In this document: positions 1 through 47,873 of the stretch, one piece after another
Position numbering within the stretch: position 1 is the stretch's first letter
Layout of the letters: each line of letters starts with the position of its first letter
Assembly (NCBI GenBank): GCA_904394215.1
Contig: CAJFNF010000027.1
Location: forward strand, 1-47,873
Source: an uncultured Faecalibacterium sp.
Lineage (GTDB): Bacteria; Bacillota; Clostridia; Oscillospirales; Ruminococcaceae
Direction: 5' to 3'
Length of the DNA: 47,873 bases
Position numbers and translations under genes: made by a program
The notes under the pieces: model-generated
What the model was told of the DNA's origin: nothing
Databases searched by the model: none
What the model saw: the letters and a program-made list of their open reading frames with translations, nothing else

Positions 1-140
1 TGTATTTTTGTCTGGACATACGAACACCCCCTGTATAGGTTTATTTTCCTACACAGGGGGCGTTTTGTCTATTGTCCGTTTTTACTGGTTCGGTTCACTT
101 CCGGGGGCTCTTTGTGTACTTTGGTGGGACCCCGACGTCC
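1..140. other. Non-coding start of window with hairpin
   Basis: No credible gene. An inverted repeat at 27-60 (arms CCCCCTGT and ACAGGGGG with a T-rich loop) is followed rightward by CGTTTTG, so it may terminate a gene left of the window; the T-run is short and the leftward side is not T-rich. Positions 99-116 carry an 18-base string that recurs inverted at 39925-39942 in another non-coding stretch. Confidence 0.4.
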
Positions 141-605
141 TTACTCAATGTCGATCAGGTTCTGGTTGGGCTTGGGCAGCTCCTTCTTGGCCTCGGCACG
201 GGGCAGGGTGATCTTCAGGACGCCGTCCTCAAACTTTGCGTGGATGTCTTCCTTCTTGACTTCCTCGCCCACATAGAAGCTGCGGGCGCAGGTGCCCGAG
301 AAGGTCTCGCGGCGGACATAGCGGCCTTCCTTGCCCGACTCGTTGTTGGTGTGGCTGCGGACAGCCTGGATGGTCAGATAGCCATCTTCCAGCTGCATCT
401 TGACGTCCTCTTTCTTGCAGCCGGGCAGATCCACATCCATCTCATAGCCGGCCTCGGTTTCCTTCACATCGGTCTTCATCATGTTGGCAACCCGTTTGCC
501 GAAGGTATTGCGGGTCTCGCGGTTCAGCTCCCGATCCATGTCGCCGAAGAACGGATCAAACCAATCATCAAACAGATTTTCATGGAAAACAGCAGGCAGT
601 AACAT
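141..605 (-). CDS. Hsp20/alpha-crystallin small heat shock protein (copy 1)
   Basis: A 154-residue small heat shock protein, an ATP-independent cytoplasmic holdase that binds unfolding proteins until DnaK/GroEL can refold them. The N-terminus (MLLPAVFHENLFDDWFDPFF) is followed by the alpha-crystallin domain at about residues 42-138, including DVDLPGCKKEDVK, a GYLTIQA strand and the closing motif FEDGVLKITLP. The length is normal for bacterial Hsp20. The ATG is preceded by GGAGG eight bases upstream. It is transcribed alone from a promoter overlapped by a CIRCE element, so HrcA repression is expected. A paralogue (983-1447) lies just upstream in the same orientation, roughly four-fifths identical by eye, which indicates a recent tandem duplication. 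Function is secure at family level. Confidence 0.95.
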   Translation of the reverse strand: MLLPAVFHENLFDDWFDPFFGDMDRELNRETRNTFGKRVANMMKTDVKETEAGYEMDVDLPGCKKEDVKMQLEDGYLTIQAVRSHTNNESGKEGRYVRRETFSGTCARSFYVGEEVKKEDIHAKFEDGVLKITLPRAEAKKELPKPNQNLIDIE

Positions 606-728
606 AAGTCAAACCTCCAATCACGGCCCCTTGCGGGAACCGGTACAATCACAGTTACGATCGAAGGCGGAAGCTCCCGGCCCGGAGCTCTTTGTTCCTC
701 CGGGCCCCTTCCTCCTGATCACGGCTTT

Positions 729-757
729 ATTATAGCACGCATTTTTAGCACTGTCAA
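729..757 (-). promoter_or_regulatory. Sigma-A promoter of hsp20 copy 1
   Basis: Read leftward, a perfect -35 TTGACA (752-757) and -10 TATAAT (729-734) are separated by 17 bases. Transcription should start near 722, leaving a structured leader of about 117 bases before the ATG at 605. The -35 box lies inside the CIRCE element. Confidence 0.85.
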
Positions 758-771
758 GCATAGAGTGCTAA
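745..771. promoter_or_regulatory. CIRCE element (HrcA operator), hsp20 copy 1
   Basis: The sequence is TTAGCACTG, nine bases, then GAGTGCTAA, which matches the CIRCE consensus (TTAGCACTC-N9-GAGTGCTAA) at 17 of 18 arm positions. It covers the -35 box, so bound HrcA would block RNA polymerase. The HrcA family role is established; its use here is inferred. Confidence 0.9.
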
Positions 772-899
772 AATTTTTAAATTTTCACATTCTTGTCACG
801 TCCCCGCCCTTCCAGCCTAAATAGCGCTTGTATCCGTCTCTTTTAAAGCAGAAGCCACACTGTTCAGCGATCAAGCTTTCTTTGTGCTTGTTTTTCCAG

Positions 900-944
900 A
901 ACACAAAATGCCCCCGGGAGGCTTTTCAGTCTCCCGGGGGCATT
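900..944 (-). terminator. Intrinsic terminator of hsp20 copy 2
   Basis: A 13-bp stem (908-920 with 931-943, arms built on CCCCCGGGAG) has a 10-base loop and is followed, reading leftward, by TTTTGTGTT. It lies 40 bases past the stop codon of the second hsp20 gene and separates the two copies transcriptionally. Confidence 0.75.
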
Positions 945-982
945 GGTTTACATCCCGGCCAGCACAAGGGCTGGGGCGCAGG

Positions 983-1447
983 TTACTCGATTTCAATCAG
1001 ATTCTGATTGGCAGCGGGCAGCTCCTGCTGGGTCTGAGGATGGGGCAGGCTGAACTTCAGCACGCCGTCCTCAAACTTTGCGTGGATGTCTTCCTTCTTC
1101 ACATCTTCACCCACATAGAAGCTGCGGGCGCAGGTGCCGGAGAAGCTTTCGCGGCGCACATAACGGCCTTCCTTGTCGGTCTTGTCGTTGTTGTGGCTGC
1201 GGACAGCCTGGATGGTCAGATAGCCGTTTTCCAGTTCCATCTTGACGTCCTCTTTCTTGCAGCCGGGCAGATCGACGGCCACTTCATAAGCGTCGCCGGT
1301 ATCCTTGACGTCGGTCTTCATCATGTTTGCGCCGCGCTTGCCAAAAACCTGGTGGGATTCGCGGTTCATTTCGCGATCCATGTCATCGAAGAACGGATCA
1401 AACCAATCATCGAAAAGATTCTCATGAAAAACAGCAGGCAGTAACAT
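983..1447 (-). CDS. Hsp20/alpha-crystallin small heat shock protein (copy 2)
   Basis: A second 154-residue Hsp20 with the same N-terminal 20 residues as copy 1 and the same alpha-crystallin core (DLPGCKKEDVK, GYLTIQAVRSH, GRYVRRESFSGTCARSFYVG, FEDGVLKFSLP). Differences concentrate in the region between the N-terminal segment and the domain and in the C-terminal tail, where KK pairs are replaced by QQ. These are the parts that usually govern oligomer assembly and substrate choice, so the copies may form mixed oligomers (inference). The ATG is preceded by GGAGG with the same eight-base spacing. It has its own promoter, CIRCE and terminator. Confidence 0.95.
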   Translation of the reverse strand: MLLPAVFHENLFDDWFDPFFDDMDREMNRESHQVFGKRGANMMKTDVKDTGDAYEVAVDLPGCKKEDVKMELENGYLTIQAVRSHNNDKTDKEGRYVRRESFSGTCARSFYVGEDVKKEDIHAKFEDGVLKFSLPHPQTQQELPAANQNLIEIE

Positions 1448-1557
1448 AAGTCAAACCTCCAATCAACAGCCCCCGTCGGGGGGCTGATCCGTGCTCCCGG
1501 CGGCGGGAACCCCCGGGGTTTTGATCCCCCGGTGCCCTTCCTCCTGAGCACAGCTAT

Positions 1558-1586
1558 ACTATAACACGGATTATTAGCGCTGTCAA
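1558..1586 (-). promoter_or_regulatory. Sigma-A promoter of hsp20 copy 2
   Basis: Read leftward: -35 TTGACA (1581-1586), 17-base spacer, -10 TATAGT (1558-1563). The architecture is identical to the first hsp20 promoter. The predicted leader is about 104 bases and contains G/C-rich hairpins. Confidence 0.8.
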
Positions 1587-1600
1587 GTATAGAGTGCTAA
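1574..1600. promoter_or_regulatory. CIRCE element (HrcA operator), hsp20 copy 2
   Basis: TTAGCGCTG, nine bases, then GAGTGCTAA: two arm mismatches from the CIRCE consensus, one more than at copy 1. It overlaps the -35 box. The weaker arm may mean looser repression of this copy (inference). Confidence 0.85.
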
Positions 1601-1672
1601 AATTCACATCTCCGTCACAAAGTGTTCACACATCCTGCTGCGGTTTTAAAATCACGCTATCTTTCGTTCTTT

Positions 1673-2092
1673 TTAGAAGAAGGCGTCGTAGCTGTCGTAT
1701 TCTTCGGCCTGGGCCTTCATCTCTTCCAGCACCGCTTCGGCCTGGTCCAGCTGGCTGGGCCCTGCCCCCGACTCACTCACCAGGGCCCGCACCGCCGCCG
1801 CCAGGTCCCCGCCGAACAGGGTATCCAACCGCTCCCGCATACAATAGACCCCGTAGGCCCGCCGGGTCACCACCGGCTCATAGACATTGCGGTTGGCGTC
1901 CCGGGTCACCTTGACCCAGCCCTTTGCCTCCAGACGCCCCAGGAAGGTCAGCAGGGTCCCGTCGGCCCAACCCTTTGCCTTCAGCCGCTGGCCGATCTCC
2001 CGCCGGGTGGCGGGCGCCTTTTCCCACAATGCCAGCAGCACCTGTTCTTCCGCCCCCGAGAGGGGTTTGCAGCGCTCCGGTAAGCCGTACAT
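1673..2092 (-). CDS. BlaI/MecI/CopY-family transcriptional repressor
   Basis: A 139-residue winged-helix repressor of the BlaI/MecI/CopY (penicillinase repressor) family. The N-terminal 80 residues hold the DNA-binding fold (LSGAEEQVLLALWEKAPATR, then a recognition-helix region and KGWVKVTRDANRNVYEPVV, the wing); the rest forms a helical dimerisation arm. The start is the ATG at 2092 because TGGAGGA lies eight bases upstream; in-frame codons further upstream fall in the promoter. Family members are usually inactivated by proteolysis from a BlaR1/MecR1 membrane sensor or respond to copper (CopY). No such partner, beta-lactamase or copper pump is next to it, and the CxCx4CxC metal motif of CopY is absent. 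Operator-like TACATTTGTA sites in front of it suggest autorepression. Targets and inducer are unknown. Confidence 0.85.
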   Translation of the reverse strand: MYGLPERCKPLSGAEEQVLLALWEKAPATRREIGQRLKAKGWADGTLLTFLGRLEAKGWVKVTRDANRNVYEPVVTRRAYGVYCMRERLDTLFGGDLAAAVRALVSESGAGPSQLDQAEAVLEEMKAQAEEYDSYDAFF

Positions 2093-2118
2093 GTCGGATT
2101 CCTCCATTTTCTTTCTAC

Positions 2119-2128
2119 TACATTTGTA
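2119..2128. promoter_or_regulatory. BlaI/CopY-type operator, site 1
   Basis: TACATTTGTA fits the TACANNTGTA core recognised by BlaI/MecI/CopY repressors. It sits just downstream of the predicted -10 of the repressor gene, where a bound dimer would block initiation. Confidence 0.65.
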
Positions 2129-2140
2129 ATCATTTGCTTT

Positions 2141-2169
2141 AGTATAACAGATTTGCCACGAGGCCGCAA
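2141..2169 (-). promoter_or_regulatory. Promoter of the BlaI-family gene
   Basis: Read leftward: -35 TTGCGG (2164-2169), 17-base spacer, -10 TATACT (2141-2146). Transcription would start near 2134, placing operator site 1 at about +6 to +15. Confidence 0.6.
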
Positions 2170-2211
2170 TCACCGTTTTCCCATTTATAGGGCCATTTTT
2201 CAGTATATTAC

Positions 2212-2254
2212 TACATTTGTATTTGTTTTTGTCCTTCATATGGAGACATTTGTA
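2212..2254. promoter_or_regulatory. BlaI/CopY-type operators, sites 2 and 3
   Basis: A second exact TACATTTGTA lies at 2212-2221 and a one-mismatch copy, GACATTTGTA, at 2245-2254, 33 bases apart (about three helical turns). They lie upstream of the predicted serC promoter and beyond that of the repressor, so they could serve looping or control of the serC-serA side. No other gene lies between 2093 and 2395. Confidence 0.5.
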
Positions 2255-2306
2255 CGTTCTGTGTTTTCAGAGCCTGTCTGCACCAGTCTTTTTGTGCAAA
2301 AGGCCT

Positions 2307-2342
2307 CTTGTTTTCGCCCCCTGAAAACCTTTATACTTTGTA
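2307..2342 (+). promoter_or_regulatory. Probable serC-serA promoter
   Basis: TTGTTT (about 2308-2313), an 18-base spacer and TATACT (about 2332-2337) form a usable sigma-A promoter roughly 60 bases before the serC start codon. A small AGCGC/GCGCT hairpin follows in the leader. Confidence 0.5.
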
Positions 2343-2395
2343 GCAACACAGCGCATCAGCGCTATTTTAGGAAAGAGAAGACGGAGGGAACCATC

Positions 2396-3478
2396 ATGGC
2401 TAGAGTTTACAATTTCAGCGCCGGGCCCAGCATGCTGCCCGAGGCAGTTCTGAAGAAGGCACAGGCCGAGCTGCTGGATTACCACAGCAGCGGCCAGAGC
2501 GTCATGGAGATGAGCCACCGCAGCAAGTGGTTTGACGATATCATCCACAACACCGAGGCCTCCCTGCGGCGTCTGATGCAGATCCCCGACAACTATAAAG
2601 TGGGCTTTTTCCAGGGCGGCGCCACCCAGCAGTTTGCGATGGTGCCCCTGAACTTCATGACCACCGGCAAGGCCGACTACATTGTCACCGGCAACTTCTC
2701 CAACCTGGCCGCCAAAGAGGCCGCCAAGTTCGGCGAGGCCCGGATCGTGGCTTCCAGCAAGGACAAGAACTTCACCTATATTCCCGACGTCAAGGCCATC
2801 CCCTACAACCCCGACGCCAGCTACATCCACATCTGCCAGAACAACACCATCTTCGGCACCCAGTATGTGGAGATCCCCCAGGTGGAGGGCATCCCCCTGG
2901 TGGCCGACATGAGCTCGATGATCCTGTCCCGGCCGGTGGATGTCAGCCAGTACGGCTGCATCTACTTCGGCGTCCAGAAGAACGTGGCCCCCGCCGGCAT
3001 GGCCATCGCCATCATCCGGGAGGACCTGCTGGGCCACGCGGCCGACAACGTCCCCACCATGATGAACTACACCACCCTGATCAACAAGGACAGCATGTAC
3101 AACACCCCGCCCTGCTGGTGCATCTATATGACCGGCCTGGTGCTGGATTATCTGGAGCATGAGATCGGCGGCCTGGCCGAGATGCAGAAGATCAACGAGG
3201 CCAAGGCCAAGGTCCTGTATGACTATCTGGACAGCCAGGACTTCTACCACAACCCGGTGGAGCACCGCTACCGCAGCACCATGAACGTTACCTTTACCAG
3301 CCCCAACCCCGACATGGACAAGAAATTCTGCGCAGAAGCCACCGAAGCAGGCTTTGTCAACCTGAAGGGCCACCGCCTGGTGGGCGGCATGCGTGCTTCC
3401 ATCTACAACGCCATGCCCCCGGAGGGCATCGACAAGCTGGTCGCCTTCATGGAGACCTTCCGCAAGAACAACGCCTGA
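2396..3478 (+). CDS. serC: Phosphoserine aminotransferase
   Basis: A 360-residue class V aminotransferase that converts 3-phosphohydroxypyruvate and glutamate to O-phosphoserine and 2-oxoglutarate, step two of serine synthesis; SerC also acts in the DXP-dependent pyridoxal phosphate route in some bacteria. Family hallmarks are NFSAGPSMLPEAVL at the N-terminus, the HRS motif near residue 41, GGATQQFA for phosphate binding, and the PLP lysine K195 in YFGVQKNVAPAG. The C-terminal GHRLVGGMRASIYNAMP is the typical SerC ending. Start: ATG at 2396 with GGAGGG ahead; upstream in-frame codons would run through the promoter. It forms an operon with serA 24 bases downstream. Confidence 0.97.
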   Translation: MARVYNFSAGPSMLPEAVLKKAQAELLDYHSSGQSVMEMSHRSKWFDDIIHNTEASLRRLMQIPDNYKVGFFQGGATQQFAMVPLNFMTTGKADYIVTGNFSNLAAKEAAKFGEARIVASSKDKNFTYIPDVKAIPYNPDASYIHICQNNTIFGTQYVEIPQVEGIPLVADMSSMILSRPVDVSQYGCIYFGVQKNVAPAGMAIAIIREDLLGHAADNVPTMMNYTTLINKDSMYNTPPCWCIYMTGLVLDYLEHEIGGLAEMQKINEAKAKVLYDYLDSQDFYHNPVEHRYRSTMNVTFTSPNPDMDKKFCAEATEAGFVNLKGHRLVGGMRASIYNAMPPEGIDKLVAFMETFRKNNA

Positions 3479-3502
3479 GCTTTGCCATGGAGGAACTGAC
3501 CC

Positions 3503-4666
3503 ATGTTTACCATTCAGACTTTAAATGCCATCAGCCCGGTGGGCCTGGCCAAACTGCCCAAGAACCTGTTTGAGGTGGCGGTCAACGCCGACGCCCCCGA
3601 CGGGATCCTGGTGCGGAGCGCCGACCTGCTGAACACCGAATTCAAGCCCAACCTGCTGGCCATTGCCCGGGCCGGCGCCGGCGTCAACAACATCCCCCTG
3701 GACCGCTGCAGCGAGCAGGGCATCGTGGTGTTCAACACCCCCGGCGCCAACGCCAATGCGGTGGCCGAGCTGGTCACCGGCATGCTGATTGCCGGCAGCC
3801 GCAACGTGCCGGCAGCCGCCGTCTGGGCCCAGGACCTGGCCGGGGACCCCAACCTGAAGAAGGATGTGGAGAAGGGCAAAAAGCAGTTTGTGGGCAATGA
3901 AATTGCCGGCAAGGTGCTGGGCGTCATCGGCCTGGGGGCCATCGGTTCCCGGGTGGCCAACAACGCCATCAGCCTGGGGATGGAGGTTTACGGCTACGAC
4001 CCCTACATCTCCATCGACGCTGCCTGGAACCTGAGCAGCCAGGTCCATCACTGCGTCAACCTGAACGATATGCTGCCCCTGTGCGACTATCTGACCATCC
4101 ACGTCCCCTATCTGCCCACCACCAAGGACACCATCAACGCCCAGACCCTGTCCCTGTGCAAGGACGGCGTCAAGGTGCTGAACTACGCCCGGGGCGAGCT
4201 GGTGAACAATGCCGCCATCCTGGAAGCCCTGGACAGCGGCAAGGTGGCCATGTATATGACGGATTTTGCCGCCGAGGAACTGCTCCATAAGCCGGGCGTC
4301 ATCTGTACCCCCCACCTGGGCGCCTCCACCCCCGAGGCGGAGGACAACTGCGCCATCATGGCCGCCCAGGAGCTGAGCGACTATCTGCGGAACGGCAACA
4401 TCACCCATTCGGTGAACATGCCCGACGTCCGCCAGCCCCGTGCCGGCGGCAGACGGGTCTGCATCATCCACAGGAATGAGCCGGGCGTCATCAGCCAGAT
4501 CACGGCTCTCACCACCGCCGCCAAGCTGAACATCGAGAACATGGTGAACAAGAGCAAAAAGAACATGGCCTACACCATGCTGGATGTCACCGGCGCCATG
4601 GACGCCGACCAGCTGAAACAGAAGCTGGCCGAGATCCCGGCCGTCATCCGGGTCCGCATCCTGTAA
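3503..4666 (+). CDS. serA: D-3-phosphoglycerate dehydrogenase (387-residue form with ACT domain)
   Basis: Oxidises 3-phosphoglycerate to 3-phosphohydroxypyruvate with NAD+, the committed step of serine synthesis. The 387-residue protein has a split substrate domain, a Rossmann domain with GLGAIGSRVANNA (about residues 145-157), the catalytic arginine in NYARGELV, and the histidine of TPHLGASTPEAED. A C-terminal ACT domain (GGRRVCIIHRNEPGVISQIT) suggests feedback by serine. It lacks the extra intervening domain of long SerA enzymes. The ATG is preceded by GGAGG. A strong terminator follows. serB is not in this window. Confidence 0.95.
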   Translation: MFTIQTLNAISPVGLAKLPKNLFEVAVNADAPDGILVRSADLLNTEFKPNLLAIARAGAGVNNIPLDRCSEQGIVVFNTPGANANAVAELVTGMLIAGSRNVPAAAVWAQDLAGDPNLKKDVEKGKKQFVGNEIAGKVLGVIGLGAIGSRVANNAISLGMEVYGYDPYISIDAAWNLSSQVHHCVNLNDMLPLCDYLTIHVPYLPTTKDTINAQTLSLCKDGVKVLNYARGELVNNAAILEALDSGKVAMYMTDFAAEELLHKPGVICTPHLGASTPEAEDNCAIMAAQELSDYLRNGNITHSVNMPDVRQPRAGGRRVCIIHRNEPGVISQITALTTAAKLNIENMVNKSKKNMAYTMLDVTGAMDADQLKQKLAEIPAVIRVRIL

Positions 4667-4677
4667 ATCAAATCCAA

Positions 4678-4714
4678 AAGCCCCGGGCTGCCTCCACAGC
4701 GGCCCGGGGTTTTC
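4678..4714 (+). terminator. Terminator of serC-serA
   Basis: Stem CCCCGGGC (4681-4688) with GCCCGGGG (4702-4709), then TTTTCT, starting 15 bases after the serA stop codon. Confidence 0.85.
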
Positions 4715-4720
4715 TGATGG

Positions 4721-4756
4721 AAAAAGCCGCCCCGGTGAGGTGCCGGGACGGCTTTT
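4721..4756 (-). terminator. Terminator of the dcw (mra) operon
   Basis: Read leftward, AAAAGCCGTCCCGGC pairs with an imperfect GCCGGGGCGGCTTTTT arm and ends in a T-run. It lies just past the murE stop codon and faces the serA terminator, insulating the two convergent operons. Confidence 0.75.
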
Positions 4757-4775
4757 GCTGTGTCTTGTTCGGTTG

Positions 4776-6254
4776 TTATTCCAGGCCGATCTGGCGGGCG
4801 TACTCTTCCAGCAGTTCCCGCTCCAGGAATGGGGTCTTGACCCCCATCCGGTCCCGGTAGGTCTCATGACCCTTGCCGATGACGGCGATCAGGTCCCCGG
4901 GCTGGGCGTGGTCCACCGCATAGTGGAGGGCGTCCAGACGGTCGGGGATCTCCACAAACTTGGCGTCGGGATTGCCCTTCATCATGCCCTGGCGGATGTC
5001 GGCCAGGATGTCCTCCACCTTTTCAAAGCGGTTGTTGTCCTCGGTGAGGATGGAGAAGTCGGCCATCTTGGCGCAGATCTCACCCATGCCGTAGCGGCGG
5101 AGCTTGGAGCGGTTGCCGCCGCAGCCGAACACCACCACCAGCCGGTGGGGGTTGTAGGCCCGCAGGGTGGTCAGCAGGCTCTCGGTGGACACCTCGTTGT
5201 GGGCGTAGTCCAGCAGGATGGTAAACTTTTTGCTGATGGGCACCAGCTCCACCCGGCCCTTCACCACGCAGCGGGCCAGGCCGTCGTGGATGGCCTGATC
5301 CGGCACACCCAGCTCCTTGCCCACAGCCAGGGCGGCCAGGGCGTTGTAGACGCTGAACGAGCCCGGCATGTTGACCCGGACGTCCATCACGTCCTTGCCG
5401 CTGACGTGGAAGGTGACCCCCAGGAAATCATGGGTCCGCAGCAGCTGGCAGTCTCCGGCCCGGTAGTCGGCCTTCTCCCCCATGCCGTAGGTTACCAGCC
5501 GGCAGGTGTGGCCTTCCAGCAGGGCCTCGGTGTTGGGGTCGTCGATGTTGACGATGCCGGTGTCGCAGCGCTGGAACAGCTTGCCCTTCCAGCTGCGGTA
5601 TTCCTCAAAGCTGGCGTGTTCGCCGGGGCCGATGTGGTCGGGGGACAGGTTGGTAAAGACGCCCACGTTGTAGTGGATGCCGGCCACCCGGTCCATCATC
5701 AGGCCCTGGCTGGAAACCTCCATCACCACCGTGTCACAGCCGGCCTCCACAAAGGTGTGGAAGATCTTCTGCAGCTCATAGCTCTCGGGAGTGGTGTTGG
5801 CAGTGTCCTCATGGTGGCCCATGTAGTAGACGCCGTTGGTGCCGATCATTCCCACCTTGCGGCCCGCAGCCTCCAGAACGCTGCGGATCATGTGGGCGGT
5901 GGTGGTCTTGCCCTTGGTGCCAGTGACGCCGATCATGGTCATCTTCCGGGAGGGGTTGCCGAACAGGTTGGCGCTCATCAGGGCCATGGCATAGCGGCTG
6001 CTCTCCACCTTCAGGACGGTGACCCCGGCCAGGCCGGCCAGGTCGATGTCGTGCTGGATCACAATGGCTGCGGCGCCCTTGGCGGCGCAGTCGGCGGCAT
6101 AGTCATGGCTGTCCCGCTGGGTGCCCACAATGCAGACAAACAGGGTCCCGGGTCCGGCTTTCCGGCTGTCGTAGACAATGTCGGTGATCTCGGTGTCCAT
6201 GCTGCCCTGTACCAGGGTACAGGCAATTCCTTCGGTCAAAGCAGATAATTTCAT
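4776..6254 (-). CDS. murE: UDP-MurNAc-tripeptide synthetase (MurE), variant substrate motif
   Basis: ATP-dependent cytoplasmic ligase that adds the third amino acid to UDP-MurNAc-L-Ala-D-Glu. The 492-residue protein has the Mur P-loop GVTGTKGKTTTAH (about 110-121), NTTPES, the NLSPDHIG motif, LLDYAHNE and the MurE-typical IGKGHETY (460-464). The residue-selecting motif, DNPR in meso-diaminopimelate enzymes, reads DNNR (406-409) here: the arginine that contacts the diaminopimelate carboxylate is kept but the proline is changed. The ATG at 6254 (family-typical MKLSAL, GAGGAG 10 bases ahead) is preferred over the ATG at 6272, which overlaps the upstream stop codon. murE normally sits between the PBP gene and murF; here it ends the cluster. 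Confidence 0.93.
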   Translation of the reverse strand: MKLSALTEGIACTLVQGSMDTEITDIVYDSRKAGPGTLFVCIVGTQRDSHDYAADCAAKGAAAIVIQHDIDLAGLAGVTVLKVESSRYAMALMSANLFGNPSRKMTMIGVTGTKGKTTTAHMIRSVLEAAGRKVGMIGTNGVYYMGHHEDTANTTPESYELQKIFHTFVEAGCDTVVMEVSSQGLMMDRVAGIHYNVGVFTNLSPDHIGPGEHASFEEYRSWKGKLFQRCDTGIVNIDDPNTEALLEGHTCRLVTYGMGEKADYRAGDCQLLRTHDFLGVTFHVSGKDVMDVRVNMPGSFSVYNALAALAVGKELGVPDQAIHDGLARCVVKGRVELVPISKKFTILLDYAHNEVSTESLLTTLRAYNPHRLVVVFGCGGNRSKLRRYGMGEICAKMADFSILTEDNNRFEKVEDILADIRQGMMKGNPDAKFVEIPDRLDALHYAVDHAQPGDLIAVIGKGHETYRDRMGVKTPFLERELLEEYARQIGLE

Positions 6255-6268
6255 CGCTGATTCACTCC

Positions 6269-7699
6269 TCATTCGGTCTGCCCCTCAGCAGGGGTCTGTT
6301 GATCCTGCCCGTCCGCAGCGGGGGTCTGGGCAGCGGTTTCCTCCTGGGTTTCTGTGCCGGCAGCTGCCGTCTCTGTGCCTTGGTCAGGCTGCTGGTCCGG
6401 GGCGGCTGTTTCTTCGCCGGCGGCAGCCTCTTCTCCAGCGGTGGTTCCGGTGTCTGCTGCCGGGTCTGTGCCATCGCCGGTTTCACCGGCGGCATCCTCT
6501 TCGGCAGCCGTCTGATCCGGCACCACATAGCCCGAGGGCAGTTCCGGCACGCCCTGGGCAAAGATGGCCTGCAGGGTGCCGTCGGTCTTGACATGGCTGC
6601 AGTCCAGCTGGCCGGTGTCGGTCTCGGCGCAGCCCTTGCCTTCCTTGTTCAAAAGCATGTATTCCGCATAGTCCAGCTTGTAATCCAGTTCGTTCAGGGT
6701 TCCCAGCAGGACGCTGATCCGGTCCTGGTAGAGGAAGGCGATTTCCTCTACGCTCTCGTACTCGATGCGGGTCACATCCTTCAGCAGATCCCGCTCCTGC
6801 AGGGCGGCCAGCAGGGTGTTCAGAGCGTCCACCCTGCCGTCCTTGGCCTGGACTTTTTCCTCATCGCTGGCGGCCGAAGAGGCCGACGAATCCGCCTCAC
6901 CGCTGAGGGCGGGGTCGGACAGGGCGTAGGTCAGCTGGTCGCCGGGGGTCACGCTCACCGGCTCCCCGCCGTAGAGCACCGGCAGGTCGGGCTGCTCCGC
7001 CTCGGTGGAGAGGATTTTCAGCCCCGCCGACAGGCTGATCCAGCCGGTGTCGGTCTGCATGGCATAAGCCGGGGTGGCGGGTTTCACCTCCACCACCACG
7101 GTGCTGGGGTACACCCGCTTGACCTGGATCTGTTCCAGCAGGGGAAATTCCTTTTCCAGCATGGCCGCCTTTTCTGCGGGGTCAAAGCTGAAGATGTTTT
7201 CCTCCACCTGCACCCCCAGGGCATCCAGGATCTGGCTGCTGGTATAGCCCCCCGCCTCGGTGAGATCGGCCCCGTCGGGGCCTGCCACCCGGATGGCGTT
7301 GATCTTGAACAGCATGGTGACGGTCAGATAGATGCCTGCAGCTGCTACGCACAGCACCAGGGCCACCGCCGTCAGCCGCCGCATCATCCGGCGGCGGCGG
7401 AGCATTTTCCGGGTGACCCGGCGGCGACGGCGCACTTCCCGGCGGGGCGCCGACTGGGAAGGCCGGGGCCGCGCCGGCCGGCGGCTGTCAGGCTGCTGAG
7501 ACGGCCTGGTCCTCCCGGTGGGAAACTCCACCAGGTTGTCCCCCCGATTGGCCCGGGGCGGATGCTCATAGAAAAAGCTGTCCTCCACCCGCTGCTGCCC
7601 GGCGGCAGGCGGGGTGGGGCGCTGTCTGGTCTGCCCCTGCTGGGGGCGCTGCGGGGCGGTCCGGCCCGATGGCCTGCGTCTCCGCTTTTTGGCTGGCAT
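6269..7699 (-). CDS. ftsQ: FtsQ/DivIB-like division protein with basic head and acidic tail
   Basis: A 476-residue bitopic membrane protein likely equivalent to FtsQ/DivIB, which links FtsL and FtsB-type proteins with the septal PBP/FtsW pair. The cytoplasmic part (1-108) is rich in Arg, Pro and Gln with blocks such as RRRRVTRKMLRRRRMMRR. One transmembrane helix lies at about 109-131. A POTRA domain follows (FKINAIRVAG, YTSSQILDALGVQVEENIFSF, FPLLEQIQVKRVYPSTVVVEV), then a beta domain. The last ~80 residues are an Ala/Glu/Thr/Gln-rich acidic tail outside the membrane, unusual for DivIB. Start: ATG at 7699 with AGGAGG nine bases ahead. Its stop overlaps an upstream alternative ATG of murE. The family call is based on fold pattern and cluster position. 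Confidence 0.82.
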   Translation of the reverse strand: MPAKKRRRRPSGRTAPQRPQQGQTRQRPTPPAAGQQRVEDSFFYEHPPRANRGDNLVEFPTGRTRPSQQPDSRRPARPRPSQSAPRREVRRRRRVTRKMLRRRRMMRRLTAVALVLCVAAAGIYLTVTMLFKINAIRVAGPDGADLTEAGGYTSSQILDALGVQVEENIFSFDPAEKAAMLEKEFPLLEQIQVKRVYPSTVVVEVKPATPAYAMQTDTGWISLSAGLKILSTEAEQPDLPVLYGGEPVSVTPGDQLTYALSDPALSGEADSSASSAASDEEKVQAKDGRVDALNTLLAALQERDLLKDVTRIEYESVEEIAFLYQDRISVLLGTLNELDYKLDYAEYMLLNKEGKGCAETDTGQLDCSHVKTDGTLQAIFAQGVPELPSGYVVPDQTAAEEDAAGETGDGTDPAADTGTTAGEEAAAGEETAAPDQQPDQGTETAAAGTETQEETAAQTPAADGQDQQTPAEGQTE

Positions 7700-7773
7700 G
7701 CCGCTCCGCCTCCTTTCCTTTTGGCTCAAAATCCAATCCTGTCTGTATTTTTACAGTCGTTTTACACAGTTCG

Positions 7774-8901
7774 TCACGGTTCCTGCACCAGATGCTGCAG
7801 CTGGGCCACGATCCGGTCCAGGCTGTCATCCACCGACAGGGTGCGCGCGTTCCGGCCCATCCGGGCCAGGGTATCTTTTTCTGCCAGCAGCCGGGCCACC
7901 TCAGACACCAGCTTCTCGCCGGTCAGATCCTTTTCCTCGATGACCACAGCGGCGTCCACCTTGGCCAGCTCCAGGGCATTGTAGTACTGGTGGTTCTCGG
8001 CCACATTGGGGCTGGGGATCAGGATGGCGGCCCGTCCGGCAGCCTCCAGCTCGGCCAGGGTCAGGGCGCCGGCCCGGCTGATCACCAGGTCAGCCGCCGC
8101 CAGCAGCTCAGGCATGTTGTCGATGTATTCCCGGACCTCCAGGCTCTCCCCCCGGGAGAAGCCCTTCTGCTGTTCCAGATCCTTGAACAGCTGGACGCCG
8201 TACTGGCCGGTGGCGTGGAGATGGAGCACGTTCTTGTGGTTTTTCTGCTCCCAGGCACACAGGTCGGCCACTACCTCATTGATGCGCCGGGCCCCCAGGC
8301 TGCCGCCGAAGGAGAGGATCACAGTGCGGTCCCCTGCCTTTAGTTTGGCCCGGGCCTCTTCCCGGCGCCCGGCCCAGGCAAAGACCTCGGGCCGCACCGG
8401 GTTGCCCACCACCTGGGTTTTGCCGGGGGCGCCCAGCCGGTCGGCGCCGGCCTGCACCGCCGCAAACACCAGGTTCACATGGGGAGCCAGCAGCTTGTTG
8501 GTCACCCCCGGGAAGGCGTTCTGCTCATGGATGGCGGTCTTGATCCCCCGCTTGGCGGCGGCACGGACCACCGGACCCGACACGTAGCCGCCGCAGCCGA
8601 TCACCAGATCCGGCTTGACTTCGTTGAGGATGGCCTTGCACCGGGGCCCCGACCGGGCCAGGTTCCAGACGGTGATGAGATTCCGCCGCAGGTTTTGCGG
8701 GGAGATCCGGCGCTGGAAGCCAGTCACCTCGATGTGGTGGAAGGGGTACCCGGCCTGGGTCACCAGACGGTACTCCATCCCCTCTTTCCGCCCCGCAAAG
8801 TGGATTTCGGCGGAAGGGTCCGCCGCCCGCAGCGCTCCCGCAATGGCGAGGGCCGGGTTGATATGGCCGGCAGTACCGCCGGCTGCAATCAGTACGCGCA
8901 T
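7774..8901 (-). CDS. murG: UDP-GlcNAc:lipid I GlcNAc transferase (MurG)
   Basis: Peripheral membrane GT28 glycosyltransferase that adds GlcNAc to lipid I to make lipid II. The 375-residue protein opens with MRVLIAAGGTAGHINPALAI, the membrane/lipid I binding motif of the family (GGTxGHxxPALA), and carries ISFGG-type LSFGGSLGARRIN and the UDP-GlcNAc motif with SRAGALTLAELEAAGRAAILIPSP, where the donor-binding glutamate is present. The ATG at 8901 has AGGAGG eight bases ahead. It lies between ftsW (96-base gap) and ftsQ (74-base gap) in the dcw operon. Confidence 0.97.
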   Translation of the reverse strand: MRVLIAAGGTAGHINPALAIAGALRAADPSAEIHFAGRKEGMEYRLVTQAGYPFHHIEVTGFQRRISPQNLRRNLITVWNLARSGPRCKAILNEVKPDLVIGCGGYVSGPVVRAAAKRGIKTAIHEQNAFPGVTNKLLAPHVNLVFAAVQAGADRLGAPGKTQVVGNPVRPEVFAWAGRREEARAKLKAGDRTVILSFGGSLGARRINEVVADLCAWEQKNHKNVLHLHATGQYGVQLFKDLEQQKGFSRGESLEVREYIDNMPELLAAADLVISRAGALTLAELEAAGRAAILIPSPNVAENHQYYNALELAKVDAAVVIEEKDLTGEKLVSEVARLLAEKDTLARMGRNARTLSVDDSLDRIVAQLQHLVQEP

Positions 8902-8997
8902 AAGCGATTCCTCCTGTCCGGACGGTCCGGACTTTTTCCCAACAAAATCCCATCCGCGGTCAGGCGGACGGGACGGCAGCAAACAACTGCCGGGATA

Positions 8998-10323
8998 TCA
9001 CATCCCGGCCTGACGGCCTGCAGTGGGCCGGCGGATCTGGTCCAGCACGATGGCGGGCCGGGCCGTTTCCTCGTGGATCTTTTCCTTTTGGGCGGCCCGG
9101 CGGGCTTCCGCAGCCCGGGCGCCGTTGCGGCCAATGTGGATCATAACCCCCATCTCGGCCATCAGCAGCAGAAGGCTGGTGCCGCCGGAGGAGAAGAAGG
9201 GCAGGCTGATACCGGTGTTGGGCAGGGTGTTGGTGACGACGGCCACATTGCAGAACACCTGCCAGCCCACCTGGGCCATGATGCCCACGCCCACCAGGGT
9301 GCTGAACCGGTCAGCCGCCTGGAAGGCGATCAGGAATCCCTGGACCAGCAGCAGCACGAACAGCAGGATGACCACCACAGCCCCCACAAAGCCCAGTTCC
9401 TCGCAGACCACGCTGAAAATAAAGTCGTTGGTGCATTCGGGCAGCCACAGCTGTTTTTCCACGCTGTTGCCCAGGCCCAGGCCGGTGAGGCCCCCCGAGC
9501 CGATGGCGTAGAGGCTCTGCAGGGTCTGGTCGGTCATCTTGGTCAGATCCTGAGTCCAGCCGTCCAGACGGGACTGCAGGTAAGGGATGGCGTCGATGTG
9601 GGACAGGACCGTCTCCAGCAGCAGCACCGATGCCACAGCGCCGCCGTAAGTAATGACACCGCCGCTGCCGTTCAACAGCAGGATGCTGCCCACGATGGCG
9701 CACATCAGGATGATGCCGGACATATGGGGCTCCAGCGCCAGCAGTACCACCACCGGCAGCAGGGGCGCCAGGGGCACCATCAGCTCCCGCACCACCTTCT
9801 GGTACAGCCAGCGGCCGAAGTTGCCGGCCACCTGCCGGACCCCGGGCTTGCCCTGGAGTACCAGGCGGGGGGTCCGGCTGGCCAGATGGGCGGTCAGCAG
9901 GATCATCTCAAACTTCACCAGCTCGGAAGCCTGCAACGTGGGCAGGCCCCGGATGTTGATCCACCGGCGGCAGCCGTTCAGCGGCTCGCAGAACAGAACG
10001 ATCACCAGCAAAACCAGGCTGATGAGGTATCCCGGCCACACAAACTTGCGGATAAACCGCAGGTCAATGTAGGAGAAAACCGTCATGACCCCCACCCCGA
10101 TCAGGGCGTACAGGGACTGGGACTTGATATAATAGAAGCTGTCTCCCATCCGCAGGTAACCGGTGGTATAGCTGGCGCTGAACAGCATCACCAGCCCAAA
10201 AATCACAATCAGCGCCAGCGTCGCCAGCCAGCCGATGGTCAGCGGCGTCCACGGTCCGGGATTGCGCTGCAATACCACCACCGGCCCGTTGGGGTCGCGG
10301 CGTCTTCTTCTTGCAACGGCCAT
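8998..10323 (-). CDS. ftsW: FtsW-type SEDS glycosyltransferase
   Basis: SEDS-family polymerase of lipid II at the septum, acting with a class B PBP. The 441 residues include about ten membrane helices. Family motifs are SASYTTGYLRMGDSFYYIKSQ, NGCRRWINI followed by QASELVKF, and the extracytoplasmic LPECTNDFIFSVVCEELGFVG holding the conserved Asp, plus NTGISLPFFSSGGTSLL near the end. The N-terminus is Arg-rich (AVARRRRRD) and the C-terminus is a 50-residue charged cytoplasmic tail. The ATG at 10323 follows AAAGGTG; upstream codons fall in the gap after mraY. FtsW rather than RodA is preferred from cluster position. Confidence 0.93.
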   Translation of the reverse strand: MAVARRRRRDPNGPVVVLQRNPGPWTPLTIGWLATLALIVIFGLVMLFSASYTTGYLRMGDSFYYIKSQSLYALIGVGVMTVFSYIDLRFIRKFVWPGYLISLVLLVIVLFCEPLNGCRRWINIRGLPTLQASELVKFEMILLTAHLASRTPRLVLQGKPGVRQVAGNFGRWLYQKVVRELMVPLAPLLPVVVLLALEPHMSGIILMCAIVGSILLLNGSGGVITYGGAVASVLLLETVLSHIDAIPYLQSRLDGWTQDLTKMTDQTLQSLYAIGSGGLTGLGLGNSVEKQLWLPECTNDFIFSVVCEELGFVGAVVVILLFVLLLVQGFLIAFQAADRFSTLVGVGIMAQVGWQVFCNVAVVTNTLPNTGISLPFFSSGGTSLLLLMAEMGVMIHIGRNGARAAEARRAAQKEKIHEETARPAIVLDQIRRPTAGRQAGM

Positions 10324-10385
10324 AAGAAACACCTTTCTTTCCATGGTTGACCCCATGCCCGTTTCCGGCGGGCCGGGTAAAAAAT

Positions 10386-11411
10386 TCAAAGCTGCGCCGT
10401 GCGCAGGGCGGCCAGGGTGCCGGCCAGCGCCAGGGTGCAGAAGACATAGAACACAGCCACAGGGCCGCCCTTTTTCCGCAGCCAGCCCTCAAAGCTGCCC
10501 TGCCGGAACAGCGGCCGGCGGCCAAGCCGCCGCCACAGCCCCTGGAGCACAGCGGCCAGCCCTTCCACCCAGAAGGGCAAAGCCAGGGCCAGGGCGATGT
10601 CGGCCCGGCCGATGGACAGGGGGATGCCCCCCACTGCGCCGGCCAGGAACAAAGTTCCCACCGCCCCCGGCAGCAGCCGGGCGGGATAAAAATTCCACAG
10701 CAGGAAGGCCATCAGGGCCCCGGCCAAAGCCGCCGGCAGCACCGCCAGCGGGAAAAAGCCCAGGATGGTCTCTGCCCCCATCAGCCCCAGCATGGCCACA
10801 AAGGCGGCCCCGGCGGCAGCGCCGTCGGCGGCCCCGGACAGCCGGGCCGACTCGCTGAGGGCCACCAGCATCACCGCCCAAAGGGGGGCAGCAGCGGTGC
10901 CCAGTTCCAGATAGCCGGTGCCGGGCAGGGTCAGGCCGGTGGGCATGGCCCCGTTCAGATAGAGGGCTGCCACCGTCACCAGAGAGGCGGCGGCTTCCAG
11001 GGCCAGACGGGCCCCCGGCCGCAGGCCCAGCACCTGCCGGGGCCGCAGCCGGGCCAGGTCGTCGGCCAGGCCCGCAGCGCCGAACAGGAACCCGGCCCCC
11101 AGGCCCAGCATCAGCCGGCCGGTGAGGCCGCCTCCCAGCAGCTCAGGCTGGACCAGGCAGACCACCACCCAGCCCACCCCCACCGCAGCCAGGGTGCCGA
11201 TGATGAAGCACAGTCCGCCCATGGTGGGCAGGCCCCGGGGTTCGGCGGGTTCAGGCTCGTGTTGGTGGTCCGGCCGGTTCGGTTTGCTGCCGGTCCCGGT
11301 CTCCTGCTGGGGCGGAACCAGGGCCCGCAGCAGCGGGACCAGCAGGTTCCCGACCGCGGTCGTCAGGGCAAACCCCAGCACCGACGCCACGATCAAGGCA
11401 AATCGTATCAT
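10386..11411 (-). CDS. Degenerate MraY-like protein lacking catalytic residues
   Basis: A 341-residue polytopic membrane protein in the mraY slot of the dcw cluster (between murF and ftsW). Homology to MraY, which transfers phospho-MurNAc-pentapeptide to undecaprenyl phosphate to form lipid I, shows in GLPTMGGLCFIIG (about 60-72), GLADDLARL (Asp117-Asp118, the conserved pair), FLLWNFYPARL and the overall helix spacing. The other active-site parts are gone: the LTDGLDGLA motif reads LSGAADGAA, the catalytic Asp of MGDTGSL is Ala250 (PGAVGTL), and the IHHH loop is RQGS (303-306). Composition is very Ala/Gly/Leu-rich. The frame is intact with a normal ribosome site, so it is probably expressed. 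I infer an inactive or repurposed MraY homologue; a functional mraY or equivalent should exist elsewhere. Confidence 0.85.
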   Translation of the reverse strand: MIRFALIVASVLGFALTTAVGNLLVPLLRALVPPQQETGTGSKPNRPDHQHEPEPAEPRGLPTMGGLCFIIGTLAAVGVGWVVVCLVQPELLGGGLTGRLMLGLGAGFLFGAAGLADDLARLRPRQVLGLRPGARLALEAAASLVTVAALYLNGAMPTGLTLPGTGYLELGTAAAPLWAVMLVALSESARLSGAADGAAAGAAFVAMLGLMGAETILGFFPLAVLPAALAGALMAFLLWNFYPARLLPGAVGTLFLAGAVGGIPLSIGRADIALALALPFWVEGLAAVLQGLWRRLGRRPLFRQGSFEGWLRKKGGPVAVFYVFCTLALAGTLAALRTAQL

Positions 11412-11437
11412 GATCTCAATCTCCGATCCAATGATGT

Positions 11438-12838
11438 TCAGCCGTTGGTTTCGGGCTGGTCCTTGGCAGCGGCGTCCTGCAGGGCGCAGAACCGGTCCAC
11501 CGCATTTTCCAGCGCCATGCCCCGGCTGCCCTTGAAGAGGATGGCATCCCCCGGCCCGGCGGCTTTGGCCAGCAGGCCGGCGATCTCGTCATAGTTGTTG
11601 GCATGAACCGTCTTGACCCCCTTGGCGGCGGCCACCGTAGCGGTGCGGTGGGCCAGCTCGCCGTAGGTCACCAGGACATCGATGTCGCACTGGGCCACCA
11701 GCCGGCCCAGATCCTCATGGGCAGGCCGGCCCTGGTCTCCCAGTTCCAGCATATCGGCCAGCACTGCAAACCGCCGCTTGCAGGGGAAATCCTTGAACAT
11801 TTCCAGGGCGGCCTTCATGCTGTTGGGGTTGGCGTTGTAGCAGTCCTTGATGATTTTGACCCCGTGGCTGTCCAGGATCTGCTGGCGCATGCCGGTCTGG
11901 CGGAACGCCTTCATCTGCTTCAGGGCGTCCCGGGGGTCCAGCCCCGCCTGGATGGCGGCGCAGTAGGCGGCCAGGGCGTTGGCCACATTGTGGCGGCCCA
12001 GGGCGCCGATATGGACCATGAAGCAGCCATTTTCTGCGTCATCCAGCAGGAAGCTCATGCCGTCGGCCTCCTGTCGGATGGCAGAGGCATAGACGTCCGC
12101 CTCCTGGCTGGCCATGCTGAACCACACCGGCCGCACATGGCCGGGCAGCTTGGCCTTCCGCAGGAAGGGGTCGTCATAGTTCAGGATCAGGGGGGCGCCC
12201 TCCGGCATCCCCTCACAGATTTCCAGCTTGGCCTTGCAAATGTTCTCCTGGCTGCCCAGGTTGCCGATGTGAGACATGCCGATGCAGGTGATGATGCCGA
12301 TGTCCGGCTTGGCGCAGCGGGACAGCCGGCTGATCTCGCCGGCGTGGTTCATGCCCATCTCGATCACTGCATACTGGGTGCCGGCGTCGATCTGGAACAG
12401 GGTCCGGGGCAGGCCCAGCTCGTTGTTCTGGTTGCCCTCAGTCTTGATGGTCTTGCCCAGGGCCTCCAGGGCGGTGGCGCAGAACTCCTTGGTGGTGGTC
12501 TTGCCCACGCTGCCGGTAACCCCCACTACTTTGGGGGAGAACTGGGCCCGGTAGTTGGCGCCCATCTGCATCATGGCCTGGTAGCTGTCGGGGCAGAGGA
12601 TGGTTTTTTCGGCGGGGACGCCCTCCACCGGGTGGTTCAGCACCACCCAGGCAGCGCCGTCCTCCAGCGCTTTGGCTGCAAAGTTGTGCCCGTCAAAGTG
12701 CTCGCCCGGAAACGCCACAAAGACGCATCCCGGCACAACCGCACGGCTGTCGGTGGTCACCAGCGTGACCGCCTGTTCGCCGGTCCGCTCTGCAGGCGCC
12801 AGGCCTGCCAGGAGGATGTTGGCTGCAATGTGTTCCAT
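11438..12838 (-). CDS. murF: UDP-MurNAc-pentapeptide synthetase (MurF)
   Basis: Cytoplasmic ATP-dependent ligase that adds D-Ala-D-Ala to UDP-MurNAc-tripeptide, giving the substrate of MraY. The 466 residues carry the Mur P-loop GVTGSVGKTTTKE (106-118), NQNNELGLP with the MurF-typical substrate contacts, IEMGMNHAGEI, the central GRHNVANALAAYCAA, KDCYNANPNSMKAAL and C-terminal FKGSRGMALE. The ATG at 12838 follows AAGGGG seven bases upstream. It has its own predicted promoter (12872-12901) in addition to readthrough from the PBP gene. The mraY-like gene starts 26 bases downstream. Confidence 0.97.
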   Translation of the reverse strand: MEHIAANILLAGLAPAERTGEQAVTLVTTDSRAVVPGCVFVAFPGEHFDGHNFAAKALEDGAAWVVLNHPVEGVPAEKTILCPDSYQAMMQMGANYRAQFSPKVVGVTGSVGKTTTKEFCATALEALGKTIKTEGNQNNELGLPRTLFQIDAGTQYAVIEMGMNHAGEISRLSRCAKPDIGIITCIGMSHIGNLGSQENICKAKLEICEGMPEGAPLILNYDDPFLRKAKLPGHVRPVWFSMASQEADVYASAIRQEADGMSFLLDDAENGCFMVHIGALGRHNVANALAAYCAAIQAGLDPRDALKQMKAFRQTGMRQQILDSHGVKIIKDCYNANPNSMKAALEMFKDFPCKRRFAVLADMLELGDQGRPAHEDLGRLVAQCDIDVLVTYGELAHRTATVAAAKGVKTVHANNYDEIAGLLAKAAGPGDAILFKGSRGMALENAVDRFCALQDAAAKDQPETNG

Positions 12839-12871
12839 ATCGAATCCCCTTTCCTGTCTTGATCTCTTTCT

Positions 12872-12901
12872 ATTATAAATATAGCGTGTTGGCTGTGGCA
12901 A
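12872..12901 (-). promoter_or_regulatory. Internal promoter ahead of murF
   Basis: Read leftward: -35 TTGCCA (12896-12901), 18-base spacer, -10 TATAAT (12872-12877), in an A/T-rich island inside a GC-rich cluster. It would let murF and downstream genes be expressed independently of the PBP gene. Confidence 0.65.
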
Positions 12902-12944
12902 GTAAACCCAGGGTCTTTTCGCTTTGTTTTCACCGCCGGGCCCC

Positions 12945-15437
12945 TCAGCCGCAGACGATGTTCACAATGGTACCCATCTGGACGCTGGAGCCTGCCGTCT
13001 CGCTCTGGCTCTGGACCAGGCCCTCGGCGCTGCCTTCCACCGTACAGTTGAGGCCAGCTGCCAGCAGCATCTGCCGTGCGAAATCGGCGCTCTTGCCGGT
13101 CAGGTCGGGCACCTCGGTGGTCTTGCCACCGTAGCCCTCGGTGTACAGATAGATGGTGGTGCCGCTGGGGACGGTGGTGCCGGCGGTGGGATACTGCCAG
13201 GTCACCGGGGCTGCGGTGTTGTTGCCGCTGCTCTCCACCAGCTGGTGCTTGAGGCCCCGGATGTTCAGGGACACCTGGGCGTTGCTCCACTCGGTGCCCA
13301 CCAGGTTGGGGACCTTGACGGTGGTGCCGCTGCGGTCCACCCCATCGGTGGCCACACCCAGATAGGGGGCAATCTCGCTGATGATGTTGCCCACCACAGG
13401 GGCTGCCAGAATCGAGGAGTAGTCGCTGTTGGCGTTGTTGGGGTCATCCAGCATCACATACACCAGGATCTGGGGGTCGTCGGCGGGCAGGACCGCTACA
13501 AAGGAGGCAGCCTTCTTGTAGTCGCCGTCGGCGCGGCGGTCCATGTTCAGCAGCTCGGAGGTACCCGACTTGCCGCCGATCCGGTAGCCCGCCACATAGG
13601 CGCGGTAGCCGCCGGTCTGGTTGGTGCCGTCGCCCACCTCATATTCCATGATCTGGCGGATGGTGTCGCTGGCGCTCTCGCTGATGACCTGGCGGCGGAC
13701 GTTGGAGCCGATCTGCTCCACCACGTTGCCGTTTGCATCCACAATCTGGTCCACCACGTGGGGGGTCACCAGGTAGCCGCCGTTGACGGCAGCCGCCACA
13801 GCGGTGCACACCTGCAGGGGGGTCACAGCCATCGACTGGCCGAAGGCCGAGGATGCCAGTTCCACCTCGCCCATGTTCTGGTCGGTGTAGTACTGCATGT
13901 AGGAGGTCTCGTTGGGCAGGTCCACGCCGGTCTGCTCGGTGAACCCAAAGGCCTTGAAATATTCATAGAAGGTGGACACCCCCACCCGCTGGGCCAGCTG
14001 GATGAAATAAATGTTGCAGCTGTTCCGCAGCGCCTCGGCCAGATTCTGGACGCCGTGGCTGTGGCGGCCTGCACAGTGGTAGGTCTGCTTGGCCACCGTA
14101 TAGGCGCCCGAGCAGTTGAAGGAGGTGCCATAGGTGGCGTTGCCCGAATCCAGGCCCATGGCCGCCGTGATCACCTTAAAGACGCTTCCGGGGTAGTACA
14201 GCTCGGTAATGGTCTTGTTTTTCCACATGATATCCCGGAAATAGCCCGAGTAGTCGGCCTCCGGGTCAAGGATCTTGTTGCCTTCTTCGTCGGTGACGTA
14301 GCTGCCGTCCTCGTTTTTCAGGTAGATGCCGTACAGCTCGGGCTCCGCCCGGACCAGCTCCTCCAGATAGGCCTGGTTGGCGGTATAATCGTTGGGATTG
14401 TTGGGGTCAAAGTCGGGCTTGGAGGCCATGGCCAGAATGCCGCCGGTCTTGACGTCCATCACAATGGCGCAGCCGCGGTTTTCCACCGTGTTGGCTGCAA
14501 TGGCCTCGTTCAGATACCGCTCCACCACTTCCTGGATGGTGCTGTCCAGGGTCAGAACCAGGCTGCTGCCGTCCTTGGCGTCATAGGTGACGGCGCTGCT
14601 GTCAGCGATGGCGTTGCCCCGGGCGTTGCGGATGGTGACGGTGCGGCCGTCGGTTCCGGCCAGTACATCGTTGTAAGATTTTTCCAGTCCGTAGAATCCC
14701 TCGCCGTCCGCATTGGTAAAGCCCAGCACCGACGCCGCAAAGGCGCCGTAGGGATAGTTCCGCTGGTAGGTGCGGGAGGAGGACAGGGACAGCCGCCCGG
14801 TGCCCTTTTTGGCGTTGCGCTCCGAGACATAGGACTCGATGGACTCCTTCACCGCGTTGTTGACCTTTTCGGCCAGCACCTGGTAGGAGGAGTCGATGTT
14901 GGTCAGGGCCTTGTAGATCTTCTCGTACTGGTCCATGTATGCCTGGGAGGAGGTGTCTACGCTGTCCAGGCTGACGCCGTCCCCCGACACCAGCCGCAGG
15001 GCCAGTTCCCGGCTGATCTCCGAGCAGGCGGCCTCGTCCACCGTATGGACGGCAGACTCCTCCTCTTCCCCGGTGTCGGGGTTGGTGGAGGTGACCTCCT
15101 GGCTGTTGTACAGGGCGGTGGAGTAGCTGGGGTCACACCAGATATCCCACACCACGCTGGTGGAGGCCAGCACCTTGCCGGTGGCGTCATAGATTTCGCC
15201 CCGGGTGGCCTGGACGGTGGTGTCCAGCAGCTGCTGGTCACTGGCATAGCGGCTGAACATCTCGCCGTTGCGGATTTGGATATTATAAAGGCTGCCCACC
15301 ACAATCACGGTGGCCAGGGCCACCGCGCCAATGGATACCGCCATGCCGATCACCCGGGTCTTGCGGGGGATGGGGACGGCGTCGGGCTCCCGGCGGAGCA
15401 TGAAGTTCCGCCGGCGCCTGTTGTTTTCCTGATTCAT
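12945..15437 (-). CDS. Class B penicillin-binding protein with two PASTA domains (FtsI/SpoVD type)
   Basis: Septal D,D-transpeptidase that cross-links peptidoglycan, working with FtsW. The 830 residues contain a short cytoplasmic head, one membrane anchor (about 30-50), the PBP dimerisation domain with RGEIYDATGKVLA, and a transpeptidase domain with SVFK (Ser418 to Lys421), SCN (473-475) and KSGT (Lys623). Two PASTA domains end the protein (about 705-770 and 771-830: VPNLVGTEWSNAQVSL and VPDLTGKSADFARQMLL), as in SpoVD, Pbp2B and PBP2x types that sense muropeptides or stabilise the divisome. The ATG at 15437 is preceded by AGGAG. A terminator-like hairpin lies between it and ftsL. No sporulation gene is nearby, so a vegetative division role is more likely. 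Confidence 0.93.
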   Translation of the reverse strand: MNQENNRRRRNFMLRREPDAVPIPRKTRVIGMAVSIGAVALATVIVVGSLYNIQIRNGEMFSRYASDQQLLDTTVQATRGEIYDATGKVLASTSVVWDIWCDPSYSTALYNSQEVTSTNPDTGEEEESAVHTVDEAACSEISRELALRLVSGDGVSLDSVDTSSQAYMDQYEKIYKALTNIDSSYQVLAEKVNNAVKESIESYVSERNAKKGTGRLSLSSSRTYQRNYPYGAFAASVLGFTNADGEGFYGLEKSYNDVLAGTDGRTVTIRNARGNAIADSSAVTYDAKDGSSLVLTLDSTIQEVVERYLNEAIAANTVENRGCAIVMDVKTGGILAMASKPDFDPNNPNDYTANQAYLEELVRAEPELYGIYLKNEDGSYVTDEEGNKILDPEADYSGYFRDIMWKNKTITELYYPGSVFKVITAAMGLDSGNATYGTSFNCSGAYTVAKQTYHCAGRHSHGVQNLAEALRNSCNIYFIQLAQRVGVSTFYEYFKAFGFTEQTGVDLPNETSYMQYYTDQNMGEVELASSAFGQSMAVTPLQVCTAVAAAVNGGYLVTPHVVDQIVDANGNVVEQIGSNVRRQVISESASDTIRQIMEYEVGDGTNQTGGYRAYVAGYRIGGKSGTSELLNMDRRADGDYKKAASFVAVLPADDPQILVYVMLDDPNNANSDYSSILAAPVVGNIISEIAPYLGVATDGVDRSGTTVKVPNLVGTEWSNAQVSLNIRGLKHQLVESSGNNTAAPVTWQYPTAGTTVPSGTTIYLYTEGYGGKTTEVPDLTGKSADFARQMLLAAGLNCTVEGSAEGLVQSQSETAGSSVQMGTIVNIVCG

Positions 15438-15484
15438 CTGCTTCTCCTGACGGCGCCCGGCTCACCGCACAGGCGCCAAAAACC

Positions 15485-15511
15485 GAAAAAGCGTGCGCTG
15501 CCGCACGCTTC
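15485..15511 (-). terminator. Intra-operon hairpin with T-run (possible attenuator)
   Basis: Read leftward, AGCGTGCG and CGCACGCT pair around a short loop, followed at once by TTTTTCGGTTTTT. It has all parts of an intrinsic terminator yet sits in the 116-base gap between ftsL and the PBP gene, so it probably tunes downstream transcription. Confidence 0.6.
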
Positions 15512-15553
15512 TCCGGGTAGTCTTTTGGTTTGGTCCGGCCTGGCGGCTCCCCC

Positions 15554-16087
15554 TCACTGGGCGCTGCTGGCCGAAGCTTCAGCCGGCGGATCGATGGTCT
15601 GCAGCAGGGAAGACACGCCCGCCTGCAGGGTATCGGTCCACTTTTCCACCGCCGTCTCCCGGCGGGTCAAAACGCTCTGGTCATCCAGGCGGATGTAAGT
15701 AATCTGGCTGTCATCGATCTTCATCAGACCCAGACGGCCGGCCACATCCTCCACATTGCTGATGTTGGACTGGACGTTCAGGGTAGTGGTATAGTAGTCG
15801 TTCTGGCTCTGGGCCGAGACCAGCTCTGCCTTGGCCTGGCGGATATCACCGCTCAGCTCCACGATTTTTGCCTCGCTGAACAGCAGCGCCACCGACAGGC
15901 CTGCCAGAACCCCCAGCGCCAGGATTTGCATCCCGTGCTGCATCATCGCGCGGAGCGGCGAGATGGCTTGCTTGCCGCCCTGCTCGACCCGCAGGTTCAT
16001 CCGCCGCTCGGGCTGGGGCGCCGGGCGGCGGACCGTCTGTGCAAAGGCAGTCCCGTTGTAATGATAATCGTATGCAGGCTGACCCAT
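15554..16087 (-). CDS. ftsL: FtsL-like division protein
   Basis: A 177-residue bitopic protein in the FtsL slot between rsmH and the septal PBP gene. It has a ~50-residue cytoplasmic head, one membrane helix (about 52-70, ILALGVLAGLSVALLF) and an extracytoplasmic coiled-coil segment (KIVELSGDIRQAKAELVSAQ) ending in the FtsL/DivIC-like VEDVAGRLGLMKIDDSQITYI. FtsL joins DivIB/FtsQ and DivIC to assemble and activate FtsW-PBP. Sequence conservation in this family is weak; the call rests on topology, the closing GLMK motif and location. The tail of about 45 residues after that motif is longer than usual. The ATG follows AGGAGA. Confidence 0.82.
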   Translation of the reverse strand: MGQPAYDYHYNGTAFAQTVRRPAPQPERRMNLRVEQGGKQAISPLRAMMQHGMQILALGVLAGLSVALLFSEAKIVELSGDIRQAKAELVSAQSQNDYYTTTLNVQSNISNVEDVAGRLGLMKIDDSQITYIRLDDQSVLTRRETAVEKWTDTLQAGVSSLLQTIDPPAEASASSAQ

Positions 16088-16128
16088 GATCTATCTCTCC
16101 TTTTGCGCTCCCAAACCAGAGCGCATAC

Positions 16129-17097
16129 TTATATTTTTTCCAGAACCCGCAGATGGGCCGAGCGGCTGCGCCGGTTGTCGGCCAGCTCGTCCGGTTTTGC
16201 TTCAATGGGTTTGCGGGTGATCAGCTTTGCCTTGGCCTTGCCGCCGCAGACGCACACCGGAAATTCCGGCGGGCAGGTGCAGGCCGTGGCCCAGCGGCGG
16301 AACTTGTTTTTCACCAGCCTGTCCTCCAGCGAGTGGAAGGTGATGATGCAAAACCGCCCGCCCGGTGCCAGAGCGCCGAAAATGGCGTTCATTCCTTCAT
16401 CCAGGGCATCCAGCTCATGATTGACCGCAATGCGCAGGGCCTGGAAACTGCGGCGGGCAGGATTTTTGTCCTTGCGCCGCACAGCCGGGGGCACCGCCGA
16501 AGCGATCAGCCCCGCCAGCTGAAGGGTGGTTTCAATGGGGGATTCCTCCCGGGCTTCCATAATCCGTCCGGCGATCTGCCAGGCGTAGGGTTCCTCGCCG
16601 TAGTCCCGCAGGATGCGGGTCAGTTCTTCCCGGTCCAGGGTGTTGACCAGGTCGGCGGCGGTGGTCCCCTCCTGGCTCATCCGCATATCCAGCGGCGCGT
16701 CGGCCCGGTAGGAGAATCCCCGCTCGGCGTCGTCCAGCTGGTGGCTGGAAACCCCCAGATCCAGCAGCGCGCCGTTGATCTGGGAAATCCCCAGACCGGC
16801 CAGGGCGTCGGCCGCATAGCGGAAATTGGTCTGGACCACGGTGGCGGGCAGTCCTGCCAGCCGCTGCCGCGCGGTCTGGACCGCGTCGGGGTCCTGGTCC
16901 AGAGCGATCAGCCGCCCCCCTGCTGCCCCGTCCAGCCGGCTGGCAATGGCCCGGGAATGTCCCGCGCCGCCGGCCGTGCCGTCCAGATAAATGCCGCCGG
17001 GCTGGATGGCCAGCCCCTCCAGGCATTCCTCCAGCAGCACCGGCACATGTTCAAAGGAGGCCGGGTCAAATGCCTGCTGTTGTGATTCTGTGTTCAT
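16129..17097 (-). CDS. rsmH: 16S rRNA (cytosine1402-N4)-methyltransferase
   Basis: RsmH (MraW) uses S-adenosylmethionine to methylate N4 of C1402 in the 16S rRNA decoding centre. The 322-residue protein shows HVPVLLEECLEGL, the SAM motif YLDGTAGGAGHSRAI (about 38-52), LDLGVSSHQLDDAERGFSYR, DMRMSQ and the C-terminal FHSLEDRLVKNKFR with SRSAHLRVLEKI. It is second in the dcw operon. The 168-base gap behind mraZ contains a stable hairpin (17164-17197, arms GACCCC/GGGGTC plus CCCTGCC/GGCAGGG) without a T-run, which may affect mRNA stability. Confidence 0.97.
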   Translation of the reverse strand: MNTESQQQAFDPASFEHVPVLLEECLEGLAIQPGGIYLDGTAGGAGHSRAIASRLDGAAGGRLIALDQDPDAVQTARQRLAGLPATVVQTNFRYAADALAGLGISQINGALLDLGVSSHQLDDAERGFSYRADAPLDMRMSQEGTTAADLVNTLDREELTRILRDYGEEPYAWQIAGRIMEAREESPIETTLQLAGLIASAVPPAVRRKDKNPARRSFQALRIAVNHELDALDEGMNAIFGALAPGGRFCIITFHSLEDRLVKNKFRRWATACTCPPEFPVCVCGGKAKAKLITRKPIEAKPDELADNRRSRSAHLRVLEKI

Positions 17098-17265
17098 CGG
17101 CCCCGCCCCCTTTCAGCTTGATCCAATCTTTCATAACAAACAACAAATGCGGCGGCGCAGCCTGACCCCCGCCCTGCCTGGCGGCAGGGATGGGGTCGAG
17201 GCGCCGTCACGAACCCCGGCTCTGGCACGCGTCGGGCCGCATGTCGCGCTCCCTTTGCAGCCGCG

Positions 17266-17685
17266 TCAAATGTGCAGTTCCCGCAGGCGGGCCGCCCGCT
17301 GTTCGTTGGTGACAGCGGCGCGGCGGGCATCCCAACGGGCGGCATCCCAGATTTCAGCGTGGTTGCGGTTGCCGATGACGGCCACCGTCTTCCCCAGGCC
17401 CGCATACTGGCGGAGGGCTGCCGGCAGGAGGATCCTCCCCTGCTTGTCCGGCGTCACCTCGCAGGCGGTGCTGAACAGGTCCCCGGTGATTTCCCAGCTG
17501 TCCATCAGCTCGTCGGCGCCCATCCGCTCCGAGATGCGTTCCACCTCAGACATGGGCAGCGCAAAGAGGCACTGGTCCAGCCATTCCATCACAACAAAGC
17601 TGTCGCCCATTCCGTCCCGGAACTTTGCCGGGAAGTTGAGGCGGCCCTTGGCGTCAATGGTACAGTCATACCGTCCAAAAAACAC
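17266..17685 (-). CDS. mraZ: MraZ transcriptional regulator of the dcw cluster
   Basis: AbrB-fold DNA-binding protein that forms rings and represses its own operon. With the GTG start at 17685 it has 139 residues and begins with the family-typical FFGRYDCTIDAKGRLNFPAKF. The two MraZ half-domains are recognisable: the first DAKGRLNFP and, about 70 residues later, PDKQGRILLPAALRQYAGL, each with the conserved KGR/QGR turn. An upstream GTG (17730) would add 15 non-family residues and lies within the presumed MraZ operator, so it is rejected. AAGGGGG precedes the chosen start. Confidence 0.93.
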   Translation of the reverse strand: MFFGRYDCTIDAKGRLNFPAKFRDGMGDSFVVMEWLDQCLFALPMSEVERISERMGADELMDSWEITGDLFSTACEVTPDKQGRILLPAALRQYAGLGKTVAVIGNRNHAEIWDAARWDARRAAVTNEQRAARLRELHI

Positions 17686-17721
17686 CCTGACCGCCCCCTT
17701 TTGGGGAGTATGATGGGGCAG

Positions 17722-17751
17722 GTTCCCCACTTCTCCCTACTTTACTCCACT
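17722..17751 (-). promoter_or_regulatory. MraZ-box array (three 10-base direct repeats)
   Basis: Read leftward, three tandem 10-mers occur in phase: AGTGGAGTAA, AGTAGGGAGA and AGTGGGGAAC. This matches known MraZ operators, direct repeats with a TGG(G) core at 10-base period. The array begins about 5 bases after the predicted transcription start, a position suited to autorepression. Confidence 0.7.
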
Positions 17752-17762
17752 GATATGTTTTT

Positions 17763-17791
17763 ATTGTAACAAAACGGCCCCCTGATTGCAA
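17763..17791 (-). promoter_or_regulatory. Main promoter of the dcw operon
   Basis: Read leftward: -35 TTGCAA (17786-17791), 17-base spacer, -10 TACAAT (17763-17768), directly upstream of the MraZ repeats. Predicted start near 17756. Confidence 0.75.
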
Positions 17792-17890
17792 TAGTTTTCG
17801 CCCGACTTTTTCCATCAAATTTCTGCAAAATGTCCAAAAGCCCGCCGGGCTCCCTCAGAGTTTTCCCCCACTTTGCGCACCGGGCCCATC

Positions 17891-17925
17891 AAAAAAGCCT
17901 CCGCCGTCCAGAGGACGGGGAGGCT
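17891..17925 (-). terminator. Terminator of the rsmD / coiled-coil operon
   Basis: Arms AGCCTCCGCCGTCC (17896-17909) and GGACGGGGAGGCT (17912-17924) form a long stem with a 2-3 base loop; reading leftward a TTTTTT run follows. It lies 16 bases past the stop codon of the coiled-coil gene. Confidence 0.85.
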
Positions 17926-17940
17926 CGATGGTTTTTGCAC

Positions 17941-18405
17941 TTACTGCTGCTGTTTTTTGGGCGGGGTCCGCAGGCTGGACCGGACGCTCTTAACCTGGGA
18001 CGCATTGGAGATCATGGTCTCCTCGGTGGTCTTGAGCATGTTGTCGCAGTAGTCCGCGGTGGTCTGGCGGAGGGTGCGGCTTTCGGCCTGGGCCTGGGCC
18101 ATAATTTCAGAGGCCCGCTGCTGTGCATTTTTCACGATTTCCGACTCGCTGACCAGGATCCTGGCCCGCTCCTCGGCCTTGTGGACAATGGCCTGGGCCT
18201 GGGCGTTGGCCGAGTCCACAATCTGGGCCCGGTCGTTGACGATGGCCTGGGCCTGGCGCAGCTCGCCGGGCAGGTTGGCCCGAACCTCATCCAGATAATC
18301 CCGGATCTGGTCTACATCCACAATCCGTTTGCCCCCCGACAGCGGCATATTGGCGCTCTCTTCCAGGGCATCTTCAATGGTGTCCAGCAGTTCATTGATG
18401 TTCAT
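17941..18405 (-). CDS. Coiled-coil protein (DivIVA / ATP synthase b subunit-like), unknown function
   Basis: A 154-residue soluble protein without signal or membrane segment. The N-terminus MNINELLDTIEDALEESA is followed by a long amphipathic helix (about 45-140) with heptad-like Ala, Glu and Gln content (AQAIVHKAEERARILVSESE, IMAQAQAESRTLRQTTADYC), like DivIVA C-termini or F-ATPase b subunits. The tail is basic and Gln-rich. The ATG at 18405 follows AGGAGAGGA and overlaps the end of rsmD by 14 bases, so the two are translationally coupled. Clostridial rsmD is often followed by coaD; here this protein takes that place. Function not recognised. Confidence 0.7.
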   Translation of the reverse strand: MNINELLDTIEDALEESANMPLSGGKRIVDVDQIRDYLDEVRANLPGELRQAQAIVNDRAQIVDSANAQAQAIVHKAEERARILVSESEIVKNAQQRASEIMAQAQAESRTLRQTTADYCDNMLKTTEETMISNASQVKSVRSSLRTPPKKQQQ

Positions 18406-18973
18406 AGAGTTCCTCTCCTTCCGGTTCGCTGGGGCGGGGCTTGGTATACCGCCACAGCAGCACACGGCCGTAGCGGTACTGCTTGCGCAGGGTCAGGTCT
18501 CCCACCTGGGCGGGCAGAACCAGTTTTTCCTCGCTCTCACACAGGACAATGCCGCCGGGCGCAACAACCTTGTCCACCGCCGGCAGGATCTCCTCCAGGG
18601 TTCCCTGACGGAAAGGCGGGTCCAGCAGCACCAGATCAAACTGCTCGTGGCAGGCCGACAGCCAGCGAGCGGCCTCGCCCACACTGACCCGGCTGCGGTC
18701 AAACACGCCGCAGGTCTTGCAGTTGCGCATCACCACAGCGGCGGCATCCCGGTTCTGGTCCAGAAACACGCACCGCGACGCCCCCCGGGACAGCGCCTCA
18801 ATGCCCAGCTGGCCGCTGCCTGCGAAAAGGTCCAGCACCCGCGCCCCCGGCAGGTCGAACTGGACGATGCTGAACATCGCCTCCTTGACCTGGTCCAGGG
18901 TGGGGCGGGTGACATCTGTGCCAGGCAGTGCCTCCAGACGGCGGCCCCGGGCTTCTCCTGCGATTACACGCAT
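18392..18973 (-). CDS. rsmD: 16S rRNA (guanine966-N2)-methyltransferase
   Basis: RsmD methylates N2 of G966 in 16S rRNA using S-adenosylmethionine. The 193 residues show MRVIAGEARGRRLEALPG, RPTLDQVKEAMFSIV, the SAM-binding VLDLFAGSGQLGIEALSRGA (about 45-64) and the N6/N2-methylase signature LLDPPF (about 115-120). Length and ordering are standard. The ATG at 18973 lies behind an AGGAG-type site. Confidence 0.96.
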   Translation of the reverse strand: MRVIAGEARGRRLEALPGTDVTRPTLDQVKEAMFSIVQFDLPGARVLDLFAGSGQLGIEALSRGASRCVFLDQNRDAAAVVMRNCKTCGVFDRSRVSVGEAARWLSACHEQFDLVLLDPPFRQGTLEEILPAVDKVVAPGGIVLCESEEKLVLPAQVGDLTLRKQYRYGRVLLWRYTKPRPSEPEGEELYEHQ

Positions 18974-19198
18974 CTGTATCCGCTCCTTTCAGTGGTACGT
19001 TGTTCCCTTCATTATTGCAGAGCGGGCCGGACTTGTCAAGCCTTGGGCAGTGCGCCGGGGGGCTTGTCCGCATTTTCCTGCAAAAAACGCGCCGACGGCA
19101 TTTTGCCTTCTTTATTCGTTCACAACTTTGTGCTATCATAAAAATGAATTTTTGTGTGAAATCCGGTCTTTCCTGACCTGCAAGGAGCCTGCAACAAG

Positions 19199-21607
19199 AT
19201 GGAACGCATCGAACATTATGACTGGAACGACGGCTGGCTGTTCACGCCCCGCTATGACCCGGCCCTGCTGGGCCCGGACTGCGGCGGCCTGGAGCTGGAG
19301 CCGGTCCGCCTGCCCCACACCGTCAAGGTGCTGCCCTTCAATTACTGCAATGAAAACGACTACCAGCTGGTCAGCGGGTACCGCCGTGTTTTTACTGCGC
19401 CCAAAAGCTGGGAGGGCCGCACCCTGTTCCTGACCTTCGGCGGCGCAGCCCATGACGCCACCGTCTACTGCAACGGCCAGCGGGTGGGCCGCCACACCTG
19501 CGGCTACACCTCTTTTACCGTCAATCTCACCAGTGCCGTCAAGCTGGGGGAGGAGAACATCCTGGTGGTCCGCTGCGACAGCCGTGAGACCCTGGAGATC
19601 CCCCCGTTTGGGGGCCAGACCGAGCCTCTGACCTACGGCGGGCTCCACCGCGGGGTCTATCTGGAAGTGAAGGAAAACGCCTGGCTGCGGGACGTCTTTA
19701 TCCAGGCCGAGGCCGACGGCTCCTTCCGGATTTATTCCGCCGCCGAGGGGGAGACGGTGGGCTGTGCCCTGGAAGCCGAGATCCGTTCCCCGGCGGGGCG
19801 CCGGGCCACCTATATGGGGGAGCTCTCCCTGCCCATCCACGGCATCCTCAACGGGGTCCAGCCCTGGAACTGTGAACATCCCACCCGCTACACCCTCACC
19901 GTCCGGCTGATCCGCCCCGGCATCAACGGCCTGCCCGACCGGGCTTTGGACCAGAAGGTGATCCGCTTCGGCTTCCGCACCATCCAGTTCATGGCCGGGG
20001 GCCTGTACCTCAACGGCACCCGTACCGAGCTGCGGGGCCTGGTGCGGGAGCAGAGCTACCCCTACCAGGGCTACGCCATGCCCGACAGCATCCAGCGGCT
20101 GGACGCCCAGATCCTCCGCAAACAGCTGGGCTGCAATGCGGTGCGGTGCTGCTGCCCCCCCAGCCCCGCCTTCCTGGACGCCTGCGATGAGCTGGGCCTG
20201 CTGGCCTTTGTGGAAATGCCGGGCCAGCAGCACATCGGCGGCCCCGCCTGGAAAGCCCAGGCCCTGCAGAACTGCCGGGAGATGGTGGCCCAGTACCGCA
20301 ACCACCCCAGCGTCTTTCTGTGGGGTGTGCGGGTGCCGGGCAGTGCCGACGACGAGGCCCTTTATAAAAAGACCAACGAGGCGGCCCGCCGCCTGGATCC
20401 CACCCGCCCCACCTCCGGCACCCGGCGGTCCAAAAAAAGCCAGCTGCTGGAGGACGTCTACGCCTACGACGACTTTTCCTTTGCTGGGTCGGGGCCGGGC
20501 TGCCTGCCCCGGGCTTCGGTGACCCCCGACGCCCGCCGGGGCTATCTGATCGCCGGCTATGGCGGGATGATGTACCCCACCAAGAGCTTTGACGCCGGCG
20601 CCCACCGGCTGAGCCAGGCCCTGCGGTACGGCGCCGTCCTCAACGATGCCGCCGCCCAGCAGGGGGTGGCAGGCAGCTTTGGCTGGTGCATGAGCGACTA
20701 CAACACCCACCCCGCCTTTGGCAGCGGGGACCGGGTCAGCTACCAGGGGGTGCTGGACGCCTTCCGGAACCCCAAGCTGGCCGCAGCGGTTTTTGCCAGC
20801 CAGAAGACCCCCCGGGTCCCCTCGGACGTGGTGCTGGAAGTCTCCCCGGCTTCGGCCTTTGGGGATATGCCTGCCGGCTATCCCGGCGGATGCTGGGCTT
20901 TTACCAACGCCGACGCGGTGCGGATGTACCGCAACGGGGATTTGATCACTGAATTCACCCCCGACCGCCACGGCCGGTTTGCCGCCCTGCCCCATCCCCC
21001 CATCCAGATCAATGACTTTGTGGGGCCTCTGCTGGAAAAATACGAGGGCATCCCCCACAGTGAGGCCGCCCAGCTGGCGGCCTGCCTGAACGCCATGCGG
21101 CGGGACCCCAACCTGCCCTCTCCCCTGCTGCGGGCCCGGCTGGGCCGGCTGATGCGGGCCCTCCACCTCAATGACGCACAGCTGCTCCACCTCTACCAGA
21201 CCTATATCGGGGTACTGGGCAGCCCGGTGGCCTCCTACCGGTTTGATGCGGTGTGGCGGGACCGGGTCACCCGGACCGTCATCCAGGAACCTGCCCAGCG
21301 GGTCCGGCTGGAATGCACCGCCCGCAACGCCATCCTCACCGACGGCCCCACCTGGGACTGCGCTGCCATCACCCTCCGGGCCATCGACCAGAACGGTGCC
21401 CTGCTGCCCTACTGCAGCGAGGCGGTTCAGCTGTCGGTGGAAGGCCCGGCCCATCTGATCGGCCCCGCCGTCGTCCCCCTGCGGGGCGGCATGGCGGGCA
21501 CCTACCTGGCCACCGAAGGGGTGGCCGGCCGGGCCACCCTCCACTGCAAAATGGAAGGCGCCCTGGACGCCGAGGTCTCGGTCATCATCCGCCGCCGGGA
21601 AGTGTAA
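19199..21607 (+). CDS. Glycoside hydrolase family 2 homologue lacking both catalytic glutamates
   Basis: An 802-residue intracellular (no signal peptide) protein with complete GH2 architecture: jelly-roll domain (YRRVFTAPKSWEGRTLFLTF, YCNGQRVGRH), immunoglobulin-like domain, TIM barrel (about 270-530) and C-terminal domains. It matches the beta-galactosidase-like GH2 subgroup with FGWCMSDYNTH and FGSGDRVSYQGVLDAFRNPK. In active relatives the acid/base Glu follows Asn after HPS-ILWGVR; here WGVR is followed by VPGS, so Asn-Glu became Pro380-Gly381. The nucleophile Glu before YNGH-PTK is Gly453 (LIAGYGGMMYPTK). The frame is otherwise intact, so I infer a catalytically dead, possibly binding or regulatory, protein rather than an ordinary pseudogene. 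AAGGAG lies 12 bases before the ATG. It stands alone between rsmD and the zinc ribbon gene. Confidence 0.88.
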   Translation: MERIEHYDWNDGWLFTPRYDPALLGPDCGGLELEPVRLPHTVKVLPFNYCNENDYQLVSGYRRVFTAPKSWEGRTLFLTFGGAAHDATVYCNGQRVGRHTCGYTSFTVNLTSAVKLGEENILVVRCDSRETLEIPPFGGQTEPLTYGGLHRGVYLEVKENAWLRDVFIQAEADGSFRIYSAAEGETVGCALEAEIRSPAGRRATYMGELSLPIHGILNGVQPWNCEHPTRYTLTVRLIRPGINGLPDRALDQKVIRFGFRTIQFMAGGLYLNGTRTELRGLVREQSYPYQGYAMPDSIQRLDAQILRKQLGCNAVRCCCPPSPAFLDACDELGLLAFVEMPGQQHIGGPAWKAQALQNCREMVAQYRNHPSVFLWGVRVPGSADDEALYKKTNEAARRLDPTRPTSGTRRSKKSQLLEDVYAYDDFSFAGSGPGCLPRASVTPDARRGYLIAGYGGMMYPTKSFDAGAHRLSQALRYGAVLNDAAAQQGVAGSFGWCMSDYNTHPAFGSGDRVSYQGVLDAFRNPKLAAAVFASQKTPRVPSDVVLEVSPASAFGDMPAGYPGGCWAFTNADAVRMYRNGDLITEFTPDRHGRFAALPHPPIQINDFVGPLLEKYEGIPHSEAAQLAACLNAMRRDPNLPSPLLRARLGRLMRALHLNDAQLLHLYQTYIGVLGSPVASYRFDAVWRDRVTRTVIQEPAQRVRLECTARNAILTDGPTWDCAAITLRAIDQNGALLPYCSEAVQLSVEGPAHLIGPAVVPLRGGMAGTYLATEGVAGRATLHCKMEGALDAEVSVIIRRREV

Positions 21608-21755
21608 TCCCGGCCCAGGTTTTTACGGTTGATTTGCAGTCTGTTCAAAATTTGATCACTTCCGGCTGGCATACTGAATGCAGCCGGCACCCCCCTGGAT
21701 TTTCCTGTGGAAAGGATGCCCTTATTTCACCATCGTAGGGAGGCTATTCACCGCT

Positions 21756-22151
21756 ATGCGCGACAAAATCCGTCAATTTCTGGCAGGCCGTTACGGCACC
21801 GATGCCCTGAACCAGTTTCTCAGCATCGTGGCCATCGTTTTGCTGCTGATCTCCCTGGTCACCCGCTGGGGCATTTTCACCTGGCTGGGCCTGGCCGCGC
21901 TGGTCTACTGCTACTTCCGCACCTTCAGCCGCAACATTTCCCGCCGCACCGAGGAGAACTACCGGTTCTACACCCTGAAAGAGCAGATCACCGGCAAGTT
22001 CAGCGGCGTCAAGCGCCGCTGGGCTGACCGCAAGTCCTACCGGTACTTCCGCTGCCCCCAGTGCCACCAGATGCTGCGTGTCCCCAAGGGCCGGGGCCGG
22101 ATCGAGATTTCCTGCCCCCGCTGCGGCACCCAGTTCATCCGCAAGAGCTGA
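21756..22151 (+). CDS. Membrane-associated zinc-ribbon protein
   Basis: A 131-residue protein: basic head (MRDKIRQFLAGRYG), a hydrophobic stretch at about 18-48 that can form two short membrane helices (FLSIVAIVLLLISLVT and IFTWLGLAALVYCYF), a charged linker, and a C-terminal zinc ribbon with CPQCHQMLRVPKGRGRIEISCPRC. Such proteins sit in clostridial clusters with DUF5685 and J-domain genes; the role is unknown. Start: ATG at 21756, with AGGGAGG 12 bases ahead, in preference to an upstream codon that adds a non-conserved segment. It is one base from the next gene, so both are cotranscribed. Confidence 0.82.
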   Translation: MRDKIRQFLAGRYGTDALNQFLSIVAIVLLLISLVTRWGIFTWLGLAALVYCYFRTFSRNISRRTEENYRFYTLKEQITGKFSGVKRRWADRKSYRYFRCPQCHQMLRVPKGRGRIEISCPRCGTQFIRKS

Positions 22152-22152
22152 T

Positions 22153-22986
22153 ATGTTTGGCTACATCATTCCGGACCAGCAGGCCATGACCCCCGAAGCC
22201 CGGGACCGCTACCGCACTGCCTACTGCGGGCTGTGCCGCCGGGCTGCGGCCCTCCACGGGATGGCAGGCCGCATGACCCTGAGCTACGACCTGACCTTCC
22301 TGAACCTGCTGCTGTCCAGCCTGTATGAGGGAGAGACTGACGCCGTGGCCGAAACCGGCCGCTGCCCGGTCCACCCCATCCGGCCCATCCGCTGGCGGTA
22401 CAGCGGCCCCACCGACTACTGCGCCGACATCGGGCTGGCCCTCCATTATTACAGCGCCAAAGACAAATGGGAGGACGACCGCAGCCCCGCCGGCCTGGCT
22501 TATATGAAACTGCTGGACCAGCACCGCCGGGATACAGAGGCCCGGTGGCCCCGGGCCTGCCAGGCCATCACCCAGGGCCTGGACCAGCTGGCCCGGTACG
22601 AGGCCGAGGGCTGCCAGGACCTGGACCTGGTGTCGGGGTCCTTCGGGGGGCTGATGGCAGAGCTCTTCGACTACAAGCAGGACCGGTGGTCGCCGGAACT
22701 GCGGACCATCGGCTACAGCATCGGCAAATACATCTACCTGCTGGACGCCTGGGACGACCTGGACCGGGACAACCGGAAAGGGGCCTACAACCCCCTGCGC
22801 CAAATCTCCGCCGAACCGGATTACCAGGACCAGATGCGGGAGATCTTTGAACTGCTGCTGGCCCAGGCGGCAGGCGCCTTCCGGCAGCTGCCCTGCGTGG
22901 AGGATGCGGACCTGCTGGAAAACATCCTCTACTCCGGCATCTGGCTGAAATACAACGTCAAAAACCACCGCCGCAAGTCCCGCTGA
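22153..22986 (+). CDS. DUF5685 family protein
   Basis: A 277-residue protein with the features of DUF5685: N-terminal MFGYIIPDQQAMTPEARDRY followed by a Cys-rich segment (YCGLCRRAAALHG) and TLSYDLTFLNLLL, a second short Cys site (GRCPVHP), and mostly helical sequence with GKYIYLLDAWDDLDRDNRKG. The spaced Asp residues and helices resemble prenyltransferase-like or all-helical folds, and the N-terminal cysteines suggest a metal site; neither is proven. No signal peptide. The ATG is one base after the stop of the zinc ribbon gene. A terminator follows at once. Confidence 0.8.
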   Translation: MFGYIIPDQQAMTPEARDRYRTAYCGLCRRAAALHGMAGRMTLSYDLTFLNLLLSSLYEGETDAVAETGRCPVHPIRPIRWRYSGPTDYCADIGLALHYYSAKDKWEDDRSPAGLAYMKLLDQHRRDTEARWPRACQAITQGLDQLARYEAEGCQDLDLVSGSFGGLMAELFDYKQDRWSPELRTIGYSIGKYIYLLDAWDDLDRDNRKGAYNPLRQISAEPDYQDQMREIFELLLAQAAGAFRQLPCVEDADLLENILYSGIWLKYNVKNHRRKSR

Positions 22987-23017
22987 GCCCCCTTTCCGGG
23001 CCGGGGGCTTGCTTTTT
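22986..23017 (+). terminator. Terminator after DUF5685 gene
   Basis: Arms AGCCCCC (22986-22992) and GGGGGCT (23003-23009) surround a 10-base loop and are followed by TGCTTTTT. The stem starts at the stop codon. Its downstream edge is also the -35 of the next promoter. Confidence 0.75.
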
Positions 23018-23037
23018 GAGCCTGTTTACGCTAAAAT
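23009..23037 (+). promoter_or_regulatory. Promoter of the J-domain gene
   Basis: TTGCTT (23009-23014), 17-base spacer, TAAAAT (23032-23037), about 90 bases before the ATG at 23130. Confidence 0.6.
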
Positions 23038-23129
23038 AGATCAGATTCTGAAACCATTGCAGGAACCGGGCCCGCTACAGGGCGGGCAGCGTTCCATGTA
23101 CCGATCGAGAGTTGTGAGGGAGTTGTCCG

Positions 23130-23858
23130 ATGAAAGATCCCTATGAAGTCCTTGGCATCCAGCGGGGTGCCAGCGAGGAAGAGATCAAAAAAGCTTACCG
23201 CGCCAAATGCAAACGCTGGCACCCTGACCTGAACCCCAACGATCCCACTGCCGAAGAGCACTTCAAGGAAGTTCAGGCCGCCTACGACGCCATCATGAAG
23301 GGGGACACCGGGCCCCAGGCCGGCGGCTACAGCCAGCAGGGTTACGGCGGCTACAGCCAGCAGAGCTACCAGCAGGGATACCAGCAGGGCGGCTTTGAAG
23401 GCGGCTTCTATGGGTTTGATCCCTTCGGCTTCGGCTTTGGCTATGGGGGCTACACCCAGCAGCAGGGCCCCAGCAGCTCGGGCAGCGACCCCGCCGAGCT
23501 CCAGGCAGCCCGGAATTTCATCGTGAACGGCCGCTACGCCGAGGCCCGCCGGGTGCTGGACGCCCAGCGGGACCGCAACGCCCGGTGGTATTACCTGTCC
23601 AGCCTGGCCAACCAGGGCCTGGGCCGCAGCATTGACGCCCTGCAGGACGCCCGCAGGGCGGTCCAGATGGACCCAGGCAACACCGAGTACCGCAGCCATT
23701 TGAACCGGCTTCAAAACCCGGGCCAGACCTACCGGACCCAGACCACCTACACCAACGCCGGCGGCGGCATCATGCGATGGTGCTGGTCCATGATCCTGCT
23801 GAACCTGCTGTGCAACTGCTGCTGCGGCAACCGCTGGTTCTTCTACCGGCCCTTCTGA
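23130..23858 (+). CDS. J-domain protein with Tyr/Gln/Gly linker and Cys-rich C-terminus
   Basis: A 242-residue DnaJ-like co-chaperone. The J domain is at residues 1-60 ([20 protein letters not shown]) with the HPD motif at 31-33 that stimulates DnaK ATPase. A low-complexity linker (about 67-120) repeats Gly-Tyr-Ser-Gln-Gln units. Then come one or two TPR-like helices ([40 protein letters not shown]) and a hydrophobic end with a cysteine cluster ([17 protein letters not shown]). It lacks the zinc-finger and substrate domains of true DnaJ, so it is a type III J protein, perhaps tethered to the membrane next to the zinc-ribbon and DUF5685 proteins. GAGGGAG precedes the ATG. Confidence 0.88.
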
Positions 23859-23869
23859 TTCTGCACGCT

Positions 23870-23905
23870 GCATCCCCTGCCCCTTCGGGCGGGGGATGTT
23901 TCGTT
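23870..23905 (+). terminator. Terminator after the J-domain gene
   Basis: Arms CATCCCC and GGGGATG (23871-23877, 23891-23897) with an inner GCCC/GGGC and a TTCG loop, followed by TTTCGTTT. Confidence 0.8.
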
Positions 23906-24024
23906 TGCATCGAAGTATAGACCTTTTCCTGAATTTGTGTTAAAATAAAGTTTGTACGTTGCATACCCGGCCGGGCGGCGAAGGTCCCCCGGCTTTTGTC
24001 ATCACTGGAAAGGATGCTGAACGC

Positions 24025-25401
24025 ATGAAAATCATACTTGTGGGCGGCGGCAAGGTGGGCACGGCCCTCACCCGCCAGCTCAGCGAGGAAGGCCACAGCG
24101 TGACGGTCATCGACACCAACAAGGCCCGGGTGGAGCAGATCGTCCAGTCCTATGACGTGCTGGGCGTCGTGGGCAACGGCTCCTCCATCGCCACCCTGTC
24201 CGAGGCCGGCATCGAGGACAACGATGTGTTCATCGCCATCACCGGGTCGGATGAGCTGAACCTGCTGTGCTGCATGTTCGCCAAAAAGGCGGGCAGCCGC
24301 CACACCATCGCCCGGGTGCGGAACCCGTCCTACAGCCACGAGCTGGACTTCATCCGCCAGCAGACCGGCATCTCGGCCATCATCAACCCCGAGATGGCCG
24401 CTGCCACCGAGATTTCCCGGCTGCTGCGGTTCCCCGGCGCCTCCAAAATCGACACCTTTGCCGGCGGCCGGGTGCGGCTGATTAAGTTTGCCCTCGCCAC
24501 CGCCCACGGGCTGGACGGGATGCCCATCCGGGACATCCCCGCCCGCCTGGGCTGCGATATCCTGGTGTGCGCCGTGGAGCGGGGCAAGACGGTTACCATC
24601 CCCGACGGCAGCTTTGTCCTCCGCAGCGGGGACCTGGTCACCTTCCTGGCCACCCAGGAAAAGGCCCACCAGTTTTTCCTCAAGCTGGGGATTCCGGTCA
24701 AGCCGGTGAAAAACGCCATGATCGTGGGGGGCGGCGCCATCGCCTTTTACCTGAGCAAATCCCTGCTGGCCGACAAGGTCAAGGTCCGGATCATCGAGAA
24801 GGACCTGAACCGCTGCGACTACCTGGCCGAGGAGCTGCCCGAGGCCCAGATCCTCTGTGAAGACGGCTCCAACCGCAGCTTCCTGCTGTCCGAGGGGCTG
24901 GACGCCGCCGAGGCCTTTGTGGCCCTGACCAACATGGACGAGGAAAACATCCTGCTGTCCCTGTTTGCCAGCAACCATTCCAGGGCCAAGCGTGTCACCA
25001 AGATCAACCGGCTGGAGTTTGACGATATGATGTCCACCTTTGACCTGGGCAGCATCATCTACCCCAAGTATATGACCTGTGACTTTGTGGTCCAGTATGT
25101 CCGCGCCCTTCAGAACGAGGCCGGCAGCAACATCAAGACCCTCTACCGGATTCTGGACGACCGGGTGGAAGCCCTGGAATTCACCGTCCACGAGGAGAGC
25201 CCGGCCACCGGCGTTCCCCTGAGCCAGCTCCACCTGAAACCCAACCTGCTGCTGTGCTGCATCACCCGCGGGGAGCAGATCATCATCCCCCGGGGCGGCG
25301 ACACCATCCAGGTGGGAGATACCGTGGTGGTGGTGACCCTGCAGCACGGCCTCCATGACCTGCGGGACATTGTGGCAGGACAAGGGAGCGCGCGCCGATG
25401 A
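24025..25401 (+). CDS. trkA: Trk potassium uptake NAD-binding regulatory subunit TrkA
   Basis: Cytoplasmic gating ring subunit of the Trk/Ktr K+ uptake system. The 458 residues form two tandem RCK modules: the first Rossmann fold begins MKIILVGGGKVGTALTRQL (NAD-binding GxGxxG-like), the second at about residue 231 with NAMIVGGGAIAFYLSKSL; each is followed by a TrkA-C domain (VTIPDGSFVLRSGDLVTFLA; IIIPRGGDTIQVGDTVVVVT). The length equals classical two-domain TrkA. The ATG at 24025 is preceded by GGAAAGG. Its stop overlaps the trkH start (ATGA), so the pair is translationally coupled. The 166-base leader has a -10-like TAAAAT near 23940 but no convincing riboswitch. Confidence 0.95.
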   Translation: MKIILVGGGKVGTALTRQLSEEGHSVTVIDTNKARVEQIVQSYDVLGVVGNGSSIATLSEAGIEDNDVFIAITGSDELNLLCCMFAKKAGSRHTIARVRNPSYSHELDFIRQQTGISAIINPEMAAATEISRLLRFPGASKIDTFAGGRVRLIKFALATAHGLDGMPIRDIPARLGCDILVCAVERGKTVTIPDGSFVLRSGDLVTFLATQEKAHQFFLKLGIPVKPVKNAMIVGGGAIAFYLSKSLLADKVKVRIIEKDLNRCDYLAEELPEAQILCEDGSNRSFLLSEGLDAAEAFVALTNMDEENILLSLFASNHSRAKRVTKINRLEFDDMMSTFDLGSIIYPKYMTCDFVVQYVRALQNEAGSNIKTLYRILDDRVEALEFTVHEESPATGVPLSQLHLKPNLLLCCITRGEQIIIPRGGDTIQVGDTVVVVTLQHGLHDLRDIVAGQGSARR

Positions 25402-26840
25402 ACTATGCAATCGTATTCCGGCTGCTGGGCTATATCCTGCTGTGCGAAGGGGGCCTGCTCTGCCTGCCCGCCCTGGTCAGCGCCCTCTATGGGGAATGGG
25501 ATGTGCTGTGGGTGTTCCTGTTCACGGTGGCCCTGTGCTTGATCATCGGCCTGATCCTCACCTGCATCAAGCCCCGCCGCGACATCATCTATATGCGGGA
25601 GAGCTGCGTCACTGCCGCCCTCACCTGGGTGGTGATCAGCGTCATGGGGGCGGTGCCCTTTGTGCTGTCAGGGGCCATCCTCGACCCCATTTCCGCCCTG
25701 TTTGAAACGGTGTCCGGCTTCACCACCACCGGCGCCTCGGTGCTGGCGGATGTGGAGAGCCTGCCCATGGGGATCCTGTTCTGGCGCAGCTTCACCCACT
25801 GGATCGGCGGCATGGGCATCCTGGTGTTCCTGCTGGCCGTGATGCCCCTGACCGGCGGCAGCCACGTCAACCTGATGAAGGCCGAAAGCCCCGGCCCCCA
25901 GGTGGAAAAGATGGTGCCCTCGGTGCAGGCCACCGCCAAAATCCTCTACACCATCTATCTGGGGATGACCATTCTCCAGATCCTTTTCATGCTGGCGGGG
26001 GGCTGTCCCTTCATGGACACCCTGCTGATCACCTTCGGCACCGCCGGCACCGGCGGCTTTGGCGTCCGGAATGACAGCATGGCCAGCTATTCGGTGTACA
26101 TCCAGGTGGTGGTCACCGTCTTTATGATTTTGTTCGGCGTCAACTTCAGCGCCTATTTCTATCTGACCCGCCGGAAATTCAAAAAAGCCTTTGCCATTGA
26201 GGAAGTCCGGTGGTACCTGCTGGTGATCGCGGCGGCCATCGCCCTGGTGAGCTGGAACATCCGGGGCCTGTTCCCCAACCTTCTGACTGCCGTCCAGCAG
26301 GCGGCCTTCCAGGTAGGTTCCATCATCACCACCACCGGTTTTACCACCTGCAACTATGACCTGTGGCCCCCCTTTGCCAAGGGCATCCTGGTGACCCTGA
26401 TGTTCATCGGCGCCTGCGCCGGCAGCACCGGCGGCGGCATGAAGATCAGCCGTCTGGTGGTGCTGGCCAAGAGCATCCGAAAGGAACTCCAGCAGACCCT
26501 CCACCCCAACGCCGTCACCCCGGTGCGGGTGGACGGCAAGCCCATCGACCACGAAACCTTCCGCTCCATCAACGTGTTCATGGCGGCCTATATCATTCTT
26601 TTCACGGTGTCGGTGCTGCTGGTCAGCCTGGACGGCCAGACCATGACCACCAACTTCACCGCCGTGGCGGCCACCTTCAACAACATCGGTCCCGGCCTGG
26701 AAGGGGTGGGCCCCACCGCCAACTTCGGCATCTACTCCGGCTTTTCCAAGCTGGTGCTGACCTTCGATATGCTGGCCGGCCGGCTGGAACTGTTCCCGAT
26801 GCTGCTTTTGTTCACCCCCGAGACCTGGAAGAAATTCTAA
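25398..26840 (+). CDS. trkH: Trk potassium uptake channel subunit TrkH
   Basis: Membrane pore subunit of the Trk K+ uptake system (480 residues, four membrane-pore-membrane repeats plus extra N-terminal helices). Selectivity-filter segments are visible: FETVSGFTTTGASVL, FGTAGTGGFGVRN, SIITTTGFTTCNYD and FNNIGPGLEGVGP. The intramembrane loop GACAGSTGGGMKISR and the helix WRSFTHWIGGMGILVF are typical. The ATG overlaps the trkA stop by four bases. A bidirectional terminator follows. Confidence 0.96.
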   Translation: MNYAIVFRLLGYILLCEGGLLCLPALVSALYGEWDVLWVFLFTVALCLIIGLILTCIKPRRDIIYMRESCVTAALTWVVISVMGAVPFVLSGAILDPISALFETVSGFTTTGASVLADVESLPMGILFWRSFTHWIGGMGILVFLLAVMPLTGGSHVNLMKAESPGPQVEKMVPSVQATAKILYTIYLGMTILQILFMLAGGCPFMDTLLITFGTAGTGGFGVRNDSMASYSVYIQVVVTVFMILFGVNFSAYFYLTRRKFKKAFAIEEVRWYLLVIAAAIALVSWNIRGLFPNLLTAVQQAAFQVGSIITTTGFTTCNYDLWPPFAKGILVTLMFIGACAGSTGGGMKISRLVVLAKSIRKELQQTLHPNAVTPVRVDGKPIDHETFRSINVFMAAYIILFTVSVLLVSLDGQTMTTNFTAVAATFNNIGPGLEGVGPTANFGIYSGFSKLVLTFDMLAGRLELFPMLLLFTPETWKKF

Positions 26841-26847
26841 ACCGACA

Positions 26848-26882
26848 GCAAAAAAGCGCCTGCTTTCGCAGACGCTTTTTTC
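26848..26882 (+). terminator. Bidirectional terminator between trkH and the CinA-like gene
   Basis: AAAAAAGCGCCTGC and GCAGACGCTTTTTT pair around TTTC, with A-rich and T-rich flanks, so it can serve trkH rightward and the convergent CinA-like gene leftward. Confidence 0.85.
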
Positions 26883-26892
26883 GTTGTGTCGT

Positions 26893-27779
26893 TTACAGCA
26901 GCGCCGCCCCTGAGTGGGACGGCAGCTGGCTGCCTTCCATCATGCTCTGGACCATCCCCGGCAGGGCGGTCAGGTCCCCGTCGGTGAACCGCAGAGCTGC
27001 GGCCAGCCCAGCCAGGGCTACCACCCCCAGCACCAGGGCCAGCCGAACCGGCCAGCGGCGCCGGACTTCCGGCAGCAACGGCTCCTCATCGGTCCGTTCC
27101 GGGCCAATGGCCAGCCCTGCCCTCCGGCCCCGGCGGACAAACCGTACTTCCGGGGCCTGTCCAGCAGCCACAGGGCGGGGTTGTCCGAGGGGCCGGCCAG
27201 ATACAGCCAGCTCCCTTTCCGGCCCGCCACTGCCACCAGGGTCCGGTTTTCCATGGCCAGGGCCCCCGCTGCCAGGTCGGCCCGGGTTACCCGGAGCACC
27301 GCCCGCAGGCGGCACAGCAGGCCGTCGGCAGGGTTGTCCGTTTTGCCTCTGGATTTTTTGGCGGCCAGGGCCTCAACCCGGGCACAGACCTCGGGGTCTT
27401 TGCAGCTGCCTGCCCCAAAGTCAAAGGCCTGGTCGATGCCGGCCCGGCCTTCCAGCCGGGAGGCCAGCAGGTCCAGGGCCAGCGGGTCCCCGCAGGCCAG
27501 CAGCCGGTCCTGCTTCACCAGGGCCTGGGCGGTACAGTCGGCCAGGGTCTGTTCCCCCATCCCGTACAGCCCCGCCCGGAAGGTCCGGCGCAGCCGCCCC
27601 TCCGCCTTGTGCAGGGCGGCCTCCGGGGCGGTGAGGGCCAGCAGGGTCTCGGCCCCCCGGGACCGGCTTTCCACCTGGGTCAGGCCATAGCGGCCCGCCA
27701 GGCCGGAGGCCGTCCGGCAGACCTCGGACTCCTGCACCCCAAAAAACCGCAGCACCCGGCTTTCGTTTGCTGCATCCAT
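26893..27779 (-). pseudogene. CinA-related membrane-anchored protein, frameshifted
   Basis: Two overlapping frames make one gene. From the ATG at 27779 (AGGAGG nine bases ahead) about 207 residues read well to NPALWLLD; then the frame turns into unlikely sequence, while the neighbouring frame gives EVRFVRRGRRAGLAIGPE, a membrane helix (RLALVLGVVALAGLAAAL) and a short outside tail ending at 26893. The total, 887 bases, is one short of a multiple of three, so a single-base loss near 27150-27161 explains it. The N-terminal part (VLRFFGVQESEV, then FRAGLYGMGEQTLADCTAQAL) resembles the middle and start of the C-terminal domain of CinA, whose gene is adjacent, but lacks the AESCTGG motif. Repaired length would be 295 residues. 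It may be a true pseudogene, a sequencing error or a programmed shift; function unknown. Confidence 0.65.
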
Positions 27780-27853
27780 CGTCGCATTCCTCCTGTCGCG
27801 TTCCAAGGCACATCTGGGTGCCTTGTCCACGGCAGCGCAATGTCAGATGGGCC

Positions 27854-29170
27854 TTACAAAATCAGCGCCCGGTCCAGTGCGTCAAGGGCCTGGGGATTGC
27901 AGCAGTCGTCCGCTGCCAGGGTGCAGCAGCCCGCGGGGGTCTTGCCCTGGAGCATCCGCAGCGCCAGTTCCAGCGCTGCATGGGCCGCCCGGGCCCGGAC
28001 GTTCTCCCGGCCCAGACGGACGTAGTGGAACTTCTCCACATACACCTTGTCCCCCATGGCTCCGCCAATGTAGACGGTGCCCACCGGGCGGACCGCGTCG
28101 CCGCCCCCGGGGCCGGCCAGGCCTGTGACCGAAACAGCCAGATCTGCCCCCGAAACCTCACGGGCTCCCCGGGCCATCTGGGCCGCCACCGGCCCCGACA
28201 CCACGTTGTACTGTGCAATGACCGCCGGGTCCACCCCCAGCAGTTTGCTCTTGGCCTGCTCCCAATAGGTCACAAAGCCAAAACCAAAGACGTTGCTGGC
28301 CCCCGGCACTGCCGTCAGCTGCTGGGCAATCAGCCCACCGGTGCAGCTTTCCGCAGTGGCCAGGGTCATCCCTTTGGCCTTCAGGGTGTGAACCACCGTG
28401 TCGGCCAGACCGGGTACATCTTCATCATACACCGCGTCTCCAAGAATATCATAGAACTTTTTGGCATACGCCCGGCACATGGCCTCCCCGTCCTGGTCGC
28501 TGGCGGCCCGGGCGGTGATCCGGATCTCGCTTTCGCCGGTCTTGCAGTAGATGGCGGCGGTGGGGTTTTGGTTCTGCAGCAGCTCCCGCACCCGGTATTC
28601 GATTTCGCTCTCGCCCCCCAGTACCCGCAGGGTCAGGGAGTGGAGGGTGCAGTTCTGCCGGGCCAGCAGCCGGGGCCGGACCTGCTCGGTCCACATGGCC
28701 TTCATCTCGGCCGGCACCCCCGGCATCAGGACGGCACACCGGCCGTCCTGCTCAAACCAGGCCCCCGGGGCAGTGCCGTGGGCGTTGGGGATCTTCTCCC
28801 CGTGGACCGGCACCATGGCCTGCTTGCGGTTGTTGGGGGTGGTTTTGCGGCCCATCCGGGTGAAGTAATCCACAATCTTGTCCCACTCTTCGGGATCAAA
28901 GACCAGGCTGTCCCCGTAGCAGGCCGCCACCGTCTCCTTGGTCAGGTCGTCGTCGGTGGGCCCCAGCCCGCCGGTGAACACCAGCAGATCGCAGCGGTCC
29001 CGGGCCTCTCTCACCCAGTCGGCCAGGCGGTCGTGGTTGTCCCCGATGGTGCTCTGGCGCTGGACCGTGATCCCCAGCTCAGCCAGTTCCCGGCTGAGGA
29101 ACTGGGCATTGGTATTCAGAATATTGCCGAGCAGCAGCTCGGTGCCCACACTGATGATTTCCGCCGTCAT
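27854..29170 (-). CDS. cinA: CinA: nicotinamide-nucleotide amidohydrolase / ADP-ribose pyrophosphatase-type protein
   Basis: A 438-residue two-module CinA. The N-terminal MoaB/MogA-like domain (1-170) carries ISVGTELLLGNILNTNA, FTGGLGPTDDDLTKE and MPGVPAEMKAMW, linked to pyrophosphatase (COG1058) activity. The C-terminal amidohydrolase domain (about 265-420) has GMTLATAESCTGGLIAQQL with the catalytic serine motif, GFVTYWEQAKSKLLGV and VSVTGLAGPGGG; it deamidates NMN for pyridine nucleotide recycling. The last ~20 residues (CCTLAADDCCNPQALDAL) are an unusual Cys-rich extension. ATG at 29170 behind GAGGAGG, 14 bases after thiI. Confidence 0.95.
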   Translation of the reverse strand: MTAEIISVGTELLLGNILNTNAQFLSRELAELGITVQRQSTIGDNHDRLADWVREARDRCDLLVFTGGLGPTDDDLTKETVAACYGDSLVFDPEEWDKIVDYFTRMGRKTTPNNRKQAMVPVHGEKIPNAHGTAPGAWFEQDGRCAVLMPGVPAEMKAMWTEQVRPRLLARQNCTLHSLTLRVLGGESEIEYRVRELLQNQNPTAAIYCKTGESEIRITARAASDQDGEAMCRAYAKKFYDILGDAVYDEDVPGLADTVVHTLKAKGMTLATAESCTGGLIAQQLTAVPGASNVFGFGFVTYWEQAKSKLLGVDPAVIAQYNVVSGPVAAQMARGAREVSGADLAVSVTGLAGPGGGDAVRPVGTVYIGGAMGDKVYVEKFHYVRLGRENVRARAAHAALELALRMLQGKTPAGCCTLAADDCCNPQALDALDRALIL

Positions 29171-29184
29171 CTTCCGGCCTCCTC

Positions 29185-30384
29185 TCAGTCTTCCAGTTCC
29201 GGCTCGTCGTTGATCCGGATCCGCAGCCGCTCGGTCTGTTCCGCGGCCTCTGCTTCCAGGCCCCGCAGATCGGGCATGGCGGCCTCCGCTTCCAGCACCT
29301 CTTCCAGGGTGGGGCGCAGTTTGGGGTGGGGCGGGGTGAAGATGGTGCAGCAGTCCTCGTAGGGCAGGATGCTGGTCTCAAAGGTGCCGATGTGCCGGGC
29401 GGTCTCCACGATCTCGGTCTTGTCCATGCCGATCAGGGGCCGCAGCACCGGCAGATCCTGGGCTGCGTCGGTGCAGCGGAGGGCGTAGACGGTCTGGCTG
29501 GCCACCTGGGCCAGGCTCTCACCGGTGACCAGGGCGCCGCAGCCCTGGCGCTGGGCGATCTGGCTGGCGATCCGCATCATGCTGCGCCGCATCAGGACGG
29601 TGAACAGCATGGCGGGGGCGTTGTCCCGGATGTACTCCTGGGGCCGGGTATAGGGCACCACAAACAGGTTGCAGCTGCCGGTATAGACGCTGGTGCGCTG
29701 GGCCAGGGCAATCACCTTGCGGCGGGCCCGCTCCGAGGTATAGGGGGGCGAGGCGAAGTGGATGTGATCCAGGGCCAGGCCCCGCTTAGCCATCCGGTAG
29801 GCGGCCACCGGGCTGTCGATGCCGCCGGACAGCAGATTCAAAGCCCTGCCGCTGGTACCCACCGGCAGGCCCCCCTCGCCGGGGGTCTTGGGGCCGTGGA
29901 CATAGGCGCCCTTGTCCCGGATTTCCACAATCACCTTGCAGTCGGGGTGATGGACGTCCACCTTCAGTCGGGGATGGTGCTCCAGCAGATAGGCCCCCAG
30001 CTCCCGCATCAGGGCGGGGCTGTCCATGGGGAAGGTCTTGTCGGCCCGCCGGGCCTCCACCTTGAAGGTGCGCACCTGGCGCAGGGTCTCCCCCAGATAG
30101 GCTTCGGCAGTGCGGCAGATGGCATCAAAATCCTTTTCACAGACGGCGCTGCGGCTGACGGCGGCCAGGCCGAACACCTTGCTCACCCGCTCGAAAGCCA
30201 GGTCCAGATCGGCGTTGTCGTCCTCCGGCTCCATGTAGAAGGTGGACTGGCCGCACCAGACGTTGAAGCGGCCGGCATCCTTCAGCCGGTAGCGCAGAAT
30301 CTTCATCAGCGCCGACTCAAACTGGTTCCGGTTGAGGCCCTTGAGGGACATCTCCCCCTGGTAGCCAATGATTACTTCCTGCAT
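29185..30384 (-). CDS. thiI: tRNA 4-thiouridine synthase ThiI
   Basis: Adenylates U8 of tRNA and inserts sulfur received as persulfide; may also serve thiazole synthesis. The 399 residues hold a ferredoxin-like/THUMP region (1-165) and the PP-loop ATP pyrophosphatase motif LNLLSGGIDSPVA (186-191 core). There is no C-terminal rhodanese domain, as in Bacillus-type ThiI, which takes sulfur directly from a dedicated cysteine desulfurase; one is encoded just upstream. The ATG at 30384 is chosen because AGGAG lies seven bases ahead; ATG at 30390 would leave one base. The C-terminus is a short acidic helix. Confidence 0.95.
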   Translation of the reverse strand: MQEVIIGYQGEMSLKGLNRNQFESALMKILRYRLKDAGRFNVWCGQSTFYMEPEDDNADLDLAFERVSKVFGLAAVSRSAVCEKDFDAICRTAEAYLGETLRQVRTFKVEARRADKTFPMDSPALMRELGAYLLEHHPRLKVDVHHPDCKVIVEIRDKGAYVHGPKTPGEGGLPVGTSGRALNLLSGGIDSPVAAYRMAKRGLALDHIHFASPPYTSERARRKVIALAQRTSVYTGSCNLFVVPYTRPQEYIRDNAPAMLFTVLMRRSMMRIASQIAQRQGCGALVTGESLAQVASQTVYALRCTDAAQDLPVLRPLIGMDKTEIVETARHIGTFETSILPYEDCCTIFTPPHPKLRPTLEEVLEAEAAMPDLRGLEAEAAEQTERLRIRINDEPELED

Positions 30385-30419
30385 ATACATTCTCCTGTAT
30401 TCCAAATTGTCAAAGCAAG

Positions 30420-30447
30420 AGCCGACCCGGCCAAAAGCCGGACCGGC
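30420..30447 (-). terminator. Weak hairpin between desulfurase and thiI genes
   Basis: GCCGACCCGGC and GCCGGACCGGC arms around CAAAA form an imperfect stem; reading leftward only TCTTGCTTTG follows, so it is at best a partial terminator or processing signal. Confidence 0.3.
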
Positions 30448-30455
30448 CTGTTTCC

Positions 30456-31607
30456 TTAAAACGAAGCCAAAGTCTTCATGCCGGCCTCAAACCGCTCCAG
30501 GAAGGCGTCCACGTCCTCGGGGGTGTTGTCGGCGCAGAAGGAAACCCGGATGGCGGTGTCGATGGCGCGGGGGCTGCGGCCCATGGCAGCCAGGGTGTGG
30601 CTGGGCTGGCCCCGGCCGCAGGCCGACGCCGAGGACACATACACCTGCTGTTCCGACAGCCAGGACAGCATGGTCTCGCTCTTGATCCGGTTTTCGCTGA
30701 AGTTGAGGATCTCGGGCACCGACCCCGCCGGGCTGTTGATCTCCACGGTGGGGAAGGCGGCCAGCCCTGCCCGCAGCCGGTCATTCAGGGCCTGCACCTG
30801 GGCGGTGCGCTGTTTCATGGTGGGGGCCAGCTTCTGGGCTGCGGCAGCCAGGCCCAGGATGTAGGGCAGGTTCTCGGTGCCGGGGCGGATTTCCCGCTCC
30901 TGCTCGCCCCCCAGATAGGGGGGCTTGAAGCTTTGGATCAGCTTGTCGGTGAGGAACAGCCCGCCCACCCCCTTGGGGGCGTGGATCTTGTGGCCGCTGA
31001 CCGTAAAGCTGTCGATGCCGCTGTCGGCCAGCTTCACCGGCAGGCGCATCCAGGCCTGGACCCCGTCCACATGGACCATCACCCGGGGGTTGATCTTTTT
31101 GGCCTCCCGGGCCAGGCGCTCCACATCACAGCGGGCGCCGGTCTCGTTGTTCACCATCATGCAGGCCACCAGGATGGTGGAGCGGTCCACCTCGTTCAGC
31201 ATCCGGTCCACATCAAAGCTGCCGTCAGCCTCGGGGGGCACAAACACCACCTGCCAGCCGCTGGAGGCCAGCTGTTCCAGGGGCCGCCGGACGCTGGGGT
31301 GCTCAAAGCCGGAGCAGACAATCTTCTTGCCGTAGGTCTTGGTGAGGGCCCCGCCCAGCAGAGCCAGGTTGTTGCCCTCGCTGCCACAGGAGGTGAAATA
31401 GAACTCCCTGGCCTTGCATCCAATGGTGCGGGCCAGCTGGGCCCGGGCGTGGTTCATGGCGGCCTCGCTCTCGGCCCCCGGCCGGTAGAGGGAGGACGGG
31501 TTTGCCCAGTGTTCCAGCATGGCGGTATGGATTACATCGGCCACCGCAGGGTCCACCAGGGTGGTGGCTGCGTTGTCCAGATAATGCAGCGAAGGGTCTG
31601 TGCGCAT
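30456..31607 (-). CDS. Cysteine desulfurase (NifS/IscS family)
   Basis: PLP enzyme that converts cysteine to alanine and carries the sulfur as a persulfide. The 383 residues include YLDNAATTLVDPAV, the PLP lysine in SGHKIHAPKGVGGLFL, RPGTENLPYILGL and the mobile loop cysteine in SSASACGRGQPSHTL. Its place directly upstream of thiI makes it the likely sulfur donor for tRNA 4-thiouridine (NifZ-like role in Bacillus); no iscU is adjacent. The ATG at 31607 has AGGT ahead; a TTG just upstream is less likely. An extended A/T-rich stretch with TATACT near 31650 probably contains the promoter. Confidence 0.93.
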   Translation of the reverse strand: MRTDPSLHYLDNAATTLVDPAVADVIHTAMLEHWANPSSLYRPGAESEAAMNHARAQLARTIGCKAREFYFTSCGSEGNNLALLGGALTKTYGKKIVCSGFEHPSVRRPLEQLASSGWQVVFVPPEADGSFDVDRMLNEVDRSTILVACMMVNNETGARCDVERLAREAKKINPRVMVHVDGVQAWMRLPVKLADSGIDSFTVSGHKIHAPKGVGGLFLTDKLIQSFKPPYLGGEQEREIRPGTENLPYILGLAAAAQKLAPTMKQRTAQVQALNDRLRAGLAAFPTVEINSPAGSVPEILNFSENRIKSETMLSWLSEQQVYVSSASACGRGQPSHTLAAMGRSPRAIDTAIRVSFCADNTPEDVDAFLERFEAGMKTLASF

Positions 31608-31709
31608 CAAATTACCTGCTTTCTGTCAAGAATTCCTATTTTATAAGTATAGCATAAATCTATGCAGGAAGAAAGCCCCGCAGCACTGTGTCAAAATCTG
31701 CCTGCCGCC

Positions 31710-31738
31710 TTGCACCCCGGCGGGTTGCGCTGTATAAT
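31710..31738 (+). promoter_or_regulatory. Promoter of the SGNH hydrolase gene
   Basis: TTGCAC (31710-31715), 17-base spacer, TATAAT (31733-31738), about 48 bases before the ATG. Confidence 0.8.
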
Positions 31739-31786
31739 AGTACTATCAAAGCAAGTCCCCGGTGATCCCGGGGCAAGGAGGGCTGT

Positions 31787-32806
31787 ATGGCAGACTATCA
31801 GGAATACCGCCGTCATGTGCTGCACAAGCGGTGGCGCAGAATGTTTTCGACGGTGCTGGCCTTTCTGATGCTGGTGCTGCTGTGCGGCGTGTGGGTGCTG
31901 TGGCGCCAGCTCTACCCCACCCGTCCCGGCAGCAAAGAGCCCCACACCACCCTGCTGGAAGAGGCCCTGCCCGACACCCAGTGGCGTACCCTGGAATACA
32001 CCCGCCAGTCCAGCATCACGGTCCAGAAGCTCACCGACGGCATCACCACCGCCATGGATTTCCGGCTGGCCTCCATGCCCCGGAACCAGACGTCGGAGCC
32101 GGTGGACCTGAGCTTTTTTGACAGCGCCGTCTTTCTGGGGGACAGCCTGACCCAGGGGCTCCAGATTTACGACACCGGCCTGCCCAACGCCCGCTACTGT
32201 GCCTACCGGGGGGTAGGCCCCAACGCGGTGGTGAACGGCACCACCTGCACCCGGGTGGACGGGGTTCAGGAAATCCCCCTGCAGGCTCTGGCATCCTATG
32301 CACCCAAGTCGGTGTACATTCTGCTGGGCACCAACGTACTGACCCAGGACACCGATTACACCAACTTCCTCAACTACTACAGCCTGATGCTGGACCAGAT
32401 CCGCCAGCTGCTGCCGGATGCGGACATTTACATCCAGTCCATCACCCCGGTGCGGCCCGAAGTCAGCGCAGACCCCGCCCATGCGGGGATGTATTCGGCC
32501 CGCTTCATCCGGGTCAACAATGACCTGGCCGCCCTGGCGGTGGAAAAGGGCTGCTTCTTCCTGGACCTGTGGGAGGTGCTGGCCGACAGCAACGGGGACC
32601 TGCGGGCCGAATATGCCCAGCCCGACGGCTACCACCTCCAGCCTGCGGGCTACGCCGCCTGGGTCAGCTACCTGCGGACCCATGTAGCCCACACCGAGGT
32701 GGTGGCCTCCGCCGAGGATGCCCAGCCCGAGGGCGCCAGCCTGCCGGCAGACAGTGCCGCCGCCAGTGTTCCGGCCGCCGACCCGGCTGCCAGCACACCG
32801 GCCTGA
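31787..32806 (+). CDS. Membrane-anchored SGNH/GDSL hydrolase
   Basis: A 339-residue protein with a basic N-terminus, one membrane anchor (about 19-40) and an extracytoplasmic SGNH hydrolase domain (about 105-310). The nucleophile motif is FLGDSLTQG (Ser120), the block III motif LLGTNVLTQD includes Asn, and the Asp-His pair is in PDGYHLQPAGYAAW (Asp280, His283), so the catalytic set is complete. Such enzymes remove acyl groups from cell wall polymers, glycans or lipids; the substrate here is unknown. The C-terminal ~35 residues are Ala/Ser/Pro-rich, a wall-spanning tail. Strong AAGGAGG site; own promoter and terminator. Confidence 0.88.
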   Translation: MADYQEYRRHVLHKRWRRMFSTVLAFLMLVLLCGVWVLWRQLYPTRPGSKEPHTTLLEEALPDTQWRTLEYTRQSSITVQKLTDGITTAMDFRLASMPRNQTSEPVDLSFFDSAVFLGDSLTQGLQIYDTGLPNARYCAYRGVGPNAVVNGTTCTRVDGVQEIPLQALASYAPKSVYILLGTNVLTQDTDYTNFLNYYSLMLDQIRQLLPDADIYIQSITPVRPEVSADPAHAGMYSARFIRVNNDLAALAVEKGCFFLDLWEVLADSNGDLRAEYAQPDGYHLQPAGYAAWVSYLRTHVAHTEVVASAEDAQPEGASLPADSAAASVPAADPAASTPA

Positions 32807-32817
32807 TCTTCAGCCAA

Positions 32818-32856
32818 CACAAAAGGGACAGCGTTTCCGCTGTCCCTTTTTCTTTG
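32818..32856 (+). terminator. Bidirectional terminator, SGNH gene and ridA
   Basis: AAAAGGGACAGCG and CGCTGTCCCTTTTT around TTTC, with T-runs on both strands, between two convergent genes. Confidence 0.9.
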
Positions 32857-32869
32857 TGTTCTGCCGGGT

Positions 32870-33241
32870 TTACCGCTTGGCGATGCACTCGATTTCCAGC
32901 TTGGCGCCCTTGGGGATGGCGGCCACCTGGACGCAGCTGCGGGCGGGGTACGGCTCGGCAAAAGCCTGGGCGTACACCTGGTTCACCGCTGCAAAGTCGT
33001 TGATGTCAGCCAGGAAGATCACCGTCTTGACCACATTGGCCATGGTCAGGCCGGCCTCGGCCAGGATGGCCTTCAGATTGGCCAGGCTCTGGGCGGCCTG
33101 GGCCTCCACCGTGTCGGCCATCAGGCCGGTGGCGGGGTCAACGGGAAGCTGGCCCGACACAAAGACCAGGTCCCCCAGGTCCAGTGCCTGGCTGTAGGGG
33201 CCGATGGCTGCAGGTGCGTTGGAAGTAGAAACAACGTTCAT
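32870..33241 (-). CDS. ridA: RidA family 2-iminobutanoate/2-iminopropanoate deaminase
   Basis: A 123-residue trimeric enzyme that hydrolyses reactive enamine/imine products of PLP dehydratases before they damage other PLP enzymes. Family motifs: NAPAAIGPYSQAL, VFVSGQLPVDPATG, and C-terminal YPARSCVQVAAIPKGAKLEIE with the essential arginine and the terminal glutamate. It follows ilvA by 58 bases, and threonine ammonia-lyase is the main source of its substrate, so the pairing is functional. ATG behind AAGGAGAA. Confidence 0.96.
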   Translation of the reverse strand: MNVVSTSNAPAAIGPYSQALDLGDLVFVSGQLPVDPATGLMADTVEAQAAQSLANLKAILAEAGLTMANVVKTVIFLADINDFAAVNQVYAQAFAEPYPARSCVQVAAIPKGAKLEIECIAKR

Positions 33242-33299
33242 GAAAACTTCTCCTTTTTCTTGACAACAGGCTTTCGCCTGGATGGTAAACGAATCAGAT

Positions 33300-34508
33300 T
33301 CAGCAGGTGCGCTCGGTCACCAGCTGGAACCCGGCCTTGGACAGCTCGGCCCGGATCTGTTCGATCTGGGCGGCGTCCCGGGTTTCCATGCCCAGTTTCA
33401 GGAAGCAGCTGGAAATGGGCATGTTGGGGTCGGAGCCGTCGTACTGGACCGACACCACGTTGCCGCCGCAGCTGGCCACAATCTCGGACACCCTGGTCAG
33501 CTGGCCCGGCTTGTCCTCCAGGGCGATGGTCAGGTTGGACTTGCGGCCGCTCATAATCAGGCCGCGGGTGATGACCCTGCTGAGGATGTTGACGTCGATG
33601 TTGCCGCCCGACACCACGCAGACCACCTTTTTGCCCTGGATGGGCAGCTTGTGGAACAGGGCTGCCGCCACCGGCACGGCGCCGGCGCCCTCGGCCACCA
33701 GCTTCTGGTTTTCCATCAGGGAGAGGATGGCGGCGGCGATCTCGTCCTCGCTGACGGTGACCATCTCGTCCACGTACTTTTCGCACATTTCATAGGTCAG
33801 CTCGCCGGGGGTCTTGACCTGGATGCCGTCTGCAAAGGTGGAGGCGGTGTCCAGGGTCCGGTAGCAGTGTTCCTTCATGGACAGGTACATGCTGGGGGCG
33901 CCCGCCGCCTGGACACCGTAGACTTTCACGTCGGGCCGCAGGGACTTGATGGTGAAGGCGATGCCCGAGATCAGGCCGCCGCCCCCCACCGGCACAATCA
34001 CCGCGTCCAGGTCGGGCAGCTGGTCCAGGATTTCCAGGCCGATGGTGCCCTGGCCTGCGATCACCAGTTCATCGTCATAGGGGTGGATGAAGGTCATGCC
34101 GGTTTCGGCCTGCAGCTCCACCGCCTTATCGTGGGCGTCGTCGTAGGTGCCGGGCACCAGGCAGACCTCGGCCCCCAGGTTCTTGGTGTTCTCCACCTTC
34201 ATGATGGGGGCGCCGTCGGGCATGCAGACAATGCTCTTGATCCCCTTCCGGGTGGCAGCCAGGGCCACGCCCTGGGCGTGGTTGCCCGCCGAGCAGGCGA
34301 TGACGCCCTTGCTCCGCTCCTCTTCCGACAGCTGGCTGATCTTGTAGTAAGCGCCCCGGACCTTGAAGCTGCCGGTCACCTGGAGGTTCTCGGTCTTGAG
34401 GTAGAGGCGGCAGTCTTTGGACAGCAGCGGCGCCTCGATCAGGTCGGTGCGGCGTGCGATCTCTTTCAGGACAAAGGCGGCGTGGTAGATTTTATCCAGC
34501 GTAAGCAT
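33300..34508 (-). CDS. ilvA: Threonine ammonia-lyase (ACT domain form)
   Basis: PLP enzyme that converts threonine to 2-oxobutanoate and ammonia. The 402 residues show the PLP lysine in TGSFKVRGAYY (Lys49), SAGNHAQGVA, the phosphate-binding VPVGGGGLISGIA, and SGGNIDVNIL. A C-terminal ACT-type domain (about 325-402, LEDKPGQLTRVSEIVASCGG) points to allosteric control. The single ACT domain is of the short IlvA/TdcB type, so biosynthetic (isoleucine) and catabolic roles cannot be separated from sequence. ATG at 34508 behind GGGAGAGGG. Paired with ridA. Confidence 0.95.
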   Translation of the reverse strand: MLTLDKIYHAAFVLKEIARRTDLIEAPLLSKDCRLYLKTENLQVTGSFKVRGAYYKISQLSEEERSKGVIACSAGNHAQGVALAATRKGIKSIVCMPDGAPIMKVENTKNLGAEVCLVPGTYDDAHDKAVELQAETGMTFIHPYDDELVIAGQGTIGLEILDQLPDLDAVIVPVGGGGLISGIAFTIKSLRPDVKVYGVQAAGAPSMYLSMKEHCYRTLDTASTFADGIQVKTPGELTYEMCEKYVDEMVTVSEDEIAAAILSLMENQKLVAEGAGAVPVAAALFHKLPIQGKKVVCVVSGGNIDVNILSRVITRGLIMSGRKSNLTIALEDKPGQLTRVSEIVASCGGNVVSVQYDGSDPNMPISSCFLKLGMETRDAAQIEQIRAELSKAGFQLVTERTC

Positions 34509-34582
34509 ATTCCCTCTCCCAATAAAATACAGGGCCGAGCCGCCCTGCACCTGTGTATGTGTATCAATGACTGGTATTTTTC

Positions 34583-34611
34583 AGTATAGAATACGCAAAC
34601 TGTTTTGTCAA
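34583..34611 (-). promoter_or_regulatory. Promoter of ilvA-ridA
   Basis: Read leftward: perfect -35 TTGACA (34606-34611), 17-base spacer, -10 TATACT (34583-34588). The ~70-base leader contains a small GCAGGGC/GCCCTGT hairpin. Confidence 0.85.
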
Positions 34612-34644
34612 ATGAATTTCTTTCACCATTTTTTTCTTTGCCGC

Positions 34645-34684
34645 CCAAAAAGCCCCCGCCGGGGCGTTCTCCGGCAGGGGCCCG
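34645..34684 (-). terminator. Terminator of the leu operon
   Basis: Read leftward, GCCCCTGCCGG pairs with CCGGCGGGGGC and TTTTT follows, about 20 bases past the leuB stop. Confidence 0.85.
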
Positions 34685-34701
34685 TTTGATTTTAAAAGGG
34701 A

Positions 34702-35778
34702 TCAGTCCATGGCCTTGAGGATGGCGTCGCCCATGGCAGCGCAGCCCAGGCAGGTGCAGCCCTCGCTCATGTTGTCGGCGGTGCGCAGGCCTGCGTCCAG
34801 CACCTTGCCCACGGCGGCCTCGATGCAGTCGGCCTCCTGTGCCATCCCGAAACTGTACCGCAGCATCATGGCTGCCGACAGGATGCAGGCGGTGGGGTTG
34901 ACCACGTCCTGGCCGGCGATGTCGGGGGCCGAGCCGTGGATGGGCTCGTAAAGGCCCCGGGTCCCCTCGCCCAGGGAGGAAGAGGGGATCATGCCGATGG
35001 ACCCGGTGATCATGGAAGCCTCGTCCGACAGGATGTCGCCGAACATGTTCTCGGTGACGATGACGTCGAACTGGGCCGGGTTCTTGACGATCTGCATGGC
35101 GCAGTTGTCCACGAACATTTCGCTGTACTCCACGTCGGGGTACTCGGCCTGGAGCCGGTGCATCACCGACCGCCACAGGCGGCTGGTGTCCAGCACGTTG
35201 GCCTTGTCCACACAGCACAGCTTTTTGCGGCGCTTCCGGGCGGTCTCAAAGCCGATCCGGCCGATCCGCTCGATCTCGTGCTCGGTGTAGGGCATGATGT
35301 CCACCGCCTGTTTTTCCCCGCTGGGCAGGGTCTTGGTGGTGTGCTCGCCGAAGTAGACGCCGCCGGTCAGCTCCCGGACGATGATGAAGTCGATGCCCTG
35401 GGCCACAATCTCGGGCTTCAGGGGGCTGGCAGGGGCCAGCTGGGGCCAGATCTTGGCGGGGCGGCTGTTGGAATACAGGCCCATGCCGGCCCGCAGCCGC
35501 AGCAGGCCCTTTTCGGGCCGCTTGTCGCCGGGCATCCCCTCCCACTTGGGGCCGCCCACCGCCCCCAGCAGGACGCTGTCGGCTGCCAGGCATTTGTCCA
35601 GCTCATGCTGGGGCAGGGGGTCGCCGTACTTGTCGATGGCTTCGCCGCCCATGGCGGTGTCAATGTAGTGGAAGGTGTGGCCGTATTTCTCGGCCACCTT
35701 GTCCAGGACCCGCACCGCCTGGCGGACAATTTCAGGGCTGGAGCAGTCGCCCCAGATGACAGCAATATTCTTTTCCAC
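34702..35778 (-). CDS. leuB: 3-isopropylmalate dehydrogenase
   Basis: Oxidative decarboxylation of 3-isopropylmalate with NAD+ in leucine synthesis. The 358 residues include VLLGAVGGPKWEG, the arginines of LRLRAGMGLYSNSRP, RELTGGVYFGE, the catalytic Lys-Asp region (CCVDKANVLDTSRLW) and the metal site NMFGDILSDEASMITGSIGMIPSSSL, with EPIHGSAPDIAGQ for NAD. The first motif, usually GDGIGPE, reads GDCSSPE here. The start is GTG at 35778 with AGGAGG eight bases ahead. Last gene of the T-box-controlled operon. Confidence 0.95.
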   Translation of the reverse strand: MEKNIAVIWGDCSSPEIVRQAVRVLDKVAEKYGHTFHYIDTAMGGEAIDKYGDPLPQHELDKCLAADSVLLGAVGGPKWEGMPGDKRPEKGLLRLRAGMGLYSNSRPAKIWPQLAPASPLKPEIVAQGIDFIIVRELTGGVYFGEHTTKTLPSGEKQAVDIMPYTEHEIERIGRIGFETARKRRKKLCCVDKANVLDTSRLWRSVMHRLQAEYPDVEYSEMFVDNCAMQIVKNPAQFDVIVTENMFGDILSDEASMITGSIGMIPSSSLGEGTRGLYEPIHGSAPDIAGQDVVNPTACILSAAMMLRYSFGMAQEADCIEAAVGKVLDAGLRTADNMSEGCTCLGCAAMGDAILKAMD

Positions 35779-35793
35779 GGCAGTTCCCTCCTC

Positions 35794-36291
35794 TTACTTG
35801 TTGGCGGCCTTGGCCTTGATGGAATTCATCAGGCCGCCGGCGGCGATGATTTCCTGGATGAAGGGCGGGAAGGGCTCTGCCTGGAAGGTAGCGCCGGTGG
35901 TCTCGTCGGTGATGACGCCGGTGTCAAAGTCCACGCTCACCAGGTCCCCTGCCTGGATGGCGTCGGCTGCCGCCTCGCACTCCAGGATGGGCAGACCGAT
36001 GTTGATGCTGTTGCGGTAGAAAATCCGGGCAAAGCTCTTGGCGATGACCACCGAGATGCCGCTGGTCTTAATGCACAGGGGGGCGTGCTCACGGGAGGAG
36101 CCGCAGCCGAAGTTCCAGCCCCCCACCATCACGTCGCCGGGCTGTACCTTGTGGACAAAGTCCTTGTCGATGTCCTCCATGCAGTGGGAGGCCAGCTCCT
36201 TGGCGTCCTGGGTGTTCAGGTACCGGGCCGGGATGATGACGTCGGTGTCCACATTGTCGGGATATTTGAAAACATGACCTTTTGCGTTCAT
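35794..36291 (-). CDS. leuD: 3-isopropylmalate dehydratase small subunit
   Basis: Swivelling domain of isopropylmalate isomerase, partner of LeuC. The 165 residues show [15 protein letters not shown], the loop [15 protein letters not shown] and [15 protein letters not shown]. This is the short archaeal/clostridial-type LeuD. ATG at 36291 behind AAAGGAG. It lies 15 bases before leuB and 21 after leuC. Confidence 0.96.
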
Positions 36292-36312
36292 TGCAGTGTG
36301 CTCCTTTCCTGG

Positions 36313-37572
36313 TCAGACGGTGCGGGGATCGGTGATGAAGCCGGTGAGGGCCGAAGCGGCTGCCGTGGCCGGCGAAGCCAGGTAGACCTCACTCTTGACG
36401 TGGCCCATACGGCCCACAAAGTTCCGGTTGGTGGTGGAGACGCAGCGCTCTCCCTCGGCCAGGATGCCCATGTAGCCGCCCAGGCAGGGGCCGCAGGTGG
36501 GGGTGGAGACAATGCAGCCGGCGTCGATGAAGGCCTCGGTCCAGCCGCGGCGGATGCACTCCTTGTAGACTGCCATGGTGGCCGGGATGATGATGCCCCG
36601 GACGCCCTTGGCAATGTGCTTGCCCTTCAGGATGTTGTAGGCGGCCTCCATGTCCTCCAGGCGGCCGTTGGTGCAGCTGCCGATCACCACCTGGTCGATC
36701 TTGATGTCGCCGCCCTCGCTGGCGGGGTGGGTATTTTCGGGCAGGTGGGGATAGCTGACGGTGGGCACCAGCTTGGACAGGTCGATCTCGATGGTCTGCT
36801 CGTACTCGGCGTCGGGGTCTGCCTCATAGTAGACGGGGGTCCGCTGGCTGCGGCCGGCCAGATAGGCCTTGGTCACATCGTCCACCGGGAAGATGCCGTT
36901 CTTGGCGCCGGCCTCGATGGCCATATTGCAGACGCACAGGCGGTCATCCATGGACAGGCTGGCCACGCCGGGGCCGGTGAACTCCATTGACTTGTAGAGG
37001 GCGCCGTCCACGCCGATCTGGCCGATGATGGACAGGATCAGGTCCTTGCCCGAGACCCGCTCGGGCAGGGAGCCGGTGAGGACAAACCGGATGGCGGCAG
37101 GCACCTTGAACCATGCCATGCCGGTGGCCATGCCGGCGGCCATATCGGTGGAACCAACGCCGGTGGAGAAAGCCCCCAGGGCGCCGTAGGTGCAGGTGTG
37201 GCTGTCGGCGCCGATGACGCAGTCGCCGGCGGTGACGATGCCCTTTTCGGGCAGCAGGGCGTGCTCAATGCCCATCTGGCCCACATCGTAGAAATTCAGG
37301 ATGTCGTACTTGTTGGCGAAGGTGCGGCACTGCTTGGACTGGGTGGCGCTCTTGATGTCCTTGTTGGGGACAAAGTGGTCCAGCACGATGGCGATGTGTT
37401 CCTTGTCGAACACGCTGTCAAAGCCGGCCTTTTCAAATTCGTTGATGGCCACCGGGGTGGTGATGTCGTTGCCCAGCACGATGTCCAGCTTGGCGTTGAT
37501 GAGCTGTCCGGCCTTGACCTGGTCCAGGCCGGCGTGGGCTGCCAGAATTTTCTGCGTCAGAGTCATTCCCAT
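36313..37572 (-). CDS. leuC: 3-isopropylmalate dehydratase large subunit
   Basis: [4Fe-4S] aconitase-family subunit that isomerises 2- to 3-isopropylmalate. The 419 residues include [33 protein letters not shown], and the cluster cysteines in VIGSCTNGR and [13 protein letters not shown]. The length is that of the short clostridial/archaeal-type LeuC that pairs with a ~165-residue LeuD. ATG at 37572 with AGGAG nine bases ahead; a second Met two codons later is possible. Confidence 0.96.
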
Positions 37573-37620
37573 GATGCGTTTCTCCTCTATCCTTGTTCAG
37601 GGCGCCTGGGGCGTCCGGTT

Positions 37621-39211
37621 TTACTTGTTGTTGATGGCCGAAACCAGGGCCTTGATGCCGGCCACAATGATGTCGGTGTCGGTGCCGGCGCCCCAGGTGG
37701 TGGTGCCGTCCCCCCAGGTCAGTCCCACATAGGAGGCTGCCCGGGAGGTGGAGCCGCCGTCCAGGCTGTGCTCCGAGTACTTCTCCAGATGGAAGTCCAT
37801 GCCGGTGGCGGTCTGGATGGCGTTGGCCACGGCGTCCAGACGGCCGTTGCCGATGGCCACGATCTCGCGGGTGGAACCGTTCATTTCCAGCGTCACCGAA
37901 GCGGTGATCCCCTGCTTCTGGATGAAGTGGGCCTCGGCCACATTCAGGGGCTTGCACTTGTTCAGGTATTCCTGCTCAAAGATCCGGCAGACCTCGGCGG
38001 CGGACAGTTCTTTGTGGCTGTGGTCCGACACTGCCTTGACCTTGTAGCCCAGGTCCTCCCGCATCTTGGGGGGCAGGTTGTAGCCGTAGTTCTGCTCCAG
38101 CACAAAGCCGATGCCGCCCTTGCCGCTCTGGATAGGGGCAGGTCCAGCGGTGCTCGCCCTTTTCCTTGCGGTAATTCATGCCCTTGGCGATGGCGTCCTG
38201 ATGGCTGCCCGAGAAGGCGGCGAACACCAGTTGGCCCGCATAGGGGCTGCGCTCGTAGACGTGCATCCGGGTCACCCGCTCGTACACCTTGCAGATGGCG
38301 GGCAGGTCCGAGAAGTCCAGCTTGGGGTCCACACCGTGGCTGTACATGTTCAGGGCCAGGGTGATGGCGTCCACGTTGCCGGTGCGCTCGCCGTTGCCGA
38401 ACAGGCAGCACTCAATCCGCTGGGCGCCGGCCAGCACAGCCAGCTCGGCGCAGGCCACGCCGGTGCCCCGGTCGTTGTGGGGATGGGTGGAGAGGATCAC
38501 GCTGTCCCGGTTGTGGAGGTGGCAGGAGCAGTATTCAATCTGGCTGGCGTAGACGTGGGGCATGCTCATCTCTACCGTCACCGGCAGGTTGATGATCATG
38601 GGCCGGTCGGGGGTGGGCTCCATGATGTCGATGACGGCGTTGCAGACTTCCAGTGCATAGTCGGGCTCGGTGCCGGTGAAGCTCTCGGGGCTGTACTCAA
38701 ACAGGAAGTTGCCCTCGTATTCCTGGCTCAGCTGTTTCACCAGCTTGGCACCGTCGATGGCGATCTGCTTGACCTCCTCCTTGGACTTGTGGAACACCTG
38801 TTCCCGCTGGGCCACCGAGGTGGAATTGTAGAAGTGGATCACTGCCCGGGGTGCGCCCTTGACGGCCTCGAAGGTCTTGCGGATGATGTGATCCCGGCAC
38901 TGGGTCAGCACCTGGACGGTGACGTCCTCGGGGATCATGTTCTTCTCGATCAGGGTCCGCAGGAACTCATACTCGGTCTCGCTGGCGGCGGGGAAGCCCA
39001 CCTCGATCTCCTTGAAGCCGATCTTCACCAGCATCTGGAAGAACTCGATCTTTTCCTCCAGGCTCATGGGGACGATCAGGGCCTGGTTGCCGTCCCGCAG
39101 GTCCACGCTGCAGAAAGCAGGGGCTTTTTCGATGTGGTCTTTTTTGACCCAGCTGTCATAGCCGGCGGGTGCGGGGTAATAGCCCGGTGCGTATTTGGTA
39201 GCGTCCATCAT
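37621..39211 (-). pseudogene. leuA: 2-isopropylmalate synthase, broken by an internal deletion and frameshift
   Basis: LeuA condenses acetyl-CoA with 2-oxoisovalerate, the entry step of leucine synthesis. From the ATG at 39211 (AGGAGG eight bases ahead) the protein reads normally: [34 protein letters not shown], the metal ligands in [11 protein letters not shown], and up to GEHRWT (Thr357). Homologues continue with about 24 residues (VPYLPIDP... to NSQ); here only about 13 bases lie between Thr357 and a Ser-Gly-Lys-Gly segment that resumes in another frame at 38127 and runs to 37621 through the regulatory domain (MNGSTREIVAIGNGRL, GAGTDTDIIVAGI). I estimate a loss near 59 bases, not a multiple of three. 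The product would lack the whole leucine-sensing domain and end soon after the join. A real deletion or an assembly fault are both possible. Confidence 0.8.
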
Positions 39212-39250
39212 AGCGGTATCCTCCTGTAATCATCTACATAAACTTGCAGC

Positions 39251-39277
39251 CGCGCCCGGTTCCGGGGGAACCGGCGC
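39251..39277 (-). other. Hairpin between T-box terminator and leuA
   Basis: Read leftward, GCGCCGGTTCC and GGAACCGGGCGC pair around CCC. It lacks a T-run, so it is not a terminator; it may stabilise the leuA mRNA 5' end after readthrough. Confidence 0.4.
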
Positions 39278-39281
39278 ATAC

Positions 39282-39604
39282 AAAAAGGCCCTCGTCTCTC
39301 AGGGGCGAAAGCCCTGAGAGACGAGAGCCTGTAACGTTTATTACAAGGCGGCCCGTGGTACCACTCTCTTTGCCGCAAATGATGCGGCCGCTCACACGAT
39401 CAGCACACTCAAAAAGCGGCGAATCGCTGCCCCCGTAACGGTGGGCATCCGTCAGAACCTACTGGGAAATGACCGTTGGGCTCTGCTGCTCAGGGGCCAG
39501 TAGCCAGAAGTTCCCGCGCCGCCTTACACCACCCGGCGGCTCTCTGCATGCGGAAGATCTCCCGATTTTTCCCCGTCAGCGCATTTGCTTTGTTTGTTTA
39601 AACT
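39282..39604 (-). ncRNA. T-box riboswitch leader of the leu operon
   Basis: Read leftward from the start near 39604, the leader shows a Stem I with the distal T-box pattern AGAGAGC and GGGTGGTGTAAG (about 39520-39546), a GCTG/CAGC base with neighbouring GGGG/CCCC pairs, then the T-box core AGAGTGGTACCACGG (39353-39368) and a strong terminator (stem 39291-39306 with 39311-39325, T-run at 39282-39286). Its TGGT would pair with an ACCA tRNA end, fitting the A discriminator of tRNA-Leu. Uncharged tRNA-Leu should favour the antiterminator. The exact specifier codon is not resolved; several Leu codons (CTT, CTG, CTA) occur in the expected 3' side of the loop. Confidence 0.88.
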
Positions 39605-39610
39605 GCGCCT

Positions 39611-39639
39611 ATTCTATCATGCCGCGCCCCCGAAGTCAA
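39611..39639 (-). promoter_or_regulatory. Promoter of the leu operon
   Basis: Read leftward: -35 TTGACT (39634-39639), 17-base spacer, -10 TAGAAT (39611-39616); start near 39604, at the 5' end of the T-box. Confidence 0.8.
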
Positions 39640-39643
39640 CCCC

Positions 39644-39671
39644 CCTCCTTTTTCTCGAGAGAAAAAGGAGG
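39644..39671. repeat. Perfect 28-base palindrome
   Basis: Arms CCTCCTTTTTCTC and GAGAAAAAGGAGG around GA, just upstream of the leu promoter. The arm content (GGAGG plus A/T-run) is low-complexity. It could be the end of a dispersed element, a transcription barrier or a protein site; no T-run follows the stem. Confidence 0.6.
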
Positions 39672-40043
39672 CAAAAAGAGCTTTACTGGGTACCATCCAC
39701 TGCTGTTTTCCTTCATGAGATCCACAAAACAGACGGTAATAAGCTTCTTTTTTGCCTTTGGGCCTGCGGCCCGGTGCGGGGCAAAGTTTTCTATGACCCC
39801 AATTTTCACGTTCCGTTTTCATCATTCTATGGGGATTGATGGCCATTCAGAAGCTTTCTTTTCGGGGATGCGGACCAAGTTCTCCTTTTTCCATAAAATG
39901 GCACCTTGTTTTTTGTCAGAGCTTCACAAAGAGCCCCCGGAAAGGCGGGCCGGCCGGCCCCGCCGGGCAGGCGCAAAGCACAATCAGGCCCTGGATCATT
40001 GTGGCAGATTTGTAACATTTGCATGAATACAACAGGGAATTTC
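39672..40043. other. Non-coding, A/T-richer stretch
   Basis: No open frame with a credible ribosome site or family motif. Base composition is lower in GC than neighbours. It contains a GC-rich inverted repeat (39944-39964, arms GGCGGG and CCCGCC) and the 18-base string shared in inverted orientation with positions 99-116. It looks like degraded or repeat-derived intergenic DNA. Confidence 0.45.
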
Positions 40044-40073
40044 TTGCAACTGCCCGCCGGTTTGTTGTACTAT
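40044..40073 (+). promoter_or_regulatory. Promoter of the ABC transporter operon
   Basis: TTGCAA (40044-40049), 18-base spacer, TACTAT (40068-40073), 60 bases before the ATPase ATG. Confidence 0.65.
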
Positions 40074-40132
40074 TAAAGTAGAAAAATGTGAGCGCAAAAA
40101 AGCGTCATAGAGAGAAAGCGAAGGTGGTATCC

Positions 40133-40837
40133 ATGGATGCTTTTGTCAGTTTCACCGACGTGTCAAAATACTACCAGACCGGCGATGTCCGGGTCGCTGC
40201 AGCAGATCACATGACCTTTCATGTCAACAAGGGGGAATTCTGTGTCATCGTCGGGCCTTCCGGCGCCGGCAAAACCACCCTGCTGAACATGCTGGGGGGG
40301 ATGGACCGCTGCGACGAAGGACGCATCGTCCTGGACGGCGCCGAGGTCAGCCGCTTCAACGAAAAAGAGCTCACCGCCTACCGGCGCTACGATGTGGGCT
40401 TTGTGTTCCAGTTTTACAACCTGGTGCAGAATCTGACCGCCCTGGAAAATGTGGAGCTGGCCATCGAGATCTGCCGCAATCCCCTGGACCCCGCCGAGAC
40501 TTTGAAAAGCGTGGGCCTGGGCCAGCGGCTCAACAACTTCCCTGCCCAGCTGTCCGGCGGCGAACAGCAGCGGGTAGCCATTGCCCGCGCCCTGGCCAAA
40601 AACCCCAAGATCCTTTTGTGTGACGAGCCTACCGGCGCTTTGGACTACAAGACCGGCAAGTCGGTTCTGGCCCTCCTGCAGGACACCTGCCGGAAAACCG
40701 GCCGCACCGTCATTGTCATCACCCACAACACAGCTCTGACCGGTATGGCCGACCGGATCGTCCAGGTGCGCAGCGGCCAGATCATCTCCAATGAGGTGAA
40801 CGAGCACCCTGTCCCGGTGGAAGAGATCGAGTGGTGA
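40133..40837 (+). CDS. ABC transporter ATP-binding protein (MacB/LolD type)
   Basis: A 234-residue nucleotide-binding subunit with Walker [10 protein letters not shown] (41-49), Q-loop FVFQFYNLV, signature LSGGEQQR, Walker [13 protein letters not shown] and the switch histidine in VIVITHNT. The TGALD form and size place it with the MacB/LolD/FtsE-like group that powers FtsX-type permeases by mechanotransmission. The ATG at 40133 is preceded by AAGGTGG; an upstream codon would add a non-family basic segment. The permease gene starts six bases after its stop. Confidence 0.95.
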
Positions 40838-40843
40838 GTCATC

Positions 40844-43800
40844 GTGAAAAAGACCTATCGCAAAAATATGTGGCGGGAACTTTCTGCCAGCAAAAGCCGC
40901 TTCGCCTCGGTATTCGGGATTGTGCTGCTGGGGGTCATGATGCTCTCCGGCCTGCTCAGCGTTGCTCCCGGCATGCGGGGTGCAGGCCAGGCCTGGTACA
41001 CCCAGCAGAATGTCTTTGACATCCGGGTGGTGTCCACCCTGGGCCTCAGCGGCAAGGACATCGACGCCATCTCCTCCATCGAGGGAGTGGAGGCCGTCAT
41101 GCCGGTCAAATCGGTGGACTGCGAGGGCAGCTACCGGGGCGGCAACACCCTGGCCGTCCGGATCCAGCAGCTGCCCGCCTACCCCACCCTGGCTGAAACA
41201 TCCAACATGAACCGCCTGGTTCTGGAAGATGGCCGGATGCCCGAGGCAGCCGGCGAGTGCGTGGTCCAGGTGCTGGACACCGCCTCCGCTTCCAGCATCC
41301 GGCTGGGGGATGCCATCACCCTCACCGGCGACACAGGGCTGGACACCGACACCCTGACGGTGGTGGGGTTTGTGAAAGATCCCCTCTACTTTTCCAATGA
41401 GACCGAGAGCACCACAGCCGGCAACGGCGCCCTGGGGATGGCCATTTATGTGGCGGACGGCAGCCTGTCCATGGATTACTACGCCTCCTGCTACATCAAG
41501 GTGGCGGGCGCCGATCAGTACGACAACTATTCCGACGAGTATCAGCAGGCGGTGGACACCGTCAAGGACCGCCTGGAAGCCATCAGCGCCCGGCAGGCGG
41601 CCCAGCGGCGGGATGACCTCATTGACTCTGCCCAGGCCCAGCTGGATGAGGCCCGCTCCGCCTTTGAAGAGAAGGAGGCCGAGGCCCAGGCCCAGCTGGC
41701 CGACGCCCAGCAGAAGCTGGACGAGGCCAAAGCCAAACTGGATCAGGGCGAGGCCGAATACGCCAGCGGCCTGCAGGAGCTGGAGGCCCAGAAGGCTGCC
41801 CTGCCCGACTCCATGGCCAGCGGCGCCGACCAGCTGGTGGATGCCCAGTCCCAGGTGCTGGACTTTGAGCAGCAGCTGGAGCAGATCAAGCAGCTGGTCA
41901 CCCTCAAGAGCGTAGCCGACCCCATGCTGGGCTACGCCGAGGATATCCTCCAGAATGCCGAGGCCGCCCTGGAAGAGGCCGAGCCGGAGGATGTGAACTA
42001 TGTGGAGCTCCGGGATCTGCTGGCCCGGGCCCAGGCCCTCTACGATTCCACCTACCAGCAGCTGGCGGACTACCAGGCCCAGCTGGACCAGGGCAAGCAG
42101 CAGATGTACCAGCAGGGGCTGATCTCTTCCCCCAATCTCTCCAACGAGGAGCTGGTCACCGAGGCGGAGGCCGCCCTGAAGCAGATGAAGCTCCAGGTGC
42201 TGGAAGGCCAGCTGGCCCTCAACACCGGCAACGCCCAGGCCTGGACCTCCTTTGACGCCGCTGAAAAACAGCTGGAAGACGCCCGGGCCCAGCTGGACGA
42301 AGGCTGGGATTCCTACAACCAGGGCGCCGCCGAATTTGCCCGGCAGAAGGCCGACGCCGAGGCCCAGCTGGCCGATGCCCGCCAGCAGCTGAACGACGCC
42401 GCCGAGCAGGTGGACGACATCACCGCCGGCGAGTGGTATGTGCTGGATCGGGACAGCGTGGTTTCGATGGTGATGTTCGAGCAGAACGCCGACCGGATCG
42501 AATCCATCGCCCGGGTATTCCCCCTGTTCTTCTTCCTGGTGGCGGCCCTGGTGGCCAGCACCACCATGACCCGGATGGTGGAGGAAAACCGCACCCAGAT
42601 GGGCACCTTCAAGGCCCTGGGCTACAGCAGCCATGAGATTACAGCCAAGTATATGGTCTACGGCATCACCGCCGGGCTGCTGGGCTGCATCGCAGGCATG
42701 CTGCTGGGCTTCTACGGCCTGCCTTCGGTCATCTGGTTTGCCTATTCCACCGTCTTTGACCTGCCCACCTTCCGGCTCAAGATTTATCCGCTGTTGGCTG
42801 TCATGAGCATCCTCATCAGCACCGGCGTGGTGGGCCTGGCCACCCTGGCAGCCTGCCGGGTCTCCCTGCGGGAGAAGCCGGCCGCCCTGCTGCTCCCCCG
42901 GGCCCCCGCCGCCGGCAAGCGGATTTTCCTGGAGCGGATCCGTCCCCTGTGGCGCCGGATGACCTTCTCCCAAAAGACCACCGCCCGCAACCTGTTCCGC
43001 TATAAGAAGCGGTTCTATATGACGGTGCTGGGCGTGGCGGGCTGTACTGCCCTGATGCTCATCGGCTTCGGCCTCCAGGATTCCATCGTGGAGATTGTCA
43101 GCCAGCAGTACGGCGTCATACAGAAGGCCGATTTGTCCATTTCCCTGTCCAGCGGCAAGGCCCTGGACCTGGAGGGCGATGGCAGCCTCACCGACACCCT
43201 CACCTCCCGGGAGGAAGTGGAGAGCTGGGGCGCCTTCTATACCCGCACCGTCTCGGTATCCGACACCAGCGACAGCACCAACGAGCTCAGCGTCACCCTG
43301 GTGGCCGCTGACTCGCCCCAGAAGCTCACCGAGTACTTCACCCTGGAAAACCGCTTTGGCGGGGATCTGGACTTCACCGACGGCAGTGTGGTCCTCTCTG
43401 AAAAGACCGCCGAACTGCTGGGCCTGTCGGCCGGGGACTCGTTCTGGGTCCAGAGTACCGACGGCACCTGGGTGGAGCTGACCCTTACCGGCGTGGCGAA
43501 AAACTATCTGGGGGCTTACCTGTATGTTACCCGGGATACCCTCGGCAAACTGGTTTCCGACCCCGCCTGGAACACGGTCTATGCGGTCACATCCTGCCAG
43601 GATGACACCCAGCGGGAAATCCTCAGCACCATCCTTCTGGACTGCAACTACGTGTCCAGCACCTCCTTCACTGCCGACGCAGCCGCCATGTATGACAGCA
43701 CCATCACCTGCATCAACTACGTGGTCCTGCTGATCATCGCCTGCGCGGCGGCCCTGGCAGCGGTGGTGCTGTACAATCTGATCAGCGTCAACATTGGCGA

Positions 43801-44113
43801 GCGGAAAAAGGAGCTGGCCACCATCAAGGTGCTGGGCTTCTTCGATAAGGAGGTCTACCGCTACATCTTCCGTGAGATCGAGCTGCTGAGCGTCATCGGC
43901 GCGGTGCTGGGCCTGATCATCGGCGCCCCCCTCCACCAGTTTGTGATCCGGACGGTGGAGTCGGAACAGATGATGTTCATCCGCACCCTGGAACCCACCA
44001 GCTTTGTGTACAGCGTGGCTTTGACTTTGCTGTTCACGGTGGTGGTCTGCCGGATGATGCGGCGCCAGGTCCGCAGCATCAGCATGGTGGAGAGCATGAA
44101 GGCCCCCGAATAA
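40844..44113 (+). CDS. Large FtsX-domain ABC permease with extracytoplasmic coiled coil
   Basis: A 1089-residue permease, partner of the preceding ATPase. A membrane helix near the N-terminus (FASVFGIVLLGVMMLSGLL) is followed by an outside MacB-like domain (about 50-240), then ~250 residues of Ala/Gln/Leu/Glu-rich coiled coil (for example AQAQLADAQQKLDEAKAKLD), an FtsX core with three helices (about 555-680), a second helix (about 725), a second periplasmic-type domain and a final FtsX core (about 960-1080). Such permeases with long coiled coils move lipids, peptides or hydrophobic molecules or act on wall hydrolases; the cargo is unknown. The start is GTG at 40844 with a weak ribosome site, so coupling to the ATPase gene is likely. 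Confidence 0.92.
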   Translation: MKKTYRKNMWRELSASKSRFASVFGIVLLGVMMLSGLLSVAPGMRGAGQAWYTQQNVFDIRVVSTLGLSGKDIDAISSIEGVEAVMPVKSVDCEGSYRGGNTLAVRIQQLPAYPTLAETSNMNRLVLEDGRMPEAAGECVVQVLDTASASSIRLGDAITLTGDTGLDTDTLTVVGFVKDPLYFSNETESTTAGNGALGMAIYVADGSLSMDYYASCYIKVAGADQYDNYSDEYQQAVDTVKDRLEAISARQAAQRRDDLIDSAQAQLDEARSAFEEKEAEAQAQLADAQQKLDEAKAKLDQGEAEYASGLQELEAQKAALPDSMASGADQLVDAQSQVLDFEQQLEQIKQLVTLKSVADPMLGYAEDILQNAEAALEEAEPEDVNYVELRDLLARAQALYDSTYQQLADYQAQLDQGKQQMYQQGLISSPNLSNEELVTEAEAALKQMKLQVLEGQLALNTGNAQAWTSFDAAEKQLEDARAQLDEGWDSYNQGAAEFARQKADAEAQLADARQQLNDAAEQVDDITAGEWYVLDRDSVVSMVMFEQNADRIESIARVFPLFFFLVAALVASTTMTRMVEENRTQMGTFKALGYSSHEITAKYMVYGITAGLLGCIAGMLLGFYGLPSVIWFAYSTVFDLPTFRLKIYPLLAVMSILISTGVVGLATLAACRVSLREKPAALLLPRAPAAGKRIFLERIRPLWRRMTFSQKTTARNLFRYKKRFYMTVLGVAGCTALMLIGFGLQDSIVEIVSQQYGVIQKADLSISLSSGKALDLEGDGSLTDTLTSREEVESWGAFYTRTVSVSDTSDSTNELSVTLVAADSPQKLTEYFTLENRFGGDLDFTDGSVVLSEKTAELLGLSAGDSFWVQSTDGTWVELTLTGVAKNYLGAYLYVTRDTLGKLVSDPAWNTVYAVTSCQDDTQREILSTILLDCNYVSSTSFTADAAAMYDSTITCINYVVLLIIACAAALAAVVLYNLISVNIGERKKELATIKVLGFFDKEVYRYIFREIELLSVIGAVLGLIIGAPLHQFVIRTVESEQMMFIRTLEPTSFVYSVALTLLFTVVVCRMMRRQVRSISMVESMKAPE

Positions 44114-44169
44114 CCCGAATCATTCGATCTGCGGCAAAATCCCGGCCTGTAGGGAGAGTTTACAAAAGA

Positions 44170-44199
44170 TTCATAGATTCAAAACAGTTTATGTATAAA
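44170..44199 (+). promoter_or_regulatory. Putative promoter of candidate small RNA
   Basis: TTCATA (44170-44175), 18-base spacer, TATAAA (44194-44199), in an A/T-rich patch after the permease gene. Confidence 0.4.
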
Positions 44200-44201
44200 T
44201 C

Positions 44202-44336
44202 TTTGGTATCCTAGAGTCACAGAGAGGGCGGGGCCGCAACCGCCCCCTGTAAGACACATGATTCCTCCTCATACCAAACCGAATACCGCAATAAACCGTC
44301 CCGTGCAGCCGCAAGCGCGGGACGGTTTCCTTTTTC
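44202..44336 (+). ncRNA. Candidate structured small RNA with own terminator
   Basis: No credible open frame. TTTGGTAT (44202-44209) pairs perfectly with ATACCAAA (44271-44278), closing a domain with an inner hairpin at 44219-44250 (ACAG/CTGT below GGGCGG/CCGCCC). A single-stranded pyrimidine tract ATTCCTCCTC (44261-44270), complementary to Shine-Dalgarno sequences, precedes the closing strand. An intrinsic terminator ends the unit. Long-range pairing, an anti-SD tract, a promoter-like sequence and a terminator together suggest a trans-acting regulatory RNA; a structured 3' UTR of the permease mRNA is the alternative. No known RNA family recognised. Confidence 0.45.
44293..44336 (+). terminator. 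Intrinsic terminator of candidate RNA / ABC operon
   Basis: AAACCGTCCCG (44293-44303) pairs with CGGGACGGTTT (44318-44328), followed by CCTTTTT. Confidence 0.85.
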
Positions 44337-44447
44337 ATTTCCGGTGATTTTCTTTCCCCAGGCTGCGGGGTTTGCCGGAGTTTTTAAAAAATTCGACAGG
44401 ATAACGCAGAAATCGAGGCTCGGAGCAATGGTTTGCAAATTTATCAT

Positions 44448-44476
44448 TTGTAATGTCTTTGCTTTTATGTTATACT
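44448..44476 (+). promoter_or_regulatory. Promoter of the 96-residue gene
   Basis: TTGTAA (44448-44453), 17-base spacer, TATACT (44471-44476), about 75 bases before the ATG. Confidence 0.65.
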
Positions 44477-44551
44477 AAAAGAAAAATTTACAATCGGCCC
44501 GGCTGGCCGTTTTTGCGGCCGGCAGGCTTCAAAGATAAGGGAGGCTTTGGA

Positions 44552-44842
44552 ATGTCCTATAAACCAAAAATGACCTATAAAGGCAAGCCCCTCGTCCGCA
44601 AGGACAATGAGCTCTATTATGGCTGGATGACGGATCCCTATGTGCTGTACCTTCAGATCCTGTCCACTGTCCAGGCCGATGGCGCCGAGACGCCCGACAA
44701 AGTCCAGGTGACCCTGCTGTCCACCGATCTGTCCAAGTCGATGAAGGAGCGCACCGCCCGCCAGTCTGTCCGCCATGGGCTGTACAACGCCCTGGACATC
44801 GGCTCCATCTGGCTGGAAAAGGCCCTGGCCGCCACCCGCTGA
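44552..44842 (+). CDS. Small conserved-looking protein of unknown function
   Basis: A 96-residue soluble protein, MSYKPKMTYKGKPLVRKDNE at the N-terminus, then YYGWMTDPYVLYLQILSTVQ, a Val/Leu strand with VQVTLLSTDLSKSMKERTAR and a helical end YNALDIGSIWLEKALAATR. No signal or membrane segment. Codon use matches neighbours, it has a clean promoter, an AGGGAGG site seven to eight bases before the ATG and a strong terminator, so it is very likely a real gene. Function not recognised. Confidence 0.78.
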   Translation: MSYKPKMTYKGKPLVRKDNELYYGWMTDPYVLYLQILSTVQADGAETPDKVQVTLLSTDLSKSMKERTARQSVRHGLYNALDIGSIWLEKALAATR

Positions 44843-44856
44843 ATCCAAACCTGCAG

Positions 44857-44900
44857 CAAAAAATCCCCCGCCCCGGTTTTCACCGGGCGGGGGATTTTCT
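44857..44900 (+). terminator. Bidirectional terminator
   Basis: AAATCCCCCGCCCCGG (44861 on) pairs with CCGGGCGGGGGATTTT around TTTTCA; A- and T-runs flank it, so it can serve the 96-residue gene and, leftward, the efp / CD1247-type operon. Confidence 0.9.
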
Positions 44901-44923
44901 TGTTGAAAACAGTGGGGGAAGGA

Positions 44924-45481
44924 TCAGTCTTCCTCGGGCAGATCAATTTCCAGCGGCTTGCCGCAGCCCGAGCAGTGGGCATTGCCCGACAGAAGGGTGT
45001 CCTCGTCCAGCACCGTCACGGTGCCGCACAGGGGGCAGGTGACCTCATAGCTGGCATCTTCCGGCTGCTCTTCCTCGTCCTCGGGCTCTTCGCCCTCCTC
45101 CGAGTCATCCAGGGCTACCTCAAAAGTGCAGCCGCAGTTGGTGCAGAAAGCTTCGCCGGCGTCCAGGTCCTCTTCGGTGACATAGACTGTCTCGCCGCAA
45201 TTGGGGCACTCCACCTCATAGCAGGGTGCCTCGGAATCATCCTCCTCATCTTCATCCTCGTCCTCATAGACGTCTGCCTGCAGCTCCTCCACGTCGCTGC
45301 GCAGCAGATCCAGATGATCCTCAGCCTGGGTGATGTCCTGTTCCATGGTCTTGATGGCCCCGGCCATCTCCACCAGCAGGTCGCTCATTGCGTGAAAAAC
45401 TTTGCCTTCCTTGGTGGACTCGTCCAGCTCCAGGCCTTCCAGCAGTCCCTGCAAATAGGCAGCTTTTTCAAACAGTTCCAT
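44924..45481 (-). CDS. CD1247-type N-terminal domain protein with two zinc ribbons
   Basis: A 185-residue acidic protein. The N-terminal 65 residues (MELFEKAAYLQGLLEGLELD and following helices) match the CD1247 N-terminal domain known in Clostridia. An acidic linker (EDEDEDEEDD) leads to a four-cysteine ribbon (CPNC ... CTNC, about 90-118), a second acidic linker and another ribbon (CPLC ... CSGC, about 150-175). Function is unknown; it follows efp by about 90 bases, suggesting a link to translation or RNA polymerase (inference). ATG at 45481. Confidence 0.85.
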   Translation of the reverse strand: MELFEKAAYLQGLLEGLELDESTKEGKVFHAMSDLLVEMAGAIKTMEQDITQAEDHLDLLRSDVEELQADVYEDEDEDEEDDSEAPCYEVECPNCGETVYVTEEDLDAGEAFCTNCGCTFEVALDDSEEGEEPEDEEEQPEDASYEVTCPLCGTVTVLDEDTLLSGNAHCSGCGKPLEIDLPEED

Positions 45482-45572
45482 ACTCTATCCCTCCAGCCGG
45501 GGAGGCCGCAGCCTCCCTGTAATTCAAAAAGCCGGACCGGCGGTCAGTCCGCGGGCCCGGCTCACTGTCAGA

Positions 45573-46130
45573 TTAGACGCGCTCCATATACTCGCCGGTG
45601 CGGGTATCGATGCGGATGACGTCGCCCTCGTTGATGAACAGGGGGACGCGGATGGTAGCACCAGTCTCCAGGGTAGCGGGCTTCAGGGTGTTGGTGGCAG
45701 TGTTGCCGCGGATGCCCGGCTCGGTCTCGGTGACGGTCAGCTCAATGAAGTTGGGGATCTCAACGCTGAAGACCTTGCCCTTGTAGGACAGCAGCTTGCA
45801 GACCTCGTTCTCCTTGCAGAACTTGAAGTTATCGGGCACATCGCTTGCGTTGACGGGGATGTCATCGTAAGTCTCGTTGTCCATGAAGTGGTACAGGTCG
45901 CCGTCCTGGTAGCTGTAGGTCACGTCACGGCGCTCGATGAACGCCTGGGGGAACTTGGCGGTGGGGTTGTAGCTGGTCTCGATAACGGCACCAGTGATAA
46001 CGTTCTTGGTCTTGGTGCGGACAAAGGCAGCGCCCTTGCCGGGCTTGACGTGCTGGAACTCAACGACCTGGAGAACCTGGCCGTCCTGCTCAAAGGTCAC
46101 GCCATTGCGAAATTCGCCTGCAGAAATCAT
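45573..46130 (-). CDS. efp: Elongation factor P
   Basis: Binds stalled ribosomes between P and E sites to promote peptide bonds at polyproline runs. The 185 residues have the three beta-barrel domains: [20 protein letters not shown], the tip loop [12 protein letters not shown] with Lys32 at the position modified in many bacteria, and the C-terminal signature near [20 protein letters not shown]. The start is ATG at 46130 with GGAGG; upstream Met codons give non-family residues. No EpmA, YmfI or rhamnosylation gene is nearby. Confidence 0.97.
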
Positions 46131-46177
46131 AAGGAATTCCTCCATCAATTTAGTATCTCATGCTCACGCAAGGGGCC

Positions 46178-47050
46178 TTAGGACGCCCCGTTTGCCGCGG
46201 CTTTCCAGATCTGCTGCATGGTGCGGGCATCCTCAGCCTGGGTGCCGGCACTCTCGCAGATGATCACCGGCGTCAGCTTCCGCTGGGCGATCAGTTCCAG
46301 CAGCGGCGCCGGTTCGGGGCCGTACTGGGTCTCGGCAAAGGTCCAGTGGCGCTTTTCGCCGCCGGCGGAAAATTCAATCCGGGAAAAGTGGACATGGAAC
46401 TGCCGCGCCCGGTCATCGCCCAGCGCCTCACCCATCCGGTCGAGAATGGCGGCATAGTCCTCTTTGCCCCGGATGCCCCCCAGGGTCCGGGCGTTCAAGT
46501 GCCCGAAGTCGATGCAGGGCACCAGGCGCTTGTCCACCTGGCACAGGGCCAGGACCTCTTCCAGGTCCCCCAGCTGGCCGATTTTGCCCAGGGTCTCGGG
46601 GCACAGGGTCATGTCCCCATACCCCGCCTCGTCCAGGGCTTCCATGGCCCGGCGCAGGGTATCCAGGGCCTTGTCCAGGGCGGCCTCCCGGCTCTGCTTG
46701 CCGCAGCTGCCGGGGTGGAAGATCACCCGCCGGCCCCCCAGGGCCCGGCACAGCTCGCAGCTCTGGAGCAGGTAGCGGATGCTGCCCAGGCGTTTTTCCT
46801 CGTCCAGGCTGGACATGCTGATATAGTAAGGGGCATGGACGCTGAACACCATCCCCTTTTCCGCTGCCAGGGCGGCCATCTTCCGGGCCTTGTCCCCGGC
46901 CAGCCGGACCCCGTGGCCGCACTGGTATTCAAAGGCGTTGAGGCCCATGCCGGCGGTGTAGGCCGGGATGTCCAGGCTGGTCTTGTAGCCCTGGGCGGCG
47001 AAGCTGTCCCCCATGCCGGCGGGACCAAAGCGGATCACAGATTCACTCAC
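46178..47050 (-). CDS. Endonuclease IV-like TIM-barrel protein
   Basis: A 290-residue xylose isomerase-like TIM barrel of the AP endonuclease family 2 (Nfo) group. Metal-ligand positions of endonuclease IV can be followed: VHAPYYISM, VIFHPGS, LCPETLGK, CIDFGHLNA, FHVHFS and IICESAG. The DxH pair that binds the third zinc appears as KRHW, so the Asp may be missing and AP endonuclease activity is uncertain. Start: GTG at 47050 overlapping the yqeG stop (GTGA), implying coupling; an ATG 12 codons in is a less likely alternative. Confidence 0.8.
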   Translation of the reverse strand: MSESVIRFGPAGMGDSFAAQGYKTSLDIPAYTAGMGLNAFEYQCGHGVRLAGDKARKMAALAAEKGMVFSVHAPYYISMSSLDEEKRLGSIRYLLQSCELCRALGGRRVIFHPGSCGKQSREAALDKALDTLRRAMEALDEAGYGDMTLCPETLGKIGQLGDLEEVLALCQVDKRLVPCIDFGHLNARTLGGIRGKEDYAAILDRMGEALGDDRARQFHVHFSRIEFSAGGEKRHWTFAETQYGPEPAPLLELIAQRKLTPVIICESAGTQAEDARTMQQIWKAAANGAS

Positions 47051-47550
47051 AGCAGCTTCCCTCCCCGGTCATAATAAGCCTGCCAGTGGCTGCGCTCCCA
47101 TTTGCGCTTGAGCTTGACCTGGGCGCCCCGGTCGGGGCCCCGGGGCACCACCATCAGCGCCGGGATGCCGTAGAGGGCCGCAGCCAGGCGGTCAGCGTAG
47201 AGCTGATCCCCCACCATGGCCATCTCTTTCCGGCGGACGCCAAGGCGGCGCCGGGCCACCGACAGGCCGAGGGTCAGGGGCTTGGCAGCCCAGCAGACAT
47301 AGTCCAGCCCCACCTTCCGGGCAAAGGGCGCCACCCGCTTGGGGGTGCCGTTGGAGACGATGGTCAGCCGGACCCCGGCTTTGCGCATGGTGTCCAGCCA
47401 GGCCGCCACATCTGCGCTGAGCTCCTGGCTGCCGTCGCCGGTGAGGGTGTTGTCAATATCCAGCACCAGGGCCTTGATCCCCTTGCCTGCCAGAAAGGCC
47501 GGGGTGATATGGGTCACATCCTGAAATACATATTCGGGGGTGATGAGCAT
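47047..47550 (-). CDS. yqeG: YqeG family HAD-IIIA phosphatase
   Basis: A 167-residue HAD superfamily phosphatase. Motif I is LVLDIDNTLTGDG (nucleophile and acid/base Asp), motif II TIVSNGT, motif III Lys in AAKPLTLGL and motif IV GDQLYADRLAA. YqeG is widely conserved in Firmicutes and related to phosphatidylglycerophosphate phosphatases; its substrate here is unproven. The ATG at 47550 follows AAGGAGG; the longer upstream frame runs into the rpsU terminator. It overlaps the next gene by four bases. Confidence 0.93.
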   Translation of the reverse strand: MLITPEYVFQDVTHITPAFLAGKGIKALVLDIDNTLTGDGSQELSADVAAWLDTMRKAGVRLTIVSNGTPKRVAPFARKVGLDYVCWAAKPLTLGLSVARRRLGVRRKEMAMVGDQLYADRLAAALYGIPALMVVPRGPDRGAQVKLKRKWERSHWQAYYDRGGKLL

Positions 47551-47585
47551 AACAGCAGCCTCCTTTGCAGGCAGCAGGTCAACAA

Positions 47586-47620
47586 AAATGGGAGAACCCT
47601 GAACAGGGTTCTCCCACATC
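47586..47620 (-). terminator. Terminator of rpsU
   Basis: Read leftward, TGGGAGAACCCTG and CAGGGTTCTCCCA (47589-47616) pair around TT, followed by TTTTTGTTG. Some readthrough to yqeG is likely as no clear promoter separates them. Confidence 0.85.
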
Positions 47621-47665
47621 GGCGTTAGCAACGCAGCGGTCATCAGGACCGTGGGCAAAGCTCAA

Positions 47666-47842
47666 TTACTTGTACTTGCGCTTGCGGGCCGCTTCAGACT
47701 TCTTCTTACGGCGCACAGAGGGCTTCTCGTAAGCCTCGCGCTTACGAACCTCTGCGAGCACGCCGCTGCGGGCAGTGCTCCGCTTAAAGCGACGCAGTGC
47801 GCTTTCCAGCGACTCGCCCTCTTTAACACGAATTTCCGACAT
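47666..47842 (-). CDS. rpsU: 30S ribosomal protein S21
   Basis: A 58-residue basic protein, [20 protein letters not shown], followed by the conserved [20 protein letters not shown] and [19 protein letters not shown]21 sits near the anti-Shine-Dalgarno end of 16S rRNA and helps initiation. Its length fits the family. GGGAGGG precedes the ATG at 47842. The promoter lies beyond the window. Confidence 0.97.
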
Positions 47843-47873
47843 CTTATCCCTCCCTTGGACCGTGAGGCGGGAA

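Follow-up and report, generated by a model that had tools for sequence, protein, structure and literature searches.

MraY is regarded as a near-universal and essential enzyme and as a drug target. Two mraY genes in one bacterium are known from Planctopirus limnophila, in which neither mraY1 nor mraY2 is reported to be essential (PMC10632474). In Kitasatospora, an alternative MurG, a distant homologue encoded outside the dcw cluster, is reported to be able to substitute for the conserved dcw enzyme (PMC8092295), and the archaeal pseudomurein MraY-like protein (model NF053644) is placed outside the clan of bacterial MraY (PMC11915815). In the open-licence PMC literature, judged by titles and the openings of abstracts and with preprints outside the scope, no paper was found on the degeneration or replacement of MraY in Faecalibacterium or related bacteria. 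The locus considered here belongs to a gut genus which seems to have passed the MraY reaction to a divergent enzyme, the old protein being still under selection.

The window, that is, the whole stretch of DNA analysed, comprises 47,873 nucleotides of contig CAJFNF010000027.1 from an uncultured Faecalibacterium sp. (assembly GCA_904394215.1, a draft of 88 contigs, 93% complete). The genes of interest follow in the order murF, the mraY copy of the dcw cluster (hereafter the dcw copy), ftsW, murG, a weak ftsQ match and murE, the neighbours murF, ftsW, murG and murE being recognised by Pfam and NCBIfam matches, and the main features are as follows.

11438..12901, minus strand: murF, upstream neighbour (Pfam and NCBIfam)
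10386..11411, minus strand: degenerate MraY homologue of the dcw cluster, 341-aa ORF (PF00953, TIGR00445 and PDB sequence matches)
11214..11228, minus strand: PTMGG motif, residues 62-66, retained (alignment)
11058..11063, minus strand: Asp117-Asp118 pair, retained (alignment and residue scoring)
10821..10841, minus strand: LSGAADG, residues 191-197, replacing LTDGxDG (alignment)
10677..10697, minus strand: WNFYPAR, residues 239-245, within the best-conserved segment of the dcw copies of the genus
10662..10664, minus strand: codon of Ala250, replacing the catalytic Asp of GDTGS (PGAVG is residues 248-252)
10476..10496, minus strand: SFEGWLR, residues 306-312, replacing PxHHHxE (alignment)
8998..10389, minus strand: ftsW/SEDS gene, downstream neighbour, start codon provisional (Pfam and NCBIfam)
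7774..8982, minus strand: murG, exceeding its NCBIfam cut-off

The dcw copy is a true homologue of MraY and not a chance resemblance, because it matches PF00953 (61 bits against a gathering cut-off of 27; Pfam E 1.8e-16) and TIGR00445 (72.6 bits, below the equivalog cut-off of 192.05), and MraY accounts for five of its five PDB sequence matches. A single-sequence fold prediction gave a mean pLDDT of 51 and was left unused. The initial annotation had placed this gene at the position of mraY, with PTMGG and the Asp pair kept, LSGAADG and Ala250 as substitutions and the HHH loop gone; its location in the dcw cluster was borne out, the neighbours being murF and ftsW, and the alignment confirmed all these residues. 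In addition, Glu and Arg replace both conserved Asn directly upstream of LSGAADG, and the HHH positions are taken by Glu-Gly-Trp.

Some other properties of the cluster were recorded as well. The FtsW gene (8998-10389, minus strand) scores 260.1 bits, below the NCBIfam cut-off of 337.5, and the tree length of FtsW is second only to that of the dcw copy among six genes compared in Faecalibacterium. A PBP gene nearest to SpoVD (12945-15437, minus strand) reaches 447.6 bits against a cut-off of 688, and a small ORF at the ftsL position (15554-16087, minus strand) has zero NCBIfam matches at E 1e-5. On the plus strand, a 415-aa antisense ORF (10347-11594) covers the entire dcw copy, and comparable antisense ORFs overlie other genes of the dcw cluster in the window.

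In 31 Faecalibacterium genomes, the dcw slot was located through MurF anchors, and an MraY homologue adjoins murF in 30 of them, the slot of G017 being unlocated. Twenty-seven copies are full-length and open; that of G010 (locus L060, about 5922-7007; draft 79% complete) is divided between two reading frames and was left out of the alignments and counts, and those of G018 and G023 are cut by contig ends and were left out of the residue counts. Wherever murF, ftsW and an mraY-like ORF were all found, the ORF lay between the two genes. The MraY model alone had suggested the absence of the dcw copy in G002, G005, G022 and G026, which was wrong, as the ORF is present and PF00953 detects it.

The full catalytic set DDNNDDDHHH was found in 0/27 full-length copies of the genus, eight of which belong to single-contig genomes. 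Most copies retain the Asp pair, and the GDTGS Asp is retained in one of the 27 (G008), which has Glu at Asp117, His at one Asn and two His lost. G008 is also the only genome of the genus to reach the TIGR00445 cut-off, and it does so only when neighbouring frame sequence is counted (193.8 bits, after 191.9). Assembly or sequencing error, named earlier as what would refute the finding, has no support and is already refuted by the loss of catalytic residues in 27/27 full-length copies, including those eight; its probability is negligible.

The genome of the window contains two PF00953 genes, the dcw copy and a gene at C22:3474-3944, which is named MraYb here. The name mraY2 was avoided because it is in use for a P. 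limnophila gene. Profile searches of the draft with PF00953 and TIGR00445 revealed no canonical mraY elsewhere in this genome. Its MraYb consists of 319 aa with LDD, NVVNCTDGVDGL, MGDAGS and TPLHDHARKRLGWSDEQVV, and the nearest named relatives are Faecalibacterium records. MraYb is present in 31/31 genomes of the genus (as a fragment in G018). PF00953 gives two matches in 28 genomes, a single one in each of G017 and G023, and in G018 three fragments; each of the eight single-contig genomes has two such genes, one dcw-type and one MraYb, and no third kind was found among the 31 genomes.

MraYb scores below the cut-offs of the MraY model TIGR00445 (86.7 against 192.05 bits), the WecA model TIGR02380 (49.7 against 326.05) and the archaeal model NF053644 (57.9 against 450), and all five of its PDB sequence matches are MraY. 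Eight scored residues, DDNNDDDH, are intact in 113/113 extracted sequences (30 from the genus, 25 from the family and 58 named loci), and the catalytic Asp triad, NxxN and DGxDG are likewise present in all 113. The differences from canonical MraY lie in the PTMGG region and in the HHH loop, the counterpart of which is HDH in 109 sequences, HDE in three and HDQ in one. Five MraYb loci missed the motif filter by one variable residue (or Met for Leu), their catalytic residues being intact. An AlphaFold model built with 32 relatives has a mean pLDDT of 87.6 and a pTM of 0.89, and MraY entries fill the first 24 places among its PDB fold matches (TMq 0.72-0.81), human DPAGT1 coming next. Folate, transport and other genes, without a polysaccharide cluster, surround MraYb in the two genomes annotated. 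In the tree, 49 MraYb rows form one clan (100/100) on a long stem, apart from 13 TagO-like rows (100/100). The clan attaches weakly (89/98) beside two canonical MraY rows from MraYb-bearing genomes, and this placement is uncertain because the stem branch is long. An MraY-like subfamily without a characterised member is presumably present in CDD, and MraYb might belong to it.

The distribution of both genes was studied in 197 genomes of the family, three of them Faecalibacterium. The MraYb profile gave 28 matches of at least 299 bits, the next best being 77 bits; canonical MraY was taken as TIGR00445 E under 1e-40, a line drawn after the scores were known. In this way, 158 genomes have canonical MraY only, 23 have MraYb only, five have both and 11 have neither, so that the two genes are complementary (Fisher p 3.4e-17, kinship uncorrected). 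As a control, DDNNDDDHH proved to be intact in 40/40 canonical-only genomes (of 158; 20 taken near the top and 20 near the bottom of the scores listed), the third His differing in nine. The 11 genomes with neither are eight without a PF00953 match and three, G119, G156 and G221 (99%, 88% and 85% complete), with a degenerate dcw copy only; a second search found no MraYb in any of the 11. Among 24 genomes reached via named MraYb loci, two of them Faecalibacterium, 12 have canonical MraY above the cut-off and 12 do not, the latter including four records named Butyrivibrio. Genome G151 (95% complete) has no PF00953 gene and no MurG match and is perhaps devoid of peptidoglycan, or a contig is missing.

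Outside the genus set, 39 loci were fetched by murG. The slot is canonical in seven, holds a degenerate intact ORF in 22 and is empty in four, and no other dcw gene was recognised close to murG in the remaining six. Among the canonical reference loci, L007, L018 and L024 were left out of the comparison. The seven canonical slots belong to the five genomes with both genes and to the incomplete G174 and G176, and MraYb is present in 19 of the 22 genomes with a degenerate ORF. In G117, G128, G209 and G217, each 99% complete, ftsW directly follows murF, murG is kept and MraYb is the sole PF00953 gene; since such genomes exist, MraYb evidently does not need the dead copy in every lineage.

Several of these loci show peculiarities. 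In the copy of G119 (locus L242; G156 and G221 are L246 and L259), Glu replaces Asp at two catalytic positions, the scored residues being EDSTDDEHEH. The degenerate copies of G089, G119, G125, G156, G166, G196, G211, G215 and G244 share an insert of about eight residues within the NxxN..DGxDG loop. In L249 (G171), murE and murF lie within one open frame of 986 codons (5207-8164), which was used for both genes in the cluster tree, the pairwise omega values and the second rate set described below. In L275 (G096), a genome that also has MraYb, the MraY in the slot (4581-5600) looks canonical but carries Asn in place of the GDTGS Asp and Asp at the first Asn position, and may possibly represent an early stage of the same catalytic loss. 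Because G096 has this Asn, the catalytic set of the slot is intact in four of the five genomes with both genes.

In a tree of murE, murF, ftsW and murG from 43 genomes (murE from 40), the genomes with both genes sit beside degenerate ones: G072 and G187 group with Faecalibacterium (100), G123 with G084, G194, G260 and G269 (97), and G200 and G096 with G162 (100). Faecalibacterium was reduced to 14 genomes, which are joined by a branch with a support of only 77, and canonical-only genera are absent; ten of the 39 other loci were omitted, six without a recognised cluster and four fragmentary (G103, G174, G176 and G267). Provided that lost catalysis never returns, this tree would imply at least five separate inactivations.

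The dcw copy does not evolve as a pseudogene, which was rejected on omega. In a codon model of 24 Faecalibacterium genomes, which covers four genes, omega is highest for the dcw copy (0.128), followed by ftsW (0.091), MraYb (0.067) and murG (0.063), and the log likelihood of the dcw copy falls from -11787.75 in the free model to -12648.75 at omega 1 (best of three runs), i.e., it is 861 log units worse. Sixteen pairs within the genus gave pairwise values from 0.07 to 0.51, the top one from a pair with few changes. Seven degenerate pairs of other clades gave 0.20-0.33 in the five with dS <2, and 0.26 at dS 2.5 in the pair G221/G133, one further pair having no dS. Such low omega values mean that the dcw protein matters, though under looser constraint than the other genes compared.

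The constraint is distributed differently from that in canonical MraY. Of 67 columns conserved in the latter, those retained by the Faecalibacterium dcw copies (25 rows, G008 and G027 being excluded) are mostly Gly, Pro and hydrophobic residues, together with one Asp; both Asn, two His and the Asp of GDTGS are gone from these copies. In MraYb (18 rows), the catalytic columns are retained. With segment borders set by hand, TM7 with WNxxPA (0.81) and TM1 (0.70) have the highest mean pair identity in 27 dcw copies, and the PTMGG loop (0.40), TM10 (0.43) and the HHH loop (0.46) have the lowest. Canonical MraY has its peaks at GDTGS (0.89) and the HHH loop (0.69); as its rows are more diverse, the comparison concerns the pattern of identity and not its level. 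In degenerate copies from other genera, identity is low throughout (0.17-0.44 over the segments). Judging from these alignments, the constraint in the Faecalibacterium dcw copy has shifted away from the active-site loops and onto TM1 and TM7. In A. aeolicus MraY, W253, F254 and Q260 are reported to line the dimer interface and to bind undecaprenyl phosphate there (PMC9046198). TM7 of the dcw copy, where WNFYPAR aligns with this region, holds positions corresponding to all three residues, the numbering being matched by motif, which suggests a dimer or lipid role.

Possible partners of the dcw copy were compared by partial correlations of branch rates in 26 genomes of the genus, G024 with its short murE being left out, and in 14 genomes of other genera, without G246, which has no murE. 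The correlation with MraYb is 0.31 (p 0.03) in the genus and 0.42 (p 0.035) in other genera, with a combined p of 0.008, or about 0.04 allowing for five partners. For FtsW, rho is 0.41 (p 0.003) in the genus and -0.02 in other genera, so this link was rejected as unrepeated in the second set; for MurF, the values are 0.25 (p 0.08) and 0.42 (p 0.04), and MurG and MurE gave no signal in either set. These rates are a weak hint at MraYb as the partner of the dcw copy. According to the initial annotation, this protein may be a lipid carrier binder or a scaffold for MurG/FtsW: purifying selection and the shift to TM1 and TM7 fit a non-catalytic role, but the FtsW signal was unrepeated and MurG showed none.

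Summarizing these data, we consider it probable that a dead MraY has been retained in the dcw cluster and replaced in function by MraYb. The dcw gene would be the original mraY of the lineage, which lost catalysis and was kept as a non-catalytic protein, and the synthesis of lipid I from UDP-MurNAc-pentapeptide and undecaprenyl phosphate would have been handed to the divergent MraYb encoded elsewhere. That MraYb makes lipid I is, in our opinion, very likely. The genus-wide MraYb with intact motifs and its complementary distribution in the family give good support to the earlier expectation of a second active copy or a replacement, and the search for a canonical mraY advised at that time led instead to a separate clan. 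Three genomes speak against this explanation, since G119, at 99% completeness, and likewise G156 and G221 have a degenerate copy with no MraYb found, as do the score of MraYb below the MraY cut-off and its altered PTMGG region and HHH loop. The omega of the dcw copy, higher than that of the other three genes, the empty slots and the draft state of the window genome (93% complete) also count against it. Moreover, because five genomes of the family and 12 of the 24 named-locus genomes also carry canonical MraY, MraYb could have another task there. The same coexistence, the lack of an MraYb match in G119 and the acidic residues persisting in some copies (those of G119 and the Asp pair in most copies of the genus) would fit a dcw copy that is still MraY with rebuilt catalysis, MraYb doing something else, e.g., starting another glycopolymer. 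This is very unlikely, given that no full-length copy of the genus has the whole set and one has the GDTGS Asp, that MraYb is alone in the empty-slot genomes and that its folate and transport neighbours in two genomes include no polysaccharide cluster. Scarcely more credible is MraYb as a GlcNAc-1-P transferase of the WecA/TagO type, with lipid I coming from an unrelated unknown enzyme: the 49.7 bits on the WecA model and the long stem with its uncertain place would agree with it, but MraYb has NxxNCxDG and GW..xQVV instead of the NxxNxIDG-type motif and the HxHH(R/K) loop, and its best fold match is MraY. The identification of MraYb as TagO/WecA was rejected on these motifs, the separate clans in the tree and the distribution complementary to canonical MraY.

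As to the dead copy under the preferred reading, it would act in the membrane through its TM1/TM7 surface. A functionless leftover, persisting because decay is slow or because the operon couples its translation, would account for the great divergence of dcw sequences, the four empty slots and the two frames in the incomplete draft G010, but is improbable in view of the omega values in Faecalibacterium and in the five other-clade pairs, and of 27/30 full-length open copies in the genus, contig ends having cut two of the other three. The idea that MurG, FtsW or MurF is kept at the membrane by the dead copy, independently of MraYb, agrees with the constant place of the ORF between murF and ftsW and with the rates of FtsW in the genus and of MurF in both sets; the loss of the FtsW signal in the second set, the lack of any for MurG and the empty slot in four genomes retaining murF, ftsW and murG argue against it, and it is rather unlikely. 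A role as a partner of MraYb, in a heterodimer or in the presentation of the carrier lipid at the dimer interface, is proposed tentatively and seems slightly more likely than such a scaffold for the other members of the division cluster. Going further, one may speculate, with some doubt, that MraY here is a two-gene enzyme of an active MraYb and a dead dcw subunit giving the dimer interface, the carrier-lipid site or a divisome address, which was split independently at least five times in one family. If so, MraY catalysis would be separable from a non-catalytic function that canonical MraY would share.

If the replacement is real, annotating the dcw gene as MraY names the wrong gene, inhibitors modelled on the canonical enzyme may have other effects in these bacteria, and the dead copies offer a natural route to the roles of MraY besides catalysis. 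Among known systems, WecA/TagO polyprenyl-P GlcNAc-1-P transferases share the PF00953 superfamily and the DD and GDxG motifs with MraYb, but in 13 TagO-like rows they have NxxNxIDG (VDG in one) and HxHH(R/K), whereas MraYb has neither and forms its own clan. Like the archaeal pseudomurein protein, MraYb would be an MraY relative outside the bacterial MraY clan, and it matches that protein weakly, at the level of the model only, the host there being an archaeon (PMC11915815). The pair of genes recalls P. limnophila, and the replacement of a dcw enzyme from outside the cluster recalls Kitasatospora, where the enzyme is a different one and, in the accessible sections, no dcw gene is reported to be kept as a dead protein (PMC8092295). 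MraY itself (TIGR00445; PF00953; structures 5jnq, 4j72 and 8g01) resembles the dcw copy in homology, dcw position and structural glycines and prolines, and differs from it in the GDTGS Asp, both Asn and the His loop, which the copy has lost. MraYb departs from MraY in its ARGAG-type sequence for PTMGG, HDH for HHH, location outside dcw (two genomes annotated) and score below the model cut-off, and shares with it the three catalytic Asp, NxxN..DGxDG, GDxGS and, by prediction, the fold (best PDB match at TMq of about 0.80).
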